Source: Moorella humiferrea
Lineage (GTDB): Bacteria > Bacillota > DSM-521 > Neomoorellales > Neomoorellaceae
Reading direction: 5' to 3'
Length of the DNA stretch: 64,000 nt
NCBI RefSeq assembly: GCF_039233145.1
Contig: NZ_CP136419.1
Coordinates: 1 to 64,000, forward strand
The notes under the pieces are model-generated. The model had not been told where the DNA came from. It saw nothing but the letters and a program-made list of their open reading frames with translations, and did no database searches. The position numbers were made by a program, and so were the translations under genes. Shown here piece by piece: positions 1 to 64,000 of the stretch; position 1 is the stretch's first letter, and the number at the start of each line of letters is the position of its first letter.

Positions 1-1329
1 TTGCCATCCAATCAACTTGATCTAGCCTGGCAGCAGGTTTTATCTATTTTAGAGAAAAAAATAAGCCTTCCCGCCCTTGAAGCATGGTTTTTCGATGCCC
101 GGCCGGTTACTATGCAGGGTAATACCCTTGTACTCGCCGCAGCTAACGAATTTGCCCGCGACTACATTCAGAGTCGTTATTATCCACTGGTGCAGGAAGC
201 CCTGCAGAAAGTCCTGGGCCGGGAACCCATTAACATCCAGGTAATCTGTTTTTCTCCTTCATGCGATTTTTCACCCGCAAGTGGGGAAATAGACAACGAC
301 GACTTGCCCCGCCTTAATCCTAAATACACCTTTGACACCTTTGTCGTCGGTAATAGCAATCGTTTTGCCCATGCAGCCTGCCTGGCCGTAGCGGAAAGCC
401 CGGCAAATTCTTATAACCCGCTTTTTATATACGGCGGCGTTGGTTTAGGGAAAACCCATCTCATGCAGGCCATCGGCCACCATGTGCTTAAGCATTTACC
501 TAATTATCGCGTACTTTATATTTCCTCCGAAAGATTTACCAATGATCTTATAAATGCCATCCGTGACGAGCAAACGGAGGAATTTCGCGCCAAGTACCGC
601 AATATTGACGTCCTCCTCATCGACGACATCCAGTTTTTAGCTAAAAAAGAGAGTACCCAGGTCGAGTTTTTCCATACCTTCAACCACCTATACGAAGCCA
701 ACAAGCAGATAGTAATTTCCAGCGACCGTCCGCCAAAGGAAATCCCTACGCTGGAAGACCGCCTGCGCTCCCGCTTTGAATGGGGCCTGATCACCGATAT
801 TCAACCCCCCGACCTGGAAACGAGGATGGCTATTCTACGGAAAAAAGCCGCGGCAGAAAATATAAGCATTCCTGACGACGTAATGTTTTTTATGGCCCAA
901 AAGATCGATTCCAACATCCGCGAACTGGAAGGGGCCCTGCTCAGGGTTGCTGCCTATGCCGCCTTTACCAAAGAAGAAATCACCGTCGACATGGCGGAAA
1001 GGCTTTTAAAAGATGCCTTAAATCTATCACGTCCGAAACCTGTAACCATAAACCTGATACAGGAAGTGGTGGCGCGTTATTTCAATATCAAACAGGAAGA
1101 CTTAAAAGCCAAAAAGCGCAACCGTACCGTTGCCTACCCAAGGCAAATCGCCATGTACCTCGCCAGGGAGTTGATGGATGCTTCCTTACCCCAAATAGGC
1201 GAAGCCTTTGGCGGCAGGGATCATACCACCGTTCTCCATGCCTATACCAAGATCCGTGACGATCTTAAAAACGATCCATCCCTTGCGCAAACAATATCAC
1301 AACTTATACAGGAAATAAGGAACCAGTAA
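1..1329 (+). CDS. dnaA: Chromosomal replication initiator protein DnaA
   Basis: DnaA binds DnaA boxes at oriC, melts the origin and loads the helicase. The 442-residue product has the full family layout: an N-terminal helicase/DnaD-interacting domain (about 1-90), an AAA+ domain with Walker A GGVGLGKT at 145-152 and Walker B LLIDD at 205-209, and a C-terminal DNA-binding domain with the signature [12 protein letters not shown] near 405. The start is a TTG at base 1, which gives the usual N-terminus; upstream control DNA lies outside the window. dnaN follows after a short gap holding near-consensus DnaA boxes. That the sequence begins exactly here suggests the window is the origin end of an assembled chromosome. 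Confidence 0.98.
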
Positions 1330-1420
1330 TGCACAACCACAAAAGCTTTTCTTATTTACCTTTTTCTCACCTTTCAACATATCCACAGGCCCTATTACTA
1401 CGACTACTTATTTATTTTTA
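1327..1420. promoter_or_regulatory. dnaA-dnaN gap with near-consensus DnaA boxes
   Basis: The gap holds TAATGCACA (1327-1335) and ATATCCACA (1379-1387), each one mismatch from the DnaA box TTATNCACA and on the same strand. They are followed by an AT-rich run (about 1400-1421) that could unwind easily. In many Firmicutes part of oriC lies between dnaA and dnaN. This is a candidate only: two weak boxes do not prove an origin, and the region upstream of dnaA is not visible. Confidence 0.4.
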
Positions 1421-1443
1421 AGATGATGATGGAGGAAGCATTT

Positions 1444-2601
1444 ATGCACGTTTCCTGTTCCCAACCCCAACTGCTGCAGGCGGTCCAAAAAGTTCATCGC
1501 GCTGTAGCTTCAACAACTACAATGACTGCCCTTACGGGTATTTTATTCCAGGCAGACGAAAATATGCTTACCCTCCAGGGAACGGATCTCGATTTAGGCA
1601 TTATATATAGTTTTCCCGTTGAAGTTATAATACCGGGAGAAATTCTTCTGCCGGCCCGGATTTTTACTGAAATGGTACGGCGTCTACCACCTACAAACGT
1701 AACAATCCAACTTCTTGCCGACAATACGGTAGAGTTAACCTACATGCAGTCAAGAGTCCATTTAAATAGCCTCGATCCAAACCAATATCCTTCTTTCCCG
1801 GAAATTGAAGGGGAAACAACTCTAGAAATAGATATTAAAACATTGAAAGATGCCATACGCAAAGTAAGTATTGCCAGCAGCAGCGAAGACTTGCGCAGTA
1901 TTTTTAGCGGCATTCTCCTTGAAGTAAACCCAAAAGCCCAACAATTTAACCTGGTGGCCACCGACACCCATCGTCTCGCCCTTTACAGGGGATCTTTTGT
2001 TTCATCGACTATTAAGACCGACGATGAAATAAACGCCCTTATTAGTAGCCGATCCTTAAATGAACTTGCCCGGCTTCTTCCAGGAGAAGAGGGTACCGTC
2101 CAAATAACCATAGGTTCTGCCCAAATATTCGCCTGTCATGATAATTTAAAACTTTATGCCCGTCTCCTTGATGGAAAATTTCCCCATTACCAACAAGTAA
2201 TTCCTCAATCTTATACAACCAGGATAAAAATGTCTACCAGGGAATTATTAGAAACAACCGAACGTGCTGTCCTTCTCGCCAGGGATGAAGTAAAAGCGCG
2301 CTCCCATATAATAATCCTGCAGATCGGTGAAACTTTTAAAATAAAAAGCGAAGCCGCAGAAGTAGGTCACCTGGAGGAAGAATTATCGGCACAAATTGAC
2401 GGAGAACCGTTAACCCTTGCCTTAAACGGCCGTTATCTACTGGAAACATTGCGCATACTAGACAGCGAGGAAGTAGTCCTCGAGCTCTCCTCGCCGTTAA
2501 AACCGATTGTAGTTAAACCCGAAGGCCAGGATAATTATTTCTGCCTCATTCTGCCGATAAGAATAAATACAACGGTGCCGGAAAGGGAATATCATGGCTA
2601 A
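1444..2601 (+). CDS. dnaN: DNA polymerase III beta subunit (sliding clamp)
   Basis: DnaN forms the ring-shaped clamp that tethers the replicative polymerase to DNA. The protein of about 385 residues starting MHVSCSQPQLLQAVQKV matches the family length and N-terminus, with three clamp-fold repeats and the C-terminal end CLILPIR. An in-frame ATG lies at 1423, but GGAGG at 1431-1435 sits 8 bases before the ATG at 1444, so that start is preferred. The stop overlaps the start of the next gene by 8 bases, indicating coupled translation. Confidence 0.97.
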   Translation: MHVSCSQPQLLQAVQKVHRAVASTTTMTALTGILFQADENMLTLQGTDLDLGIIYSFPVEVIIPGEILLPARIFTEMVRRLPPTNVTIQLLADNTVELTYMQSRVHLNSLDPNQYPSFPEIEGETTLEIDIKTLKDAIRKVSIASSSEDLRSIFSGILLEVNPKAQQFNLVATDTHRLALYRGSFVSSTIKTDDEINALISSRSLNELARLLPGEEGTVQITIGSAQIFACHDNLKLYARLLDGKFPHYQQVIPQSYTTRIKMSTRELLETTERAVLLARDEVKARSHIIILQIGETFKIKSEAAEVGHLEEELSAQIDGEPLTLALNGRYLLETLRILDSEEVVLELSSPLKPIVVKPEGQDNYFCLILPIRINTTVPEREYHG

Positions 2602-2821
2602 TCGTATCTTTCCCATCACCACTTCCTCCATAAGGCTCGACCAGTTTTTAAAATGGGCCAATATAGCGGCGACCGGGGGCCAGGCAAAAGTCTTTATAAG
2701 GCAAGGACTGGTTAAGGTTAACGGTAGAGTAGAGACGCGCCGCAGCCACCTGTTAAAGCCCGGCGATGAGGTGGAGATTCAAGGTGCCAGATACAAGGTT
2801 AGCAGACATTCAGCTGATTAA
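2594..2821 (+). CDS. yaaA: S4-domain RNA-binding protein (YaaA/RlbA type)
   Basis: This 75-residue protein is essentially one S4 RNA-binding domain: RLDQFLKWANIAATGGQAK, then the turn FIRQGLVKVNGRVETR and KPGDEVEI. Small S4 proteins at this position between dnaN and recF are conserved in Firmicutes and are thought to act in ribosome or RNA metabolism; the exact role here is not shown. It overlaps dnaN at its 5' end and recF at its 3' end, so the three are translationally coupled. Confidence 0.92.
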   Translation: MANRIFPITTSSIRLDQFLKWANIAATGGQAKVFIRQGLVKVNGRVETRRSHLLKPGDEVEIQGARYKVSRHSAD

Positions 2822-3887
2822 TTTCCGCAGCTACCGTAGTCTTCTCTGGCACTGTGAACCTGGTTTAAATATAATCTACGGACCAAATGGTGTCGGGAAA
2901 ACCAATCTTCTGGAAGCTATCGCCTATCTTAGCTTTGCCCGATCCTTTAGGCAGCAACAGGACCGTTTTCTGGTAACGTGGGAAGAAAGCTTTTTTCAAA
3001 TAAGCGGCTGTTGTCTTTATAACCAGGAAAAAATCAAAGTAGATATCAATATTATTTACCGTGACGGCCATAAAGAGTTAACAATTAACGGTCAAACCAA
3101 CCGCCTCATAGATCTATTAGGTATTTTTCCTGTTATTTATTTTGGCCCCGACGACCTTCTCCTTTTAAAAGGGGCACCCGTACTGCGCCGGCAATTTTTA
3201 GATCGGGAGATAAGTACCTTAGATCGCATTTACTGTCGCAATCTCCAGTTGTATCGCCGCCTTTTATTGCAACGCAATAGACTTCTGCATGCCGTTAAAG
3301 ACGAAAGGGCAAAATTACAGGAACTTGAACCCTGGACCCTTCAGCTCATAAATATCGGTACGGCTATTATCCAGCAGCGCCATGCCTTTATTAATTCCCT
3401 TGCAACCCTGGCGGCAGATATCTACAAAAAAATGGGAGGAAGGGAAGATTTAGCCCTCGTTTATCGTCCTAACGTAGGCAGTATGGATGAGTGGATGGCT
3501 AAATTTAAATCCGGCCGGGAAAGGGAAATCCAGGCGGGTTTAAGCCTTTGGGGTCCCCATCGGGATGATTTTTCTTTTTCCATCGGAAACCGTGATGCCC
3601 GCCATTTTGCTTCCCAGGGGCAGCAGCGGGCGGCCGTTCTGGCACTAAAAATAGCCGAAACAATGGTATTTTTTGAGGTCCTGGGTAAAAAGCCGGCCCT
3701 ATTGATGGACGACGTTTTTTCCGAGCTTGACTTAAGACGCCGGGAGGCCCTTTTGGAACTTTTATTTTCTGCCGGCCAATCCTTTATAACCACCACTGAA
3801 TTGTCAAACCTTCCTTCCGTTCTTCTTGATGGGGCAGCTATCTGGCAGCTCAATAGTGACGGAAGGTTAATTTTGGAACAAAAATGA
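2784..3887 (+). CDS. recF: DNA replication and repair protein RecF
   Basis: RecF is an SMC-like ATPase that helps load RecA on gapped DNA and supports fork restart. Visible motifs are IQLINFRSYRSL at the N-terminus, Walker A GPNGVGKTN, the ABC-type signature FASQGQQRAAV and Walker B ALLMDDVFSELD. The start is uncertain: ATG at 2766 is in frame, but GTG 2784 has GGTGGAG 7 bases upstream and gives an N-terminus closer to the family (about 367 residues). The 5' end overlaps the S4 gene by 38 bases, in a different frame. Confidence 0.95.
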   Translation: MPDTRLADIQLINFRSYRSLLWHCEPGLNIIYGPNGVGKTNLLEAIAYLSFARSFRQQQDRFLVTWEESFFQISGCCLYNQEKIKVDINIIYRDGHKELTINGQTNRLIDLLGIFPVIYFGPDDLLLLKGAPVLRRQFLDREISTLDRIYCRNLQLYRRLLLQRNRLLHAVKDERAKLQELEPWTLQLINIGTAIIQQRHAFINSLATLAADIYKKMGGREDLALVYRPNVGSMDEWMAKFKSGREREIQAGLSLWGPHRDDFSFSIGNRDARHFASQGQQRAAVLALKIAETMVFFEVLGKKPALLMDDVFSELDLRRREALLELLFSAGQSFITTTELSNLPSVLLDGAAIWQLNSDGRLILEQK

Positions 3888-3916
3888 GATAATGAACAAT
3901 GGTGGAGGCGGTATAT

Positions 3917-4141
3917 ATGTACCTGCACATCGGTAATGAGGTAGTTGTTCCCTTTAAAGAAATCATAGCCATTTTAAACCTTAACACTACAGCCCGTTCC
4001 ACAATTAATGAGGGTATTCTTACGTCTGCCGAAGGCTACAAATCGTGCATCATCACCGATAAAAACATATATTTTTCAACTATTTCCTCGGGCACCTTAA
4101 TGAAAAGGGCCGCTTCCTTCCCCGCAAACCTTGAGGAATAG
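3917..4141 (+). CDS. remB: RemB-like DUF370 regulator (YaaB)
   Basis: The 74-residue protein begins MYLHIGNEVVVPFKEIIAI and belongs to the DUF370 family, which contains the biofilm-matrix regulators RemA and RemB of Bacillus. Its place between recF and gyrB is the usual site of yaaB/remB. TGGAGG at 3903-3908 lies 8 bases before ATG 3917, so this start is preferred to ATG 3899. Function here is inferred from family and position only. Confidence 0.85.
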   Translation: MYLHIGNEVVVPFKEIIAILNLNTTARSTINEGILTSAEGYKSCIITDKNIYFSTISSGTLMKRAASFPANLEE

Positions 4142-6124
<1,983 letters not shown>

Positions 6125-6125
6125 G

Positions 6126-6150
6126 AAGGGGGTCTGACCCCTTTTTTTTG
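6126..6150 (+). terminator. GC hairpin plus T-run between gyrB and gyrA
   Basis: A short hairpin, AAGGGG against CCCCTT, is followed directly by eight Ts. It looks like a weak intrinsic terminator or attenuator in the 43-base gyrB-gyrA gap and could lower gyrA transcription relative to gyrB. The stem is short, so read-through is likely. Confidence 0.4.
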
Positions 6151-6167
6151 AAAGAGGTGGAAAGTTT

Positions 6168-8588
6168 TTGGCCTTACAAGAGGGCGGTAAAATTTTAGAA
6201 GTCAACCTGGAAGAGGAAATGAAGCGGTCCTACATTGACTATGCCATGAGCGTCATTGTAGGACGGGCACTCCCGGATGTCCGCGACGGCTTAAAGCCTG
6301 TCCATCGGCGTATCCTTTATGCCATGTACGAGGAAGGATTGACGCCGGACAGGCCCCATAAAAAGTCGGCGGTCGTCGTTGGTACGGTGCTGGCTCGGTA
6401 TCATCCCCACGGGGATGCCGCCGTTTATGAAACTATGGTACGCCTGGCCCAGGATTTTGCCTGCCGTTACCCTTTAGTAGACGGCCACGGCAACTTCGGT
6501 TCCATAGACGGCGATTCCGCCGCAGCCATGCGTTATACCGAGGCCAGGCTGTCCAAAATTGCCCTGGCCATGCTGGCCGATATCGATAAAGAAACCGTCG
6601 ACTTTATTGACAACTATGACGGGAGCCTCAAAGAACCGGTGGTGCTGCCGGCGCGGATACCCCAGCTTTTAGTCAACGGCTCGGCCGGTATTGCCGTCGG
6701 TATGGCCACCAACATTCCGCCCCACAATCTGGGGGAAGTCATCGACGCCTTAGTTTTCTTAATAGATAATCCGGAGGCCGACCTTAAAGATTTAACAAAG
6801 ATCATCAAGGGACCCGATTTTCCTACGGGTGGCCTTATAATCGGCCGTGAAGGGATAAGAAACGCCTACCGGACCGGCCGGGGCAGTATCAAGATCCGCG
6901 CCAAGGCCCAGGTGGAAACCTTAAGCAACGGCAAGAGCCAAATTGTCGTGACGGAGATTCCCTACCAGGTCAATAAGGCCCGCCTGGTGGAAACCATCGG
7001 CGAGCTGGTACGGGAGAAAAAAATCGACGGTATTACCGACCTGCGGGACGAATCCGATCGGACGGGAATGCGCATCGTCATCGAGCTGCGCCGTGACGTC
7101 CAGCCCCGGGTCATCCTCAACCAGCTTTATAAGCACACCCAGATGCAGGAGAATTTCGGCGTCATTATGCTGGCCCTGGTGAACGGCCGGCCTCAAATCC
7201 TTAACCTTAAAGAGATGCTGGTCCACTACCTGGAACATCAGAAAGAGGTAGTGGTCCGGCGTACCCGCTACCTTTTGAACCAGGCCGAAGCCCGGGCCCA
7301 TATAGTGGCCGGTTTGCGCATCGCCATCCAATTTTTAGATGAAGTGATCAAAATAATCCGCCGGTCGCCCAATGAACCGGAAGCCTGCCGTGGTTTGATG
7401 GAGCGTTTTACTTTAAGCGACAGACAGGCGAAAGCCATTGTTGATATGCGTCTGGGACGGTTGACGGCCCTGGAGAGAGAAAAACTCGAAGAAGAATGGC
7501 AGGAATTACAGAAGCGCATCGCCTATCTAAAAGAAGTTTTAAGTAAAGAAGCTATGGTCTACGGCATTATCCGGGAGGAACTGCTGGAGCTTAAAAATAA
7601 ATTCGGCGATCCCCGCCGCACCCAGATCGTACTTGAGGAAGAAAACTTAGAATTAGAAGACCTTGTTGCCCGTGAAGACATCGTCGTCACCTTGACCCGG
7701 CGCGGCTATATCAAGCGTCAGCCGGTAGACACTTACCGCAGCCAGAAACGGGGCGGCCGCGGCATCCAGGCCATGGGCACCAGGGAAGAAGACTTCGTCC
7801 AGGACATTTTTGTCACTACCACCCATCATTATCTTCTTTTCTTTACAAATCACGGCAGGGTTTTTCATTTAAGGGGTCATGAAATACCCGAAGCCGGTCG
7901 CCAGGCACGGGGCACACCTGTCGTTAATTTGATTTACTTAAACAAAGGTGAATCTATCACCACCGTCATTCCTATCCGCGACCTGGATGAAGACGCCTAC
8001 CTCTTTATGGCCACCAGGAAGGGAACGGTAAAGAAAACCCATCTTGGCGAATACCGTTCGTCCCGCCGGGACGGTTTGATCGCCATAGGTTTGGAAGAAG
8101 GCGACGAGCTCATCGGCGTCCTGCGGACAGAAGGCAGCCATGAGGTAATGATGGTTACGCGTCAGGGTAAGGCCATACGTTTTAACGAAGGGGAGGTGCG
8201 TCCCATGGGGCGTACCGCCCACGGCGTGAAGGGCATAACCCTTGCCGACGATGACGAAGTTGTCGGACTGGTCCGGGTAAAGGAAGATGCGGAACTGGTC
8301 GTCGTTTCCGCCAAAGGCTTTGGCAAGCGGACACCTCTGGAAGAATACCGTCCCCAGGGCAGGGGAGGAAAAGGGATTATAACTATGAATGTTACCGACA
8401 GGACGGGTCCGGTGGCGGCAGTGGCCGTTGTCATGCCTGACGAAGAGCTGATGTTGATATCGGCCGAAGGAATCCTCATTCGCCTGGGAGTGGAAGACAT
8501 CTCCCGGCAGGGCCGTAATACCCAGGGCGTCACATTGATGCGGTTGGATCCCAATGATCGGGTGGTGGCCATAGCCCGCGTTCAATAA
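6168..8588 (+). CDS. gyrA: DNA gyrase subunit A
   Basis: GyrA carries the DNA cleavage-religation activity of gyrase. The 806-residue protein has the N-terminal breakage-reunion domain with the catalytic tyrosine in [11 protein letters not shown] (Tyr123), a coiled-coil tower, and six C-terminal beta-pinwheel repeats, including the GyrA box QKRGGRG near 525. TTG 6168 is the start, with GAGGTGG 7 bases upstream. At the quinolone-resistance positions it has Ala84 and Glu88 in HGDAAVYE, where E. coli has Ser83 and Asp87. Confidence 0.98.
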
Positions 8589-8631
8589 TATTTAAATTAT
8601 AACCCTGAAAATAAGATCATGTTTAAAGGTT

Positions 8632-8661
8632 ATTGCTTAAGCAATGACCCTGTAGTAGAAT
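8632..8661 (+). promoter_or_regulatory. pdxST promoter with palindromic operator candidate
   Basis: TTGCTT (8633-8638) and TAGAAT (8656-8661) are 17 bases apart, a good housekeeping promoter. A perfect 14-base palindrome, ATTGCTTAAGCAAT (8632-8645), covers the whole -35 element, a typical place for a repressor site. PdxR/MocR-type regulation of pdxST is known in other Firmicutes, but no such regulator is visible here. Confidence 0.6.
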
Positions 8662-8711
8662 GAAGTTATCAACCTGAAGGGTCGCAGAGTGGAGCAATGG
8701 GGGGAAGAAAA

Positions 8712-9599
8712 ATGGCAGCAGAAAAAGGAACATGGACGGTAAAGAAAGGCCTGGCGGAGATGCTCAAAGGCGGCGTCATTATGGACGTAACCACTCCGGA
8801 ACAGGCAAAAATAGCCGAAGAAGCCGGCGCCTGCGCCGTCATGGCCCTGGAACGGGTACCGGCCGATATCCGTGCCGCCGGCGGGGTGGCCCGCATGGCC
8901 GACCCGACGATTATCCTGCGCATTATGGACGCCGTAACCATCCCGGTGATGGCCAAAGCTAGAATCGGCCACTTCGTAGAAGCCCAGATTTTAGAGGCCC
9001 TGGGTGTCGATTACATTGACGAAAGCGAAGTTTTAACTCCGGCCGACGAAGAGTTCCATATCAATAAACATGAATTCAAGGTGCCCTTTGTCTGCGGCGC
9101 CCGTAACCTCGGCGAAGCCTTAAGGAGAATCGGCGAAGGGGCGGCCATGATCCGCACCAAGGGCGAGCCCGGCACCGGCAACGTCGTAGAGGCCGTGCGG
9201 CATATGCGCCGGGTGATGAGCGAGATCCGGCGGGTGCAGAACCTACCCGACGAAGAGTTGATGACCTTTGCTAAAGAAATCCAGGCCCCCTATGAACTGG
9301 TCAAGCAAGTCAAGGAACTGGGGCGGCTGCCGGTAGTCAACTTTGCCGCCGGCGGCATCGCCACCCCGGCCGACGCCGCATTAATGATGCAGCTAGGGGC
9401 CGACGGCATTTTTGTAGGTTCCGGCATCTTTAAATCCAGCGACCCCATGAAACGGGCGCGGGCAATAGTTGCGGCCACCACCCACTTCCGGGAACCGGAA
9501 GTCCTGGCCGAGATATCGAAGGACCTGGGGGAAGCCATGCCGGGTCTGGATATTGCCACCATCAGAAAAGAAGAACGCATGCAGGAACGAGGTTGGTAA
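8712..9599 (+). CDS. pdxS: Pyridoxal 5'-phosphate synthase subunit PdxS
   Basis: PdxS condenses ribose 5-phosphate, glyceraldehyde 3-phosphate and ammonia to pyridoxal 5'-phosphate. The 295-residue TIM-barrel protein carries [20 protein letters not shown], the [11 protein letters not shown] segment with a catalytic lysine, [15 protein letters not shown], the phosphate loop [11 protein letters not shown] and [20 protein letters not shown] 8712 follows a GGGGGA ribosome site; ATG 8697 is upstream in frame but less likely. pdxT follows 24 bases later, the usual partner order. Confidence 0.97.
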
Positions 9600-9623
9600 A
9601 TTAAACAGCGAGGCGAGATAAAA

Positions 9624-10190
9624 ATGAAGATCGGTGTGCTGGCCATGCAGGGCGCCTTTCGGGAGCATATTACCTCCCTGGCGTCCCTGGGTGTTGAAGG
9701 CATAGAAGTCCGGCGGGAGAGACATCTCGAAGGTATAGACGGCCTGATTATTCCCGGCGGCGAAAGCACAACAATCGGTAAACTCCTGGTAGAATTCAAT
9801 CTTTTAGAACCCATCCGCGAACTGGCAGCGGGGGGTATGCCCGTGTTCGGCACCTGCGCCGGAATGGTACTTTTGGCCAGGGATATAATCGGCAGCGACC
9901 AGCCGCGGCTGGGACTGATGAACGTAAAGGTGAAACGTAATGCCTTCGGCCGCCAGGTGGACAGCTTTGAAGTTGATCTGGATATTCCGGTCCTGGGTGA
10001 AAAACCATTTCGTGCCGTCTTTATCCGCGCACCCTACCTTGAGGAGGTAGAGCCCCCGGCCGAATCCCTGGCCACCTTTATGGGTAAAAGCGTAATGGCC
10101 AGACAGGGAAACCTCCTGGCGACGGCCTTTCACCCGGAACTGACCAACGATCTGCGGATACATCGCTATTTCCTGGAGATGATAAAATAA
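9624..10190 (+). CDS. pdxT: Pyridoxal 5'-phosphate synthase glutaminase subunit PdxT
   Basis: PdxT hydrolyses glutamine and channels ammonia to PdxS. The 188-residue class I glutaminase begins MKIGVLAMQGAFREH and has the nucleophile Cys in FGTCAGMVLLA, the oxyanion region IPGGESTTIG and the His-Glu pair in FHPELT. GAGGCGAG upstream of ATG 9624 acts as the ribosome site. It forms a two-gene operon with pdxS and ends at an intrinsic terminator. Confidence 0.97.
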   Translation: MKIGVLAMQGAFREHITSLASLGVEGIEVRRERHLEGIDGLIIPGGESTTIGKLLVEFNLLEPIRELAAGGMPVFGTCAGMVLLARDIIGSDQPRLGLMNVKVKRNAFGRQVDSFEVDLDIPVLGEKPFRAVFIRAPYLEEVEPPAESLATFMGKSVMARQGNLLATAFHPELTNDLRIHRYFLEMIK

Positions 10191-10215
10191 GAGGGCGATA
10201 TCAGCCCTCTATTTT
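10191..10215. terminator. Bidirectional terminator after pdxT
   Basis: GAGGGC (10191-10196) pairs with GCCCTC (10204-10209) around a 7-base loop, followed by a T-rich run. The facing AbrB-like gene ends inside the 3' arm, so the hairpin can serve both convergent transcripts. Confidence 0.8.
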
Positions 10216-10346
10216 TCTATGCGCCCTATAATATGGTTTTCCCCGAACGCTTTGACCAGCAGGGCATCACCAGTATGAATTTTTAACTGGCGGCGAATCT
10301 CTGAAGGTATGGTTATTTGTCCTTTGGAAGAAATGCGTGTTTCCAT
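10209..10346 (-). CDS. Small AbrB/SpoVT-type DNA-binding protein (45 aa)
   Basis: Read on the minus strand, this 45-residue frame starts METRISSKGQITIP and continues SEIRRQLKIHTGDALLV, the classic swapped-hairpin AbrB fold found in AbrB, SpoVT and MazE-type antitoxins. GGAGGGG lies a few bases before the ATG at 10346. No toxin gene lies next to it: the neighbours are pdxT (convergent) and a sugar kinase (divergent). It could be a small transcription factor for one of these. The fold is well supported; the function is not known. Confidence 0.8.
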   Translation of the reverse strand: METRISSKGQITIPSEIRRQLKIHTGDALLVKAFGENHIIGRIEK

Positions 10347-10470
10347 AAGCGCTCCCCTCCTTACCAACTCCTTTACTCGCCATAGTCTATCATACCTAGT
10401 AAAGCAATATCAAGAAAGGTAGGCTACTATGGTTCCGGCAAAAATTCTATCACCCTGGAGGAAGGAATTC

Positions 10471-11490
10471 ATGCAAACAAAAATCCTGGACGTCGTCTCC
10501 ATAGGCGAGATTTTAATCGATTTTGTTGGCAAACAGAGCAACTGCCCCCTCGCGGAAGTGACCGATTTCCACCGCGCCGCCGGCGGCGGGCCGGCCAATG
10601 TGGCCGTTGGGGTGGCCCGCCTGGGGGGACGGGCCGGTTTCATCGGCAAGGTGGGCCGGGACGCTTTCGGAGACCATTTGCAGAAGGTCCTGGAGGAGAA
10701 CGGTGTGGATACCCGCGGCCTGCTGCGCGATGACGCGGCCAACACCACCCTGGTTTTTGTGGCCCTGAACGAAAGGGCGGTGCCGGAGTTTGTTTTCTTC
10801 CGGCACGGTACGGCAGATACCAGGCTCGCCCCCGTCGAGTTGCCGCAAGAGGTGCTTGCGGACACCCGCATCCTCCACTTCAGCTCTGTATCTCTGGCGG
10901 TGGAACCGGCCAGAAGCGCCACCCTGGAGGCGGTGCGGCTGGCCAGGGCGGCCGGAGCGGTCATATCCTTTGACCCCAATCTGCGCCTTTCCCTCTGGCC
11001 GGACGCCGCAAAAGCCAGGCAGGAGCTTCTAGAAGCGGTAAAACTGGCCGACATAGTCAAGCTGAATGACGGGGAACTGCGCTTTTTATTAGGTGCGAAA
11101 GCAGAAACACTGGCCGCCGGGGCCATGGCCCTGCTGGCCAGGGGCCCCCGCCTGGTAGCTGTCACCTTAGGGGAGCATGGCGCTTTGCTGGCCGGGAGAG
11201 AAAGAAAAATTCAACTGCCGGCCTTACCGGTACATGTTGTCGATACTACCGGCGCCGGTGATGCCTTTATGGCAGGCATGCTGGTAGTTCTGGCCGAAGG
11301 TATTCAGCAGGGGATGGACCCCGGGGTCCTGGATTCAGCCTGGCTGGAGCGGCTGGGTCGCTGGGGCAATGCCGCCGCGGCCCTTACCTGCACCCGCCCG
11401 GGGGTAATGCCGGCTTTGCCTATCAGAGGAGAAGTGGAAAAATTAGCATCGCAAGGAACAGGTAATGGTATTAGCAGGAAAGAAAACTAA
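10471..11490 (+). CDS. PfkB-family carbohydrate kinase (fructokinase-like)
   Basis: The protein of about 339 residues is a ribokinase/PfkB-family sugar kinase that phosphorylates a sugar or related compound with ATP. It shows the N-terminal SIGEILIDFVG, the family signature AAGGGPANVAVGVARLGG and the C-terminal DTTGAGDAFMAGML with the catalytic aspartate. ATG 10471 follows GGAGGAAGG; the frame is open from 10429. Substrate cannot be fixed from sequence; fructose, 2-keto-3-deoxygluconate or a nucleoside are options. It stands alone, convergent with the aminotransferase gene. Confidence 0.88.
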   Translation: MQTKILDVVSIGEILIDFVGKQSNCPLAEVTDFHRAAGGGPANVAVGVARLGGRAGFIGKVGRDAFGDHLQKVLEENGVDTRGLLRDDAANTTLVFVALNERAVPEFVFFRHGTADTRLAPVELPQEVLADTRILHFSSVSLAVEPARSATLEAVRLARAAGAVISFDPNLRLSLWPDAAKARQELLEAVKLADIVKLNDGELRFLLGAKAETLAAGAMALLARGPRLVAVTLGEHGALLAGRERKIQLPALPVHVVDTTGAGDAFMAGMLVVLAEGIQQGMDPGVLDSAWLERLGRWGNAAAALTCTRPGVMPALPIRGEVEKLASQGTGNGISRKEN

Positions 11491-11506
11491 ATGGGCATAG
11501 GCAGCT

Positions 11507-12670
11507 TTACGCCTTTTTCCCGGCCAGGAAACGTTCCAGCCGGTCCAGGCCTTCTTTGATGTTTTCCAGGGAATTGGCGTAGGAAATACGTATATATCCT
11601 TCGCAGTTGCGGCCGAAGTCGATGCCCGGGGTGACGGCTACCCGGGCTTTTTCTAATATTTCAAAGGCGAAGGAATAGGAAGCGTCGGTATATTTCTTGA
11701 CGTTGGCCAGGGCGTAGAAGGCACCGGTAGGCTCGACCCGGGTGGCCAGGCCCATGGCTTTGAGGCGGCTCAACAGGTAACGGCGGCGCTCGTCGTAAGT
11801 AGCGACCATGTGCGCCACGTGTTCGTCGCATTCCCGCAGGGCAGCGATGCCGGCGGCTTGGACGAAGGAACCGGCGCAGATAAAGAGGTTCTGCTGCAGC
11901 TTTTGTAAAGGGCGGACGAACTCCGGCGGCGCGATAACGTAACCCAGGCGCCAGCCGGTCATGGCGTAGAGCTTGGAAAACCCGTTGATGACAAAGGCCC
12001 GGTCGGTAAACTCCAGGATGGTATGCTCCCGGCCTTCGTAAACCAGGCCGTGGTAGATTTCGTCGGCAATGATGTATGGTCCCAGGCCGGCCAGGGCTGC
12101 TAATTCGTCCGCCGTAAAGACGGTGCCGGTGGGATTGGCGGGAGAATTGATAAGAATAGCCTTGGTCCTGGGGCCAATACTCGCCTGGACAGGGGGAAGG
12201 CGGTACTTGAAGCCGTCTTCTTCTTGTACCGGGATAAAGACCGGCTGCCCGCCGGCGTAACGTATAAAATTGGGGTAGCAGGCATAGTACGGATCGGGGA
12301 GGATGACCTCGTCCCCCTGCTTCAGGAGGACGCTAAAGGTCAGGAGCATGGCCGGTGAGGTGCCGGATGTAACGACGACCTGGTCGGGCGAGATGCTGAC
12401 CCCGTATTTCCGCTGGTAGTAGCGGGCGATTTCTTCCCGCAGCTCCGGCTTGCCCAGGCTGTGGGTGTAGTGGGTGTCACCGTCACGCAGGGCCCGCCGG
12501 GCGGCTTCTTTGATGGGTTCCGGAGTGTCAAAATCCGGTTCGCCGATTTCCAGGTGGATGATGTTCTCACCCCGGGCTTCCATTTCTTTGGCCTTTTCCA
12601 GGATGTCCATGACGATAAAGGGCGGCATTTCCCTGGCCCGGGTGGCAATATCTTTTTCCCTGTCAGGCAT
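11507..12670 (-). CDS. Class I/II PLP-dependent aminotransferase
   Basis: This 387-residue fold-type I aminotransferase starts MPDREKDIATRAREMPPF and has SGTSPAMLL near the cofactor phosphate, INSPANPTGTVF, ADEIYHGL and the Schiff-base lysine in NGFSKLYAMTGWRLGYV, with the substrate-carboxylate arginine in GYIRISYANS. It resembles aspartate/alanine-type aminotransferases; the amino acid used is unknown. The start at 12670 has GGGAAG upstream and fits the family; the frame is open to 12802, but that part overlaps vapC. It lies on the same strand, 79 bases downstream of vapC, and may share its transcript. Confidence 0.9.
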   Translation of the reverse strand: MPDREKDIATRAREMPPFIVMDILEKAKEMEARGENIIHLEIGEPDFDTPEPIKEAARRALRDGDTHYTHSLGKPELREEIARYYQRKYGVSISPDQVVVTSGTSPAMLLTFSVLLKQGDEVILPDPYYACYPNFIRYAGGQPVFIPVQEEDGFKYRLPPVQASIGPRTKAILINSPANPTGTVFTADELAALAGLGPYIIADEIYHGLVYEGREHTILEFTDRAFVINGFSKLYAMTGWRLGYVIAPPEFVRPLQKLQQNLFICAGSFVQAAGIAALRECDEHVAHMVATYDERRRYLLSRLKAMGLATRVEPTGAFYALANVKKYTDASYSFAFEILEKARVAVTPGIDFGRNCEGYIRISYANSLENIKEGLDRLERFLAGKKA

Positions 12671-12749
12671 ATACTTCCCTGCTTCTTTAAAATAATGGGT
12701 AATGTTAACTTTTTCGCCATGAGATGCAGGAATCCTGCCCGCCAACATA

Positions 12750-13151
12750 TCATTGGCTAATATTTTCAAATCCCTGCTCAAGAAAATTTCTGTCAAAAGC
12801 AAATGCCTTTTTAATACCCAGTTTACGCATCACAGCAAAGCTAACGGCATCTACCAGGCTCAAATTTCTCCTGTTGGCGGTCAAAACGGCATTGGCACCC
12901 CACTGGTGCAACTCGGCGTCAATCCATTCTACTTGCAGCAGGGGAAGAATATCTTCGTGAAATACCCGCAAAGCTTCCATCCCCAGCCGCCGCTGTACCA
13001 GGGCATATGTTTCTACGAGAACGTAACTGCTGCAAATCATCGGAACACCACTGGTTAGAAGATTTTCCCATATTTTTTTGGCAGCGGCATGATTCTCATC
13101 GTCAGCATCGAGGATGGCTAAAAAAGCTGAAGTATCAAGATAAACATTCAT
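12750..13151 (-). CDS. vapC: PIN-domain toxin (VapC family)
   Basis: This 133-residue PIN-domain ribonuclease has the four acidic metal ligands expected: Asp6 (VYLDTSAF), Glu47 (VLVETYA), Asp101 (SLVDAVSF) and Asp120 (AFDRNF). VapC toxins cleave tRNA or rRNA and are neutralised by VapB. It overlaps the antitoxin gene by 4 bases (ATGA), the usual arrangement. The RNA target cannot be read from sequence. Confidence 0.9.
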   Translation of the reverse strand: MNVYLDTSAFLAILDADDENHAAAKKIWENLLTSGVPMICSSYVLVETYALVQRRLGMEALRVFHEDILPLLQVEWIDAELHQWGANAVLTANRRNLSLVDAVSFAVMRKLGIKKAFAFDRNFLEQGFENISQ

Positions 13152-13393
13152 TCTGCAAAAGCCCCCGTTAAATAGGCATCATGATTGCGAGAGAGGTCCT
13201 TAACACCGGAACGGAAACGCCCTGCTGCCTTTATAGCCCTCTGAATTCGTTCGTTTTGGCCAGGATTGCTACCGGCCAGGACCTGATCGACGCCGAGCCG
13301 GATTAATTCCGCCATGGATATTTTTTTGACAGCAGCCATTTTTTTCAGGGCATGATATTGTTCTTCCGTGAGCTGGATTTGCGTACGGATCAT
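13148..13393 (-). CDS. vapB: Ribbon-helix-helix antitoxin (VapB type)
   Basis: The 81-residue protein begins MIRTQIQLTEEQYHALKKMA and continues KKISMAELIRLGVDQVL, a ribbon-helix-helix DNA-binding domain. The tail (FRSGVKDLSRNHDAYLTGAFAE) would wrap the toxin. GGAGGG precedes its ATG. As in other vapBC pairs it probably represses its own promoter; short AT-rich inverted repeats lie upstream at about 13415-13455. Confidence 0.88.
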   Translation of the reverse strand: MIRTQIQLTEEQYHALKKMAAVKKISMAELIRLGVDQVLAGSNPGQNERIQRAIKAAGRFRSGVKDLSRNHDAYLTGAFAE

Positions 13394-13457
13394 TTGTTAT
13401 ATCATCCCTCCATAATGATTAAATGTAAGCATAATAATGTTATCATGATGAACCATT

Positions 13458-13539
13458 TTGACAAAAGGTAGAGCAGGTGTTACCATTTATGCGTCTATTT
13501 AGCTATTTGTAGATACTGGCGAATCCATGGTGGTATAAT
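13458..13539 (+). promoter_or_regulatory. Two possible promoters for the methyltransferase gene
   Basis: TTGACA (13458-13463), 17 bases, then TACCAT (13481-13486) is one good promoter. Nearer the gene, TGGTATAAT (13531-13539) is an extended -10 element, leaving a very short leader before GTG 13558. Both point rightward, away from vapBC. Confidence 0.6.
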
Positions 13540-13557
13540 AATTTTGGTGATGAAAAA

Positions 13558-14172
13558 GTGGCCAGAGAACTAACGGAAATAATCAAAAAGCGCTATAACC
13601 GCACGGCGCTTTTTTATGATTGGATGGACCGGATGATCCCCAAAGAATGGCGCCGGCGGGTGTGGCAGGAAGCCCGGGGCCGGGTGCTGGAAGTTGGGGT
13701 AGGTACAGGAGCCAATTTCCCATTTTACCCACCTGGATGCCGGGTGACGGCCATTGATTTCAGCCCCGGGATGCTGGCCCGGGCCAGGCAAAAGCTCCAT
13801 CTGGCCGGGGCACCGGTGGATTTAAAGGAAATGGATGTCCAGCACCTGGAATTTGGAGACGCCAGTTTTGACACGGTGGTAGCTACCTGCGTTTTTTGTA
13901 CAGTACCCGATCCGGTGCAAGGGTTAAAGGAAGTACGCCGGGTTTGCCGCCCGGATGGCAGGATCATCCTCCTGGAGCATGTGCGCAGCGAGCACTGGTT
14001 CCTCGGCCCCTTGATGGATGCCTTGAACCCGCTGTTCCTGTATCTAATCGGGTCCAACATTAACCGCCGTACAGTAGCCAACGTCAGTAGAGCCGGTATC
14101 GAGATTGACCGGGAGGATGATCTTGCGGGAAAGATCGTTAAATTAATTGTCGGGCATCCCCGGGAAATTTAA
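13558..14172 (+). CDS. Class I SAM-dependent methyltransferase (UbiE-like)
   Basis: The 204-residue protein has the SAM-binding fold: motif I VLEVGVGTGANFPFYP, acidic loop AIDFSPGML, and a later strand VVATCVFCTVPDP typical of the UbiE/phospholipid N-methyltransferase-like group. Its substrate is unknown; quinone, lipid or small-molecule methylation are all possible. GTG 13558 is the start because the nearby ATG (13550) frame stops after seven codons. It stands as a single gene before the T-box leader. Confidence 0.85.
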   Translation: MARELTEIIKKRYNRTALFYDWMDRMIPKEWRRRVWQEARGRVLEVGVGTGANFPFYPPGCRVTAIDFSPGMLARARQKLHLAGAPVDLKEMDVQHLEFGDASFDTVVATCVFCTVPDPVQGLKEVRRVCRPDGRIILLEHVRSEHWFLGPLMDALNPLFLYLIGSNINRRTVANVSRAGIEIDREDDLAGKIVKLIVGHPREI

Positions 14173-14223
14173 AGTTTTGCCGGCAGCTTTCTTTAAGAGT
14201 TTGTTAAAATATCTCTTTCACCC

Positions 14224-14252
14224 TTGCGCTCCTGGCCACGGTATGCTAATAT
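14224..14252 (+). promoter_or_regulatory. Promoter of the T-box leader
   Basis: TTGCGC (14224-14229) and TAATAT (14247-14252) are separated by 17 bases. Transcription would begin near 14259, just before the first conserved T-box leader elements. Confidence 0.65.
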
Positions 14253-14264
14253 ATTTTACAAATT

Positions 14265-14529
14265 AATTGATGCCAAAGCGATGAGGGGGAGTGTCGGCAG
14301 CCCACTCCGGTTGGCGAGAGAGCTGGTGGTCGGTGGGAACCAGCCCGGAGGCTGTCGAGAGGCACCCCTGAGTACCCGGCGAGAAATCCCTTGAGGGAAC
14401 AAGTCGGGGCGGTCATGTCCGTTACGCATGCAGAGGGGGCCAGGTATGGTTTTAAACTACCTGGTCAATTAGGGTGGCACCGCGGGTGAAACTCTCGTCC
14501 CTTACAATGGGGACGAGAGTTTTTATTTT
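14265..14529 (+). ncRNA. T-box riboswitch upstream of the serine pathway operon
   Basis: Conserved T-box parts are all present: the Stem I base with a K-turn (GATGAGGGG paired with CCCCTGAGTA), the distal loops (GAGAGAGCTGG, GGTGGGAACCAG), the T-box sequence AGGGTGGCACCGCGGGT (14471-14487), and a terminator (about 14490-14526) of CTCTCGTCCC against GGGACGAGAG followed by Ts. Uncharged tRNA would stabilise the antiterminator and switch on the genes. At the expected specifier position is GGC (14361-14363, Gly), followed by the conserved A. The acceptor-binding bulge UGGC instead predicts a G73 tRNA such as tRNA-Ser. Amino-acid identity is therefore unsettled. Confidence 0.93.
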
Positions 14530-14575
14530 AGCTGCTAAATTATTCTACTGCAAGAGATTGGGAGGGGTGTTCTTT

Positions 14576-15724
14576 ATGACTGAAAAGCAGATTTTACTTT
14601 TGCCCGGGCCGACGCCGGTACCGCCCCAGGTGGCCCTGGCCATGGCCCGGCCGGCTATAAACCACCGCGGTCCTGAGTTCAAAGCGCTGTGGGAAGAAGT
14701 TACGGAAGGGTTAAAGGATGTTTTCCAGACCCGTTCAGAGGTGGTCATTTTAACAGCTTCGGGTACCGGTGGCATGGAAGCAGCCGTAGCCAACCTCATT
14801 TCCCCCGGGGAAAAGGTGCTTGCCGTAACCATTGGTGCTTTTGGCGAGCGTTTCATTCAGATTTGCCGTGCCTTTGGCGTGGAAACGGAAGTTTTGGCCT
14901 TTCCCTACGGCCGGGCCGCCGATCCCGAAATCGTTGCCGAACGCCTCGCAGCCGACAAGGAACATAAAATTAAGGCCGTCCTCATCCAGCATAATGAAAC
15001 TTCGACGGGGGTTTTGAACGACATCCAGGCCATCAGCCGCGCCCGGGGAAACCATCCGGCCCTCCTCATCGTGGACAGCATCAGCGGGCTGATAGCTGCC
15101 GACCTGCCCATGGATGCCTGGAACATTGACGTTGTAATCGCCGGTTCCCAGAAGGCCTTTATGCTGCCTCCGGGCTTAACGATGCTAGCCGTAAACGACC
15201 GTGCCTGGCAGGCGGCAGAAAAATGCTCCAACCATCGTTTTTATCTGGACATCAAAAAGGCGAGAAACTCCGGGCTAAAGGGGCAGACGCCCTTTACGCC
15301 AGGCGTATCCCTCCTTTACGGGCTACAGGAATCTCTGCGCCTGGTTAAGGAGGAAACCCTGGTCGGCAGCTTCGCCCGCCACGCCCTCATGCGGGATATG
15401 GTACGGGCCGGAGTTCGCGCCCTGGGGCTGAAGCTCCTGGCCGAGGACGAGGTAGCCTCACCCGCCGTTACGGCAGTCTGTGTTCCTGAAGGCATGAAGC
15501 CGGCGGATATTATCGCCCCCCTCAGGGAGAAATTCGGTGTAGTGGTGGCCGGCGGACAGGGTGAGGTAAAGGATAGGGTATTCCGGATCGGTCATTTGGG
15601 TTATGTAAGTTATAGCGACATCCTGGCCGGCCTGGCGGCCCTGGAAAACGTCCTTTTTGATGCTGGTGTACCGGTAGAACGGGGCGCGGCCGTGGCGGCG
15701 GCCGGAGCTGTATTAGGGAGGTGA
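14576..15724 (+). CDS. Class V aminotransferase (alanine-glyoxylate / serine pathway type)
   Basis: This 382-residue PLP enzyme begins MTEKQILLLPGPTPVPPQV and has ASGTGGMEAAVANL, the aspartate in LIVDSISGL and the cofactor lysine in VIAGSQKAFMLPPG. It belongs to the alanine-glyoxylate/serine-pyruvate aminotransferase group. Directly followed by serA and under a T-box, it most likely supplies the phosphoserine aminotransferase step, as related enzymes do in some archaea and thermophiles; glycine formation from glyoxylate is the alternative. GGAGGGG lies 8 bases before ATG 14576. Confidence 0.88.
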   Translation: MTEKQILLLPGPTPVPPQVALAMARPAINHRGPEFKALWEEVTEGLKDVFQTRSEVVILTASGTGGMEAAVANLISPGEKVLAVTIGAFGERFIQICRAFGVETEVLAFPYGRAADPEIVAERLAADKEHKIKAVLIQHNETSTGVLNDIQAISRARGNHPALLIVDSISGLIAADLPMDAWNIDVVIAGSQKAFMLPPGLTMLAVNDRAWQAAEKCSNHRFYLDIKKARNSGLKGQTPFTPGVSLLYGLQESLRLVKEETLVGSFARHALMRDMVRAGVRALGLKLLAEDEVASPAVTAVCVPEGMKPADIIAPLREKFGVVVAGGQGEVKDRVFRIGHLGYVSYSDILAGLAALENVLFDAGVPVERGAAVAAAGAVLGR

Positions 15725-15732
15725 TAAACGCA

Positions 15733-17310
15733 ATGCGCGTATTAGCCCTGGACGGAATCGACGAACGCGGCCTTAACATCTTGCGGGAGGCCGGCCTGGA
15801 AGTTACTGCCCAAGGCAAGATGAACGAGGAAGAGCTGAAAGATGCCATCCGCGATTATGACGCCTTAATCGTCCGCAGCGCTACCAGGGTGACGGCGGCA
15901 GCCATCAACGCCGCCAAAAGGTTAAAGATCATCGGCAGGGCCGGGGTGGGGACCGATAATATAGACGTAGGCGCCGCCACCGAACGGGGCATCGTTGTGG
16001 TCAACGCCCCCGAAGGCAATACCGTGGCGGCCGCCGAGCATACCATGGCCATGATGCTGGCCCTGGCCCGCAACATTCCTCAGGCCAATGCCGCTTTAAA
16101 GCAGGGAATCTGGGAAAAAAAGAAGTATGTAGGCGTGGAGCTGCGGGGCAAAACCCTGGGTATCGTGGGCCTTGGCAAAATAGGGCGGGAGGTGGCCCGC
16201 CGCGCCCGCGGTATGGAAATGAAGGTTATGGCCTATGACCCGTACGTCGATCCCGAACAGGCCGCCCGGCTGGAAGTCGAGCTGGCATCCCTGGAGGATT
16301 TGCTCAAGAACGCTGACTTTGTTACCGTTCACCTGCCGTTAACCAAGGAAACGAAGCATCTCCTGGGACGGGAAGAATTGGCTCTACTAAAACCCGGTGC
16401 AAGGGTGCTCAATGTGGCCAGGGGCGGCATTATCGATGAAGAAGCCCTTTATGAAGCCTTGAAAAGCGGTCATTTAGCCGGTGCGGCCTTGGACGTTTTT
16501 GAAGAAGAGCCCCTAAAGAAAAGCCCCCTCCTGGAACTGGACAATGTTATTGTCACCCCCCACTTGGGTGCTTCTACGGAAGAAGCCCAGGTGGCCGTTG
16601 CCGTCGAAGTAGCCCACGATATTGTACGCTGCCTTAGAGGCGAACCGGTGTTAAACGCAGTCAACATCCCAGTGGTCAGGGGGCATGTGGCCGAAGTCTT
16701 AAGACCTTATTTGCAGCTGGCGGAAAAACTGGGCGGCTTCCTGGCCCAGCTTATGGAAAGCCCCATTATTGCCGCTGAGATATGCTACAACGGCGAATTG
16801 GCCCAGTACGATCTGGCGCCCCTGACCAGCTCTTTCCTTAAGGGCTTATTGCGCCCCCTCCTGGCCGATGCTGTCAACTACGTCAACGCTCCCCTGGTGG
16901 CCAAGAAGCGGGGCATCCGCATCCGGGAAAAGAAGAGTAGAGAAATGGAGTATTTTGCCAATCTCATCAGCGTTAAAGTAGAGGGGCGGCGGGAGAGCCA
17001 CCGTCTGGCGGGTACCGTCAACCAGTCCGGAGAACCTCGTGTGGTCAACCTGGACGGCTACAGTGTGGACGCCAGCCCCTCGGGTCACATGCTGGTAGTG
17101 CCCCATATAGATCGGCCGCGGATAGTAGGCCCCGTGGCCATGGTGATAGGAGATCATAAGATAAATATCGCCGGTATGCAGGTGGGACGGCAGGAAATCG
17201 GCGGCGAAGCGGTAATGCTCATCAGCGTCGACAACGAAGTGCCGCGGGAAGCCCTGCAGGCCATTCGCCGGGTAGACGGCGTTTTGGATGTGCGCTACAT
17301 TCACCTGTAA
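15733..17310 (+). CDS. serA: D-3-phosphoglycerate dehydrogenase
   Basis: SerA oxidises 3-phosphoglycerate to 3-phosphohydroxypyruvate, the first step of serine synthesis. The 525-residue long form has the substrate domain, Rossmann motif LGIVGLGKIGREVA, catalytic Arg/Glu/His segments (NVARGGIIDEEAL, TPHLGASTEEAQ), the allosteric intervening domain and a C-terminal ACT domain (MVIGDHKINIAGMQVG), which in relatives binds serine. ATG 15733 follows GGGAGGTGA, which itself contains the stop of the previous gene. The pair is co-transcribed from the T-box. Confidence 0.96.
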   Translation: MRVLALDGIDERGLNILREAGLEVTAQGKMNEEELKDAIRDYDALIVRSATRVTAAAINAAKRLKIIGRAGVGTDNIDVGAATERGIVVVNAPEGNTVAAAEHTMAMMLALARNIPQANAALKQGIWEKKKYVGVELRGKTLGIVGLGKIGREVARRARGMEMKVMAYDPYVDPEQAARLEVELASLEDLLKNADFVTVHLPLTKETKHLLGREELALLKPGARVLNVARGGIIDEEALYEALKSGHLAGAALDVFEEEPLKKSPLLELDNVIVTPHLGASTEEAQVAVAVEVAHDIVRCLRGEPVLNAVNIPVVRGHVAEVLRPYLQLAEKLGGFLAQLMESPIIAAEICYNGELAQYDLAPLTSSFLKGLLRPLLADAVNYVNAPLVAKKRGIRIREKKSREMEYFANLISVKVEGRRESHRLAGTVNQSGEPRVVNLDGYSVDASPSGHMLVVPHIDRPRIVGPVAMVIGDHKINIAGMQVGRQEIGGEAVMLISVDNEVPREALQAIRRVDGVLDVRYIHL

Positions 17311-17319
17311 ATGGTAGAT

Positions 17320-18711
<1,392 letters not shown>

Positions 18712-18714
18712 AAA

Positions 18715-20148
18715 ATGAACCCCTCCCTCCACTTTCTGACCAAGGAAAACTGGCAGTGGAATTTACTGTTCTTTATATACGGCCTCTCCTTTTTTCTCAT
18801 GGGCTTCGGCATCCTCCTGAAGGCCCGTCGGGGGAGCAATTTGCGCCTGGGCAGGTGTCTGCCCTGCCTGGCCTTTTTCGGCATATTCCACGGTATAGTG
18901 GAGTGGGGATACAACTTTATACCTACCGCTGTTGTCATGGAAGACTGCCGCACATTTAGGGGTATTATTTTTAACGGGGGGCATGTCCTGCTCCTGGGTT
19001 TATCATACCTTTTTCTGCTTTATTTTGGCGTCAATCTCCTTGGAGATATCAGGCATTGGCCTTCCTGGAGAAAAATTATACCTATCGCGGCCTTTGGGGG
19101 ATGGCTTTTTTATGCCGCCCTTACCTTTCCCGGCGTAAATAGGGATGTCAATGTCTGGTTTATTCTGATAGAAATTGCCGCCCGTTATATGCTAGCGACC
19201 CCGGGGGCGCTGATAAGTGGCCTGGCCATCCTGGCCCAGGGGGACGAGCTGCGCCATTTAAGGCAAAAATCCTTGAAGTTCTTTCTCAATGGCGCCGCAT
19301 CAGCTCTGTTTCTTTATACCGTCGGCGGCGGGCTTCTCGTACCTCCGGCTCCCTTTTTCCCCGCCAACGTCTTTAATACCGATTTTATGATGCGTTTGGG
19401 ACTGCCGGCCCAGGCCCTGCGCATCTTTAGCAGCATTCTGGTGGCCTTTTTTATTTTTCGTCTTCTGGACGTGTACGACGCCGAAGAAAGGTATGAACGC
19501 GAAAAATCCCGGGAAAGGGAAATGATATGGCGGGAAAGGGAAAAGATCCGGCGTGACCTCCATGACGGCATTATACAATCCATTTATGCCCTGGCCTTAG
19601 GGTTGCAACACTGTCGTCTCCTCCTGGCAGACGAACCCTCGAAGGTCGCCGCCAGGATGTTTGAGCTTTCCCAACAGGCAGAAAAGGTAATAGCTGATTT
19701 ACGCCAATATCTTGCCGGGCTGGACCTGGGGCGAGAACTTCCCCCCGACCCCGTGGCCTTAGTTGATAAAGTGATGGGGGAAGCCTTCGTGAAAGGCGAC
19801 ATTAAAGTTAAGGTCAGGGGAAACAGGGCTGCCGTTTTGGACGGCGAACAGCGGGAACACCTTTACTACATGATGCTTGAGATATTAAGCAATATAACCC
19901 GTCACGCCGGGGCCAGCCAGGTATGGGTGGATATCGATCTGGAAAGCGACGGCTTTAGGGTCAAAATTGCCGACAACGGTAAAGGCTTTTTGACGACGGC
20001 CCCCGGCGGCGGTCATGGGCTTAAAAACCTAAATGAGCGGGCGGCCCTGGCCGGGGGATGGCTGGACATCGAATCTTCACCCGGCAGGGGGACGGCCGTA
20101 ACCTTCTGGCTGCCTTACGGCGGTGATGAACAGGGAGGAAGGCCATGA
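18715..20148 (+). CDS. Membrane sensor histidine kinase (HisKA_3 / NarX-LiaS type)
   Basis: The 477-residue protein has about seven hydrophobic membrane segments in residues 15-255, then a short coiled region, a HisKA_3 dimerisation domain with the phospho-acceptor in IRRDLHDGIIQSIYALALG and a HATPase domain with NITRHAGA and DNGKGF. It would sense a membrane or cell-envelope signal and phosphorylate the regulator encoded 4 bases overlapping downstream. The signal is unknown; the multi-pass N-terminus has no extracytoplasmic domain. Its start lies 4 bases after serS, so it may be co-transcribed. Confidence 0.92.
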   Translation: MNPSLHFLTKENWQWNLLFFIYGLSFFLMGFGILLKARRGSNLRLGRCLPCLAFFGIFHGIVEWGYNFIPTAVVMEDCRTFRGIIFNGGHVLLLGLSYLFLLYFGVNLLGDIRHWPSWRKIIPIAAFGGWLFYAALTFPGVNRDVNVWFILIEIAARYMLATPGALISGLAILAQGDELRHLRQKSLKFFLNGAASALFLYTVGGGLLVPPAPFFPANVFNTDFMMRLGLPAQALRIFSSILVAFFIFRLLDVYDAEERYEREKSREREMIWREREKIRRDLHDGIIQSIYALALGLQHCRLLLADEPSKVAARMFELSQQAEKVIADLRQYLAGLDLGRELPPDPVALVDKVMGEAFVKGDIKVKVRGNRAAVLDGEQREHLYYMMLEILSNITRHAGASQVWVDIDLESDGFRVKIADNGKGFLTTAPGGGHGLKNLNERAALAGGWLDIESSPGRGTAVTFWLPYGGDEQGGRP

Positions 20149-20801
20149 CCATCCGCGTGATGCTGGTCGACGACCATGCCGTTGTCCGGGAGGGTCTGCG
20201 TGCCCTTCTTAGCAAAGAAAATGATATCGAAGTTGCGGGGGAAGCGGGAAGCGCCGCCGAACTGATGGAACAGGTTGACAAAGTCCGACCGGAAGTGGTG
20301 GTTATGGACCTGCAGCTGGGCAATGGCCCCAACGGGATAGAGGCGACTAAAGAACTGTTGCAAAGGCGACCGGAATTGAAAGTAGTAGTTTTAAGCATGT
20401 TTGACGACCGCCACCTAATCTTTCGCGCTTTAAGTGCCGGCGCCAAGGGTTATGTTTTAAAAAGGGCAGGTATTGAAGAACTCACCCAGGCCATTCGCCT
20501 TGTTGCAAAAGGGGAGGCCTATCTCGATCCCCAGATTGCCCGCCAGGTCGTCGAGGGCCTGCAGGAAGGTTTACCGCAGGGCGAAGAGAATGACGGTAGC
20601 GAGGTAGAATTGACCGAACGGGAAATGGAGGTCCTGCGCCTTGTCGCGGAAGGCCTTACCAATGCCGAGATAGCCAGGCGGCTGTTTATAAGCGTCAAAA
20701 CCGTTCAGGCCCATCGGGCCAACCTGATGCAGAAGTTAGGGCTCCATGACAGGGTAGAACTCGTTAAGTATGCCATTAAAAAGGGTATTCTAAAACTATA
20801 G
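20145..20801 (+). CDS. NarL/FixJ-family response regulator
   Basis: The 218-residue protein has a receiver domain with the acidic pair Asp9-Asp10, phospho-acceptor Asp55 (VVMDLQLGNG) and the conserved lysine in GYVLKRAG, followed by a LuxR-type helix-turn-helix (LTEREMEVLRLVAEGLTNAEIA, read in part; KTVQAHRANLMQKLG). It overlaps the kinase gene by 4 bases, so the two form a cognate pair. Target genes are unknown; the divergent neighbourhood gives no clue beyond the DoxX gene downstream. Confidence 0.95.
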   Translation: MTIRVMLVDDHAVVREGLRALLSKENDIEVAGEAGSAAELMEQVDKVRPEVVVMDLQLGNGPNGIEATKELLQRRPELKVVVLSMFDDRHLIFRALSAGAKGYVLKRAGIEELTQAIRLVAKGEAYLDPQIARQVVEGLQEGLPQGEENDGSEVELTEREMEVLRLVAEGLTNAEIARRLFISVKTVQAHRANLMQKLGLHDRVELVKYAIKKGILKL

Positions 20802-20849
20802 GCCATCTAGGTTTTAGAACCGAGAAGAAAAATAGGATCGCCTCCTAAT

Positions 20850-20877
20850 TTGTTCCCCCTCTCCCTTGGGTTATAGT
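20850..20877 (+). promoter_or_regulatory. Promoter of the DoxX-family gene
   Basis: TTGTTC (20850-20855) and TATAGT (20872-20877) are separated by 16 bases, 36 bases ahead of ATG 20913. Confidence 0.5.
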
Positions 20878-20912
20878 AAACATGGAAACTATCACGAAGG
20901 GAGAGAAGGGAG

Positions 20913-21437
20913 ATGCGTACCATTTTACGCGATAAGCGCTTCAGCATTGTGTGGACGCTTTTGCGTATTTGGTTGGGTTGGCAATGGCTGGAGGCCGGTC
21001 TGCATAAATTTCCCGATCCGAAATGGATGCAGACTGGCGAAGCGTTGAAGGGTTTCTGGGCCAAGGCCGTAGGCGCTCTGCCCAACACCACTCCGGCCAT
21101 CAAGTACGGTTGGTATGAAGCATTTATTCGTTCTTTATTAAACGGCGGCCATTATACGTGGTTTGCCAAGCTGGTAGTTATCGGCGAAATTTTGACGGGT
21201 ATTGCCCTCATCCTGGGTGCGGCTACGGTATTTTCGTTGTTCATAAGCGCTTTTATGAACCTCAATTTTATGCTTGCCGGTAGCGCCAGCACCAATCCGG
21301 TACTGTACACGGTAGCCATCCTCCTCTTGTTGGCCGGGAGTTCCGCTTACTATTACGGCATTGATCGCTTGGTATTGAATTACTGGCAGCGTAACAAAGA
21401 AAAGCTGGGCGAGCCGGCCGCGGCGCATAAGTCATAA
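20913..21437 (+). CDS. DoxX/DoxD-family membrane protein
   Basis: The 174-residue protein has four predicted membrane helices and the family features RIWLGWQWLEAGLHKF and VVIGEILTGIALILG. DoxD-type proteins are subunits of thiosulfate:quinone oxidoreductase in some archaea, and bacterial DoxX proteins are linked to oxidative or sulfur stress. The role here is not established. AGGGAGAAGGGAG lies just before the ATG. It has its own promoter and terminator, so it is a single-gene unit. Confidence 0.82.
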   Translation: MRTILRDKRFSIVWTLLRIWLGWQWLEAGLHKFPDPKWMQTGEALKGFWAKAVGALPNTTPAIKYGWYEAFIRSLLNGGHYTWFAKLVVIGEILTGIALILGAATVFSLFISAFMNLNFMLAGSASTNPVLYTVAILLLLAGSSAYYYGIDRLVLNYWQRNKEKLGEPAAAHKS

Positions 21438-21445
21438 GTAAAAAT

Positions 21446-21478
21446 TTAAAGCCCCGGTTTAAAGCCGGGGCTTTAATT
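21446..21478 (+). terminator. Terminator after the DoxX-family gene
   Basis: TTAAAGCCCCGG pairs with CCGGGGCTTTAA around a 7-base loop. The 3' end runs into the TTGACA of the tRNA promoter. Confidence 0.8.
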
Positions 21479-21505
21479 GACAGTAGGGCGGGATTGTGTT
21501 ATACT
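21477..21505 (+). promoter_or_regulatory. Strong promoter of the tRNA-Ser pair
   Basis: Consensus TTGACA (21477-21482), 17 bases, then TATACT (21500-21505). Transcription would start about 12-15 bases before the first tRNA. Confidence 0.85.
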
Positions 21506-21522
21506 AACCTTGCGAGTTATAA

Positions 21523-21613
21523 GGAGGGGTGTCCGAGCGGTTTAAGGAGCTGGTCTTGAAAACCAGTGATGCTCTTACGGGCACCGTGGGTTCGAATCCC
21601 ACCCCCTCCGCCA
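21523..21613 (+). tRNA. tRNA-Ser (anticodon TGA)
   Basis: Acceptor GGAGGGG pairs with CCCCTCC, with G73 and an encoded CCA. The anticodon loop is CTTGAAA, giving TGA. A long variable arm, GTTCGAATC T-loop and 91-base length are typical of class II tRNA-Ser. It reads UCA and, with wobble, UCG. Confidence 0.97.
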
Positions 21614-21627
21614 ATAGAAAAAAGCGT

Positions 21628-21723
21628 GGAGAGATGGCCGAGTAGGTCGAAGGCGATCGCCTGCTAAGCGATTGTACGGGTCTAAAACCTGTACCGTGGG
21701 TTCGAATCCCACTCTCTCCGCCA
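21628..21723 (+). tRNA. tRNA-Ser (anticodon GCT)
   Basis: Acceptor GGAGAGA pairs with TCTCTCC, with G73 and encoded CCA. The anticodon loop CTGCTAA gives GCT, reading AGC and AGU. The long variable arm and GGTTCGAATCC T-arm mark it as tRNA-Ser. It is 14 bases after the first tRNA-Ser and shares its promoter. Confidence 0.97.
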
Positions 21724-21726
21724 GAA

Positions 21727-21763
21727 AATAAACCGGTGCCAAGGGCTCCGGTTTTATTTTTTT
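21727..21763 (+). terminator. Terminator after the tRNA-Ser pair
   Basis: AAACCGG (21730-21736) pairs with CCGGTTT (21748-21754), with extra GCC/GGC pairing inside, followed by a long T-run. Confidence 0.85.
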
Positions 21764-21765
21764 GC

Positions 21766-21794
21766 TTGCGCTTGAATATAACTTGTTGTATATT
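21766..21794 (+). promoter_or_regulatory. Promoter of the cbiMQO operon
   Basis: TTGCGC (21766-21771) and TATATT (21789-21794) are 17 bases apart. The transcript would start near 21801, immediately before the tandem hairpins, so these are RNA leader elements. Confidence 0.65.
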
Positions 21795-21800
21795 TTTTTT

Positions 21801-21868
21801 AAGGGCAACCATGAAGGTTGCAATATGACCATGGAGGTCATAACGACTCTTCCATGGTTTATTTTTTT
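21801..21868 (+). ncRNA. Tandem-hairpin leader with alternative terminator before cbiMQO
   Basis: Hairpin 1 is GCAACC-ATGAA-GGTTGC (21805-21821). Hairpin 2 is TATGACC-ATGGA-GGTCATA (21824-21842). Both share the core ACC-ATGRA-GGT. A terminator can form instead from ACCATGGA (21828-21835) and TCCATGGT (21851-21858), followed by TTATTTTTTT; it uses the 5' arm and loop of hairpin 2, so the two structures exclude each other. This looks like a transcription-attenuation switch controlling a cobalt/nickel transporter. I do not recognise it as a known riboswitch class. A DNA operator overlapping the palindromes is the alternative. Confidence 0.6.
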
Positions 21869-21926
21869 CTACCCAAATTAATTCCGGGCCCGGTTGTTTA
21901 ATTTAAAATATTAGGAGGTAAAGGTT

Positions 21927-22979
21927 ATGCATATGGCAGATGCTCTCCTTTCACCCGCCGTAGGCGGCACTATGTGGGCGGTTACGGCAGGAGTAGCCGC
22001 CTATTCAATAAAAAAAGTACAGGGGGAATTGGATGAACAAAAGGTGCCTTTGATGGGGGTGCTGGGCGCCTTTGTGTTTGCGGCCCAAATGATTAACTTT
22101 ACCATTCCCGGTACCGGTTCCAGCGGCCACCTGGGCGGAGGACTGCTTCTGGCTATACTCCTGGGCCCTTATGCCGGTTTTTTGACCATGGCTTCCGTAT
22201 TAATCATTCAAGGGCTGTTTTTTGCCGACGGTGGTCTGCTTGCTATGGGATGTAACATATTCAATCTCGGCTTCTATACATGTTTTATTGCCTATCCCTT
22301 GATTTATAAAACTATGGTTCGCAGAGGTTACACGACCCGCCGTATATTTGCCGGCTCATTGCTGGCGGCAATAGTCGGCCTGCAACTCGGTTCATTTAGC
22401 GTCGTCCTGGAAACCCTTCTATCGGGTATTACGAATTTGCCCTTTGGCACATTTGTCATGTTAATGCAGCCCATCCACCTTGCCATCGGTGTGGTAGAAG
22501 GCCTCATCACCGCTGCCGTGGTTACCTACATTTGGAAAACCCGCCCGGAAATATTGGAGAAGGCGGCGACGGGGGAGTTGCTGGGCGGTATTACCATCAA
22601 AAAAGTCCTTACCGTCCTTGCCGTCGCGGCCGTTATAACCGGTGGTGTTTTTTCCTGGTTTGCCTCGACATATCCAGACGGGCTAGAATGGTCCCTGCTT
22701 AATGCTACCGGTAAAGAGGAACTCGAAGCACCAGATGGCGTTCATCAAGCCCTGGCTTACCTTCAGGAAAAAATTGCCTTTTTCCCTGACTACGGTTTTA
22801 AAAATAATGCCGGGGAAGCGGCTGGGGGCGCGCTGGGGGACGAAGGTATGTGGCCGGCTGTAGATGCAGGTACCAGCGTATCGGGACTGGTCGGCGGGGC
22901 AATGACCCTAATTTTGGCAGCAGCAACAGGCCTTATAATAAGAACGGTTAAAAGAGGAAAAGGGCAGAGGTTTGTTTAG
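21927..22979 (+). CDS. cbiM: Cobalt/nickel ECF transporter substrate-binding subunit CbiM with fused CbiN-like domain
   Basis: CbiM is the metal-binding membrane subunit of an energy-coupling-factor transporter for Co2+ or Ni2+. The 350-residue protein begins MHMADALLSPAVGG, where the N-terminal Met-His contributes to metal binding in the family, and has several membrane helices to about residue 210. The C-terminal part contains STYPDGLEWSL, the PDGLE/CbiN-like domain, and a final membrane helix, so CbiN is fused rather than separate. AGGAGGT lies 7 bases before ATG 21927. Cobalt (corrinoids) and nickel (CODH/acetyl-CoA synthase) are both needed by acetogens; the metal cannot be told from sequence. 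Confidence 0.92.
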   Translation: MHMADALLSPAVGGTMWAVTAGVAAYSIKKVQGELDEQKVPLMGVLGAFVFAAQMINFTIPGTGSSGHLGGGLLLAILLGPYAGFLTMASVLIIQGLFFADGGLLAMGCNIFNLGFYTCFIAYPLIYKTMVRRGYTTRRIFAGSLLAAIVGLQLGSFSVVLETLLSGITNLPFGTFVMLMQPIHLAIGVVEGLITAAVVTYIWKTRPEILEKAATGELLGGITIKKVLTVLAVAAVITGGVFSWFASTYPDGLEWSLLNATGKEELEAPDGVHQALAYLQEKIAFFPDYGFKNNAGEAAGGALGDEGMWPAVDAGTSVSGLVGGAMTLILAAATGLIIRTVKRGKGQRFV

Positions 22980-23010
22980 ATTAAAAGCGTAAAAGGGGTT
23001 TTTGATAGCG

Positions 23011-23823
23011 ATGGCCGATCCGGTACCGGCATTTTATAACATAAGATTCCTTGATGAATTGGCAGCAAAAAAATCTATTATCCACAACGTGCATCCCCTT
23101 ATGAAATTATTAACAACAGGCGTTTATCTTTTGGTAACCGTCTCCTTTAATAATTACGATTTAAGCAGTATGCTTCCTCTTATCTTCTATCCCGTTATTA
23201 TTATGGCATTGGCAGATATCCCCGCAGTCCCCATTTTTAAAAGGGTGATTCCTGCTTTGCCTTTTATAATCGGTATAGGTATTTTTAATCCTATATATGA
23301 TAAAACTCCCGTACTGGTACTGCCATGGATTGTCGTTTCGGGGGGCTGGATTTCTTTTTTTTCAATATTGCTTAAAGGCATATTGACAATAACTGCGGCC
23401 CTTATTCTTGTCGCCACTACCGGGATGCCGAAAATCACTTCGGCACTAGGAATAATAAGAATACCCGGCGTGTTTATTACCCAGCTTTTGCTAACGTACA
23501 GGTATATAGCGGTATTGGATGAGGAAGCTGGGAGAATGGTACGCGCCTATTCGTTACGCTCTGCGGGTGAAAAGGGCATCAAATTCAGGGATTGGGGTCC
23601 TTTAACGGGACATTTACTTATCAAGTCCATGGAAAGGGCCCAACGCGTTTACCGTTCGATGTGCTGTCGGGGATTTGCAGGAGAATACCATACCGGTAGA
23701 GAAAAAGGAATTAGCGCCGGCGACCTCCTGTACCTCGCCGGATGGAGTTTAGCTTTTATATTAATTCGCCGGTACAATATTTCGGAGATACTGGGATGGT
23801 TAATGATGGGAGCAAAGAAATAA
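23011..23823 (+). CDS. cbiQ: ECF transporter transmembrane subunit CbiQ
   Basis: CbiQ is the integral membrane coupling subunit of the cobalt/nickel transporter. The 270-residue protein has about five hydrophobic segments and the coupling motifs near MVRAYSLRSAG and ERAQRVYRSMCCRGF, which contact the ATPase. AAAAGGGG lies upstream of both TTG 23002 and ATG 23011; the ATG is preferred but the TTG cannot be excluded. Gene order M-Q-O is standard. Confidence 0.93.
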   Translation: MADPVPAFYNIRFLDELAAKKSIIHNVHPLMKLLTTGVYLLVTVSFNNYDLSSMLPLIFYPVIIMALADIPAVPIFKRVIPALPFIIGIGIFNPIYDKTPVLVLPWIVVSGGWISFFSILLKGILTITAALILVATTGMPKITSALGIIRIPGVFITQLLLTYRYIAVLDEEAGRMVRAYSLRSAGEKGIKFRDWGPLTGHLLIKSMERAQRVYRSMCCRGFAGEYHTGREKGISAGDLLYLAGWSLAFILIRRYNISEILGWLMMGAKK

Positions 23824-24582
23824 ATGAGCCACCATATTATACAAGCGATTAACTTAAAATATAAATATCCCGATGGGCACCAGGCCTTGAACGGAGTTGC
23901 TTTCCGGATTACCCATGGGCAGTCCGTAGCGATTATTGGGGCCAATGGTGCGGGCAAGTCGACTTTGTTGTTGCACCTGGTCGGGGTACTGTTTCCGGAG
24001 GAAGGAGAGATCAGGATAGGTGAAATACCAGTAACCAGGAAAACACTGCCTTTGATTCGACAAAGGGTGGGGATGGTTTTTCAAGACCCGGATGACCAGT
24101 TATTTATGCCTACCGTTTATGATGATGTAGCCTTTGGACCGCGAAATTTAAAATTACCCGAGGAAGAGGTTGAAAAGAGGGTAGTTGCCTCCCTCGACAC
24201 CGTTGGAATTCTACATTTAAAGGATAGACCTCCGTACAAGCTTTCCGGCGGTGAAAAGCGTGCGGCTGCCATCGCCACAGTTCTGGCCATGAACCCTGAT
24301 ATTCTGGTTATGGATGAGCCGACGTCCTCCCTTGATCCGCGCTCAAGGCGCCGTTTAATAATTCTCCTAAAAGGTTTTACCCATACGAAGATAATTGCTA
24401 CCCACGATCTGGACATGGTTTTTGAGCTTTGCGAAAGAACGATTGTTTTGAAGGACGGGAGGATAATGGCTGACGGCCGGACAGAGAAAATTATTAGCGA
24501 TGCCGCATTGATGGAGGAATGTGGGCTGGAGTTACCTCTGGGTTTACTGGGATGTCCGGTTTGCGGCGCAAAAAAAGACTGA
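23824..24582 (+). CDS. cbiO: ECF transporter ATP-binding subunit CbiO
   Basis: CbiO hydrolyses ATP to drive metal uptake. The 252-residue ABC protein has Walker A GANGAGKST, Q-loop VFQDPDDQLFMPTVYDDVAFGP, signature LSGGEKRAAAIA, Walker B ILVMDEPTSSLD and the switch histidine in IIATHDLD. It starts one base after the cbiQ stop. The C-terminus ends CPVCGAKKD, a small CxxC motif possibly binding metal. A single CbiO would act as a homodimer. Confidence 0.95.
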   Translation: MSHHIIQAINLKYKYPDGHQALNGVAFRITHGQSVAIIGANGAGKSTLLLHLVGVLFPEEGEIRIGEIPVTRKTLPLIRQRVGMVFQDPDDQLFMPTVYDDVAFGPRNLKLPEEEVEKRVVASLDTVGILHLKDRPPYKLSGGEKRAAAIATVLAMNPDILVMDEPTSSLDPRSRRRLIILLKGFTHTKIIATHDLDMVFELCERTIVLKDGRIMADGRTEKIISDAALMEECGLELPLGLLGCPVCGAKKD

Positions 24583-24606
24583 TTCCTGAGAATAAATTAG
24601 GTACCC

Positions 24607-24635
24607 TTGACTAACCCTTTTATCTCTGCTACAAT
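24607..24635 (+). promoter_or_regulatory. Promoter of the tRNA-Arg/tadA unit
   Basis: TTGACT (24607-24612) and TACAAT (24630-24635) are 17 bases apart, 25 bases ahead of tRNA-Arg(ACG). Confidence 0.8.
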
Positions 24636-24660
24636 AAACTCTGCAACTGAAAAAATTTAT

Positions 24661-24737
24661 GCGCCCGTAGCTCAACGGGATAGAGTAACTGGCTACGAAC
24701 CAGGAGGTTGGGGGTTCGAGTCCCTCCGGGCGCGCCA
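24661..24737 (+). tRNA. tRNA-Arg (anticodon ACG)
   Basis: Acceptor GCGCCCG pairs with CGGGCGC, then G73 and encoded CCA. The anticodon stem ACTGG/CCAGG frames the loop CTACGAA, giving ACG. In bacteria A34 of this tRNA is deaminated to inosine by TadA, whose gene begins 112 bases downstream. Confidence 0.97.
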
Positions 24738-24749
24738 TTTTTTATTCGT

Positions 24750-24826
24750 GCGTCTGTAGCTCAGGTGGATAGAGCAGCGGTTTCCTAAACCGCGTGCCGG
24801 GGGTTCGAGTCCCTCCAGGCGCACCA
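24750..24826 (+). tRNA. tRNA-Arg (anticodon CCT)
   Basis: Acceptor GCGTCTG pairs with CAGGCGC (one G-U), then A73 and encoded CCA. The loop TTCCTAA gives CCT, which reads AGG. It lies 12 bases after tRNA-Arg(ACG) and 23 bases before tadA, evidently in the same transcript. Confidence 0.96.
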
Positions 24827-24849
24827 GAATACCAGTGAGGGGGTCCCAT

Positions 24850-25305
24850 GTGGACCACCATTTCTATATGGGGGAAGCCCTGGCCGAGGCCCTTAAAGCC
24901 CTTGAGCTGGGAGAAGTACCCATAGGGGCCGTGGTGGTAGAAGAGGGCCGCATCATCGCCCGGGCCGGCAACCGCAGGGAGACGTGGGCCGATCCAACGG
25001 CCCATGCCGAAATAATCGCTCTGCGGGAAGCAGCCCGAAGCCGGGGCAACTGGCGGCTGGATGGGGTGACCATCTATGTTACCCTGGAACCGTGCCCCAT
25101 GTGTGCCGGTGCCCTGGTCCAGGCCAGGGTAAAGAGGCTGGTATACGGTGCTCCGGATTTTAAGGCCGGGGCGGTCGATTCCGTAATTAATCTTGTGGAA
25201 AACCGCCACTTTGACCATCAGTTGGAGGTTATCTCCGGCATTCGTGAGGACGAATGCCGGCAGTTAATAAAAAGTTTTTTCCAAGAAGTGCGGAGAGATG
25301 GCTGA
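24850..25305 (+). CDS. tadA: tRNA-specific adenosine deaminase
   Basis: TadA converts A34 of tRNA-Arg(ACG) to inosine. The 151-residue protein has the deaminase zinc site: HAEI with the catalytic glutamate in PTAHAEIIAL and PCPMCAG with the two zinc cysteines. GTG 24850, after GTGAGGGGG, gives MDHHFYMGEALAEA, the normal N-terminus. The gene directly follows its predicted substrate tRNA. Its last codons and stop (25292-25305) lie inside the acceptor stem and D-stem entry of the next tRNA-Ser gene. Confidence 0.95.
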   Translation: MDHHFYMGEALAEALKALELGEVPIGAVVVEEGRIIARAGNRRETWADPTAHAEIIALREAARSRGNWRLDGVTIYVTLEPCPMCAGALVQARVKRLVYGAPDFKAGAVDSVINLVENRHFDHQLEVISGIREDECRQLIKSFFQEVRRDG

Positions 25306-25387
25306 GCTGGTTGAAGGCGCTCGACTCGAAATCGAGTAGGCGGCTGAAGAGGTCGCCTCGTGGGTTCGAATCCCACTCTCTCCGCCA
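25292..25387 (+). tRNA. tRNA-Ser (anticodon CGA)
   Basis: Acceptor GGAGAGA pairs with TCTCTCC, G73 and encoded CCA follow. The loop CTCGAAA gives CGA, reading UCG. Long variable arm present. Its first 14 bases overlap the end of tadA on the same strand, so maturation of this tRNA requires cleavage within the tadA message. Confidence 0.96.
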
Positions 25388-25469
25388 GAAAAAGTTAATT
25401 AAGGGGTGTTGCCGTTATAAAGGCCCTCCCCTTTAACTTAAATAACTTGACTTGTTCAATTGATGCGGC

Positions 25470-25498
25470 TTGCATTCGGCCGCCCGTGGCTGTATAAT
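25470..25498 (+). promoter_or_regulatory. Promoter of tRNA-Ser(GGA) and SRP RNA
   Basis: TTGCAT (25470-25475), 17 bases, then consensus TATAAT (25493-25498). It lies 30 bases before tRNA-Ser(GGA). No separate promoter is obvious for the SRP RNA, so the two are probably made together. Confidence 0.8.
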
Positions 25499-25528
25499 TT
25501 TTATATCAACAAACGCTAAATTTGACGC

Positions 25529-25624
25529 GGAGAGATGGCTGAGTTGGTCGAAGGCGCTCGCCTGGAGAGCGAGTAGACGGGTCACAAACCCGTCTCGTGG
25601 GTTCGAATCCCACTCTCTCCGCCA
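25529..25624 (+). tRNA. tRNA-Ser (anticodon GGA)
   Basis: Acceptor GGAGAGA pairs with TCTCTCC, with G73 and encoded CCA. The loop CTGGAGA gives GGA, reading UCC and UCU. Long variable arm present. Together with the TGA, GCT and CGA genes this completes the full set of serine anticodons within about 4.1 kb. Confidence 0.97.
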
Positions 25625-25642
25625 TTTTAATTTTTATAGCTT

Positions 25643-25916
25643 TGACCGTGCTAGACGGGGAGGTAGCGGTGCCCTGTAACCCGCAAACCGCTATAGCGGG
25701 GTCGAAGTCCCACTGGCGGGCCTGACCTGTGGGGTCCGGCTGGTGTAAGGGGCGAAGATAACCGGGTCCTGCGCGACGAGGACTCATGAACCCCGTCAGG
25801 TCCGGGAGGAAGCAGCGGTAAGTGAGCCCCCTCGGGTGCCGCGGGAGTGCCTGGTTGGAGTTACCTGCACCGGTAACGCCCGGAGGCCATGTTCAACAGT
25901 GGGTGCACGGTCACCT
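25643..25916 (+). ncRNA. ffs: Signal recognition particle RNA, large (Bacillus-type)
   Basis: The ends TGACCGTGC (25643-25651) and GCACGGTCA (25905-25913) pair. The 5' part (GGGGAGGTAGCGGTGCCCTGTAACCC) shows the Alu domain, and GTCAGGTCCGGGAGGAAGCAG (about 25795-25815, read in part) is the conserved Ffh-binding loop. At about 270 bases it is the long Gram-positive form with Alu and S domains. It lies before dnaX, as in Bacillus. Confidence 0.96.
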
Positions 25917-25924
25917 AATGAGAC

Positions 25925-25963
25925 AAAAAGGGATTATTCGAGCGGGGAATAATCCCTTTTTAT
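25925..25963 (+). terminator. Terminator after SRP RNA
   Basis: AAAAGGGATTATTC and GAATAATCCCTTTT form a perfect 14-base-pair stem with a short loop and T-run. Confidence 0.92.
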
Positions 25964-26002
25964 ATATTCATTTTGCCTTCACCGGAAGAAGGTGAGGAAA
26001 TC

Positions 26003-27655
26003 GTGGTTCACTATCAGGCCTTATACCGGCAGTGGCGACCGCGTACCTTTGCCGAGGTAGTGGGGCAGGAACACGTCACCCGCACCCTGCTCAACGCCCT
26101 GCGTAGCCAGCGTTTGGTCCACGCCTACCTATTCTGCGGACCCCGGGGTACGGGTAAGACCAGCACGGCCAAAATTTTGGCCAAAGCCGTCAACTGCCGG
26201 GCTCCCCGGGAAGGAGAACCCTGCAACGAGTGCCCCAATTGCCTGCGCATTAATGCCGGCAATTCCCTCGACGTCCTGGAAATCGACGCCGCTTCCAACC
26301 GCGGCATCGATGAAATCCGGGAATTGATCGAAAAGATTCCTTTAGGACCGGTGGAGGGTCGTTATAAAGTCTATATCATCGACGAAGTCCACATGCTGAC
26401 GCCGGAGGCCTTTAACGCCCTCCTGAAAACCCTGGAAGAACCGCCGGCCCATGCCCTTTTTATCCTGGCTACCACTGAGCCGCGCAAAGTACTGCCGACC
26501 ATCCTTTCTCGTTGCCAGCGCTTTGACTTTCACCCCTTGACGGCTACCGCCATCACCGGGCGCCTGCAGCAGGTAGCAGAGGCCAACAATGTACAGATTG
26601 AAGGGGCGGCTTTAAGCCTTTTGGCGCGGAAGGCTGCCGGGGGTTTACGCGATGCCTTAAGCCTGCTGGACCAGGTCTTGGCGACCAGTACCGGCAACAT
26701 CGTTACCGCGGAACAGGTCGCCACCGTCCTGGGAACGGCCCGCCTGGATACTCTGCTGGCCATCACGGACGCCCTGGCTGCCGGTGAAAGCCAAAGAATG
26801 CTGCACCTCATTGACGAAGCCCTGGGTTCGGGAATTGAGCCCCAGCGGCTTCTGGAAGATCTCCTGGAACATGCCCGTAACCTGCTGCTTCTGCAAATGG
26901 ACTCCGGGGCGGGGGAGTTTACCGGGCTCTTACCGGAAGAAGTGGAACAGGTTGTCGCCCAGGCTCAAAAATTTACTTCCCGGCGCCTTTTGGAACTTAT
27001 GGAACGGCTGCAGGAAGGTGTTGCCGGTCTTCGCTGGAACAACCAGCCGCGCATCCTTCTGGAGATGACTTTAACCGGCTTTCTCCTCTCCCCTGGTCCT
27101 TCCCTGGATGAATTAATCCGCCGTGTTAATGAATTGGAAAAACGTCTGGCCGCCCTGGAAGGTAGCCCTTCAGGCAGAAAAAGATTGTCCGGGTCGATGG
27201 GCGAGGCTGCGACGGCCGGAACAGGTTCTCTTCACGAACAAAACCGGCGGAACCCGCAACAATTGGACCGGAGAAAGGGTGAAGAAGTACGTACCGCCGG
27301 CAAAAAAGAACCGTTTCCGCTGTTGGATTTGACTGCCGTGCGACAAAGATGGCAGGAAGTCCTGGCGGCAGCCCGGCGGGAGAGCGTGCATCTTCAGGCA
27401 TATCTGCGGGCGGGGGAACCCATAGCCGTTGTAGAAGATACCCTTACCCTGGAGGTAAGAACGGATTTTCATCGGAGTATGCTGGAACAAGAAGCCAATA
27501 GGCAGAGGGTGGAAAAAGTTCTGGCCAAGGTTTTCGGCCGTCCCTTTAAACTAAATATTACGGCGGGGAGCCCGATTGAACAAAGGGCGAGTCAAGAAGT
27601 TTTGGACAAACTGGTAGAATATTTCGGTCCCGATAAAGTGGAGATTAAAGATTGA
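26003..27655 (+). CDS. dnaX: DNA polymerase III subunits gamma and tau
   Basis: DnaX is the clamp-loader ATPase. The 550-residue protein starts VHYQALYRQWRPRTF, has Walker A GPRGTGKTS, the four-cysteine zinc module (CRAPREGEPCNECPNC), the DEVHML Walker B and sensor 1 ATTEPRKVLPTILSRC. The C-terminal third would be tau domain. GTG 26003, 5 bases after GGTGAGG, fits the family; an upstream TTG at 25973 adds unrelated residues. It heads the conserved dnaX-ybaB-recR block. I see no clear slippery-site frameshift signal, so separate gamma and tau are not claimed. Confidence 0.96.
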   Translation: MVHYQALYRQWRPRTFAEVVGQEHVTRTLLNALRSQRLVHAYLFCGPRGTGKTSTAKILAKAVNCRAPREGEPCNECPNCLRINAGNSLDVLEIDAASNRGIDEIRELIEKIPLGPVEGRYKVYIIDEVHMLTPEAFNALLKTLEEPPAHALFILATTEPRKVLPTILSRCQRFDFHPLTATAITGRLQQVAEANNVQIEGAALSLLARKAAGGLRDALSLLDQVLATSTGNIVTAEQVATVLGTARLDTLLAITDALAAGESQRMLHLIDEALGSGIEPQRLLEDLLEHARNLLLLQMDSGAGEFTGLLPEEVEQVVAQAQKFTSRRLLELMERLQEGVAGLRWNNQPRILLEMTLTGFLLSPGPSLDELIRRVNELEKRLAALEGSPSGRKRLSGSMGEAATAGTGSLHEQNRRNPQQLDRRKGEEVRTAGKKEPFPLLDLTAVRQRWQEVLAAARRESVHLQAYLRAGEPIAVVEDTLTLEVRTDFHRSMLEQEANRQRVEKVLAKVFGRPFKLNITAGSPIEQRASQEVLDKLVEYFGPDKVEIKD

Positions 27656-27672
27656 AAGGGAGGATACAAAAC

Positions 27673-27987
27673 GTGGGCATGAACAATCTCAACAAAATGA
27701 TGAAGCAGATGCAAAAGATGCAGGCCCAGATTGCCAAACTCCAGGACGAACTGGGAGAAAGAACGGTGGAGGCCGCCGCCGGTGGTGGTGCCGTAGTGGT
27801 GACGGCCAACGGTCGCCAGGAAATAGTGAGCATTAAAATCGATCCGGATGCCGTCGACCCCGAGGATGTTGAGATGCTGCAGGATCTCATCCTTGCTGCC
27901 GTCAATGAAGCCCTGCGCCAATCCCAGGAAATGGTGGCCAAAGAAATGGGTAAAATTACCGGAAACATGCGCCTGCCGGGGTTTTAA
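27673..27987 (+). CDS. YbaB/EbfC nucleoid-associated protein
   Basis: The 104-residue protein (start GMNNLNKMMKQMQKMQAQIA) has the coiled N-terminus and the core TVEAAAGGGAVVVTANGRQ of the YbaB/EbfC family, small dimers that bind DNA. GTG 27673 lies 9 bases after GGGAGG; TTG 27652 is also in frame and overlaps dnaX. Position between dnaX and recR is conserved in many bacteria and suggests a role in replication or repair. Confidence 0.94.
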   Translation: MGMNNLNKMMKQMQKMQAQIAKLQDELGERTVEAAAGGGAVVVTANGRQEIVSIKIDPDAVDPEDVEMLQDLILAAVNEALRQSQEMVAKEMGKITGNMRLPGF

Positions 27988-27990
27988 CCT

Positions 27991-28590
27991 ATGTTTTATC
28001 CAGATTCCTTGAACAAACTTATTACGGCCCTGGGCAAACTGCCGGGAGTGGGACCTAAGACTGCCCAGCGGCTGGCCTTTTATCTCCTCAACGCACCGGC
28101 GGAGGAAGCGGAAAGCTTGGCCGCGGCCATTCTTGAGGCACGCCGGAAAATCCATTACTGTTCTGTATGCGGCAACTTGACCGACCGGGATCCCTGCCAT
28201 CTTTGCACTGATCCCGAGAGGGATCAAACCATTATCTGTGTGGTGGAGGAGGCCAGGGACATAGTAGCCCTGGAAAAGACCCGCCAGTACAGGGGTTTAT
28301 ATCACGTTTTGCAGGGAGCCATTTCACCCGTGGACGGCATCGGGCCGGAACAGTTAAAAATAAAAGGGCTTTTACGACGCCTGCACGACGGTAAAATTAA
28401 AGAAGTAGTTCTGGCCACCAATGCTGATGTGGAAGGGGAGGCTACCGCCCTTTACCTGGCCAAGTTGTTAAAGCCTTTGGCTGTGAAGGTTACCCGTCTT
28501 GCTTACGGCCTGCCGGTGGGAAGCGATTTAGAATATGCCGACGAGGTTACCTTGGCCCGGGCCTTCAGCGGCCGCCGCGAGATGGAATAA
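27991..28590 (+). CDS. recR: Recombination protein RecR
   Basis: RecR works with RecF and RecO to load RecA on gapped DNA. The 199-residue protein has the helix-hairpin-helix LGKLPGVGPKTAQRLAFYLL (start), the four-cysteine zinc finger (CSVCGNLTDRDPCHLC) and the TOPRIM region (IICVVEEARDIVALEK, EVVLATNADVEGEATALYLA). ATG 27991 is 3 bases after the ybaB stop. Confidence 0.96.
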   Translation: MFYPDSLNKLITALGKLPGVGPKTAQRLAFYLLNAPAEEAESLAAAILEARRKIHYCSVCGNLTDRDPCHLCTDPERDQTIICVVEEARDIVALEKTRQYRGLYHVLQGAISPVDGIGPEQLKIKGLLRRLHDGKIKEVVLATNADVEGEATALYLAKLLKPLAVKVTRLAYGLPVGSDLEYADEVTLARAFSGRREME

Positions 28591-28656
28591 AAACAGGCAA
28601 GAAATTATTCCCAGCTGCATATGTTATAGGCAAAGGGCAGTTGGGGAGGGTACCGC

Positions 28657-28866
28657 ATGCAGCAGAAGGGGGCTTTTGAAGGGAAGTTAGAACAGCTGGC
28701 CGATGCCATCAGAGAAGCTAAGGAAGAATGGTGGGCGGCCGAGCGGCTTTTCGCCGAGGTAACCGATCCGTATTTGGTCGATCAGGCAATTTACATGATG
28801 GAGGCTGCGGAACGGAAATATATGTACCTGTGGAAGCTGGCAAGGAGTGGAGAATATGGGTGCTGA
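28657..28866 (+). CDS. YaaL-like DUF2508 protein
   Basis: This 69-residue acidic, helical protein (LADAIREAKEEWWAAERLF, YMMEAAERKYMYLWKLA) matches small DUF2508 proteins found between recR and bofA in Firmicutes. TTGGGGAGGG lies before ATG 28657. Its role is unknown. Confidence 0.75.
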   Translation: MQQKGAFEGKLEQLADAIREAKEEWWAAERLFAEVTDPYLVDQAIYMMEAAERKYMYLWKLARSGEYGC

Positions 28867-29131
28867 TGTTGTCCAGTTGATTCTGGCGGGAATATTTTTG
28901 CTTTTTCTCTTTTATCTTGTAGGCAGCCTTTTATTAAAACCCCTACGGTGGGTCTTTAAGATTATTATTAACTCCTTTTTCGGTCTCCTTCTCCTCTGGG
29001 CTTTCAATTTTTTCGGTGCCCATTTTAATTTTTTCATCCCCCTGAACTGGCTTACCGTCATAATCGCCGGTTTTTTAGGCCTGCCCGGCCTTCTTTTACT
29101 GATCTTTCTGCGCCTGGTCCTGGGATCTTAG
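28856..29131 (+). CDS. bofA: Pro-sigma-K processing inhibitor BofA
   Basis: BofA holds the SpoIVFB protease inactive in the forespore membrane until sigma-K is needed. The 91-residue protein is almost wholly hydrophobic, with two or three membrane helices and the family-type ending LGLPGLLLLIFLRLVL. ATG 28856 lies 8 bases after AGGAG and the gene overlaps the DUF2508 gene by 11 bases. Position after recR-yaaL is as in Bacillus. Confidence 0.88.
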   Translation: MGADVVQLILAGIFLLFLFYLVGSLLLKPLRWVFKIIINSFFGLLLLWAFNFFGAHFNFFIPLNWLTVIIAGFLGLPGLLLLIFLRLVLGS

Positions 29132-29145
29132 AGATTAAAAGGATT

Positions 29146-29178
29146 ACGTCCGGTTTAAAGCCGGGCTTTTTTATTTTG
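29146..29178 (+). terminator. Terminator after bofA
   Basis: GTCCGG pairs with CCGGGC (one G-T) around TTTAAAG, followed by TTTTTTATTTT. Confidence 0.8.
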
Positions 29179-29188
29179 GGGATTTAGT

Positions 29189-29893
29189 ATGCAATTTGGG
29201 GACGGAAGCATAATAACTACCGGAATGAAGAAGACGCGGATAGTCGAGGCATATTTAGGGGAGTACGGCAGCGGCAAATCGGAGAATGCCGTAAACCGGG
29301 CCGTTTTTTTACGGGAGCAGGGGCGCCGGGTCACCCTTGCCGATCTGGATACCGTAGAACCGTGTTATACCCTTCGTCCTTTAAAAACCGAGCTGGAAGA
29401 AATAGGGATAGAAGTTTTAGCCTGGGAGACGGGGCAGGTGACCGGTTGGGGTGAGGCGGGGACTATCTTACACCCGGCCGTCCGCTGGGCCCTGTACCGG
29501 GAAGGGGACGTAATCATCGATGCCGGCTACGGCACGGCCGGAGCCAAAATACTTAATTTGCTGGAGGGAGTTTCTACTTCCCCTGAACTGCAAATCCTGG
29601 CGGTAATTAATACGGCCCGGCCAGCAACGGCTACGGTAGAAGATATTATTGACCACGTCCGTTCATTAGGACGGGTGGATGGGTTGTTGAATAACACCCA
29701 TCGGGGCGAGGCAACGACGGTGGAACTCATCCAGGCCGGGGCAAGGAAGGTAACCGCCGCGGCCAGGGAGTTGAACCTTCCGGTAGTGGCCACGGCCGTA
29801 ATGTTTGACCTGGTCCCCCTTATGGGTACGCAGGATTGCTGCGGTAATCCCTTGCGGCCGATTAAACGCTTCATGCCCCGGGCATTCTGGTGA
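29189..29893 (+). CDS. P-loop ATP-binding protein of the 2-oxoacid oxidoreductase cluster
   Basis: The 234-residue protein has a P-loop GEYGSGKSE, a DLD motif in LADLDTVEPCYTL and a later VIIDAGYG, resembling the MinD/CooC-like nucleotide-binding group. It sits 26 bases before the alpha subunit gene of a ferredoxin oxidoreductase on the same strand, so it may help assemble or regulate that enzyme. A second possible start is ATG 29225. Exact function is unknown. Confidence 0.7.
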   Translation: MQFGDGSIITTGMKKTRIVEAYLGEYGSGKSENAVNRAVFLREQGRRVTLADLDTVEPCYTLRPLKTELEEIGIEVLAWETGQVTGWGEAGTILHPAVRWALYREGDVIIDAGYGTAGAKILNLLEGVSTSPELQILAVINTARPATATVEDIIDHVRSLGRVDGLLNNTHRGEATTVELIQAGARKVTAAARELNLPVVATAVMFDLVPLMGTQDCCGNPLRPIKRFMPRAFW

Positions 29894-29919
29894 AAATTAA
29901 TACGACGAGGTGTTTTTAT

Positions 29920-31011
29920 ATGGCAACTAGGCCCATTACAGGCGAGGAGCGGGCCTTTATGACCGGCAACGAAGTGGTGGCCTGGGCGGCCCTGGCCGCC
30001 GGAGCCGACATCATGTACGGCTATCCCATCACGCCGCAAAATGAAATCATGCACTATTGGACGAGGATGGCTCCGAAATACGGACGCGGATTTCTCCAGA
30101 CAGAAGATGAAATTTCTGCCGGTTTTGCCACCGTAGGGGGTGTATTAGCAGGAAAAAGGGCCTTTACAGCTACTGCAGGGCCGGGCAACGTCCTCATGCA
30201 GGAGGCCATGGCCATGGCCGAAATGATGCGCCTGCCCACGGTGGTGGTGGTGACCCAGCGCGGCGGGCCGTCCACGGCCACGGTAATCTACTCCCAGCAG
30301 GAACTAAACCTCACCTGCTTCGGCGGCAACGGCGAGGGCTTGCGCATCGTTTATTCCCCTTCTTCCCATGACGAGCTGTTTTTGTATACAATTAAAGCCT
30401 TTAACAGCGCCTGGAAATATCGTTTTCCCACCTTTGTCCTGGGGGACGGATATCAATCAAAAATGCGGGAGCCGGTAACCATTTTTGATCCCGAAACCCG
30501 GGGCATTACTATGGAACCGTGCCGCCCCATGGTTGGTCTGCCGGGCCTGCCGGGAGAAGAACGCGAACCGGCCCACCTGCGCAATACCTACAACCTGGAA
30601 GAAGAGCTTTACGAAGTATTGATGAAAGCCATAAAGGCCTACGATTCTGTGGCGCCCCAGGTGATGGAGTGGGACGTATATGCCGTCGATGACGCCGAAC
30701 TGCTGATTATCGCCCACGGGGTCGTTTCCCGGGCCGCCCGGGCGGCCGTTGCCGTCTTGCGGGAAAGGGGTTACAAAGCTGGCTATTTCCGCCCCATCAC
30801 CTTACGGCCCTTTCCGGCGGAACCTTTAAGGCCCCTGGCCGGCCGGGCCCGCCATATCCTGGTGGTAGAATCGGCCTACGGCCAGCTGAAAAGACAGGTC
30901 CAGGCCGGGCTTTACGGTATATCTACGCCGGTCACCGGGTACCTGCGCCCGGGAATGGGAATAACACTGGAAGAAATAGTGGAATTTGTCCATGAAAAGG
31001 AGCTGATCTAA
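29920..31011 (+). CDS. 2-oxoacid:ferredoxin oxidoreductase alpha subunit
   Basis: The 363-residue subunit has FMTGNEVVAWAALAAGADIMYGYPITP and TEDEISAGFATVGG, typical of the pyrimidine-binding half of TPP-dependent 2-oxoacid:ferredoxin oxidoreductases (KorA/VorB/PorA). The enzyme reversibly makes acyl-CoA and CO2 with reduction of ferredoxin. 2-Oxoglutarate or branched 2-oxoacids are the likely substrates because the alpha subunit is of the short, four-subunit type. ATG 29920 follows GAGGTG; GTG 29890 is a weaker start. Confidence 0.92.
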   Translation: MATRPITGEERAFMTGNEVVAWAALAAGADIMYGYPITPQNEIMHYWTRMAPKYGRGFLQTEDEISAGFATVGGVLAGKRAFTATAGPGNVLMQEAMAMAEMMRLPTVVVVTQRGGPSTATVIYSQQELNLTCFGGNGEGLRIVYSPSSHDELFLYTIKAFNSAWKYRFPTFVLGDGYQSKMREPVTIFDPETRGITMEPCRPMVGLPGLPGEEREPAHLRNTYNLEEELYEVLMKAIKAYDSVAPQVMEWDVYAVDDAELLIIAHGVVSRAARAAVAVLRERGYKAGYFRPITLRPFPAEPLRPLAGRARHILVVESAYGQLKRQVQAGLYGISTPVTGYLRPGMGITLEEIVEFVHEKELI

Positions 31012-31799
31012 TGGCCATCGCCGTCCAACCGCAAATGCCCCGGGTCTGGCGGCTGGAAACCAAGCCCCACAAATTTTGTCCCGGTTGCGGCCACGGCATT
31101 GTCCTCAAGGCCCTGGGCGAAGCCATCGACGCCCTTGGTATCCAGGAACGCACTATTTTCGGGTGCGACATCGGCTGTTCTCTCCTTTCTTGGGACTTTT
31201 TCAACCTGGACACCGTCCAGACCCACCACGGCCGCACTACGCCGGTACTGGTGGGCATCAAACGGGCGCGGCCGGAATTAGTAGTTGTTTCCTACATGGG
31301 CGACGGCGGCGCCTACGCCATCGGCGCCCAGCACCTGGTCAGCAGCGCCGCCCGCAACGACCTGGTGACCATTATCGTGGTCAACAACACCGTTTACGCC
31401 ATGACTGGCGGCCAGATGGCCCCGACTACCCTGCCGGGCCAGAAGACGGAAACAACCCCCTACGGCCGCGACGCCGGCCTCACCGGACGGCCCATCCTGG
31501 GACCGGAACTGGTGGCGGCCATCGCCCCGCCGGGGGCCTACGTAGCCCGGGGGAGCATCGCCAATATCGTCCAGTTAAAAAACTTTATCCAGAAGGGCCT
31601 GCAGAACCAGGTGGAAGGCCGAGGCATCGCCTTTATCGAGGCCCTGTCGTCCTGTCCTACCAACTGGCACACCAATGCCGCAGCTACCTGGCGTTTTGTG
31701 GAAGAAGAAATGACGGCTTATTTTCCTATCGGGGAATTCAGGACGCCGGACGAAAAACCGTCCGGACGCTTGCGGGAGGTGCCTCCCCGTGGACTTTAA
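31011..31799 (+). CDS. 2-oxoacid:ferredoxin oxidoreductase beta subunit (TPP-binding)
   Basis: The 262-residue subunit has FCPGCGHGIVLKALGEAID near the [4Fe-4S]/TPP site and the TPP-Mg motif GDGGAYAIGAQH...NNTVYAMTGGQ. It overlaps the alpha stop by one base (TAATG), so translation is coupled. Catalysis, thiamine chemistry and electron transfer start here. Confidence 0.93.
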   Translation: MAIAVQPQMPRVWRLETKPHKFCPGCGHGIVLKALGEAIDALGIQERTIFGCDIGCSLLSWDFFNLDTVQTHHGRTTPVLVGIKRARPELVVVSYMGDGGAYAIGAQHLVSSAARNDLVTIIVVNNTVYAMTGGQMAPTTLPGQKTETTPYGRDAGLTGRPILGPELVAAIAPPGAYVARGSIANIVQLKNFIQKGLQNQVEGRGIAFIEALSSCPTNWHTNAAATWRFVEEEMTAYFPIGEFRTPDEKPSGRLREVPPRGL

Positions 31800-32382
31800 T
31801 CTTAAAATCGCCCTAGCCGGGGAAGGCGGGCAGGGGGTGCAGGCGGCGGCCGAGATCATCACCGAAGCGTCCTATCGGGCCGGCTTCCAGGCCCTGTATA
31901 TCCCCAATTTCGGCGTGGAGCAGCGGGGCGGCGTTTCGGTGGCCTTTGTCCAGATAAGCAGGGAGCCGGTGAGTGCGCCTAAATTTACTACCGGCGATAT
32001 AGTGGTAGCTTTGAGCACCCGGGCCGTGGAACGGGTACGGCAGTATGTAGGCGAGAAGACTTTACTGGTTTATGAGGGCGGTCTGGAAGACGACGTGCGG
32101 CGGGTTTACGGGGAAAAACAGAGGCGTCTGGCCGTCCCGGCCCTATTCATAGCCCAGGAGGAAATGCATCCCCGTGTCTTTAACGTTATCATCCTGGGAG
32201 TGCTGGTAGGCATCACGGGTTTTTTGAAAGTAGAAGATGTACAACAGGCCCTGGAACGCCAGTTGGGCCACAAGTTTGCCCAGGACCCGAATCTTAGGGA
32301 GCTAAACTACCGCGCCCTGGCGCGAGGCTACGATATTGGCAGGCAGAAGCAAGGAGTTAGCAGTAAACGTACGAATGTTTAA
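31789..32382 (+). CDS. 2-oxoacid:ferredoxin oxidoreductase gamma subunit
   Basis: The 197-residue subunit begins MDFNLKIALAGEGGQGVQAAA and belongs to the gamma family, which binds CoA. GTG 31789 lies within the end of the beta gene (11-base overlap) after GGGAGGTG. NFGVEQRGGVSVAFVQIS is also typical of the family. Confidence 0.92.
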   Translation: MDFNLKIALAGEGGQGVQAAAEIITEASYRAGFQALYIPNFGVEQRGGVSVAFVQISREPVSAPKFTTGDIVVALSTRAVERVRQYVGEKTLLVYEGGLEDDVRRVYGEKQRRLAVPALFIAQEEMHPRVFNVIILGVLVGITGFLKVEDVQQALERQLGHKFAQDPNLRELNYRALARGYDIGRQKQGVSSKRTNV

Positions 32383-32396
32383 AGGGGCGAAGGATT

Positions 32397-32675
32397 TTGA
32401 GCTCAGTTTTTAAGGCCATTACCACAGAAAACGGTAAAGGGATATTTCACCTGTTTCCAGCCCTGTGCAAGGGCTGCGGCCTCTGTATCGAGAAGTGCCC
32501 AGTAGATACTATCGGCTGGGCTAAACAACTGGGGGCCTTCGGCACCCCGGTGGTAGAGCCCGGTCACGGCAAACCCTGCATAGCCTGTAAAAAGTGCCAG
32601 CTCGTTTGCCCCGATGCCGCTATCTGGATCGAAAGGCGCGACGGCAGGGGGCGGGATACTCCAGGTCAATCGTGA
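32397..32675 (+). CDS. 2-oxoacid:ferredoxin oxidoreductase delta subunit (2[4Fe-4S] ferredoxin)
   Basis: The 92-residue protein has two [4Fe-4S] motifs: CKGCGLCIEKCP and CIACKKCQLVCP. It would carry electrons out of the enzyme. TTG 32397 follows AGGGGCGAAGG. Unlike most families the delta gene is last in the cluster. Confidence 0.93.
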   Translation: MSSVFKAITTENGKGIFHLFPALCKGCGLCIEKCPVDTIGWAKQLGAFGTPVVEPGHGKPCIACKKCQLVCPDAAIWIERRDGRGRDTPGQS

Positions 32676-32726
32676 AATGCCGGCTAACCTGCGGCGAAAG
32701 CCGTCATCCTGCGGGGGTCACGACGG

Positions 32727-32752
32727 TCAAGAAATAATTAAAAGTGACGATT
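32727..32752 (+). promoter_or_regulatory. Possible sigma-28 (SigD/FliA)-like promoter
   Basis: TCAA (32727-32730), 15 bases, then GACGATT (32746-32752) resembles the motility sigma consensus TAAA-N15-GCCGATA with three differences. It lies just ahead of the c-di-GMP aptamer. No good housekeeping promoter is visible there. Weak evidence. Confidence 0.3.
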
Positions 32753-32761
32753 AATATTAAT

Positions 32762-32852
32762 GAAAACCGCAAAAGGCGAACCTGACCGAAAGGCAGGGGC
32801 GCAAAGCCACGGGCCTAAAACCTTAACAGGTCATGGCAGCCGGGTTGCCGGG
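32762..32852 (+). ncRNA. c-di-GMP-I (GEMM-I) riboswitch 1
   Basis: The aptamer hallmarks are present: AAAGGCGAACC, the CCGAAAGG tetraloop, GGGGCGCAAAGCCACGGGCC, CTAAAACC and GGCAGCCGGGTTGCC. Its segment CCGGGTTGCC (32840-32849) can pair with GGCAACTCCGG (32883-32893), the 5' arm of the downstream terminator. With ligand bound, the terminator would form, so an OFF switch is predicted for the secreted-protein gene at 32945. Confidence 0.93.
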
Positions 32853-32882
32853 TAAATCATACGTAATTGGCTAACGATTATG

Positions 32883-32919
32883 GGCAACTCCGGTTAATGC
32901 GGGTTGTCTAATTTTTTTA
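32883..32919 (+). terminator. Expression-platform terminator of riboswitch 1
   Basis: GGCAAC-T-CCG pairs with CGG-GTTGTC, followed by TAATTTTTTT. The 5' arm has an alternative, better-matched partner in the aptamer. Confidence 0.85.
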
Positions 32920-32944
32920 GGAGTTTTCGAAGGAGGTAAGTTGA

Positions 32945-33868
32945 ATGAAGTACAAAAAACTAATTGGTGTGGTGGCCATGGCCGGCCTATTCTTATATGC
33001 CGGTATAGCTTACGCTTATCCGGGCAAGGGTAACAGTAGTCATAAAGCTAGCCATTATGGGGCGGCCGCCGCAGGGAAGACTGATTATCGGTCTTATGTT
33101 AACGCCGGGGTTGAAAGGGAAGATAGCAATTTAAAAGACGATAGCAAATTAGAAACTGAAGTGAACCAGCAAGAAAGAGAGATGCAAGAAGAGTCCGGGA
33201 TTACAAGTAGTAAGGGGCTAAAAGATCAAAATAGGAAAAGGGAACAGATAACAGAAGAAGTCCAAAATGAAGGTTTGGAAAAATTCCGAGGCCGGATTCG
33301 GGTAAAAAATAAAGAGATAAAATTTGATGTACCGCCAGTAATTAAATCCGGCCGCACTCTGATCCCTGTCAGGGCGGTTACGGAAGGCCTGGGTGCAACT
33401 GTTAACTGGGATGAGGCAACCAATACCGTAACCATAACCAAAAATGGGGTTACCGTAGTACTTATCCTTGGCAGCACGGAAGTAACGGTTAATGGAACAA
33501 AAATGAATTTAGATGTTCCGGCTCTATTAATTAGCAACCGTACTTTTGTGCCCTTGAGGTTCTTAAGTGAAGTATTTAAAGAAAAAGTAAATTATAATGA
33601 CGCCACTGGCGACATCGATGTTGGCGACAATAATGATAGCGACATAGAAACTGGCGATATTGATGTTGAAGAAGGTACAGGAGAGACGACGGAATCACCG
33701 ACATCAACGGCTCCGGAAACATCATCGAGTACCAATTCGACTACAACAGAAGTATCGACCTCTACGGAAACAGTACCCACCGCTGACAATACAAATAGTA
33801 CTGGTACGACAACTCTTCCTTCCAATCCAGCGCCAGTTCCAACGACCTCCTCAATACCTGCCGCTTAA
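32945..33868 (+). CDS. Secreted protein with copper amine oxidase N-terminal-like (stalk) domain
   Basis: The 307-residue protein has a signal peptide (MKYKKLIGVVAMAGLFLYAG, cut after YAYA-type region), a charged spacer, a stalk domain (about 115-225: VPPVIKSGRTLIPVRAV, VPALLISNRTFVPLRFLSE) and a low-complexity tail rich in Thr/Ser/Pro/Glu. Such domains are common in exported clostridial proteins and may bind cell wall. The gene is controlled by the c-di-GMP riboswitch, so it may be a surface or matrix component changed with lifestyle. GAAGGAGGT lies before the ATG. Confidence 0.82.
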   Translation: MKYKKLIGVVAMAGLFLYAGIAYAYPGKGNSSHKASHYGAAAAGKTDYRSYVNAGVEREDSNLKDDSKLETEVNQQEREMQEESGITSSKGLKDQNRKREQITEEVQNEGLEKFRGRIRVKNKEIKFDVPPVIKSGRTLIPVRAVTEGLGATVNWDEATNTVTITKNGVTVVLILGSTEVTVNGTKMNLDVPALLISNRTFVPLRFLSEVFKEKVNYNDATGDIDVGDNNDSDIETGDIDVEEGTGETTESPTSTAPETSSSTNSTTTEVSTSTETVPTADNTNSTGTTTLPSNPAPVPTTSSIPAA

Positions 33869-33872
33869 AGCG

Positions 33873-33913
33873 GCAATAAAACCCCTGCCTTATTAGGTGA
33901 GGGGTTTTATTGT
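33873..33913 (+). terminator. Terminator after the secreted-protein gene
   Basis: AATAAAACCCCT (33875-33886) pairs with AGGGGTTTTATT (33900-33911), a perfect 12-base-pair stem with T-rich 3' side. Confidence 0.9.
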
Positions 33914-33966
33914 GCAATAACTGGAGGTAAAGCATGGGGCGGCCGGACGGCGGCCCCATAAAATCA

Positions 33967-33996
33967 TTGACAGGTTCAATGTGTTAAGGATATATT
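33967..33996 (+). promoter_or_regulatory. Promoter of the formyltransferase gene
   Basis: TTGACA (33967-33972) and TATATT (33991-33996) are 18 bases apart. Between it and the gene lies a hairpin, ACCCCTG against CAGGGGT (about 34015-34038). Confidence 0.7.
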
Positions 33997-34062
33997 AAAA
34001 TTGGAGAAAGAGAAACCCCTGGCTACCCTGCAGGGGTAAAGGAAAAGGGAGGGGAAAATTTT

Positions 34063-34983
34063 TTGCGTATCGTTTTTATCGGTCAGGCTCCTTTTGGCAA
34101 AGACTGCCTTAAGGCCCTCCTTGATCAGGGGGAAGAAGTAGTCGGCGTCCTTACCGTACCGGACCGGCCGGGGCAAAAAGGGCCTAACCCGGTTAAAGAG
34201 CTGGCCCTGGAGCGCGGCCTGCCCCTCTTGCAGCCGGCACGTTTGAAGGAGCCGGAAGCCCTGAAATGGGTTGAAAACCTAAGACCTGATTTGCTGGTAC
34301 TGGCCTTTGTAACCGATATCGTCCCCAAGGCCATGATCGATCTGGCCACCCACGGCGGCATTAATTATCATCCTTCACTGCTGCCCAAATACCGTGGCGG
34401 CAGCGCCATGAACTGGGCCATTATCAACGGTGAAACGGAAACGGGCGTCACCATCCACCAAATAGATGCCGGCATCGATACCGGACCGATAATCCTGCAG
34501 CGAAAAGTGGCCATCGATCCCGATGATACGGTGAAATCCCTATATTTTGAAAAACTTTATCCCTTAGGCGTGCAAATGGTGGCCGAAGCCGTCCGCTTGA
34601 TCCGGGAAGGGAAGGCAAACCCTGTACCCCAGGATGAAAGCCTGGCTTCCTATCAACCGGTGATAAAAGAGGCGGATGTAAGGATTGATTGGCGGCAAAG
34701 CACGCAGAAGATTTACAATTTAATCCGCGGTTCCAACCCCAGCCCGGGGGCCTGGACGACCTTCCGGGGAGAAAAGTTGAAAATATGGGAGGCCTCTCCC
34801 ATTAGCGGGTGTGGTGCACCGGGCAGGATAATTGATGTAATACCTGAAGAAGGGTTCGCCGTAGCAACTGGAGATGGAGCCCTCCTGGTGCGGCGGGTGC
34901 AGTATGGCGGCAATATGGAAAAAATACCGGCCGGAGGCTTTGTGACCGAAGCCGAAGTCGTAAAGGGGGAAGAACTGCTGTAA
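34063..34983 (+). CDS. Formyltransferase of the methionyl-tRNA formyltransferase family
   Basis: The 306-residue protein has the formyl-tetrahydrofolate domain with the catalytic triad in INYHPSLLPKYRGGS (Asn, His) and IDAGIDTGP (Asp), followed by a C-terminal FMT-like domain. It could be Fmt or a relative that formylates another amine. The usual def-fmt neighbours are absent and the gene is single with its own promoter, so a paralogue is possible. TTG 34063 follows GGGAGGGG. Confidence 0.82.
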   Translation: MRIVFIGQAPFGKDCLKALLDQGEEVVGVLTVPDRPGQKGPNPVKELALERGLPLLQPARLKEPEALKWVENLRPDLLVLAFVTDIVPKAMIDLATHGGINYHPSLLPKYRGGSAMNWAIINGETETGVTIHQIDAGIDTGPIILQRKVAIDPDDTVKSLYFEKLYPLGVQMVAEAVRLIREGKANPVPQDESLASYQPVIKEADVRIDWRQSTQKIYNLIRGSNPSPGAWTTFRGEKLKIWEASPISGCGAPGRIIDVIPEEGFAVATGDGALLVRRVQYGGNMEKIPAGGFVTEAEVVKGEELL

Positions 34984-35306
34984 TTTTTCCTGTCTGCTGG
35001 TTAGACCATAAGACAGGAAGCTAGTTTACGAAAAATGGTGAAAGACCTTCAGACCGGTTTTTTTTCGTCGGCCTGAAGGGTTTTATAAGCCAGAGAATTC
35101 TTGACACCTGTTCAAAGCTACTGATAGATTTAAATAAATGAATATTAACTCTTTGTGATATTATTAACAAAATAGACTGGGGGCGGTAAAAGAGAAGCTA
35201 AAAACTTTATTATCTTACCCTGGGTCCACCGTTTTAAGCGGTGTTAGCTATAAAATTATGGCCTTGGTCAAGATTTTTAAAAAGGGGAAGGGAGAGGGGT
35301 TAATTA
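34984..35306 (+). other. 323-base gap with two hairpins and the glc promoter/leader
   Basis: Hairpin CCTGTCT/AGACAGG (34989-35017) lacks a T-run. A terminator, CCTTCAG-A-CCG against CGG-C-CTGAAGG, then GTTTTAT (35045-35087), ends the preceding gene. TTGACA (35101-35106), 18 bases, then TAGATT (35125-35130) is the likely promoter of the oxidase operon. The leader then runs about 170 bases and includes a CACCG/CGGTG hairpin (35229-35245). No known riboswitch was recognised in it. Confidence 0.6.
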
Positions 35307-36701
35307 ATGATCGATCAATCAACCCTGAACGAATTGGTAAGAATTGTCGGGAAAGATAATGTGTTGACCTCCAAAGTGTCATTAAATACCTACATGTATG
35401 ACGCCTCCCTGGTTTACGGGTCGCCGGAAGTAGTAGTCTATGTTCAGAATGCCCAGCAGATCGCGGCCATTCTGAAGCTGGCCAGCAGCAAAAAAATTCC
35501 CGTGACTCCCCGCGGCGGGGGTACTTGCTTGAGCGGCGGCGCCGTGCCCCAGCGTGGAGGCATAGTTATCGTCATGACCAGGATGAACCGTATCCTGGAA
35601 ATCGATCCGGAAAATCGCGTGGCGGTTGTAGAACCGGGCGTGACCAATATGGAGTTGCAGAAGGCCGTCGCCCCTTACGGCCTGGTTTACATGCCCGATC
35701 CTGCCAGCCAGAAGGTGTCGACCATGGGCGGCAACCTGGGAGAAAATTCGGGCGGTATGCGCGGCATTAAGTACGGCCTTACCAAAGATTATATTATCGG
35801 CATGGAACTAGTTTTGTCCAACGGGGAAATTGTACAACTAGGCGGCAAGGTGGAACCGATAGCCCAGGAGCTTAACCTTAATGCCCTGTTGATCGGTTCA
35901 GAAGGCAACCTGGGCATTGCCACCAAGATAATCTGCAAACTGTCGCCGGCGCCGCGCGCCAACCGCACTATGTTGGCAATATACAATACCCTTGAAGACG
36001 CCGGTGAATCGGTGTCTGCCATTATCGCCCACGGTATTATACCCTGTACTTTGGAACTTATGGACAATAAAATCATCAATGCCGTTGAAGACTGGCTGCA
36101 CATCGGCCTGCCGATAGAGGCAGGGGCAATTCTTTTAATTGAAGTGGACGGTTGGGATGCCGGCCTCGACCGTCAGGCCCAGCAGATCATGCAGATCTGC
36201 CGTGAAAAAGGGGCTGTTGACGTGAAGCTGGCCAAGAACGCCAAGGAGAGGGACGATCTATGGACGGCCAGGCGGATGGCCATCGGTGCCATCGGTCGTC
36301 TTGCCCCCAACTATGATATGGAAGACGCCACCGTACCGCGAACCAAACTGCCGGAAATCCTTAAGGAAGTGAACCGTTTAAGCAAGGAATACGATTTGGC
36401 CATCGGCATGCTAGCCCATGCCGGTGACGGCAACCTGCATCCCCTGGTCCTTTTCGATGAGCGGAATAAAGAACAAATGGAAAGGGTGGAAAAAGTCAGG
36501 GCCGCCCTGTTTAAAAAGGCCCTGGAATTGGGAGGCACCCTTTCCGGCGAGCACGGCATTGGTTTAGCCAAGCTGGAATTTGTACGCTGGGCCTTCAATC
36601 CGGAAGAAATTAATTTCCTGCGCCGGGAACGTCTGGCCTTTGATCCCTACGACATTTTGAATGCCGGTAAAACCGTACCGGACAACGATACGGCGGCCTG
36701 A
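35307..36701 (+). CDS. glcD: FAD-linked glycolate/lactate oxidase subunit (GlcD type)
   Basis: The 464-residue flavoprotein has the FAD PP-loop PRGGGTCLSGGAVPQ, GGNLGENSGGMRGIKYG and the C-terminal oxidase domain with HAGDGNLHP and SGEHGIGLAK. It oxidises a 2-hydroxy acid such as glycolate or D-lactate to the 2-oxo acid, passing electrons to the partner Fe-S subunit. GGGAGAGGGG precedes ATG 35307. Substrate is inferred from family and from glycolate use known in Moorella relatives. Confidence 0.88.
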   Translation: MIDQSTLNELVRIVGKDNVLTSKVSLNTYMYDASLVYGSPEVVVYVQNAQQIAAILKLASSKKIPVTPRGGGTCLSGGAVPQRGGIVIVMTRMNRILEIDPENRVAVVEPGVTNMELQKAVAPYGLVYMPDPASQKVSTMGGNLGENSGGMRGIKYGLTKDYIIGMELVLSNGEIVQLGGKVEPIAQELNLNALLIGSEGNLGIATKIICKLSPAPRANRTMLAIYNTLEDAGESVSAIIAHGIIPCTLELMDNKIINAVEDWLHIGLPIEAGAILLIEVDGWDAGLDRQAQQIMQICREKGAVDVKLAKNAKERDDLWTARRMAIGAIGRLAPNYDMEDATVPRTKLPEILKEVNRLSKEYDLAIGMLAHAGDGNLHPLVLFDERNKEQMERVEKVRAALFKKALELGGTLSGEHGIGLAKLEFVRWAFNPEEINFLRRERLAFDPYDILNAGKTVPDNDTAA

Positions 36702-36714
36702 GGAGGACGACAGC

Positions 36715-38073
36715 ATGCGGCAAGAAATCGTTCAAAAGCTGGAAAAAATCGTGGGTAGCGACAACTGCCGGTTGGATGCGGAAGTAAGGAACCTGCACAG
36801 CTTAAGCAAAAATTCCGCTCCGGAAGCCGTCGTGTATCCGGAGGACAGCCGGCAGGTAGCCGATATTTTGCGGCTTGCCGGAGAAGAGGGTCTACCCGTA
36901 GTGCCCTGGGGGGCCGGAACCATGGCCGGGCGCGGGTTGTTATCCCTTAATGGGGGATTGGTAATCAACCTCACCCGGATGAACAAGATCATTGAATATG
37001 ATTATGAGAATATGACTGCTTATGTGGAAGCAGGTATTCCTTTAGGTGAATTGCAGAAAACATTAAGGACTCACAACCTCTTTTGGCCGGTTGAGCCTGT
37101 TGAACCGGATACCTGCACCGTAGGCGGGTGTATAGCCGCCGGGGCTTCGGGTCCCAGTAAACTGGGATACGGTGACGTTAAATTCCATATATTGGGGTTG
37201 GAGGTCGTTTTACCTACCGGCGAAATTATTCGGACCGGTGGGAAAACCGTTAAAAACGTGCAGGATTACGACAACACCCGTTTTCTTGCCGGTTCGTGGG
37301 GTTCCCTGGGCATTATCACCAAGGCCATGTTGAAGCTGCGTCCCGTGCCGGAAAAAGAGACGACGGTCTTTTTATCCTTCAAGCAGTTGAAGGAAGCTAT
37401 TGGGGCGGCTCGCATTATCCGCAATGAGACATTGCCCCTCTCCCTGGAATTGCTGGACGATAATGCCATGGCCGTCTTGGCCCGGGCCGGTTGGCAGCCG
37501 CCGGGCAAGGGGGCGGGTGTTCTTGTCAGTTATAGCGGCTTCCGCGAGCAGGTAGACACCCAGGTGGACTATGTTAAAAAACAATTTTCCGGGGCCAGCA
37601 TCCTCGAAGGTGAGAAAGCGGTAGCGGCCTGGCGGGCACGCCGGCAGTTGTTCCCCGCTTTTGCTGGCAATACGGGAGCAGTAATGGTCAGCGCGGCCGT
37701 ACCCTTTACGGCCTTGGAAGAATTTATAACCCGGGCGCGGGAAGAACTGGACCGGAGCCGTAAAGGTTCGGCATTGATTTCCCATTTCGGCAACGGCCAC
37801 GTCCATATTTTGTTGGATGCGGCGCCCGAAACCTATGCCGGTGTCCAGGGGATAGTGAATACCCTGGCTTCCCTGGCAGAAAATCTGGGGGGCCTGTTGG
37901 TGGTCGACAACACTGAGGACTTATCTTTAACGCGACGCTGGGTCGAGGCACGGGGTAAGGCCATCATGGAATTGCTCTCCCGGATTAAGGCGGCCTTTGA
38001 CCCCAAGGGGATTATGGCTCCGAACAGCAAGGTCCTGGCCTATGTTACCAATAACAGCAGGGCGGTATCCTGA
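36715..38073 (+). CDS. Second FAD-linked oxidase subunit (GlcD/GlcE type)
   Basis: The 452-residue protein has a PP-loop PWGAGTMAGRGLLSLNGG, GGCIAAGASGPSKLGYG and a full oxidase C-terminal domain, so it is longer than the truncated GlcE of E. coli. It may be a non-identical flavin subunit of the same complex or a second dehydrogenase. AGGAGG lies 8 bases before ATG 36715, which follows the glcD stop by 13 bases. The final C-terminal histidine motif reads HFGNGHVHI. Confidence 0.85.
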   Translation: MRQEIVQKLEKIVGSDNCRLDAEVRNLHSLSKNSAPEAVVYPEDSRQVADILRLAGEEGLPVVPWGAGTMAGRGLLSLNGGLVINLTRMNKIIEYDYENMTAYVEAGIPLGELQKTLRTHNLFWPVEPVEPDTCTVGGCIAAGASGPSKLGYGDVKFHILGLEVVLPTGEIIRTGGKTVKNVQDYDNTRFLAGSWGSLGIITKAMLKLRPVPEKETTVFLSFKQLKEAIGAARIIRNETLPLSLELLDDNAMAVLARAGWQPPGKGAGVLVSYSGFREQVDTQVDYVKKQFSGASILEGEKAVAAWRARRQLFPAFAGNTGAVMVSAAVPFTALEEFITRAREELDRSRKGSALISHFGNGHVHILLDAAPETYAGVQGIVNTLASLAENLGGLLVVDNTEDLSLTRRWVEARGKAIMELLSRIKAAFDPKGIMAPNSKVLAYVTNNSRAVS

Positions 38074-38091
38074 AGCGAGGAGGAACAGGGA

Positions 38092-39387
38092 ATGGTAAAG
38101 ACATTTCGGCAGTATGAAGAAGATATCGTCCGTTGTAACCGCTGCGGTTTCTGTGAAGAGGTATGCCCTACCTATAAAGTGACCGGAGAGGAGTTCTCCC
38201 TGGCCCGGGGTCGTAATCGCTTAATGCGCCAGTCCATGGAAGGACATTTTGACTTAACAAAAGAGAAAGAGATAAACCACCATATTTATTCTTGTCTTCT
38301 CTGCGGCGCCTGCGCCGCCGCCTGCCCATCCTCGGTGATCACCGATACCCTGGTAAAAGCCGCTCGGGCAGAGATTACCAAAGCCAACGGCAATCCCTTC
38401 CCCATCCGCATGGCTTTACACGGGGTGCTGGCCAGGCAGAGACGTCTTACCCTGGGGGCCAAAGCCCTGCGGTTTTACCAGCGTAGTGGCGCCAGGTGGC
38501 TTGCCCGTCATACCGGTTTTCTGGGACTGTTGGGCTCCCTGGGTAAGGCCGAAGGACTGCTTCCCGACGTTCCGGCCCGAACTTTAAGGGAACGCCTGCC
38601 GGAAGTTTTAAAGAAACCGGCAAAACCACGCCACAAAGTGGCCTATTTTGCCGGCTGCATGATGAACAACTTCTTCCCCCAAATCGCCGAAGCCACATTG
38701 AGGGTTTTGCAGGAAAACGATATCGAGGTGGTGGTGCCGGAGTCTAACTGCTGCGGCATTCCCCATGAAGCCTACGGCGAGACGGAGATGCAAATTAAGC
38801 TGGCCAAAGAAAACCTGGATTCCTTTAAACGCCATGATGTCGAAGCGATAGTAACCGACTGCGCCAGCTGCGCCCACGGCCTCCATTATTACGCCGAACT
38901 CCTAAAAGACGATCCCCAGTATGGTCCTCTGGCCCAGGAGTTTTCTGCCAAAGTGAGGGAAGCTTCCCAGTATCTCGCGGAAGTAGGGTTTAAGAAAGAA
39001 ATGGGGCCGGTCAACGCTACGGTGACTTATCACGACCCGTGCCACGCCGTCCGCGGTATGAAGATCAAAGAACAGCCGCGCCAGATTCTGAAAAGCATAC
39101 CTGGGGTTAAATTTGTAGAGATGAACGAGGCCGACTGGTGCTGCGGCGGCGCCGGCTCTTATAACGTCACCCATTACGAACTGTCCCAGCGGATTTTGGC
39201 CCGCAAGATGGGCAACTTTAAAAAGACCGGAGCACAATATCTGGCTACTTCCTGTCCGGCCTGCCTGATGCAGTTGGCCCACGGCCTGGACGTCCACAAG
39301 CTTTCGGCCCGGGCCGTCCACGTTATGCAGCTTTTAGATCAGGCCTACCAGAACCGGTCGGCCAAAAGCGGCGCCAAGGCCGGTTAG
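38092..39387 (+). CDS. glcF: Fe-S oxidoreductase subunit (GlcF/LutA-like)
   Basis: The 431-residue protein has two [4Fe-4S] motifs, CNRCGFCEEVCP and CLLCGACAAACP, and two CCG domains (NCCGIPHEAYG, WCCGGAGSYN) as in glycolate oxidase GlcF and heterodisulfide reductase HdrB. It takes electrons from the two flavoproteins and hands them to a membrane or soluble acceptor. GGAGGAACAGGG precedes ATG 38092. It completes a three-gene operon. Confidence 0.92.
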   Translation: MVKTFRQYEEDIVRCNRCGFCEEVCPTYKVTGEEFSLARGRNRLMRQSMEGHFDLTKEKEINHHIYSCLLCGACAAACPSSVITDTLVKAARAEITKANGNPFPIRMALHGVLARQRRLTLGAKALRFYQRSGARWLARHTGFLGLLGSLGKAEGLLPDVPARTLRERLPEVLKKPAKPRHKVAYFAGCMMNNFFPQIAEATLRVLQENDIEVVVPESNCCGIPHEAYGETEMQIKLAKENLDSFKRHDVEAIVTDCASCAHGLHYYAELLKDDPQYGPLAQEFSAKVREASQYLAEVGFKKEMGPVNATVTYHDPCHAVRGMKIKEQPRQILKSIPGVKFVEMNEADWCCGGAGSYNVTHYELSQRILARKMGNFKKTGAQYLATSCPACLMQLAHGLDVHKLSARAVHVMQLLDQAYQNRSAKSGAKAG

Positions 39388-39400
39388 ATAAAAAGATTTT

Positions 39401-39430
39401 GCCTCCTGCCTGCGGCAGGGGGCTTTTTTA
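39401..39430 (+). terminator. Terminator after the glycolate oxidase operon
   Basis: GCCTCCTGCC pairs with GGCAGGGGGC around TGC, followed by TTTTTT. Confidence 0.9.
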
Positions 39431-39480
39431 TTTCATACACCCCGGCAGGGCTGAATAGGATCATCTTGGGGGGTGAGGAG

Positions 39481-40257
39481 ATGATCCTGTTGTGGCGCCA
39501 ACGCCGGTTGTTAAACTTCCTGCTTCCGGCATTTATATTTTTCCTCGGACTTTACCTGGGAGCCAGGTTCGCCGATTATCAGCCCCTGGCCACAGTTGCT
39601 GGGCGGAGCAAAAGACTGCTGCCCATTTATAGCGTCGCCACAAAGGAAAAAAAGGTGGCCCTTTCCTTTGACGCGACGTGGGGGGCCGAGTATACACCGA
39701 AACTTTTGGCCACTTTAAAGCAGCATAATGTGCGTACAACTTTTTTTCTAACTAATATCTGGCTGGAAAAATATCCCGATATAGCCAAACAGATCGCCGC
39801 CGCCGGCCATGAAATCGGCCTTCATTCGGCCACCCATCCCCATTTTACCGCTTTGAGCGAGGCAGAAATGGAGCGGGAGCTCCAGGAAAACAGTAAGAAG
39901 GTACAGGAGATCACGGGATACAAGGCGGAACTCTTCCGGCCGCCCTTCGGCGATTATAACGATGCGGTAATCCGGACCGCCGAGCGCCTGGGGTACCGGG
40001 TCATCCAATGGGATGTAGATTCCCTTGATTGGCAGGAACATATGACGGCGACGGCCATCCTGGAGCGGGTATTGAAAAATATAAAGCCGGGGTCTATCGT
40101 CCTTTTCCACAATAACGGCCGCTATACAGCCGACGTGCTGGGTCCCCTGCTGGAAAGGCTCAAGGCCGACGGTTACCAGGTTGTGCCGGTGGGGGAACTG
40201 ATTATCAAGGGAGATTATTATATTGACCACGCCGGCGTCCAGCATCCCGGGCAGTGA
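39481..40257 (+). CDS. Polysaccharide deacetylase (NodB family), membrane-anchored
   Basis: The 258-residue protein has an N-terminal membrane segment (about residues 10-30), then a NodB domain: SFDATWG with the first metal/acid residues, HSATHPHF with the zinc histidines, RPPFGDYN and WDVDSLDW. It removes acetyl groups from peptidoglycan or another cell-wall sugar polymer outside the membrane, like PdaB-type sporulation deacetylases. ATG 39481 lies after GGGGGGTGAGGAG. Confidence 0.88.
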   Translation: MILLWRQRRLLNFLLPAFIFFLGLYLGARFADYQPLATVAGRSKRLLPIYSVATKEKKVALSFDATWGAEYTPKLLATLKQHNVRTTFFLTNIWLEKYPDIAKQIAAAGHEIGLHSATHPHFTALSEAEMERELQENSKKVQEITGYKAELFRPPFGDYNDAVIRTAERLGYRVIQWDVDSLDWQEHMTATAILERVLKNIKPGSIVLFHNNGRYTADVLGPLLERLKADGYQVVPVGELIIKGDYYIDHAGVQHPGQ

Positions 40258-40288
40258 GGTTGGAAAAAATATTTTGCAGAAAGGTGAT

Positions 40289-41728
40289 GTGTGTTACAAT
40301 AAAACCGTGAAGACCCAAGGGCGGGCGCCTCTCTGGGAGGCGCTTTTGAATTACAGGCGTCGACGCCTTAATTCCTGGCATACCCCCGGGCATAAAAACG
40401 GGGCCTATACTTGGCCTGGGTGGCGCCAAACCCTGGGGGAGGAAACCCTGGCTCTGGACCTCACCGAAGTCCCTGGACTGGACAATCTGGCCTGTCCAGC
40501 AGGAGCCATCCGTAAGGCCCAGGAGAAGGCCGCGGCCTTTTACGGTGCGGCGCGGACCTTTTTTTTGGTCAACGGTGCCAGCAGCGGGTTGATGGCTGTA
40601 ATTATGGCCACCTGCCGCCCCGGTGACGAGGTTATTTTACCCCGTTATGCCCACCGTGCCGTTTTTAGCGGGTTAATTTTAAGCGGAGCCAGGCCGGTTT
40701 ATTTGCCGGAGGAATGGCTGGCCTCGCCTGTCGTTCCCCTGGGAGTGACGCCGGCGGCCCTGGCCCGGACCTTGAAAGACCATCCCCGGGCGCGGCTGCT
40801 CATCCTGGTTCATCCAACCTACGAGGGGATCGTTCCCCGCACCCGGGAGTTGATAGATCTGGCCCACGCCCATGGCCTGGCCGTTTTAGTCGATGCCGCC
40901 CACGGGGCCCACTTCGGTCTGGAGCCGCGGTTGCCGCCCGCTCCTTTGGCCTTGGGCGGAGATTATGTGGTCCAGAGTACCCACAAGACCATGGGGGCCC
41001 TCACCCAGGCGGCCATGTTGCACTTGCGCCAGGGGGAGGCGGCGGAGACAGTGGCGGCTTCCCTGAACCTTATACAGACCACGAGCCCTTCCTATCTTCT
41101 CCTGGCTTCCCTGGACACTTCCCGGCTGCTGGCGGAGGAACGGGGACGACGGGACTGGAGCCGGACCGTCGACAGGGTGCTGCAGTTGCGGCAGAAACTG
41201 GCGGCTGCCGGCATACCTTGCCTTGAATCCGAGGACGTGCGGGGAGCGGCGGCAGCCGGCCTGGACGTCACCCGCCTGGTAATACCGGCGACCGCCTTTG
41301 GTACCGGTGGCATTGAGGCGGCGGCCTATTTACGGCGGGCCGGTCAGGAAGTTGAGCTGGCCGGCCCGGATTATATCCTGCTTATCATCACCCCCGGCGA
41401 CGGGTGGGACAAAATCGCCTCCCTCTTTCAGGCCCTGGTGCGGGCGGCAAAAGTATTGCCGGCGGGGGGTGGGGAGCAAGGGAAACGGCTGTTCCATCCC
41501 TGGACAGGCCGTCCCCGGCAGGTTCTAACGCCGCGAGAGGCCTGGCTGGCTCCCCGTCGTGAAGTATCCTTGAAGGAGGCCCGCGACCGGATTTGCGCCG
41601 AGCTGATCGCTCCCTGCCCTCCGGGTACGGCTTTGGTCGTTCCCGGAGAGGTGCTGGATGAAGGGGTGCTCACCGTTTTGGCCTCATTCCGGGGCGAAGA
41701 GGGCAGGGTTTGGATAGTAGACCATTAA
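40289..41728 (+). CDS. Orn/Lys/Arg decarboxylase-family protein (YaaO/SpeA-like)
   Basis: The protein of about 479 residues is a fold-type I PLP decarboxylase with NSWHTPGHKNG, FLVNGASSGLMAVIMATC, VDAAHGAHFG and the cofactor lysine in VVQSTHKTMGALTQAAM. It would decarboxylate arginine, lysine or ornithine to a polyamine precursor; the substrate is unknown. The start is uncertain: GTG 40289 has AAGGTGAT upstream, GTG 40307 and an upstream ATG frame from 40223 are alternatives. It precedes tmk, as yaaO does in Bacillus. Confidence 0.88.
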   Translation: MCYNKTVKTQGRAPLWEALLNYRRRRLNSWHTPGHKNGAYTWPGWRQTLGEETLALDLTEVPGLDNLACPAGAIRKAQEKAAAFYGAARTFFLVNGASSGLMAVIMATCRPGDEVILPRYAHRAVFSGLILSGARPVYLPEEWLASPVVPLGVTPAALARTLKDHPRARLLILVHPTYEGIVPRTRELIDLAHAHGLAVLVDAAHGAHFGLEPRLPPAPLALGGDYVVQSTHKTMGALTQAAMLHLRQGEAAETVAASLNLIQTTSPSYLLLASLDTSRLLAEERGRRDWSRTVDRVLQLRQKLAAAGIPCLESEDVRGAAAAGLDVTRLVIPATAFGTGGIEAAAYLRRAGQEVELAGPDYILLIITPGDGWDKIASLFQALVRAAKVLPAGGGEQGKRLFHPWTGRPRQVLTPREAWLAPRREVSLKEARDRICAELIAPCPPGTALVVPGEVLDEGVLTVLASFRGEEGRVWIVDH

Positions 41729-41754
41729 GATGTTGATGAAGAAGGTGACATTGC

Positions 41755-42402
41755 TTGCCCGGCGGCCTTTTTATCACCCTGGAAGGCCCCGATGGGGCCG
41801 GAAAGACCACCCAGATAAAGTATTTGGAACATTTTTTTCATGGACAGGGCATGGCCGTTGTCTGCACCCGGGAACCGGGGGGCACCCCCCTGGCGGAAGC
41901 CATCAGGCGGCTGCTGCTGGAACCGGCATACACTCCCATAGACGGTCGTGCCGAAATTTTACTCTATGCCGCCGCCCGCGCCCAGCACGTCGCCATGCGC
42001 ATCCGGCCCGCCCTGGCGTCCGGTGAGGTTGTCCTCTGCGACCGCTTCATTGATTCTACCGTGGCCTATCAGGGGTACGGGCGCCGCCTGGATATAGAAA
42101 TGGTGCGCCGGGTGAACGAATGGGCGACGGGGGGATTACTGCCTGACCTTACCCTTTTAATCGATGTGCCGGTGGAAGTTGGTTTGGCACGGCTCCGGCA
42201 AAAAAGAGACGTGGACCGCCTGGAAGGAGAAGAACTGGAATTTCACCGGCGGGTGCGGCGGGGCTACCTGGAATTATGGCGGCTGGAGCCGGAACGCATC
42301 CGCCTCATTGACGGCAGGGGTACGCCTGAAGACGTCTGGAGGCGCATTAAAGGGGTGGTGGAACCCTGGTTGGAGGCGCGCGTAAAAGGGAGGGACGGTT
42401 AA
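41755..42402 (+). CDS. tmk: Thymidylate kinase
   Basis: Tmk phosphorylates dTMP to dTDP. The 215-residue protein has the P-loop ITLEGPDGAGKTTQ, the DR motif in VLCDRFIDSTVAYQGYG and an LID region RLRQKRDVDRLEGE. TTG 41755, 6 bases after AGGTGA, gives the normal length. Its stop abuts the holB start. Confidence 0.95.
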   Translation: MPGGLFITLEGPDGAGKTTQIKYLEHFFHGQGMAVVCTREPGGTPLAEAIRRLLLEPAYTPIDGRAEILLYAAARAQHVAMRIRPALASGEVVLCDRFIDSTVAYQGYGRRLDIEMVRRVNEWATGGLLPDLTLLIDVPVEVGLARLRQKRDVDRLEGEELEFHRRVRRGYLELWRLEPERIRLIDGRGTPEDVWRRIKGVVEPWLEARVKGRDG

Positions 42403-43290
42403 ATGGCGACAGAAAAATCCCCCGCCTTTGTCAACGCCCGCCGGCAGCTGCAGCAGGCCTTGAAGAAGGGTAAGGTGGCCCATGCCTATCTCTTTACCGG
42501 CGGGGATGAGGAAGCCCGGATAGAACTGGCCGAGTACTTGGCCGCGGTCTTGAACTGCCGCGAGCCCTCAGGTGAAGAACCGTGCGGCTGCTGCCGCTCC
42601 TGCCGGCAGATGGCGGGTGGTAACCACCCCGACTTCCATCTTGTTCGCCCCCAGGGGGCCACGTTGAAAATAGAGCAGATTCGTGAACTGGAAAGGCGCC
42701 TGGCCTTACGTTCCTTCCAGGGAGGAGCACGGGTAGCCGTTTTGGCTGGAGCCGAAACCATGACTGAAGCGGCGGCCAACTGTCTGCTGAAAACCCTGGA
42801 GGAGCCGCCGCAAGGAGCTTACCTCATTTTACTGGCAAAACGGCCGGATTTGCTGCCGGCCACCATCCGGTCTCGCTGTCAAGAATTGCATTTAAAGGAT
42901 GAGGAAGAGGAAGCCTTTGCCGGCATTAACTATTGGCAGCGCCTAATGGGGGCCGATTTGAGGGCAATGGCGCAGGAAATCCTGCCGGACCTGGAAAAAG
43001 AAGAGGACCTCAAAGGCATCCTCGAAGCTATGTCACTGGCCTGCCGCGATCAGCTTGTCTGGCAAATGACCGGTACGGAAAAACTATTATTGCGACCGGA
43101 AGGTTTTTTGCCGTCGTCCATGACACCGAGACAACTGTGGCACTGTTACCGCTTAATTCAGGAATGCCGGGCGGCTGTAGACCATAACGGCAACCGCCGC
43201 CTGATACTGGAAGCTTTAATGTTTAATCTTCTTGAAATAAAGACAGGGGAGGTGAGGGGTGATAGTTACGGTTATAGGCGTGCGCTTTAA
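42403..43290 (+). CDS. holB: DNA polymerase III delta-prime subunit
   Basis: The 295-residue clamp-loader protein shows AHAYLFTGGDEEAR (degenerate P-loop), the zinc cysteines CREPSGEEPCGCCRSC, and sensor-like LLKTLEEPPQGAYLILLA followed by TIRSRCQ. It starts right after the tmk stop and its end overlaps the next gene by 32 bases. Confidence 0.92.
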   Translation: MATEKSPAFVNARRQLQQALKKGKVAHAYLFTGGDEEARIELAEYLAAVLNCREPSGEEPCGCCRSCRQMAGGNHPDFHLVRPQGATLKIEQIRELERRLALRSFQGGARVAVLAGAETMTEAAANCLLKTLEEPPQGAYLILLAKRPDLLPATIRSRCQELHLKDEEEEAFAGINYWQRLMGADLRAMAQEILPDLEKEEDLKGILEAMSLACRDQLVWQMTGTEKLLLRPEGFLPSSMTPRQLWHCYRLIQECRAAVDHNGNRRLILEALMFNLLEIKTGEVRGDSYGYRRAL

Positions 43291-44071
43291 AAAGGCCGGT
43301 AAAATATATTACTTCGACCCCGGGAACCTGGAGTTAAAGAAAGGCGATGCCGTAATCGTGGAAACAGCCCGGGGATTGGAGTTCGGCGAGGTGGTCATCC
43401 CGCCGCGCCAGGTCGATGAAAAACAAATCGTGCAGCCCTTGCGGCCGGTGATACGTCGGGCGACGGCCGCCGATATTGAACAGGTGCGTATAAATCAGGA
43501 AAAGGAGAAAGAGGCATTTGCCATCTGCCGGCAGAAAATCGCCGAGCATGGCTTGCCCATGAAGTTGATAGATGTGGAGTTCACCTTTGACGTCAGCAAG
43601 ATCGTTTTCTATTTTACGGCCGAAGGGCGGGTCGATTTCCGCGAACTGGTCAAAAGCCTGGCGGCCATTTTTCGTACCAGAATCGAATTGCGTCAGATAG
43701 GCGTTCGGGATGAAGCCAAACTCCTGGGAGGGCTGGGCTGCTGCGGCCGACCGGTTTGCTGCGCCACTTTTCTGGGGGAATTCGACCCCGTTTCCATTCG
43801 CATGGCCAAAGAGCAGAACCTGTCTTTAAATCCGAGTAAAATTTCGGGTCTCTGCGGGAGGCTCATGTGCTGTCTGCGCTATGAAAACGAGGTTTATGAA
43901 GAGGCACGGCGTCATTTTCCTCCGTGCGGCACAACGGTCCAGACGCCCGCCGGACCCGGGCGGGTGGCGGGGCACAACGTCCTTAAAGGAACGGTCTTTG
44001 TGGAGCTTCCTGAGCAAGGCACCATGGAATTTTCCCTGAAAGACATTGGGAGAGAAGAAAATGAGCGGTAA
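43259..44071 (+). CDS. ricT: RicT/YaaT PSP1-domain protein
   Basis: The 270-residue protein has a PSP1 domain with the cysteine-rich LLGGLGCCGRPVCCATF and ISGLCGRLMCCLRYE. In Bacillus RicT (YaaT) forms a Fe-S-containing complex that modulates RNase Y activity and sporulation phosphorelay. The position after holB is conserved. GTG 43259 follows GGGGAGGTGAGG and overlaps the holB end. Confidence 0.92.
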   Translation: MIVTVIGVRFKKAGKIYYFDPGNLELKKGDAVIVETARGLEFGEVVIPPRQVDEKQIVQPLRPVIRRATAADIEQVRINQEKEKEAFAICRQKIAEHGLPMKLIDVEFTFDVSKIVFYFTAEGRVDFRELVKSLAAIFRTRIELRQIGVRDEAKLLGGLGCCGRPVCCATFLGEFDPVSIRMAKEQNLSLNPSKISGLCGRLMCCLRYENEVYEEARRHFPPCGTTVQTPAGPGRVAGHNVLKGTVFVELPEQGTMEFSLKDIGREENER

Positions 44072-44381
44072 TTTCGCTATTACCAATGAAGGCACCCTCG
44101 CCGTTGCCCTGGCGGAATTGGAAGCCCATCTAGGTGAAGTTATGAAGGAAGTACGGCGCCTGCGGGCTCTGGCCCGATCCCTGGAAGAGGAAAACCAGCG
44201 CCTTAGAACGATAATGATTGCCGAACAGGCCGGGGAAGGCGGTTATCAAAGTTTGCTGCGTTTTTATGAAGAAGGGTTTCACGTGTGTCCTCCCCATTTT
44301 GCCCGGGTGCGGGATGGTGAGGGCTGCCTTTTCTGCTTGAGTTTTCTGGAGAAAAAAAAGGGGATGCCTTCCCATGGCTAA
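44061..44381 (+). CDS. yabA: Replication initiation control protein YabA
   Basis: The 106-residue protein has an N-terminal coiled coil (about 10-60) and a C-terminal zinc-binding motif, CPPHFARVRDGEGCLFC. YabA binds DnaA and DnaN and limits re-initiation. ATG 44061 follows GGGAGAGAAG and overlaps the ricT end. Order ricT-yabA-rsmI matches Bacillus. Confidence 0.88.
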   Translation: MSGNFAITNEGTLAVALAELEAHLGEVMKEVRRLRALARSLEEENQRLRTIMIAEQAGEGGYQSLLRFYEEGFHVCPPHFARVRDGEGCLFCLSFLEKKKGMPSHG

Positions 44382-45207
44382 CCTTTATTTGGTGGCTACC
44401 CCCATCGGTAACCTGGAGGACATTACCCTGCGGGCTTTAAAGATATTGGGAGAAGTCGATTTAATCGCCGCCGAAGATACCCGGCGCACCCGGGAACTTT
44501 TGGCCCATTATAATCTGCATACACCTTTGACGAGCTATCATCGCCACAACTTGAGGAGCAAAACGCCTTATCTATTAAAAATGCTGCTGGAAGGTAAAAA
44601 ACTGGCCCTGGTTTCTGACGCCGGAATGCCGGGCATCAGCGATCCTGGTGAAGAGCTGGTGCGGGAGGCTATAGACGCCGGGATCAACGTGGTCCCCATA
44701 CCCGGTCCCAACGCCGCCCTGGCCGCCCTGGTGGCTTCGGGGCTACCGACCTCCCGTTTTGTTTTTGAAGGCTTTCTACCCCGGAAGGGGAAGGAAAGGC
44801 GGGAGAGGCTGATCGCTCTGGCGGCGGAAGAGCGGACCCTGATTTTTTATGAAGCCCCCCACCGCCTGGTTAATACCCTTGATGATTTGCTGGCGGCCCT
44901 AGGGGACCGCAGGGTTGCCGTCGGGCGGGAGCTCACCAAAATGTTTGAGACGATATGGAGGGGGATGCTTTCGGAAGCGATAGCTTTTTTCCAGGCTAAC
45001 CCGCCCCGCGGGGAGATAACCCTGGTGGTGGCCGGGGCTGCCCCATCGGCCTCGTTCCAGTACGATCCAGCCCGGGCGGCGGCAGAAGTCAAAGAGCTGG
45101 AGGAAGCTGGGGTTGAGCGCAAAGCGGCCATGGCTATGATAGCCAGGCGCTACGGCCGGTCACGGCGGGAAATTTATCGCGCCTGTTTGGAAGAACGCCA
45201 AAAATAA
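44374..45207 (+). CDS. rsmI: 16S rRNA (cytidine1402-2'-O)-methyltransferase
   Basis: RsmI methylates the ribose of C1402 of 16S rRNA. The 277-residue protein has the family start LYLVATPIGNLEDITLRAL, AEDTRRTRELL and VPIPGPNAALAALVASGLP. ATG 44374 overlaps yabA by 8 bases. The methyl donor is SAM. Confidence 0.96.
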   Translation: MANLYLVATPIGNLEDITLRALKILGEVDLIAAEDTRRTRELLAHYNLHTPLTSYHRHNLRSKTPYLLKMLLEGKKLALVSDAGMPGISDPGEELVREAIDAGINVVPIPGPNAALAALVASGLPTSRFVFEGFLPRKGKERRERLIALAAEERTLIFYEAPHRLVNTLDDLLAALGDRRVAVGRELTKMFETIWRGMLSEAIAFFQANPPRGEITLVVAGAAPSASFQYDPARAAAEVKELEEAGVERKAAMAMIARRYGRSRREIYRACLEERQK

Positions 45208-45234
45208 AAAAAGGCGCCCGGGGCGCCCTCTTTT
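45208..45234. terminator. Bidirectional terminator between rsmI and abrB
   Basis: GGCGCC (45213-45218) pairs with GGCGCC (45222-45227) around CGG. An A-run lies on the left and T-run on the right, so it can end transcripts from both sides. Confidence 0.85.
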
Positions 45235-45252
45235 GCAAGTCATGTACCTTTT

Positions 45253-45510
45253 TTAGACGGCCTTGGCCTGCTGGCTCATGGCTTCCAGGCAGGCGCGGCA
45301 GACGTTTTTACCGTGGAAATTGACGGTATCCTCCGCGTTGCCGCAGAAAACACAGCCGGGTTGATACTTTTTAAGGATGATCTTTTCGTTGTCGACGTAA
45401 ATCTCCAGCGCATCCTTTTCGTCGATGCCGAGGGTACGCCGCAACTCAATGGGAATGACGACCCGGCCGAGCTCGTCCACTTTACGGACAACACCGGTCG
45501 ACTTAATCAT
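45253..45510 (-). CDS. abrB: AbrB-family transition-state regulator
   Basis: The 85-residue protein has the AbrB DNA-binding fold: STGVVRKVDELGRVVIPIELRRTLGI. It also carries a C-terminal CVFCGN and CRAC pair that may bind zinc. AbrB represses many post-exponential genes. GGAGGGG precedes ATG 45510. Two Spo0A boxes lie just downstream of its promoter, as at B. subtilis abrB, so Spo0A probably represses it at sporulation onset. Confidence 0.92.
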   Translation of the reverse strand: MIKSTGVVRKVDELGRVVIPIELRRTLGIDEKDALEIYVDNEKIILKKYQPGCVFCGNAEDTVNFHGKNVCRACLEAMSQQAKAV

Positions 45511-45528
45511 GGCTCTCCCCTCCTCTAT

Positions 45529-45545
45529 TTCAACATGTTTCGACA
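45529..45545 (-). promoter_or_regulatory. Tandem Spo0A (0A) boxes in the abrB leader
   Basis: On the minus strand TGTCGAA (45545-45539) matches the 0A box exactly, and TGTTGAA (45535-45529) differs at one base. They are 10 bases apart, one helical turn. They lie just downstream of the predicted transcription start, where Spo0A~P would block abrB transcription. Confidence 0.65.
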
Positions 45546-45555
45546 ACCTGTCTAT

Positions 45556-45584
45556 ATGGTACCAGCGTTTCCAGTAATAGTCAA
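45556..45584 (-). promoter_or_regulatory. abrB promoter
   Basis: On the minus strand TTGACT (45584-45579), 17 bases, then TACCAT (45561-45556). The start of transcription would be near 45549. Confidence 0.7.
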
Positions 45585-45633
45585 CCATAATTTGGCCAGA
45601 AAAATAGCCTTCTGGCGCCATTATAGTCAAAAC

Positions 45634-45663
45634 TTGACAACTTGCTCTTTTTTTTAATATAAT
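45634..45663 (+). promoter_or_regulatory. metG promoter
   Basis: TTGACA (45634-45639), 18 bases, TATAAT (45658-45663). Divergent to the abrB promoter. No T-box or riboswitch was found in the 33 bases before the gene. Confidence 0.8.
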
Positions 45664-45696
45664 ACACCTGAATTTGCCGAAAGGGGACGACGGGAT

Positions 45697-47652
45697 ATGG
45701 GGGACAAGGTTTTTTACGTCACCACCCCTATCTATTATCCCAGCGATAAATTGCATATCGGTCATGCCCTGACAACCACCATGGCCGACACCCTGGCCCG
45801 CTACAAACGCCTGAGGGGTTACGACGTCTATTTTTTGACGGGCTCCGATGAACACGGTCAGAAGATCCAGCGTAAGGCGCGGGAAGCGGGTATGCCGCCT
45901 AAAAAATATGTAGATGGGATTGTAGCCACCTTTCAGGAACTGTGGCGACGTCTTAATATTTCTTATAACGACTTTATTCGCACCACAGAGCCGCGGCACA
46001 AGCGGGTGGTCCAGTATCTGCTGCAAAAAATTTATGATCAGGGAGATATTTATAAGTCCACCTACGAGGGATGGTACTGCACCCCGTGTGAAACCTTCTG
46101 GACGGAACGTCAACTGGTGGATGGCAATTGTCCCGATTGCGGACGACCGGTCGAGCTGGTCAAGGAAGAGAGCTATTTCTTCCGGATGAGCAAATATGCC
46201 GACCGCTTGCTAAAGTATATCAAAGAACACCCTGAATTTATCCAGCCCGCTTCCCGGCGCAATGAAATGATCAGCTTCATCGAAAGCGGGCTGGAAGATT
46301 TGTGTATTTCCCGGACCACCTTTGACTGGGGCATACCGGTCCCCATGGATCCGAGGCATGTTATCTACGTCTGGTTTGACGCCCTCACCAATTATATTTC
46401 CGCCCTGGGATACGGTACGGAGGACGACCATCTCTTTCATAAATACTGGCCGGCCGCCGTACACCTGGTGGGCAAAGACATCGTCCGCTTTCATACCGTA
46501 ATCTGGCCCATTATTCTAATGGCCGCCGGCATCGAACCGCCCCGGCAGGTTTTCGGCCACGGTTGGCTCCTGGTAGACGGCGGCAAGATGTCCAAGTCCA
46601 AAGGCAATGTGGTCGATCCCATGGTGCTTATCGACCGCTACGGTGCCGATGCCATTCGCTATTTTCTCCTGCGGGAAATGCCCTACGGCGCCGACGGTTA
46701 TTACAGCGAAGAGGCCTTAATCAACCGCATCAACACCGATCTGGCCAATGACTTTGGCAATTTGTTGAGCCGGACGACGGCCATGATCGAAAAATTTAAC
46801 GGCGGTATAATCGAGTCGCCTGCAGCTCCGGAACCCCTCGATGATGATTTGATAGCCACGGCAAGGCTTGTGCCGGACGAAGTAGATGCGGCCCTGAACA
46901 ATTTTGAGTTTGCCCGGGCCTTAACGGCCATTTGGCGCCTAGTCAACAGAGCCAATAAATATATCGAAGAGACGGCGCCCTGGGCCCTGGCCAAAGACCC
47001 TTTAAAAAGGCCGCGTCTCAATACGGTCCTTTATAACCTGGCCGAAGCCATACGTCAGGCGACGGTTATGGTGGGCCCCTTTATGCCCGGGGTACCGCCG
47101 CGAGTATGGGAGCAACTGGGTCTAGTCGATCTCCCGGCGGCCCACACCTGGGAGAGCCTCGCCGTCTGGGGAGGCATACCGGCCGGCATACGGGTGAAAA
47201 GGGGTCCGGCCCTCTTTCCGCGCATTGAAATAAAGAAGGAAGAAGGGGAAGAAACGATGACGGAACAGGAAAAAGGGGCGGCAACGTCGCCTGCCGTAAA
47301 TGAAACCCAGGAAGCTGCGGCGGGAGACGAAGAGATAACCATTGAAGAATTCGCCCGCATAAAACTAAGGGTGGCAGAAGTACTGGCGGCCGAGAAGGTG
47401 GCCAATGCCGACAAGCTTTTGAAGCTGGAAGTCAAAGTCGGCAATGAGCGCCGTACCATCGTGGCCGGCATCGCCCGTTATTACCGGCCAGAAGAGCTGG
47501 TGGGCAAAAAGGTGGTCATCGTGGCCAATTTGAAACCGGCCAAACTGCGGGGTATACTCTCCCAGGGGATGGTCCTGGCGGCAGTGGACGATGAGGGTTT
47601 AAGCCTGATTACGCCGGAGCGGGAAATTAAAGACGGCACTCCGGTGCGGTAG
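45697..47652 (+). CDS. metG: Methionyl-tRNA synthetase
   Basis: MetRS charges tRNA-Met. The 651-residue protein has the HIGH motif (HIGHALTTT), the zinc knuckle (CTPCETFW and CPDC), KMSKSKGNV, the anticodon-binding region WALAK and a C-terminal tRNA-binding domain (about 545-651: IKLRVAEVLAAEKVANADK). ATG 45697 follows GGGGACGACGGG. Bacillus calls it metS; the position before tatD is conserved. Confidence 0.97.
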   Translation: MGDKVFYVTTPIYYPSDKLHIGHALTTTMADTLARYKRLRGYDVYFLTGSDEHGQKIQRKAREAGMPPKKYVDGIVATFQELWRRLNISYNDFIRTTEPRHKRVVQYLLQKIYDQGDIYKSTYEGWYCTPCETFWTERQLVDGNCPDCGRPVELVKEESYFFRMSKYADRLLKYIKEHPEFIQPASRRNEMISFIESGLEDLCISRTTFDWGIPVPMDPRHVIYVWFDALTNYISALGYGTEDDHLFHKYWPAAVHLVGKDIVRFHTVIWPIILMAAGIEPPRQVFGHGWLLVDGGKMSKSKGNVVDPMVLIDRYGADAIRYFLLREMPYGADGYYSEEALINRINTDLANDFGNLLSRTTAMIEKFNGGIIESPAAPEPLDDDLIATARLVPDEVDAALNNFEFARALTAIWRLVNRANKYIEETAPWALAKDPLKRPRLNTVLYNLAEAIRQATVMVGPFMPGVPPRVWEQLGLVDLPAAHTWESLAVWGGIPAGIRVKRGPALFPRIEIKKEEGEETMTEQEKGAATSPAVNETQEAAAGDEEITIEEFARIKLRVAEVLAAEKVANADKLLKLEVKVGNERRTIVAGIARYYRPEELVGKKVVIVANLKPAKLRGILSQGMVLAAVDDEGLSLITPEREIKDGTPVR

Positions 47653-47663
47653 GGTGTAGAGAT

Positions 47664-48434
47664 TTGCCGGCATTAATCGATTCCCATGCCCACCTTAACG
47701 ATCCGGCCTTTGCCGGCGACCTTAATGCCGTGCTGGGGCGTTTAAAGGAGGCCGGCGTGGCGGCCGTAATCAATGTGGGCTATGACGTCCCTTCATCGCG
47801 GCGGGCGGTGGAACAGGCCCATACCTGGCCCTTTATCTATGCCGCCGTGGCCGTCCATCCCCATGATGCGGCGACCTTTGATTCTGAGGCGGAGGCGGTA
47901 ATAGGTGGCCTGGCGCGGGACGCCCGGGTGGTGGCCATTGGGGAAACGGGCCTCGATTATTATCGAAACCTTTCCCCGCGGCAGCGTCAGCAAGAAGTCT
48001 TTCGCTGGCATTTGGACCTGGCCCGTACACTACGCCTGCCGGTAATCGTCCATGACCGCGACGCCCACGGCGATACCCTGCGTATTTTAAAAAAGGCTGC
48101 TCCTTTTCCGGCAGGAGGGGTTCTCCACTGTTTTTCCGGTAGCTGGGAAATGGCCCGGGAGTGCCTGGATATGGGCTTTTATATTTCCTTGGCCGGCCCG
48201 GTGACCTTTAAAAATGCAGCCAGACTGCGGGAAATAGCAGGACGGGTGCCCATGGACCGCCTTCTTGTCGAAACCGACTGCCCCTACCTTACCCCTGAAC
48301 CCCATCGCGGCAAGCGCAATGAACCGGCCTATGTAAAACTGGTGGTGGAAGCCGTAGCCGTCACCCGCGGACTTCCCTTTGAGGCCGTTGCGGAAGCCAC
48401 TGCGGCCAACGCCCGCAGGCTCTTCGGCCTTTAG
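47664..48434 (+). CDS. tatD: TatD-family hydrolase (metal-dependent deoxyribonuclease)
   Basis: The 256-residue TIM-barrel protein has metal-binding motifs IDSHAHLND, GETGLDYYR, VHDRDAHGD and ETDCPYLTPEPHRGK. The family degrades DNA and acts in repair or quality control. TTG 47664 starts 11 bases after the metG stop. It corresponds to yabD. Confidence 0.93.
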   Translation: MPALIDSHAHLNDPAFAGDLNAVLGRLKEAGVAAVINVGYDVPSSRRAVEQAHTWPFIYAAVAVHPHDAATFDSEAEAVIGGLARDARVVAIGETGLDYYRNLSPRQRQQEVFRWHLDLARTLRLPVIVHDRDAHGDTLRILKKAAPFPAGGVLHCFSGSWEMARECLDMGFYISLAGPVTFKNAARLREIAGRVPMDRLLVETDCPYLTPEPHRGKRNEPAYVKLVVEAVAVTRGLPFEAVAEATAANARRLFGL

Positions 48435-48462
48435 ATCCTGCCTTGAAAGGCAGGATTTTTTA
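48435..48462 (+). terminator. Terminator after tatD
   Basis: ATCCTGCC pairs with GGCAGGAT around TTGAAA, followed by six Ts. Confidence 0.9.
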
Positions 48463-48526
48463 ACGGGTATAAAAGGCGAATATTCTGGCAAGGCTATAGC
48501 CGGCAAAATATGGAAGGAGGGGGAAC

Positions 48527-49513
48527 GTGATAAAAATATCACTTCCTTCCGGCCGGCGGCCTGCCATCGGTCGGAGAAAGTTACTGCTGGGGTTGGTGTG
48601 CCTTCTTTTAGGAATACAGACATTATTTACTGCCGGATGGACCGGCAGTCGCGTTGATATATTTGATAGAGGCGACGCCCGGCAGGTGAATATTAGTCAG
48701 TGGTTTTTTGGTGAAATTGCCGAATTTAATGACGGCGAAATACGCCTGGGGGATTGGGTTTTACCTCTACCCGGCGCCTGGTTCTGGCCGGGGTTGAAGC
48801 TGGTTGTGGCTGGCGGGGTGCCGGTGGCGGCGGAGATCGCCGGGTGCAATCTATGGCCCCAGGTACCTTTGCCGACGGCTGCCGCGGTCCTGTTCCAGGA
48901 AGGTATAACCCTTGGGCCTGAAGACAGGATAGAGAGCAATCTAGGAAGCAATAATCCTTTCCAGTATATCCGCGTCATCAGGGTGGAAAATACTACGGAA
49001 GTCACCAGGGAAACGGTCCCGCCTCCCCTGGTGCGCAGGCCGGAGCGGACTTTGGCGCCGGGGCATGAGAAGGTCATTCAGGAAGGGCAGCCCGGCGTTC
49101 GCTGTTATCAGTACCAGGTTAAGAAGGAAAACGGCGTCGAGGTTGAGCGCCGCCTCCTGGGGTCCTGGATGGAAGTCCAGCCCCAGCCGCGGGTAGTGGC
49201 CTACGGCAGCCGCGCCTATCCCGCCGTTACGGCGGCCAGGGCCGGTGATACCCTCAAGGTTATAGCCACGGCATATACCCATACCGGTAACCGGACGGCT
49301 ACCGGCATCTGGCCTTACAGGGGCATAGTTGCCGTCGATCCCCGGGTCATCCCCCTGGGGACGAAACTTTATGTGGAAGGTTACGGATATGCTGTTGCCC
49401 AGGATACCGGCGGCCTAATTAAAGGCAACCGCATCGACGTATTTTTAGACAGCGAGGCCGAAGCCATTCAGTGGGGACGGCGCCAGGTAACCGTGCGTAT
49501 TTTGGGGCAATAG
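48527..49513 (+). CDS. 3D-domain cell-wall protein with N-terminal anchor
   Basis: The 328-residue protein has one membrane segment (about 18-38), an unassigned middle, a G5-like region and a C-terminal 3D domain with three conserved aspartates (TAYTHTGNRTATG, VAVDPRVIPLGTKLYVEGYG, GNRIDVFLDSEAEA). 3D domains belong to lytic transglycosylase-like enzymes, as in MltA and resuscitation factors. GTG 48527 follows GGAGGGGGAAC. It lies directly before a YabE-like paralogue. Confidence 0.85.
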   Translation: MIKISLPSGRRPAIGRRKLLLGLVCLLLGIQTLFTAGWTGSRVDIFDRGDARQVNISQWFFGEIAEFNDGEIRLGDWVLPLPGAWFWPGLKLVVAGGVPVAAEIAGCNLWPQVPLPTAAAVLFQEGITLGPEDRIESNLGSNNPFQYIRVIRVENTTEVTRETVPPPLVRRPERTLAPGHEKVIQEGQPGVRCYQYQVKKENGVEVERRLLGSWMEVQPQPRVVAYGSRAYPAVTAARAGDTLKVIATAYTHTGNRTATGIWPYRGIVAVDPRVIPLGTKLYVEGYGYAVAQDTGGLIKGNRIDVFLDSEAEAIQWGRRQVTVRILGQ

Positions 49514-49580
49514 TGGGGAGGATTTTCCTGTCCCCGTGTCGAAGTACTTAAATACAAAATTAGCCCCGCGGAGGTGACCC

Positions 49581-50582
49581 ATGGACGGGTGGATTGCGGC
49601 CTGGCGCCAGAAGAACGATTATAGACGCCGACGAAACTGGCTGTGGCTCCTGACGGCGGTATTAATTCTCTTTACCGGTACCGGTTGGGGTGTTATGAAC
49701 TATGCCTGGAAGCAGGTGAGCCTCCAGATAGACGACCGGGAGGTAACAGTTAGAACTTTTGCCGGTAACGTGGGGGAACTCTTAAAGGAACAGCGGATAG
49801 AACTGCAGCCGGGGGATGAAGTTCTTCCGGCGCCGGACGCGCCGATAGCCAGGGGAATGGTGATTGCGGTTAAGAGGGCCGTTCCGATAAAGGTAATTGC
49901 CGACGGCCAGGAGAGGACAATTTTAACGGTATCAGACACTGCAGCCGCGGTATTAGAGAAGGCGGGGGTAACTGTCCGGCCAGAAGATCGCGTTACTCCC
50001 GATCTGGCCGCCACGGTAAAGGCGGGGGATACGATTAAAGTTGTGCGGATTACTTATAACGAGGAAACTGTAAAACGAGAAATAGACTACAAGGTGGAAC
50101 GGCGACTCGACGGCAGTCTAGAAAAAGGCCTAACAAGGGTTGTCCAGAAGGGGCAAAAGGGCTTAATAGAAGAAACCTACAGGGTTGTCTATGAAGACGG
50201 TCAGGAAACCGGTCGTGAGCTGATAGGGACGCAAGTTATAAAGGAACCGGTCCCGGAGATAATGGCCGTGGGGGCTTTAGATACCGCCTCCCGCGGGGGT
50301 TACGAATTTCGCTTCGAAAGGGTAATGTGGGCCGTAGCCACGGCATATACCCATACGGGATCTCGTACGGCCACAGGCGTGTATCCACGGGTGGGCACCG
50401 TTGCCGTGGATCCCAATGTAATTCCCCTGGGCAGCAGGCTCTATGTGGAAGGATACGGGTTCGGCGTGGCCCAGGATGTAGGCAGCGCCATTAAGGGAAA
50501 TCGCATCGACGTTTTCGTGGATACGGAAGCAGCCGCGGCGCGCTGGGGCGTACGCCGGGTAAAGGTATACATCCTCCGATGA
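49581..50582 (+). CDS. yabE: YabE/RpfB-like protein (DUF348, G5 and 3D domains)
   Basis: The 333-residue protein has a membrane anchor (about 20-40), DUF348 repeats (VRTFAGNVGELLKEQ, LTVSDTAAAVLEKAGV), a G5 domain (VVQKGQKGLIEETYRV) and a C-terminal 3D domain (TAYTHTGSRTATG, AVDPNVIPLGSRLYVEGYG). It is the equivalent of B. subtilis YabE, a cell-wall hydrolase of the resuscitation-promoting type. GGAGGTGACCC precedes ATG 49581. Its 3D domain is close to that of the upstream gene, indicating a tandem pair. Confidence 0.9.
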   Translation: MDGWIAAWRQKNDYRRRRNWLWLLTAVLILFTGTGWGVMNYAWKQVSLQIDDREVTVRTFAGNVGELLKEQRIELQPGDEVLPAPDAPIARGMVIAVKRAVPIKVIADGQERTILTVSDTAAAVLEKAGVTVRPEDRVTPDLAATVKAGDTIKVVRITYNEETVKREIDYKVERRLDGSLEKGLTRVVQKGQKGLIEETYRVVYEDGQETGRELIGTQVIKEPVPEIMAVGALDTASRGGYEFRFERVMWAVATAYTHTGSRTATGVYPRVGTVAVDPNVIPLGSRLYVEGYGFGVAQDVGSAIKGNRIDVFVDTEAAAARWGVRRVKVYILR

Positions 50583-50612
50583 ACCACCAGAAAGGGTGGT
50601 TTTTCTTTTTTT
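50582..50612 (+). terminator. Terminator after yabE
   Basis: AACCACC (50582-50588) pairs with GGTGGTT (50595-50601), followed by TTTCTTTTTTT. Confidence 0.85.
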
Positions 50613-50626
50613 CCATTTACATGTAT

Positions 50627-50656
50627 TTGTAATGCCGGGGACAGATGTAGTATAAT
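50627..50656 (+). promoter_or_regulatory. rsmA promoter
   Basis: TTGTAA (50627-50632), 18 bases, then TATAAT (50651-50656), 21 bases before GTG 50677. Confidence 0.6.
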
Positions 50657-50676
50657 ACCATTATGGAGGGATAGGG

Positions 50677-51558
50677 GTGGAAACCGTAGCATCGCCGGGG
50701 AGAACCCTGGCCCTCCTCCGGGAAAAGGGTCTGGTACCCCGCAAATCCCGGGGGCAGAATTTTCTTGTCGACAGCAACATCGTCCGCAAGATCGCCGCGG
50801 TCGCAGAACTTAATCCATACGACATCGTTGTTGAAATAGGCCCCGGCCTGGGAGCCCTTACCCAGGAACTGGCTTACCGTGGGGGCCTGGTGATCGCCGT
50901 GGAAATCGACCGCGATTTATTAGAGGTTTTAAGGGAAAACCTGCGGGATAAAGGGAATGTGCGCCTGGTGGCCGGCGATGCCCTGAAGGTTAATTTTGAC
51001 GAGCTGGTGGCCGGATTTTTAGAAAACGCCGGAGGAAGGTTGCCCACTTATAAGCTGGTGGCCAACCTTCCTTATTATATAACCACCCCCATCCTCATGC
51101 ATCTGTTGACCGGTAAATTCCGCATCAATCTCCTCGTTTTAATGGTGCAGGCGGAGGTAGGCGGCCGGATGCTGGCCGCGCCCGGTAGTAAGGAATACGG
51201 GGCCCTGAGCATTGCCGTCCAGTATTATACCGAAGCAGCCGCCATCCTGAAGGTTCCACGCACCGTGTTTTATCCGCGGCCGGAAGTTGATTCTGTAGTC
51301 GTCAAAATGCGCCCGCGGACAACGCCGCCGGTGCAGGTTGATAATGAGGATTTCTTTTTTCGCGTTGTGCGGGCCGCCTTTAACCAGCGGCGCAAGACTT
51401 TATTAAATTCCCTGGGCGGCCTGGGATGGGAACGCGATTTGGTACTCAAGGCCATGACGGATGCCGGGATCGATCCAAGGCGGCGGGGTGAGACTCTGAG
51501 TATTGAAGAATTTGCCCGTTTAAGCAACGCCTTGCAAAGGCGGGTAGAAAGAAGGTGA
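50677..51558 (+). CDS. rsmA: 16S rRNA dimethyladenosine transferase (KsgA)
   Basis: RsmA dimethylates A1518 and A1519 of 16S rRNA. The 293-residue protein starts VETVASPGRTLALLREKGL and has KSRGQNFLVDSNIV, the SAM loop VVEIGPGLGALTQELA, the NLPY catalytic motif (LVANLPYYITTPILMHLL, read in part) and the C-terminal rRNA-binding part. GTG 50677 follows a GGAGGGAT ribosome site. Its stop overlaps the next start by 4 bases (GTGA). Confidence 0.97.
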   Translation: METVASPGRTLALLREKGLVPRKSRGQNFLVDSNIVRKIAAVAELNPYDIVVEIGPGLGALTQELAYRGGLVIAVEIDRDLLEVLRENLRDKGNVRLVAGDALKVNFDELVAGFLENAGGRLPTYKLVANLPYYITTPILMHLLTGKFRINLLVLMVQAEVGGRMLAAPGSKEYGALSIAVQYYTEAAAILKVPRTVFYPRPEVDSVVVKMRPRTTPPVQVDNEDFFFRVVRAAFNQRRKTLLNSLGGLGWERDLVLKAMTDAGIDPRRRGETLSIEEFARLSNALQRRVERR

Positions 51559-52040
51559 CAACGGTGTACTATATCAGTCCTACCAGAGGACGCCTGACGG
51601 CTGAAGAAATGTTTGCTGATATGATGCAGTTTGTCGAAGGCAACCCGGAGGCCCAGTATAAAATCATTATCGGCACGGATTCCCAGGCACGGCTTCGTAC
51701 GTGTTTCGTGACGGCCGTAATAATCCATCAGGTGGGCAAGGGAGCCCGCTATTATTATAAAAAAAGGTACCAGCGTAAGATTACTTCGCTGCGCCAGAAG
51801 ATCTTTTTTGAAACGGCTTTAAGCCTGGAAACGGCCAATTTCATCGCCCAGAAACTGACAGCCAGCGGTCATGCCGACCTCAACCTGGAAATCCATCTGG
51901 ACATTGGGCCCAACGGCGACACCAAGGATTTAATTCGGGAGATCGTCGGTATGGTGGTCGGCAGCGGCTTTACGGCCAAGATTAAACCTTATTCCTGCGG
52001 TGCTTCAAAGGTGGCCGACAGATTTACTAAAAGCGGCTAA
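51555..52040 (+). CDS. YkuK-family (DUF458) ribonuclease H-like protein
   Basis: The 161-residue protein matches DUF458/YkuK: IIIGTDSQARLRTCFVTAVII and EIHLDIGPNGDTKDLIREIVGMV. The family has an RNase H-like fold; its activity is unknown. Either GTG 51555 or GTG 51564 is the start. In Bacillus the rsmA neighbour is yabG; the insertion of this gene here differs. Confidence 0.85.
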   Translation: MTTVYYISPTRGRLTAEEMFADMMQFVEGNPEAQYKIIIGTDSQARLRTCFVTAVIIHQVGKGARYYYKKRYQRKITSLRQKIFFETALSLETANFIAQKLTASGHADLNLEIHLDIGPNGDTKDLIREIVGMVVGSGFTAKIKPYSCGASKVADRFTKSG

Positions 52041-52066
52041 AGACGGCCCTTTGCGTTGCTCATATA

Positions 52067-52115
52067 AAAAAGGGGTGGCAGGAGCCTTGCCATGCAGGCT
52101 CTGGCCACCCCTTTT
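52067..52115. terminator. Long bidirectional terminator between convergent genes
   Basis: AAAAGGGGTGGC-A-GGAGCCT pairs with AGGCTC-T-GGCCACCCCTTTT over about 19 base pairs, with A-run on the left and T-run on the right. It ends both the DUF458 gene and the cell-wall hydrolase gene opposite. Confidence 0.92.
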
Positions 52116-52132
52116 GACATTTGAAGATAGTT

Positions 52133-52918
52133 TTAACGAGCAAAGACGTGGTTGCCTATTTGGGTGATGATGGTTCGCGTCCAGACCCATGAAGACGCTG
52201 GAACTTTGGCCGGATTCCAGAAATAAAGGGCACCGCCACTGGGGTCATAGCCCCGCAGGGCGTCACGGGCGGCCTGATAGGCGGTGGCATCCGGCGCCAG
52301 GTAGAACTGCCCGTCATTAACGCAGGTAAAGGCATCGGGGTCATAGATGACGCCGGCGATGGTACTGGGAAAACGTCCGTCCTTAGTGCGGTTTATTACT
52401 ACCGCGGCAACGGCTACCTGTCCGGCATAAGGTTCGCCCCGGGCTTCGCCATAGACCAGATGGGCGAGGAGGTCTAGATCGCTGGCGGTATAGTTACTGC
52501 TTGTACCCCGGGAAGCGACGGGTTGGTTTGAATTGGTAGGGATGCGTAAAATCTGCCCTGGATAGATGATATCGCTTGTAAGGTTGTTGGCGGCCATGAT
52601 TTGTTGGTAGGAGAGGCCGTAGCGCTGGCCGATGAGGTAAAGGGTATCGCCGGCCTTAACTACGTAAGTACTGCTTCCGCTGTCGGGTACCCACAGGGTT
52701 TGCCCGGGATAGATCCAGGTACTACTTAGACCATTTGCCTGCTGCAGTTCCCAGGCGCTGATCCCGTAGCGCTGGCCGATGAGATAGAGGGTGTCGCCGG
52801 GCTGGACGGTGTAGGTGGCGGCGGCTGCCGTACCGGCAAAGGCAGGAATGCCGAAGAGCAGGAGGGAGGCCAGGAAAAACGGCCGTAAAAGAGATAGAAA
52901 AACCTTAAAAATTGCCAT
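52133..52918 (-). CDS. LysM-domain cell wall hydrolase (SleB-like)
   Basis: The 261-residue protein has a signal peptide (FLSLLRPFFLASLLLFGIPA, ending AGTAAAA), two LysM peptidoglycan-binding domains (YTVQPGDTLYLIGQRYG, YVVKAGDTLYLIGQRYG) and a Hydrolase_2 catalytic domain (LVYGEARGEPYAGQVAVAAV, with the catalytic glutamate) as in spore cortex-lytic SleB and CwlJ. It would act on cortex or wall peptidoglycan. AAAGGAG lies only 3 bases before ATG 52918, so translation may be weak. Confidence 0.9.
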   Translation of the reverse strand: MAIFKVFLSLLRPFFLASLLLFGIPAFAGTAAAATYTVQPGDTLYLIGQRYGISAWELQQANGLSSTWIYPGQTLWVPDSGSSTYVVKAGDTLYLIGQRYGLSYQQIMAANNLTSDIIYPGQILRIPTNSNQPVASRGTSSNYTASDLDLLAHLVYGEARGEPYAGQVAVAAVVINRTKDGRFPSTIAGVIYDPDAFTCVNDGQFYLAPDATAYQAARDALRGYDPSGGALYFWNPAKVPASSWVWTRTIITQIGNHVFAR

Positions 52919-53128
52919 CAACTCCTTTTAAATTTCATTATTTTATCTCTATGTCTATCATCCAGGACGTTTCCATTATACTTTAATTTACCACCCCCTG
53001 TCATTGCAAAATAGTTACCAGCGGCGGAGTATTATGGTAACTAAACATAATCACAAAAAGAAGGACGCACTTTGTTGTTTCCCTGGGCATAAAATAAAAT
53101 GATCCAGGGCCTATAGGGGGGGAGAAAG

Positions 53129-54040
53129 TTGCAGAAGATAAAGCCCGGAGACATTGTAGCACGTAAAAAATATGGCAAAGATATTTTTTTTAAAGTTAAG
53201 TCCATTATCATAACGGACACGGGCAAAACTACGGCGATTTTAAAGGGGCTAGACGTCAGACTGGTGGCCGACGCTCCCCTGGAAGATCTAGAGGTGCAGC
53301 CGGCCGAGGCAGTACTTCGTTACCGCCATTGCGATATACAAAAACACAGCCTTTGCTTTCGCAAAATTTTGCAGCGCCGCGAGGCCGAAAGGGAAGCCCA
53401 TATCCTGCGTGGGGATGTTTTTTTAAAGGGTGAAGGCGAGCCGGAGAAAAAGGCAGTTTCATCCGGTGATGGTTTTTTTGAGGTACCGGGCCGGGTGTTG
53501 CATATTGACGGTGACGAAGAATACCTCGATAAATGCCTCCACGCTTATGCACAGTTGAAAATACCGGCCCGGGGCGTTTGTTTGCCGGAAGAGAGTCAGG
53601 CTAATAAAGTAGAAGCGCTTTTAAAGGAATATACCCCCGATATCCTGGTTCTTACCGGCCACGACGGATTGTTGCGGGAAAAGGATATTAATTATACGGA
53701 TCTTGACAGTTACCGCCATTCAAAACACTTTGTCGCTGCGGTCCGGGTGGCCAGGATGTTACGCCCCACCCATGACGACCTGGTTATTTTTGCCGGGGCC
53801 TGCCAGTCCCATTATGAGGCCCTCCTTGAAGCCGGGGCCACCTTTGCGAGTTCGCCGCGACGTGTCTTGATCCACGCCTACGATCCGGTTTTTGTGGTGG
53901 AGCGCATTGCCTATACCTCCATCGATAAAACCCTGGTCCCTGCCGATATAATTAAAGATACGATTACGGGTACCGATGGAATTGGCGGCATAGAGATTAA
54001 AGGCAAATTGCGTCTCGGTTATCCAACGGCCTCTTATTGA
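53129..54040 (+). CDS. yabG: Sporulation-specific protease YabG
   Basis: YabG processes spore coat proteins. The 303-residue protein starts with TTG 53129 (after GGGGGGAG) and has QKIKPGDIVARKKYGKDIFF, DILVLTGHDGLLREKD and LDSYRHSKHFV; this is peptidase family U57. It comes before veg, as in Bacillus. The mother-cell sigma-K probably controls it, but no clear sigma-K promoter was identified. Confidence 0.94.
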   Translation: MQKIKPGDIVARKKYGKDIFFKVKSIIITDTGKTTAILKGLDVRLVADAPLEDLEVQPAEAVLRYRHCDIQKHSLCFRKILQRREAEREAHILRGDVFLKGEGEPEKKAVSSGDGFFEVPGRVLHIDGDEEYLDKCLHAYAQLKIPARGVCLPEESQANKVEALLKEYTPDILVLTGHDGLLREKDINYTDLDSYRHSKHFVAAVRVARMLRPTHDDLVIFAGACQSHYEALLEAGATFASSPRRVLIHAYDPVFVVERIAYTSIDKTLVPADIIKDTITGTDGIGGIEIKGKLRLGYPTASY

Positions 54041-54082
54041 AGTTTTATCGGCAACAAAGGTGAAATTATACCATAATTACCC

Positions 54083-54152
54083 TTGACAATGGGCCTGTTT
54101 CTCTAGTAAAATAAACTAATAACTTGACTTCTGCCTCTTTCCGTTGTATAAT
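54083..54152 (+). promoter_or_regulatory. Tandem promoters of veg
   Basis: P1: TTGACA (54083-54088), 18 bases, TAAAAT (54107-54112). P2: TTGACT (54124-54129), 17 bases, TATAAT (54147-54152). Strong tandem promoters fit veg, whose B. subtilis promoter is among the strongest known. Confidence 0.75.
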
Positions 54153-54182
54153 AAAGTATACGCGGAAAGAGGGTGGTCTTTT

Positions 54183-54458
54183 TTGGCTGGCAAGGAAGTT
54201 CTGGCGACTATCAGAGAAGATCTGGAGGCCCGGGTGGGCCAGAAGGTGAGGCTGAGGGCCAACCGGGGGCGAAAGAAGATCCTGGAGAAAACCGGTATAC
54301 TGGAAAAGACTTACCCGAATATCTTCGTGATCCGGTTGGAAGAAAGCAGAAGCCCGGAACGGCGGATATCCTTCAGCTATACTGACGTTTTGACCAATAC
54401 TGTAGAACTTACGATAGAAGGCGAGAACGGCATCAAAAGACTCGGCACCAGGGGATAA
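54183..54458 (+). CDS. veg: Veg protein (DUF1021)
   Basis: The 91-residue protein is Veg-like: VLATIREDLEARVGQKVRL, RANRGRKKILEKTGILEKTYP and FVIRLEE...YTDVLTNTVEL. Veg stimulates biofilm formation in B. subtilis, by an unclear route. TTG 54183 is the start, 6 bases after GAGGGTGG; longer frames to 54144 would include the promoter. Confidence 0.93.
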   Translation: MAGKEVLATIREDLEARVGQKVRLRANRGRKKILEKTGILEKTYPNIFVIRLEESRSPERRISFSYTDVLTNTVELTIEGENGIKRLGTRG

Positions 54459-54462
54459 AAGG

Positions 54463-54496
54463 AGCTGTCAGGGTAAACCTGACGGCTTTTTATTTT
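54463..54496 (+). terminator. Terminator after veg
   Basis: AGCTGTCAGG pairs with CCTGACGGCT (one G-T) around a 5-base loop, followed by TTTTATTTTT. Confidence 0.9.
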
Positions 54497-54553
54497 TAAA
54501 ATAGCCGTATACTTTGTTTTACCCCACCCCATAATAGCAACAGGGGTGGTTTT

Positions 54554-55366
54554 TTGCTGCACATGGTGGTCTGCGTCAAGCAGGTACCGGATACGACCGA
54601 AGTCAGGATTGACCCCCGGACCAATACCCTGGTTCGGGCCGGCGTCCCGGCCGTTATCAACCCCTACGATGCCCATGCCGTGGAAGCAGCGGTACAATTA
54701 AAGGAAAAATACGGTGGCAGGGTCACGGCCCTTTCCATGGGACCGCCCCAGGCCGAAGAGGTGCTGCGCCGGGCACTCGCCATGGGAGCCGACGAGGGCA
54801 TTCTCCTTACCGATCGGGCCTTTGCTGGTTCCGACACCCTGGCCACCAGTTATATACTCGCCCAGGCCATTAAAAGGATTGATAAGATGTTGCCGGTAAA
54901 TCTGGTTTTATGCGGGAAGCAGGCCATTGACGGTGATACGGCCCAGGTAGGGCCGGGAATAGCTACGAGACTTGGCTTTACCCAGTTGACCTATTGTATG
55001 GCCATCGACGCTATAGATTTAGAACAGGGTTATATTCAGGTTCAACGCAAGCTCGAAGGGAAAAGGGAAATCGTCCGCGGTCGTCTGCCTGCCCTTCTCA
55101 CGGTAGTCAAGGAAATAAATGAACTGCACTATGCATCACTTCCGGCCTTAGTCAGGGCCGCCAGGGCGGACATTATCACCTGGGGTAAAGACGACCTCGA
55201 ACTAGACCCGGCCCAAATCGGCCTCAAAGGTTCGCCGACGTCTGTCTGGCGCATCTTTGCCCCACCGGCGCGGCCCGGTGGGGAGATAATTCCCGGTAAA
55301 CCACAGGAAGCGGCAGCGGCGCTTGTAGAAAAGCTCGTTAAGACCAAGGTCGTAGCCGACAGATAA
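54554..55366 (+). CDS. fixA: Electron transfer flavoprotein beta subunit (FixA/EtfB)
   Basis: The 270-residue protein matches ETF beta: VVCVKQVPDTTEVRIDP, YDAHAVEAAVQLKE and LCGKQAIDGDTAQVGPG. With FixB it forms a flavin heterodimer; with fixC and fixX the group would oxidise NADH and reduce ferredoxin and quinone by bifurcation. TTG 54554 is used with AGGGGTGG upstream; ATG 54563 is an alternative. Confidence 0.92.
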   Translation: MLHMVVCVKQVPDTTEVRIDPRTNTLVRAGVPAVINPYDAHAVEAAVQLKEKYGGRVTALSMGPPQAEEVLRRALAMGADEGILLTDRAFAGSDTLATSYILAQAIKRIDKMLPVNLVLCGKQAIDGDTAQVGPGIATRLGFTQLTYCMAIDAIDLEQGYIQVQRKLEGKREIVRGRLPALLTVVKEINELHYASLPALVRAARADIITWGKDDLELDPAQIGLKGSPTSVWRIFAPPARPGGEIIPGKPQEAAAALVEKLVKTKVVADR

Positions 55367-55379
55367 TGGAGGGACAGCC

Positions 55380-56429
55380 TTGTCCAAGTTTCAAGGCGTA
55401 TGGGTTTTTATTGAACAGCTGGCGGGGGAAGTCGCTCCCGTTTCCTGGGAACTGCTGGGAGCAGGGCGTACCCTGGCCGATAACCTGGAGGGGGAACTCG
55501 CCGGTGTACTTTTAGGACATGAAGTAAAACATCTGGTATCCGAGGTATGGGCTTACGGCGCGGACAAGGTTTACTTAATCGAGGATCCTGTTCTTCAGTT
55601 CTATCGTACAGCTCCTTATGCCCGCGCCCTGGTCCAGGCTGTTAAAGAATACCAGCCGGAAATCCTTCTTCTAGGGGCCACCAGCCTTGGTCGGGATCTA
55701 TCGGGAGCCGTGGCCACCGCCCTGGGCACCGGGCTTACGGCGGACTGCACCGGCCTCGCCATCCAGCCGGAGACGCGGTTTTTAGAGCAGACTCGGCCGG
55801 CCTTTGGCGGCAACGTTATGGCCACCATTCTCTGCCGCCGTCACCGCCCCCAGATGGCCACGGTGCGACCACGGGTCATGCCCATGCCGTCCCGCCGGGA
55901 GGGCCGCCGGGGCGAACTGGTGCGGGTGGATGTGACCTTTGATGCAGATGAGGCCCGGGCCGAGGTTATCGAAATTATTACCGAAAAAAATAAAGCCGTC
56001 TATCTCGATCGGGCGGAGATTATCGTCGCCGGCGGGCGCGGTGTTGGGTCGAAAGAGAATTTTGCCCTTCTGGAAGAACTGGCAGGTGTCCTGGGCGGCA
56101 CCCTGGCTGCGTCCAGGGCGGCGGTAGAAGCCGGGTGGCTGCCTCCGGAGTATCAGGTAGGACAGACGGGAGTCACGGTGCGCCCGAAGATTTATTTTGC
56201 CATCGGCATTTCCGGGGCCATCCAGCACCTGGTGGGTATGCAGGGCGCCGATGTCATCGTGGCCGTTAACAATGACCCTGATGCCCCCATTTTTAAAATT
56301 GCCACCTATGGCATCGTCGGCGATTTCCGGGAAGTAGTTCCGGCTTTAACGGCGGAATTTCGTCTTCGTCTGGATCCGGCACCGGGGCCGGGTAGAGCCC
56401 CCGGGGCGGAAGGTTCCGGTTCATATTAA
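55380..56429 (+). CDS. fixB: Electron transfer flavoprotein alpha subunit (FixB/EtfA)
   Basis: The 349-residue protein has the C-terminal FAD-binding domain of ETF alpha: [43 protein letters not shown] and [20 protein letters not shown]. It starts with TTG 55380 after GGAGGGACAG. It is the partner of the preceding beta gene. Confidence 0.93.
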
Positions 56430-56448
56430 GTGTGCAGGGGGCAAGATT

Positions 56449-57747
56449 ATGGCTTTAAGGTTTGAGGCAGTCGTAGTCGGAGCCGGGCCCGCGGGCCTGG
56501 CGGCGGCCATTGTCCTGGCCCGGGCCGGGGTGGAGGTAGTTATTTTCGAACGCGGCGAGCATCCGGGAAGCAAGAACGTTATGGGCGGGGTCCTTTACCG
56601 CCACCCCACCGAAGCGGTGGTTCCCGGGTTTTACCGTGAGGCGCCCCTAGAGCGGCCGGTGGTTGAACAGCGCTTGTGGTTGCTGACTGATGACGCGGCC
56701 CTGACCCTGGGGTATAAAAATACTGTCTTTGGCGCCGAGCCGTACAACGCCTTTACCGTTTTAAGGGCCCGCTTCGACCGCTGGCTGGCGGCACAGGCTG
56801 TGGCGGCCGGGGCCCTCTTGATCAATGAAACCGTTGTCGAGGACCTCCTCTGGGAGAAGGACCGCGTCGTAGGGGTGAAGACGGGACGGGCCGAAGGTGA
56901 CGTCCGTGCCGATGTGGTAATAATCGCCGAAGGCGCCAACTCCCTTTTAACCCAAAAAGCAGGCCTGAAAAAAGACGGCACCAATACCAACCAGCTGGCT
57001 GTAGCCGTGAAAGAAATCATTGCTCTGCCCCGGGAAAAGATTGAAGACCGCTTTAACCTGGAAGAAGGCCAGGGTTGTACCATCGAACTTTTGGGAGACG
57101 CCACCAAGGGCATGATGGGCACGGCCTTTATCTATACCAACAAAGACTCCCTATCCGTAGGGGTGGGTGTTCTCCTTTCGAGCCTCATCCGGCGGCGTTT
57201 AAACCCCAACGATCTCCTGGAGCACTTAAAAAGTCATCCCATGATCCGGCGGTTGTTGAGCGGCGGCGAGATTAGGGAATACCAGGCCCACCTGATTCCT
57301 GAAGGCGGCTACCGGGCCATTCCCAGGCTCTATGGTAACGGCGTTCTGGTGGTCGGCGACGCCGCCATGCTGGTCAACGGCATCCACCGCGAGGGGTCGA
57401 ATCTTGCCATGACTTCCGGATTGCTGGCGGCGCAGGCCGTCCTGGCCGCCCGGGAAAAGGGCGACTACAGCGCGGCCACCCTAGCGCGCTACCGAGATAT
57501 GCTGGAGGAGAGCTTTGTCTTGCAAGATCTAAAAAAGTATCAAGATGCTCCCTTTTTCTTTGACCAAAATCCCCACTTTTTCATCCTTTACCCCCAACTC
57601 CTTTCCCGGGCGGCCAGGGAGTTCTTGACCGTCGACAATGTACCCAAGCGGGAAAAGCAGAAGCGCATTTGGAGGGAAATTACGGCCGAACGCAGCCGTA
57701 TACAACTGGCCGGGGACCTTTACCGCCTCTGGAAGGTGATGGGATGA
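56449..57747 (+). CDS. fixC: FixC, ETF:quinone oxidoreductase-like flavoprotein
   Basis: The 432-residue protein has an N-terminal FAD fold VVGAGPAGLAAAIVLARAG, GSKNVMGGVLYRHPTEAVVP and the C-terminal quinone-type domain (GDAAMLVNGIHREGSNLAMTSG, read in part). FixC transfers electrons between the Etf dimer, FixX and the quinone pool. ATG 56449 follows GGGGGCAAG. The stop overlaps the fixX start. Confidence 0.93.
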   Translation: MALRFEAVVVGAGPAGLAAAIVLARAGVEVVIFERGEHPGSKNVMGGVLYRHPTEAVVPGFYREAPLERPVVEQRLWLLTDDAALTLGYKNTVFGAEPYNAFTVLRARFDRWLAAQAVAAGALLINETVVEDLLWEKDRVVGVKTGRAEGDVRADVVIIAEGANSLLTQKAGLKKDGTNTNQLAVAVKEIIALPREKIEDRFNLEEGQGCTIELLGDATKGMMGTAFIYTNKDSLSVGVGVLLSSLIRRRLNPNDLLEHLKSHPMIRRLLSGGEIREYQAHLIPEGGYRAIPRLYGNGVLVVGDAAMLVNGIHREGSNLAMTSGLLAAQAVLAAREKGDYSAATLARYRDMLEESFVLQDLKKYQDAPFFFDQNPHFFILYPQLLSRAAREFLTVDNVPKREKQKRIWREITAERSRIQLAGDLYRLWKVMG

Positions 57748-58025
57748 TGCGCCTGGAAGATAAACTTTTCCTCAACCGCTACCAGACGGATAAACACCCT
57801 CACTTAAGGATCAAAGACCGGGAAGTTTGCCGTCACTGTGAAGGCAAGCCATGCACCTTTATTTGTCCGGCCCGGGTATATGTTTGGAATGACAGGGAGG
57901 AGAGGATCGAAACGGCCTACGAGGGTTGTGTGGAATGCGGCACCTGCCGCTATGGCTGTGCCCATGATAACATCGACTGGCGTTATCCCCGCGGCGGCTT
58001 CGGCATCCTTTATAAATATGGATAA
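57744..58025 (+). CDS. fixX: FixX, ferredoxin-like protein
   Basis: The 93-residue protein has VCRHCEGKPCTFICPARVY and GCVECGTCRYGCAHDN, one complete [4Fe-4S] motif and a partial second, as in FixX. ATG 57744 (double ATG) overlaps the FixC stop. It completes fixABCX, which in diazotrophs and some anaerobes bifurcates NADH electrons to ferredoxin or flavodoxin and menaquinone. A role with menaquinone is inferred from the family. Confidence 0.92.
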   Translation: MMRLEDKLFLNRYQTDKHPHLRIKDREVCRHCEGKPCTFICPARVYVWNDREERIETAYEGCVECGTCRYGCAHDNIDWRYPRGGFGILYKYG

Positions 58026-58069
58026 ACTTTCATGGGCAGCTTTGCTAGGAAAACTATAGAAGTGTTCCC

Positions 58070-58497
58070 GTGACCATCGAGCAGATCATCAAGCTCCTCA
58101 ACCTGGACCTGTCCTGGGAATATGCAGCCATGATCCAGTATATCCAGCACGCCAGCATGCTTACCGCTCCCCAGTATGTGGCCATTATTGATGAAGGGCT
58201 TCAGCATGCCCGGGATGAACACGAACATGCCGTAAAGCTGAGTGACAAAATCCAGTAACTTGGCGGCATCCCGACGGTCCAGGTGCAGGAAATCAAAATC
58301 TCCCTCAATGACGTCGAAATGTTGCGCCAGGACTGGGGGTCGAGTATGACGCCCCGAACCGTTAACTGCAGCGTATTGAACAACTGGAAGCCTTAAAATT
58401 GTACGACGTCGCCCAGGTCATCAGGAAAATTGCCGTAGTGGAGCAGGAACATATTCTTGACCTGGAGAAGGCCCTGGGCACTCAGAAGGTAAGATAA
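58070..58497 (+). pseudogene. Decayed ferritin-like protein gene
   Basis: The 5' part reads MTIEQIIKLLNLDLSWEYAA and HARDEHEHAVKLSDKIQ, a ferritin-like four-helix iron protein start with EHEH ligands, then stops at TAA 58256-58258, where the following LGGIPTVQVQEIKISL continues in the same frame. Near 58335 the frame shifts, and a second TAA lies near 58366. The remaining half, QRIEQLEALKLYDVAQVIRK and VVEQEHILDLEKALG, is clear in the other frame to 58497. Three lesions make it a pseudogene; sequencing error is unlikely to explain all. It lies 44 bases after fixX. Confidence 0.82.
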
Positions 58498-58919
58498 CTA
58501 GCAATTTGCGGCAGGGGTAAATTGACATTACTTTTTCCTAAGAGAAGGAATTTGTTGAGCGAGGTCGAATAAAAAATATTATAGCAACTGATTGGAGGAT
58601 AATTTCTGTGCTGGCAAAGTGTATAACAGAAATTAACATAAAAAACAAAAATAGCCAATGGGGGGGGGGGGGGGGGGATTATATGCCTTGATTGTAAATA
58701 TTTGGAAAAAGATCTCCCCTCTATTAGCCCCCTTAAAATTATTGCCAATAACATTCCTTCCAACCTCTCCACTGTTACCTTCCATAACACCTCCAGGAAC
58801 GAAAATTTCCATGTAATTTTTTGGGAGAAATATCCGGGGGTGATTGGACTACCGTCACCGTTCCTTCTCCCTCGCTCCCAGGGTTCCCTAAGAGATATCT
58901 ATCTCTTAAAGCAAATAAA
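58498..58919. other. AT-rich 422-base gap with an 18-G tract
   Basis: This stretch holds no supported gene. It contains an 18-base run of G (58660-58677), an inverted repeat AAGAGATA-TC-TATCTCTT (58890-58907), and a short frame from GTG 58608 (with GGAGG before it) that passes through the G-run and stops at 58691. A change of the run to 16 or 19 would extend that frame to about 58816. The encoded peptide resembles no family I know. Confidence 0.6.
58660..58677. repeat. Homopolymer tract of 18 G
   Basis: Eighteen consecutive G in an otherwise AT-rich region. Such tracts slip during replication and are hard to sequence, so the length may vary or be an assembly artefact. Confidence 0.95.
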
Positions 58920-59015
58920 TTAAAGTGTTTAAGGGCAAACCACTCGAAAGGGTGGGACGCAAAGCCATGGGTCTGTAGCCACTATGTTGGTATGACTGCC
59001 AGGCTGCCACTTTAA
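58920..59015 (+). ncRNA. c-di-GMP-I (GEMM-I) riboswitch 2
   Basis: P1 is TTAAAGTG (58920-58927) paired with CACTTTAA (59008-59015). Inside are AGGGCAAACC, the CTCGAAAGGG tetraloop, GGGACGCAAAGCCATGGGTC and the second-arm AGGCTGCC. The segment AGGCTGCC (59001-59008) can pair with GGCAGCC (59058-59064), the 5' arm of the terminator just upstream of the HD-GYP gene. Ligand binding should favour the terminator, so c-di-GMP is predicted to turn the downstream genes off. Confidence 0.9.
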
Positions 59016-59053
59016 AGTCGGTTTTTAATTTTTCCTTAACTTTTAAAGGGTTT

Positions 59054-59092
59054 AAAGGGCAGCCAGGCAAATTGCTCGTGGCTGCCTTTGCT
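59054..59092 (+). terminator. Expression-platform terminator of riboswitch 2
   Basis: GGCAGCCA (59058-59065) pairs with TGGCTGCC (59079-59086), with AAAG/CTTT extension and TTTGCTATTTC after. The 5' arm has the alternative partner AGGCTGCC in the aptamer. Confidence 0.85.
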
Positions 59093-59126
59093 ATTTCTAG
59101 ATGGAAGGAAGGCGGGGGGCGGGTTT

Positions 59127-59906
59127 ATGCAAAGGGATATGGTTACCAAAATTTTACTAGAGATTCGCCGGTACTGGCCGGCCCTGTACTTACACTCAGC
59201 TGCGGTGGCCAACTTTGCCTTAAGGATAGCCATGGAGCTGGGAATAGAAGCCCGTCATTGCCAGGACGTGTTAACGGGTGCCCTCTTGCATGATGCCGGC
59301 AAAATGCATGTAAGTTTGGAGATATTGACGAAACCGGGGCCACTGACAGAGGCAGAATGGGGGCAGATGAAAAAGCATACCGACTATGGGGCCGACTGGG
59401 TGGAACAAAGAGGGGGCAACGATGAGGTGGTAGCAGTTATTCGCTACCATCATGAATGGTGGAATGGAAACGGTTATGCCGGCCTTAAATATGAACAGAT
59501 CCCCCTGCTGGCCAGGATAGTAACCATCGCCGACGCTTTGGATGCCATGACGGCGTCGCGCCCATATCGTAAGGCGATTGCAATTAGTGAAGCCCTGATG
59601 GAAATACATAGCGGGAAAGGATTGCAATTTGACCCGGACATATTAACCGTCTTAAGGCAAAAGGCCACCTACGAACCGGCAACCTACCAGGAACCCCGCA
59701 CCCTTGCCAGGCAAATCGAAGTAGAAAAAGAATGGCTCGCGAGGTTAATTAAGATTTACGGCGATCTTACCCATCCTTTAATAATTGCCCAAAGTCACTG
59801 GTTGGACAAGTTGGTGTTAAGCATTTATAAGTTACAAGAAGGGAAAAGAAAGGAAAAACCTCTCTTTATGGGAGAAAGAGAATTTTTAAACCTGACTAAA
59901 AACTAG
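59127..59906 (+). CDS. HD-GYP-type domain protein (probable c-di-GMP phosphodiesterase)
   Basis: The 259-residue protein has an HD domain with LLHDAGKMH, KKHTDYG, the metal-binding HHEWWNGNGY and ADALDAMTASRPYR, all expected HD-GYP metal ligands. The GYP part is altered: GYAGLK, one residue shorter than the usual GYPxGLK, so activity on c-di-GMP may be changed. No sensor or receiver domain precedes it. A c-di-GMP riboswitch controls it, which would give negative feedback or a switch. ATG 59127 follows GGCGGGGGGCGGG; the frame is open from 59088 (TTG). Confidence 0.88.
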   Translation: MQRDMVTKILLEIRRYWPALYLHSAAVANFALRIAMELGIEARHCQDVLTGALLHDAGKMHVSLEILTKPGPLTEAEWGQMKKHTDYGADWVEQRGGNDEVVAVIRYHHEWWNGNGYAGLKYEQIPLLARIVTIADALDAMTASRPYRKAIAISEALMEIHSGKGLQFDPDILTVLRQKATYEPATYQEPRTLARQIEVEKEWLARLIKIYGDLTHPLIIAQSHWLDKLVLSIYKLQEGKRKEKPLFMGEREFLNLTKN

Positions 59907-59926
59907 AGCAGTGGAGGGGGGCAGGT

Positions 59927-61192
59927 GTGCAGGAGTGTAGCCAGTGTACCCGCAAGACCCCAAATCGTTCTTGCGTCGATTGCGATTATTTCATGAGTCC
60001 CGGCCCTTTACGCCGGAAGCCACCGGTGCCCATAGGCATTAGCCTGGTTGCCGCCGATGGTAAACGTTATGCTGGCCGTATCCTCGTATTGAATACCATG
60101 GAACTGGGCCTGGAAACCCAAGCTCCCGTTCCCGGTCAATATCGAATTTATTTACAGCAGCATCTCAGCCTGGATGTTGCAGGGGTACCCACCAGGGGCA
60201 AGGGCAACATCCACCTTTTTGACATTTTAGCTGTTTACCGGGGTGAGGAAACAGCCAGCCGCCTGGGTAATGAAGAATACCGTTTGCTGACGGATAGCAC
60301 CGGGGACTTCATTGAGCAAGTATCCCAATTAGTTCCCGCCCATTTACAGGAGCTGGTTAAAGAACGACTGCGTGCCGAGTTAGAAAGCTCGGAGATTTTT
60401 AACGCCATGCGGTTGGGCAAGGTGATGCGTTACGAAAAGGGGCGGTTTCGCCATCTGACAGGACAGGCTGACCTGGAACTGCCCCTGCCGGCAATAGAAA
60501 ATTTAATGCGCCAGGCAATAGACCGGGGAACCCATTGCCGGGAAGTAATAGTAAGTGAAGACGGTAAAAGGATTTATGACCTGCACGGGATACCCCTTGA
60601 CTCCCGGGCAGGGGGCCTGGTGGCCTTTGATCTTACCGAAATTATTGAAAAGGAAAGGCAGATGCGCCGCCAGGAGATGGTGGCCTACCGGGAAGCCGTG
60701 GCTGCCGTCACCAATGGGCGCCTGCAGCTTTTGACTTCAGAAGAAATGGTAGCTGTATTATCCCAGGGGAAGGAACTGGCAAGGGGAGTAGTTAACAAGG
60801 CTGCTGACATAGCTTTGGCTCGCAACAAGTTATGCAGTCTGTTACCCGCGGCTTTTAGCGCCCGTGCGCACGGCATGGCTTTATCTTTAACGGAGGCTTT
60901 GACCAATACCTTAAAACATGCTACGGGTGGTGAATGGGTGGTCCGGCAGACGGATGCGACCATCCGGATAATTATTCAAGACCAGGGCCAGGGAATTAAG
61001 ATAAAAGATTTACCCAAAGCGGCTTTAATGCGACATTACTCCACCCAAAATTCTCTTGGTTGCGGGTTTACTTTAATGCTTTATTATGCTGATAAAGTTT
61101 ATCTAACTACCGGTTCCAGGGGAACCACCCTGGTTCTGGATTTCCATCAATCAGCAGGTGAAGATAAAGAAATCTGTTCTCCAGCTTCTTAA
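59927..61192 (+). CDS. Partner-switching ATPase/kinase with Cys4 and PilZ-like N-terminus
   Basis: The 421-residue protein has an N-terminal four-cysteine motif (C4, C7, C16, C19; a possible zinc ribbon), a region about 35-110 resembling a PilZ domain (RYAGRILVLNTMELGLE, weak), a PAS-like middle (about 150-250) and a C-terminal HATPase domain (N box SLTEALTNTLKH, G1 DQGQGI) of the RsbW/RsbT type. Such ATPases phosphorylate STAS antagonists; two STAS proteins and a PP2C phosphatase follow directly. If the N-terminus binds c-di-GMP, this links signal to the module. That part is inference. Confidence 0.75.
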   Translation: MQECSQCTRKTPNRSCVDCDYFMSPGPLRRKPPVPIGISLVAADGKRYAGRILVLNTMELGLETQAPVPGQYRIYLQQHLSLDVAGVPTRGKGNIHLFDILAVYRGEETASRLGNEEYRLLTDSTGDFIEQVSQLVPAHLQELVKERLRAELESSEIFNAMRLGKVMRYEKGRFRHLTGQADLELPLPAIENLMRQAIDRGTHCREVIVSEDGKRIYDLHGIPLDSRAGGLVAFDLTEIIEKERQMRRQEMVAYREAVAAVTNGRLQLLTSEEMVAVLSQGKELARGVVNKAADIALARNKLCSLLPAAFSARAHGMALSLTEALTNTLKHATGGEWVVRQTDATIRIIIQDQGQGIKIKDLPKAALMRHYSTQNSLGCGFTLMLYYADKVYLTTGSRGTTLVLDFHQSAGEDKEICSPAS

Positions 61193-61217
61193 GTAAAGAA
61201 AGAGAAGGAGCGATATT

Positions 61218-61547
61218 ATGCTGGCAATCACTGTGACCAAGGGCGATAATGGGCGCTGTTTAAACCTTAAAGGGGAGTTAGACATGGAAACACTGGCCAA
61301 GCTGGAGCAAGCAGCAGAAGTGCAGGAAGGAGAGCGGCAATTGGAAATAAACCTGGCAGGGGTATCCTTTATAGATTCTACAGGTCTCAGGGGTTTATTA
61401 GAAATACAGCGCCGGTGGTCAATGAAGGGGGGTGAGGTACGGGTTATTAACCCCTGTCCGGAGATTGCCGAAGTTTTCCGGCTCGTAGGTATGGAAGAAC
61501 TTTTAGATTGTAGCGATCAGAGCAAGGTAACCGGGGGTGAATATTAA
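61218..61547 (+). CDS. STAS-domain anti-sigma factor antagonist 1
   Basis: The 109-residue protein is a single STAS domain like SpoIIAA/RsbV, with phospho-acceptor Ser54 in FIDSTGLRGLLEI. It would be phosphorylated by the preceding ATPase and dephosphorylated by the following PP2C enzyme. GAAGGAGCGA lies before the ATG. The stop abuts the next start. Confidence 0.9.
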   Translation: MLAITVTKGDNGRCLNLKGELDMETLAKLEQAAEVQEGERQLEINLAGVSFIDSTGLRGLLEIQRRWSMKGGEVRVINPCPEIAEVFRLVGMEELLDCSDQSKVTGGEY

Positions 61548-62285
61548 ATGTCCCTGGATACCGGTGGCAAGGGGAAACAAATAATACATGCCGGTATACA
61601 GGGTGCCGGGTGTAGTATTCCAGCAGACCTGGAAGGCGGCGACTTTTTTGATTTTATTCCCCTGGGTGAAGACCAACTTATTGTTGCTATCGGAGATGTA
61701 ATGGGCAAAGGTATGCGTGCCGCCGGGCAGATGAAGGAGCTTTGTACAATCTTACATGCCTGTACCAGGAAAGATCTGTCCCTATTGGAAATCATAAATC
61801 AGCTGGCTGCAATCGGAGGAAAGCGGCTGCATCGCGCCGGTTCCTTTGCCACCCTGTGCCTTATTTCTTATGAACGGCAGCATAATTGTTTAACCTGCCT
61901 CAGCGCCGGACACCCGTCTCCGGTAATATTTTCAGGCCGTAATATCCACGTACCCCGGGTAAGGGGGGTGGCCCTGGGTTTCCTGGAAGAATACCAGGGT
62001 ACTCGACCGGAACAAGTTGTCCTGTCTTGCGGCGATGTAGTTATCTTGTATACCGATGGCCTGGTAGAAGCCCGCGATGCCAATGGTCAAAATTATGGTT
62101 TAAATCGCCTTGAAGAGATAGTTGCCGCCAATACTTGCCTGGATGCAGTTGAACTCCGGGAGGTTATCTTAAATGACTTGTTTACCTTTACCGGCTGCAG
62201 GCAGCAAAGGGATGATGTAACCCTGGTAATACTTAAGAAAGACCTGGAAAGGGGGGGTGAGTGTGTTGGAGATCAAGGTAAATAA
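61548..62285 (+). CDS. PP2C-type (SpoIIE/RsbU-like) serine phosphatase
   Basis: The 245-residue phosphatase domain has GGDFFDFIPL, AIGDVMGKGMRAAGQM, LYTDGLVEARD and RQQRDDVTLVIL, the metal-binding aspartates of SpoIIE/RsbU. No sensor domain precedes it, so it is a minimal phosphatase. It reactivates STAS antagonists in partner-switching. It starts at the base after the STAS 1 stop, and its end overlaps the next gene by 29 bases. Confidence 0.92.
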   Translation: MSLDTGGKGKQIIHAGIQGAGCSIPADLEGGDFFDFIPLGEDQLIVAIGDVMGKGMRAAGQMKELCTILHACTRKDLSLLEIINQLAAIGGKRLHRAGSFATLCLISYERQHNCLTCLSAGHPSPVIFSGRNIHVPRVRGVALGFLEEYQGTRPEQVVLSCGDVVILYTDGLVEARDANGQNYGLNRLEEIVAANTCLDAVELREVILNDLFTFTGCRQQRDDVTLVILKKDLERGGECVGDQGK

Positions 62286-62586
62286 AGAAAAGGAAAAGGC
62301 CACCCTGCTGGTAGCGGGAGAATTGGACTACAGCAATGTTGCCCAGCTGCAGCAAGAGATTGCAAGGCAGGAGGCTCCCGTGGTGGAGGTAGTTCTTAAG
62401 GACCTGCAGTTTATGGATTCCTCTGGTGCCGGGATGCTTCTCAACCAGGCCAGGTTGTTGAGCCGGCAGAACCGCGTTTTAAAAATTACCCATATCCCCG
62501 CAAATATTCGCCATGACCTGGAAATAATTGGCTTTTTTCGCGTCTTAGAAACCCTTAAAGGCACCCCTCAAAGTGGAGGGGAGTGA
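62257..62586 (+). CDS. STAS-domain anti-sigma factor antagonist 2
   Basis: The 109-residue protein is a second STAS domain with DSSG (Ser55/56) in FMDSSGAGMLLNQ, as in SpoIIAA/RsbV. GTG 62257 is used, but GTG 62263 or TTG 62266 are also possible. Two antagonists for one ATPase suggest two outputs or a bistable switch. No sigma factor gene is visible in the window. Confidence 0.88.
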   Translation: MSVLEIKVNKEKEKATLLVAGELDYSNVAQLQQEIARQEAPVVEVVLKDLQFMDSSGAGMLLNQARLLSRQNRVLKITHIPANIRHDLEIIGFFRVLETLKGTPQSGGE

Positions 62587-62592
62587 TTGCAT

Positions 62593-64000
62593 GTGGAATC
62601 TTTAAAGACTGGAGCCCTTGAACAACCCGGGGAAAATGGCGTGGCACCCAGGGCGGCCGTAATAAACGGACAGCTGGTAATAAAACACCCGCCCGGAGGC
62701 CCTTATCCGGTGATCGTGCCCTGCCCGGGGTTGCGCCTAGTAGTAAACGGGGAAGAACGAAGCGAACCGACGCCTGTAAATGAGAAGGATAGGGTGGAAA
62801 TAATCGTTCTGGATGAAAGGAGGGAAGGATACTGGCAGATAAAGGTTAGTGCGGATAAACAGGAGGCACTTTTACAGGTAAAACCCTGGGTGTTAGTCCG
62901 GCGGCAAGTGCGGGACCTGCTACCGGCGCGGGTTTTATACCTGGAGGTCCTGGAGCAGGAGGAGTTCTATAAACCTTTTACTCTGGAAGATTTAACCAGA
63001 GAGATGGGGCGTCAGGGTATCAAATATGGTATCGATTGGCAGGCCTGTGCCCGGGGACTTGAAGCCTCAACCGAGGGTACCTTAATTATTGCCCGGGGGC
63101 AACCCCCCGTACCAGGTAAAGACGCCACGGTAGAATTATTTTTTACTACCCAGCAAAAGGTTCCAGTAGCAGTCGGAGAAGAAGAGACGGTGAACTTCCG
63201 GGAAAGATTTCGTTTCACCGCGGTTGAGGCCGGAATGGTCCTGGCCAGGAAACATCCGGCTGAAGTTGGGCGGCCGGGGAAGGCGGTAACGGGGGAAATA
63301 ATCGTGCCCCCCGAGCCCAGGGATATTCAAATGACAGCCGGTTCCGGCGCTGTTTTAAGCAAAGATGGTTTGGAGGTCATTGCTACCATAGCCGGCCGCC
63401 CCGTGGCAAGGGGGGTTAAAGGGCGGGTTGTTATCAGTGTGCTCCCTGCCCTCATGCACCCTGGTAATGTTGATATTACCTCGGGAAACATTTCTTTCAC
63501 CGGTGATGTAATGATTGCCGGCCAGGTTGAAGAAGGAATGAGTGTTGAGGCTGGCGGTAATATTTATATAGAGGGCGCTGTATCCAGGGCCATGGTCCGG
63601 GCCGGGGGCTTAATTGAGGTAGGCGGCAACGTTTTTTCTTCCCTGCTGGCCGCCGGGAGTACGGGGGCTTTGCAACAGAAATGCGGCGCGATACTTGCCA
63701 GGGTTGCTGCCATCCTGGAGCAATTTGTAGCCGCTGCTACCCAGCTTTTCCATCATCCTTCCTTTAAAAAGGATGACCTTAAAGGTGGTATTGGTCCCCT
63801 GGTATTATTGCTTTTAGAGAAGAAATTTCGCGAGCTTCCTGCGGCGGTAGAATTACTAAAAAAGGAAGCCTACAGCCTTCCTGCTATATCAATGAATAGT
63901 TCGACGGCATTGATAAATGAACTGGAACGTCTGGTAAGGACACCATTGGCCATCAACAGTTTAGAACAACTGGAATCAATGTTGAAAGAAATTATAACCT
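62593..64000 (+). CDS. fapA: FapA-family (DUF342) protein, 3' end outside window
   Basis: The open frame (at least 469 residues) starts GTG 62593, after GGAGGGGAG, and is cut at the window edge. It has an N-terminal domain, then the DUF342 beta-helix core: ISGN-type VDITSGNISFTGDVMIAGQVEEGM (read in part), GGNIYIEGAVSRAMV and GGLIEVGGNVFSS. FapA links to flagella or regulates polar localisation in some bacteria. As the last gene of the c-di-GMP-controlled set, it may be the output of the partner-switching module. Confidence 0.88.
   Translation, partial: MESLKTGALEQPGENGVAPRAAVINGQLVIKHPPGGPYPVIVPCPGLRLVVNGEERSEPTPVNEKDRVEIIVLDERREGYWQIKVSADKQEALLQVKPWVLVRRQVRDLLPARVLYLEVLEQEEFYKPFTLEDLTREMGRQGIKYGIDWQACARGLEASTEGTLIIARGQPPVPGKDATVELFFTTQQKVPVAVGEEETVNFRERFRFTAVEAGMVLARKHPAEVGRPGKAVTGEIIVPPEPRDIQMTAGSGAVLSKDGLEVIATIAGRPVARGVKGRVVISVLPALMHPGNVDITSGNISFTGDVMIAGQVEEGMSVEAGGNIYIEGAVSRAMVRAGGLIEVGGNVFSSLLAAGSTGALQQKCGAILARVAAILEQFVAAATQLFHHPSFKKDDLKGGIGPLVLLLLEKKFRELPAAVELLKKEAYSLPAISMNSSTALINELERLVRTPLAINSLEQLESMLKEIIT

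Follow-up and report, generated by a model that had tools for sequence, protein, structure and literature searches.

A conserved hairpin leader as a probable attenuator of nickel and cobalt uptake genes in Moorella humiferrea and related bacteria

Described leader RNAs and the leader of cbiMQO

Bacterial nickel control is usually ascribed to DNA-binding proteins (NikR, RcnR). Control of nickel/cobalt transporters from within a leader is found in the NiCo (czcD) riboswitch, a larger, multi-helix RNA, while the guanidine-II (mini-ykkC) riboswitch, with its ACGR tetraloops and guanidine genes, offers an example of tandem small hairpins with purine-rich loops closed by C-G. ANTAR-target RNAs (EutV, NasR and AmiR leaders) also combine a pair of small hairpins with conserved loops, in this case six-nucleotide loops with an A1/G4 signature, and binding of the regulator results in read-through. 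ANTAR antitermination requires both hairpins, separated by a linker of 5–12 nt, with the second hairpin overlapping the 5′ arm of the terminator (PMC3369931).

Here we describe a leader in a 64,000-nt stretch of Moorella humiferrea DNA (henceforth the window) which shares features with each of these RNAs. Like the ANTAR-target RNAs it has two small hairpins, the second of which overlaps a terminator; unlike them it is linked to a nickel regulon and has five-nucleotide loops (AUGAA and AUGGA, i.e., A-N-G-R-A). The loop length and the Ni/Co genes also set it apart from guanidine-II. Finally, its small hairpins stand over importers, whereas the NiCo riboswitch activates exporters when metal is abundant (PMC7266159). 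The features of the leader and of the operon under it are as follows (all on the + strand):

21766–21794, +: putative promoter (−35 TTGCGC at 21766–21771, 17-nt spacer, −10 TATATT at 21789–21794), from sequence reading
21772, +: alternative −35 of this promoter, TTGAAT, from sequence reading
21805–21821, +: hairpin P1, GCAACC (21805–21810), loop AUGAA (21811–21815), GGUUGC (21816–21821), from reading, folding, homologues and covariation
21824–21842, +: hairpin P2 (putative antiterminator), UAUGACC (21824–21830), loop AUGGA (21831–21835), GGUCAUA (21836–21842), from reading, folding and covariation
21828–21868, +: intrinsic terminator, ACCAUGGA (21828–21835) and UCCAUGGU (21851–21858) with a U-run to 21868, from reading, folding and covariation
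21913–21918, +: Shine-Dalgarno sequence AGGAGG of the operon's first gene, from sequence reading
21927–22979, +: CbiM/NikM-type substrate-specific permease with a PDGLE (CbiN-like) domain (Pfam CbiM 1.6e-60, PDGLE 2e-30)
23002–23823, +: CbiQ, ECF T component (NCBIfam TIGR02454, 1.5e-38, above cut-off)
23824–24582, +: CbiO, ECF ATPase (Pfam ABC_tran 5.8e-32; NCBIfam ECF/cbiO models)

A preliminary description of this DNA had placed tandem hairpins at 21801–21868, upstream of cobalt/nickel uptake genes; the hairpins read exactly as described, and Pfam and NCBIfam identify the genes as CbiM (a PDGLE fusion), CbiQ and CbiO. The terminator 5′ arm consists of the 5′ arm plus loop of P2, so that bases 21828–21835 are common to both structures, precisely as had been claimed, and the linker between P1 and P2 is 2 nt. 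Without the terminator 3′ arm the leader folds into P1 and P2 (−17.6 kcal/mol, z −5.1); at full length it forms P1 and the terminator instead (−25.8 kcal/mol, z −4.8). Scanning the window for the loop with a stem of at least 5 and an overlapping terminator returned one site on the + strand and none on the − strand; 60 first-order Markov simulations of 64 kb each gave none. A promoter at 21766–21794 with a transcript start near 21801 is plausible from the sequence; a consensus promoter scan made no call there.

Directly 5′ of the leader, at 21523–21720, are two tRNA genes with long variable arms, which apparently end in their own terminator (~21731–21765) just ahead of the leader promoter. Other RNAs in the window are a T-box (14272–14505), the large SRP RNA (25646–25910) and two c-di-GMP-I riboswitches (32765–32852 and 58925–59012).

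In agreement with the earlier view that the leader belongs to no known riboswitch class, Rfam searches at gathering thresholds and at E ≤ 10 gave only chance-level matches in the window leader. Guanidine-II was without a match at either setting, the NiCo riboswitch was likewise without a match, and the cobalamin riboswitch had none within 21730–21960; elements of 20 further loci also had no Rfam match.

Distribution, covariation and regulon of the element

To define the family we combined a pattern scan with covariance models. The pattern (two ACCATGRAGGT cores, one genome per species, terminator not part of the pattern) yielded some 30 genuine relatives. Almost all belong to Desulfosporosinus, where a single genome often has many; the others are in Moorella sulfitireducens, a Clostridiaceae MAG and UBA4049. 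The terminator was present in nearly all of them, with L080 as the clear exception; the stem of L039 has one mismatch. Most other matches, being CATGAAGGT-containing tandem repeats or His-rich coding repeats, were set aside. A covariance model of P1 and P2 (R1) added copies in other Moorella and in other families; its weak matches at L094, L097–L100 and L102–L104 lacked a terminator and were discarded as chance. A second model, of P2 and the terminator (R2), matches the window at 21823–21868 (E = 7.5e-6, this sequence being among those from which R2 was built). Among 398 genomes of the same phylum, 128 were matched at E ≤ 0.02, where chance alone would give about 8, and 62, from 21 families, were matched at E ≤ 1e-4, some genomes having as many as 12 copies; E-values for both models are rough, coming from shortened calibrations, and some matched sequences were also used in model building. 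In Desulfosporosinus, loci L132–L151 are dense islands in which many element copies cluster around recurring genes for Ni importers, methyltransferases, FmdE and CooT.

The preliminary description had proposed an undescribed RNA element before Ni/Co genes, a view that would fall if conservation and covariation were missing beyond this strain; both were decisively found. Across relatives P1 was 96% paired with two-sided changes in 5 of 6 pairs, P2 98% paired with two-sided changes in 3 of 5 pairs, and the terminator 97% paired with two-sided changes in 4 of 8 pairs; as the scan for relatives selected paired stems, the percentages are inflated, and the variety of pair types less so. The covariation score of P1 was 0.82; shuffling brought it to 0.24, and slid pairings scored no more than 0.15. 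Its stems are diverse around one loop type (e.g., GCAACC/GGUUGC, CCUGGC/GCCAGG, GGUAUC/GAUACC, ACAUACC/GGUAUGU). The A-N-G-R-A loop and its closing C-G pair are kept while the stems and the terminator covary. Among 137 distinct elements the P2 loops were AUGGA (89), AUGAA (24), ACGGA (14), ACGAA (9) and AAGAA (1), the A-N-G-R-A form having been demanded by the scan. P1 was present in 46 of these elements (0.4 expected after shuffling) and missing from the other 91, and P1–P2 linkers were bimodal, at 1–5 or 25–46 nt. The mutual exclusion of P2 and the downstream terminator, also claimed earlier, is borne out by the shared bases, by the folds and by covariation, the last of which maintains it across the family as in an attenuation leader. 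We found no description of the element in the open-access literature searched. The family, whose members stand before nickel-acquisition genes in many anaerobic bacteria, is large and appears to be previously undescribed.

The host genome carries two further copies, one (1923373–1923405, − strand) before FmdE and a BtuF/FecCD-type importer, and another (1957458–1957513, − strand), with P1 CCUGGC-AGGUA-GCCAGG, before a ZnuA-like importer. At about position 1775300 of contig C1 (L188), DUF3842-cooT is preceded by a related leader whose loops are expanded. Such DUF3842-cooT leaders in Moorella and relatives (L188, L193, L208) have loops AGCGGA, AUCGGA and ACGAGGA in place of pentaloops; the hexaloops among them obey the ANTAR A1/G4 rule and could possibly link the two RNA families.

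Across the family, the genes in first or second position below the element are most often those of CbiM/NikM-Q-O (gene identities from Pfam/NCBIfam). Other importers are of BtuF/FecCD type, ZnuA type and NikA-like SBP_bac_5 type, and further genes encode DUF4198 (known from other systems as NikK-like), FmdE, SAM-dependent methyltransferases, CooT, DUF3842, TrmO with a CooC-like ATPase, LarE-LarB-LarC, CobN-like chelatases, a CsoR-type repressor and, once, an [FeFe]-hydrogenase. LarC, CooC, CooT and NikA point to nickel as the metal of the regulon, with cobalt possible because of CbiM and CobN. Taken together, we consider it very probable that the leader is an RNA attenuator of a Ni/Co regulon.

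Three loci deserve separate mention. In G188 a tandem element stands over the [FeFe]-hydrogenase gene (L161:2311–4266, − strand), which suggests a nickel-free enzyme for nickel scarcity; switching it on alongside importers is in keeping with a response to scarcity. In G198 (L211) the intergenic stretch before cooT holds two leaders, an element directly before the gene and, just 5′ of this element, a cobalamin riboswitch (190–369). Finally, in G317 a single protein of 275 aa (L291:9259–10083) joins a CooT domain with a DUF4198 domain and is encoded between FmdE and an element-controlled cbiM; similarly long CooT open frames occur in other genomes of family f16.

Mechanism and identity of the regulator

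P2 is the sole structure that competes with the terminator, and the terminator 3′ arm pairs with the conserved P2 loop, where invasion can start; a molecule bound to the loop would therefore favour read-through. We propose that the nascent RNA folds P1 and P2 first and that, by default, the downstream strand would invade P2 via its loop, forming the terminator and leaving cbiMQO off. Under metal scarcity, a trans-acting regulator on the A-N-G-R-A loop(s) would block invasion and permit read-through, the same logic as in ANTAR-target RNAs; when metal is sufficient, it would release the RNA. Since importers are needed at metal scarcity, direct binding of Ni2+ or Co2+ would have the wrong sign (stabilised P2 means importers on), which favours a trans-acting RNA-binding regulator, and we infer that scarcity is its activating state. 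Judged from sequence, this model of an attenuator with a trans-acting regulator active at metal scarcity is on balance the reading we prefer. The loop binder itself is probably a protein: single hairpins are frequent, the conserved sequence is short and the linkers vary, all of which resembles protein sites.

The earlier suggestion that the RNA itself is a metal sensor is not supported, given the same wrong sign together with the many single-hairpin members and widely varying linkers. A riboswitch could still be envisaged in which a small ligand, bound directly by the P1 and P2 loops, keeps P2 from giving way to the terminator; the ligand might be a metabolite that reports a demand for metal, or the metal itself acting by some unexpected logic. 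The compactness of the tandem hairpins, their near-invariant loop and a guanidine-II-like architecture would suit such a reading, as would the elements in G019, which lacks CooT and DUF3842, and the finding that none of the tested proteins occurs in all carriers. Its appeal is reduced by the prevalence of single small hairpins (91 of 137 elements), by bimodal and variable linkers, by the small number of conserved nucleotides (only about 7) and by the sign of the response to Ni2+/Co2+, and we regard it as possible but rather unlikely.

Much less probable is that an ANTAR protein binds both hairpins and blocks the terminator, as in the eut, nas and ami leaders. The overlap of two hairpins and a terminator is alike, an ANTAR domain is encoded in 24 of 26 carriers, including the host genome, and the expanded loops AGCGGA and AUCGGA of the DUF3842-cooT leaders agree with the A1/G4 hexaloop; but the loops here have five nucleotides with G at position 3, and neither the need for both hairpins nor the 5–12-nt linker is kept. 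G188 and G386 (99% complete) carry elements without any ANTAR domain, and ANTAR as universal regulator was therefore rejected. We give slightly less credence still, i.e., very little, to a DNA operator, in which the palindromes would be the site of a metal-responsive repressor around the start of transcription, with the terminator there by coincidence. Both hairpins are indeed perfect DNA palindromes near the putative start, and a CsoR/RcnR-type repressor is encoded among some targets. Yet the stems of P1 are replaced entirely with their pairing preserved, covariation ties the terminator to P2 although a DNA site has no need of it, and NikR is absent from the host genome.

Returning to a trans-acting protein, the distribution of two families suggests a protein sensor. 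At E ≤ 1e-4, CooT is encoded in 58 of 62 element genomes (118 of 398, or 30%, overall) and DUF3842 in 60 of 62 (180 of 398, or 45%, overall), in counts that span 21 families and ignore shared ancestry; where DUF3842 occurs without CooT, the element is found in only 2 of 69 genomes. Elements also stand directly before cooT or before DUF3842-cooT, i.e., members of the CooT family both co-occur with the element and lie under it. CooT of R. rubrum, a dimer that binds a single Ni with a Kd of 9 nM, has been described as an accessory protein for CODH whose function is unclear (PMC6006190).

CooT and/or DUF3842 may be the regulator or part of its sensing pathway, and we put forward the two proteins as leading but tentative candidates for the loop binder; both could instead simply be regulated members of the regulon. 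Neither is strictly required: G019, G090, G409 and G410 carry the element without CooT, and G019 (99% complete, 6 R2 matches) also lacks DUF3842. The G019 elements inspected precede the same kinds of genes as elsewhere. An RNA-regulatory role of CooT was not found in the literature searched, and a fold search returned only CooT entries as clear matches (6fan, 5n76, 6y8v), without a clear RNA-binding relative; weaker matches (ATP synthase epsilon, RimM) were uninformative. A single-sequence structure prediction for DUF3842 reached a pLDDT of 36. More speculatively, nickel-free CooT, alone or with DUF3842, might act as an RNA-binding antiterminator on A-N-G-R-A hairpins, turning on at least 12 nickel-acquisition operons including its own.

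If CooT were such an antiterminator, this nickel regulon would be controlled at the RNA level. A family of antiterminator hairpins over genes for nickel import, nickel chaperones and nickel cofactors would explain how nickel uptake is matched to need in acetogens, sulfate reducers and their relatives, and it offers a testable role for two orphan families, CooT and DUF3842. The element also provides a handle on unknown nickel/cobalt genes, such as the FmdE, methyltransferase and CobN-like genes that share it.

Follow-up and report, generated by a model that had tools for sequence, protein, structure and literature searches.

The genome of Moorella humiferrea carries, within the window analysed here (64,000 nucleotides), a conserved operon of spore-forming Firmicutes in which a c-di-GMP-I riboswitch and an antiterminator/terminator precede genes for an HD-GYP protein, a switch kinase, a STAS antagonist, a PP2C phosphatase, a second STAS antagonist and FapA, in this 5' to 3' order on one strand. 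Our reading of this arrangement, to which we give a probability of roughly 0.6, is that a sigma-H-type promoter and an OFF riboswitch control a partner-switching module that acts on or with FapA, with a fusion of HD-GYP and Spo0E-like domains as an optional first gene. The spacings from HD-GYP to FapA (+20, +25, 0, −29 and 0 nt, in order) point to co-transcription of these genes. A preliminary description of this DNA had already placed the riboswitch and terminator before the HD-GYP gene and had listed a kinase, two STAS proteins, a PP2C phosphatase and FapA in one direction with short gaps or overlaps, and Pfam recovers each of these five. The observation itself stands; its boundaries do not, as the leader begins before position 58920 (a promoter motif lies at 58546) and FapA is cut by the end of the window. 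Its list of elements was also incomplete: missing from it were a Spo0E-like second domain of the HD-GYP protein, a conserved promoter motif and a poly-G tract.

Riboswitch and leader

The aptamer (about 58924-59012, plus strand) scores 75.3 bits against the covariance model RF01051, well above the gathering score of 35, in agreement with the preliminary description. The cmscan label for it is that of the c-di-GMP-I-GGC variant, RF03167, at 65.5 bits (cut-off 59), a family defined by a core, GACGC(G)AAGCC, with G replacing A. The core here reads GACGCAAAGCC, compared with an RF03167 consensus of GACGCGAAGCC, so the aptamer is of the ordinary type at that base, and a GGC variant with a changed ligand was ruled out despite the score above cut-off.

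Downstream of the aptamer is an intrinsic terminator hairpin (59054..59089, plus strand) with the tail TTTGCTATTT; the segment 59050-59105 folds at −23.2 kcal/mol, and equivalent hairpins are found in most relatives. The 5' arm of this terminator can pair alternatively with an antiterminator strand (58997..59016, plus strand), which overlaps the 3' side of the aptamer and pairs with 59051-59069. Equal pairing was seen in 0 of 300 shuffled arms, and the antiterminator and terminator are mutually exclusive folds. Most leaders of related clusters have a terminator hairpin overlapping an aptamer-pairing strand, and 13 of the 19 leaders tested outperform at least 99% of shuffled arms. These alternative folds support the prediction of an OFF-type riboswitch. 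At high c-di-GMP the bound aptamer would sequester the antiterminator strand and the terminator would form; at low c-di-GMP the antiterminator would form and the operon would be expressed.

Further upstream, the motif AGGA-N14-GTCGAAT (AGGAATTTGTTGAGCGAGGTCGAAT; 58546..58570, plus strand) has an AGGA box and a GAAT box a fixed distance apart, an exact match to the form of a sigma-H promoter, and it is assigned to sigma-H by this shape. The genome has 13 exact copies of this motif against two of the reversed pattern used as a control, and the motif is kept in an alignment of Moorella sequences. Among 38 c-di-GMP riboswitches from this genome and related ones, 14 have it upstream at the same spacing (as NNCGAA(T/G)). 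Transcription of the operon probably starts from this putative sigma-H-type promoter. Elsewhere, a further copy of the motif is followed, 81 nt on, by a single-domain response regulator, a candidate for a Spo0F-like protein.

Between promoter motif and riboswitch, the first part of a short leader open reading frame (58608..58659, plus strand; Shine-Dalgarno GGAGG, GTG start, 17 codons) runs into a tract of 18 G (58660..58677, plus strand). Runs of at least 12 G are rare, with just six in the 2.67 Mb genome, including this one. Related clusters have 11-19 G at the equivalent place, with a start codon and ribosome-binding site a little upstream of most tracts examined, and both the promoter motif and the variable-length poly-G are conserved across families. 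The long reading frame from the tract to the riboswitch was rejected as a protein, because variable columns are even over the codon positions (27, 28 and 21); no coding signature was found in the alignment 3' of the tract. The tract was also considered as spacer sequence within a sigma-A promoter, with a −10-like TATAAT after it; this was set aside for want of a consistent −35 box, and the upstream AGGA-N14-GTCGAAT is the better supported promoter candidate.

The HD-GYP protein and its Spo0E-like tail

The first gene (59127..59906, plus strand) encodes a protein of 259 aa that matches Pfam HD_5 (PF13487) at 6.9e-27 and the HD-GYP structures 9rbz, 4mcw and 4r8z with Z scores of 18.5-19.0. The best of these, 9rbz (Z 19.0, rmsd 3.2, 194 aligned), is an HD-GYP domain solved with bound c-di-GMP. 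Together with this fold, the metal ligands identify the domain: H23, H55, D56, K59, H84, H108, H109 and D136 are invariant in 12 of 12 relatives. The literal GYP motif is absent, as the protein reads GYA with one residue missing after the motif, and the 12 relatives read GYA, GYV, GYE, GYY or GYL; position 19 is not Glu. These departures make the substrate and activity of the domain uncertain. The protein probably lowers c-di-GMP.

The preliminary description recognized the HD-GYP domain and overlooked a second, Spo0E-like domain at residues 193-234 (59703..59828, plus strand; motif AQSHWLDKL). Its match to PF09388, at 23.6 bits against a gathering score of 23, is weak taken alone; it is the sole Spo0E-like match over the Pfam cut-off in the M. 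humiferrea genome. Profile-profile comparison with hhalign gave a probability of 85% (E 6e-6), compared with at most 2% for windows not covering the domain, and helices predicted with high confidence at 190-211 and 217-242 form the two-helix hairpin of the Spo0E-like family. At E 0.01, PF09388 matches nine of the 12 relatives, three being without a match, and the S-x-x-L-D motif keeps its Ser and Asp in 11, the remaining one having lost both. Spo0E-type aspartyl phosphatases (PF09388) share the hairpin and this motif; they are normally small free proteins, whereas the one in Moorella is fused to HD-GYP. In a separate genome (L108), a degenerate HD-GYP domain is fused to a Spo0E domain at its opposite end. 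The hairpin hints at a link from the HD-GYP protein to Spo0A~P.

An altered motif with a missing residue, a weak Pfam score and a best fold match to a c-di-GMP-bound structure would also suit a catalytically weak c-di-GMP sensor, with a C-terminal hairpin for dimerisation only and no link to Spo0A. We consider this unlikely given that every metal-ligand position is kept, that the Ser and Asp of the hairpin are so widely retained, and that an independent fusion of Spo0E with HD-GYP is known.

Partner switching, FapA and conservation of the cluster

The switch kinase (421 aa; 59927..61192, plus strand; Pfam HATPase_c_2 3.8e-7) consists, in its predicted structure, of a Cys4 element, a PilZ-like barrel (27-123), a PAS-like region (156-235) and a SpoIIAB/RsbW-type ATPase (281-411), in which E323, N327, G354, G356, G378 and G380 are invariant in 13 of 13 relatives. 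A PilZ-like N-terminus had been proposed earlier, and the barrel does match the PilZ domain of CesA by fold (Z 9.9, rmsd 2.8, 88 aligned); Pfam PilZ is not among the kinase's domain matches. Canonical binding of c-di-GMP by this barrel was rejected, as both signature motifs are degenerate: RxxxR reads LRRKPP, and (D/N)xSxxG reads NTMELG, with M, R, T or I at its third position in relatives.

All on the plus strand, there follow STAS antagonist 1 (61218..61547; DSTG motif; Pfam STAS_2 3.9e-14, and alignment), a PP2C/SpoIIE-type phosphatase (61548..62285; Pfam SpoIIE 1.2e-40) whose GGD, GDVMGKG, YTDGL and RDD motifs are retained in relatives, and STAS antagonist 2 (62257..62586; DSSG motif; Pfam STAS 3.9e-12, and alignment). 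The DS(T/S)G motifs are likewise retained, and with a GHKL switch kinase, STAS proteins and PP2C together, the partner-switching set anticipated by the preliminary description is complete. The last gene encodes FapA (DUF342, 604 aa; 62587..64000, plus strand, continuing to genome position 64401), with Pfam matches to FapA_N (1.5e-39) and the FapA beta-solenoid (1.9e-22). FapA may be the target of the partner switching. As an obligate partner-switching neighbour it was ruled out, since it stands beside such genes in two of 19 sampled loci elsewhere. A paralogous FapA at 826 kb was considered as a flagellar-operon copy and discarded, its neighbours being unlike flagellar genes.

By fold, the kinase's ATPase domain comes closest to SpoIIAB (Z 15.7), an anti-sigma factor, and it could be argued that the module governs an alternative sigma factor, like RsbVW or SpoIIAA/AB, with FapA merely co-regulated. 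This is doubtful in view of the gene content: no sigma factor gene was seen within the operon, FapA adjoins the module in every cluster with enough sequence, and seven distant arrangements (L049, L052, L072, L073, L075, L215 and L231) also pair FapA with STAS/PP2C.

The genome search proposed as a check in the preliminary description found the order kinase-STAS-PP2C-STAS-FapA in 24 clusters. A c-di-GMP riboswitch stands in front of the cluster in 21 of the 23 that could be judged; L046 and L060 are clusters without it, and at L045 an HD-GYP gene is present and the riboswitch absent. About half of the clusters have no intact HD-GYP gene, with the riboswitch still before the kinase: the gene has been deleted in L038 and split in L037 and L069, only remnants of it are left in L044 and L059, and it is absent from L040, L042, L043, L047, L064 and L068. 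The HD-GYP gene is an optional part of the cluster, and its loss where the riboswitch is retained means that feedback via this enzyme cannot be the cluster's purpose. The positive feedback proposed earlier is logically sound if the HD-GYP protein cleaves c-di-GMP under an OFF riboswitch; it is not the core of the system. A reading of the operon as chiefly a c-di-GMP toggle with partner switching as output, which the OFF architecture and the kept metal ligands might suggest, is improbable given those losses and the roughly 10 GGDEF and 10 HD_5 matches in the genome, among which one enzyme need not dominate the c-di-GMP pool.

Proposed circuit and related systems

In the preferred reading, of a conserved operon with partner switching on or together with FapA, low c-di-GMP would switch on expression at the transition to stationary phase, and the constant output would be the module of sensor kinase, two STAS proteins and PP2C. 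In about half of the lineages, this one included, the first gene is the HD-GYP::Spo0E-like fusion; its HD-GYP domain would probably lower c-di-GMP and so reinforce expression of the operon, and its hairpin would lower Spo0A~P, holding back sporulation during the low-c-di-GMP state.

Some of these components are known in other combinations. The SiaABCD system of Pseudomonas aeruginosa likewise ties partner switching by a PP2C phosphatase, a kinase and a STAS-type protein to c-di-GMP, but its output is a diguanylate cyclase (PMC7647112), whereas in the Moorella operon c-di-GMP gates expression by a riboswitch and an HD-GYP-type enzyme, two STAS proteins and FapA are present. The same genus provides another partner-switching kinase linked to c-di-GMP, the stressosome kinase MtT of Moorella thermoacetica with the cyclase MtG (cited in PMC7647112); that system is made up of stressosome proteins together with a cyclase, and the M. 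humiferrea operon contains none of these. In C. difficile, the flagellar, cmr and pdcB switches join phase variation to c-di-GMP riboswitches or phosphodiesterase genes, partly in the 5' leader (PMC7446863, PMC8844915, PMC9286219). Those switches invert DNA segments; the Moorella leader instead has the poly-G tract as a candidate hypermutable element. The literature searched contained no description of the present combination, in line with the preliminary description, no paper pairing Spo0E with HD-GYP, and one incidental match only for FapA with a c-di-GMP riboswitch.

A bolder reading, which we regard as a long shot, is of a phase-variable, sigma-H-driven circuit. Slippage in the poly-G tract would set translation of the leader open reading frame and gate transcription to the riboswitch (compare Rho in C. 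difficile), after which HD-GYP::Spo0E would lower c-di-GMP and Spo0A~P and partner switching would act on FapA. If true, motility, attachment and sporulation would all be chosen at a single locus.

A lowering of early sporulation by c-di-GMP, via a pathway yet to be identified, is reported for C. difficile (PMC8653836). An HD-GYP and Spo0E-like protein under a riboswitch and a sigma-H-type motif, here in a harmless acetogen, is a candidate link between c-di-GMP and sporulation. The conserved poly-G tract may render a c-di-GMP operon phase-variable, and FapA is a candidate target for partner switching that is neither a sigma factor nor a cyclase. The HD-GYP::Spo0E protein could help to explain the part of c-di-GMP in the choice between moving, settling and sporulating in Moorella-type anaerobes.

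Conservation of the module behind the riboswitch

The preliminary description had placed feedback between an HD-GYP enzyme and its own riboswitch at the centre of this circuit. Comparison of 24 clusters with the gene order kinase-STAS-PP2C-STAS-FapA, drawn from the window, ten genomes of the Moorella family, Desulfofundulus, Desulfallas, Desulfoscipio, Thermosediminibacter, and other Clostridia, points instead to the HD-GYP gene as an addition. A c-di-GMP-I riboswitch precedes 21 of the 24 clusters; none was found in front of those at loci L046 and L060, and the L058 contig is too short to judge. Individual genes are interrupted in a few clusters. About half have an intact HD-GYP gene between riboswitch and kinase. 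Elsewhere the gene carries an internal deletion that joins both gene ends in L038, is split in L037 and L069, survives as mere remnants of its Spo0E-like tail in L044 and L059, and is entirely absent from six clusters. A split gene may in any one case be a sequencing error; the deletions and remnants are not. Because the HD-GYP gene is repeatedly deleted, split, or absent, with the riboswitch mostly still in front, the comparison argues that the kinase-STAS-PP2C-STAS-FapA module is the riboswitch's first client. In Desulfallas (L063, 14856-20077), STAS, kinase, and PP2C genes accompanied by another c-di-GMP riboswitch lie immediately 3' of the operon, so riboswitch and partner switching are paired there a second time.

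In Moorella humiferrea the spacings from HD-GYP through kinase, STAS, PP2C, and STAS to FapA are 20, 25, 0, -29, and 0 nt. The last of these, FapA, extends to genome position 64401; 123 nt on starts a gene that resembles, by eye, a 3-hydroxyacyl-CoA dehydrogenase. Alignments of relatives show DS(T/S)G conserved in both STAS proteins and the Asp motifs conserved in the phosphatase. A structure of the kinase predicted from 13 sequences (mean pLDDT 75.7) matches SpoIIAB at residues 281-411 (Z 15.7, rmsd 2.5, 127 aligned), and also RsbW. Residues 27-123 match the CesA PilZ domain (Z 9.9, rmsd 2.8, 88 aligned), and four N-terminal cysteines are invariant across 13 relatives. The Cys4/PilZ-like N-terminus proposed earlier thus holds as a fold; c-di-GMP binding is not predicted, since the PilZ motifs are degenerate. 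Another FapA paralogue in this genome (825893-826381, L214) is flanked by Fur-like and CRP-like regulator genes, not flagellar genes.

The riboswitch and its leader

A search with the c-di-GMP-I family RF01051 identified 11 riboswitches in the 2.67-Mb, one-contig genome. The window, its first 64 kb, contains two (32765 and 58924), and the operon's is the second. In computed folds, the 5' arm of the terminator hairpin (59054-59089) can pair either within that hairpin or with the aptamer's 3' side, but not with both at once. As the aptamer itself uses the strand that pairs with this arm, bound ligand should favour termination, making the element an OFF switch. Folding of the relatives' leaders gave 23 of 24 with a terminator-like hairpin downstream of the aptamer; most of these hairpins have a 5' arm that pairs with the aptamer 3' strand. 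In a shuffle test of 19 of these leaders, no more than 3 of 300 shuffled arms paired equally well in 13; L040, L044, and L050 were weak. The window's other riboswitch (32765-32852, 79.6 bits) precedes an ORF whose product looks secreted and, as judged by eye, carries copper-amine-oxidase-like repeats. Tandem pairs precede single operons or genes in L064 (9536 and 9767), L069 (996 and 1232), and the M. humiferrea genome (1126330 and 1126814).

A ferritin-like gene with a stop or frameshift (58070-58496) lies between fix-type genes and the operon leader. Upstream of the stretch covered by the preliminary description is a sigma-H-like motif, AGGAATTTGTTGAGCGAGGTCGAAT (58546-58570), with AGGA/GAAT-type boxes resembling the Bacillus subtilis sigma-H consensus; a literature search for this consensus gave nothing. 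The genome has 13 copies of AGGA-N14-GTCGAAT and two of its reversed control. Of 38 c-di-GMP riboswitches in this genome and six related ones, 14 have the looser AGGA-N14-NNCGAA(T/G) no more than 700 nt upstream; a simple count, which treats orthologues among the 38 as independent although they are not, expects about 0.2. Four of the 14 motifs are only 38-53 nt from the aptamer. The 14 loci, in Moorella relatives, are L003, L242, L250, L257, and 10 others.

Between this motif and the riboswitch is a run of 18 G. Only six runs of at least 12 G occur in the genome, three of them on the same strand as a c-di-GMP riboswitch and no more than 510 nt upstream of it, and in genomes G004 and G010 the sole such run is at the operon leader. 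Tracts of 11-19 G precede the equivalent riboswitch in Moorella, Desulfallas, Desulfoscipio, and others; that of L043 has 7 G. More widely, rare tracts of 11-23 G recur before c-di-GMP riboswitches or genes: in the window (58660-58677), in L041, L050, L063, L065, and L066, and elsewhere in the M. humiferrea genome (1126163, 1144764, 1146492, and 1842521). Usually they follow a start codon with a ribosome-binding site, shortly 5' of most runs examined; no coding signal was found 3' of the run. They are possibly a family of phase-variable leaders. For the operon leader, phase variation is put forward as a proposal only, because run lengths taken from assemblies are unreliable. In C. difficile, phase variation has been linked with c-di-GMP riboswitches and phosphodiesterases (PMC7446863, PMC8844915, PMC9286219).

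An HD-GYP protein fused to a Spo0E-like domain

The HD-GYP protein is a fusion with a C-terminal Spo0E-like domain. The Pfam match at residues 193-234 is barely above threshold (23.6 against a cut-off of 23); it is the only such match in the genome and recurs in 9 of 12 relatives. Profile comparison of residues 185-243 with 18 free Spo0E-like sequences gave 85% probability, against at most 2% for control 59-residue windows lacking the domain. The predicted structure has helices at 190-211 and 217-242, with AQSHWLD on the second. Among Moorella genomes, G003, G004, and G009 have one Spo0E match apiece (in G009 confirmed as the fusion), G010 has a separate, free copy, and no match was found in G001, G005, and G006, whose operons lack an intact HD-GYP gene. 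In another Firmicute (L108, genome G299), an independent fusion places the Spo0E-like domain N-terminal of a degenerate HD-GYP domain, so the two domains were probably joined on more than one occasion. Metal-ligand positions of the HD-GYP domain are invariant in relatives, but GYA replaces GYP and one residue after it is missing, so its enzyme activity is no more than putative.

A proposed circuit

Partner switching tied to c-di-GMP, with a cyclase as output, is known from SiaABCD, BgrUVW, and MtT-MtG (PMC7647112). No description of this operon, the HD-GYP::Spo0E fusion, or the poly-G leader was found in open-access literature text. We suggest that sigma-H would start the transcript at the transition to stationary phase, and that low c-di-GMP would allow read-through. 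Where present, HD-GYP::Spo0E would lower c-di-GMP and Spo0A~P together. In C. difficile, raised c-di-GMP is reported to lower sporulation by an unidentified route (PMC8653836); since low c-di-GMP would here coincide with Spo0E action, that case sets a precedent for a connection but not for its sign in Moorella. How far the two STAS proteins are phosphorylated would depend on kinase and phosphatase, and one STAS protein may bind the kinase. The other would probably bind FapA, the constant neighbour in an operon in which no sigma factor gene was seen.
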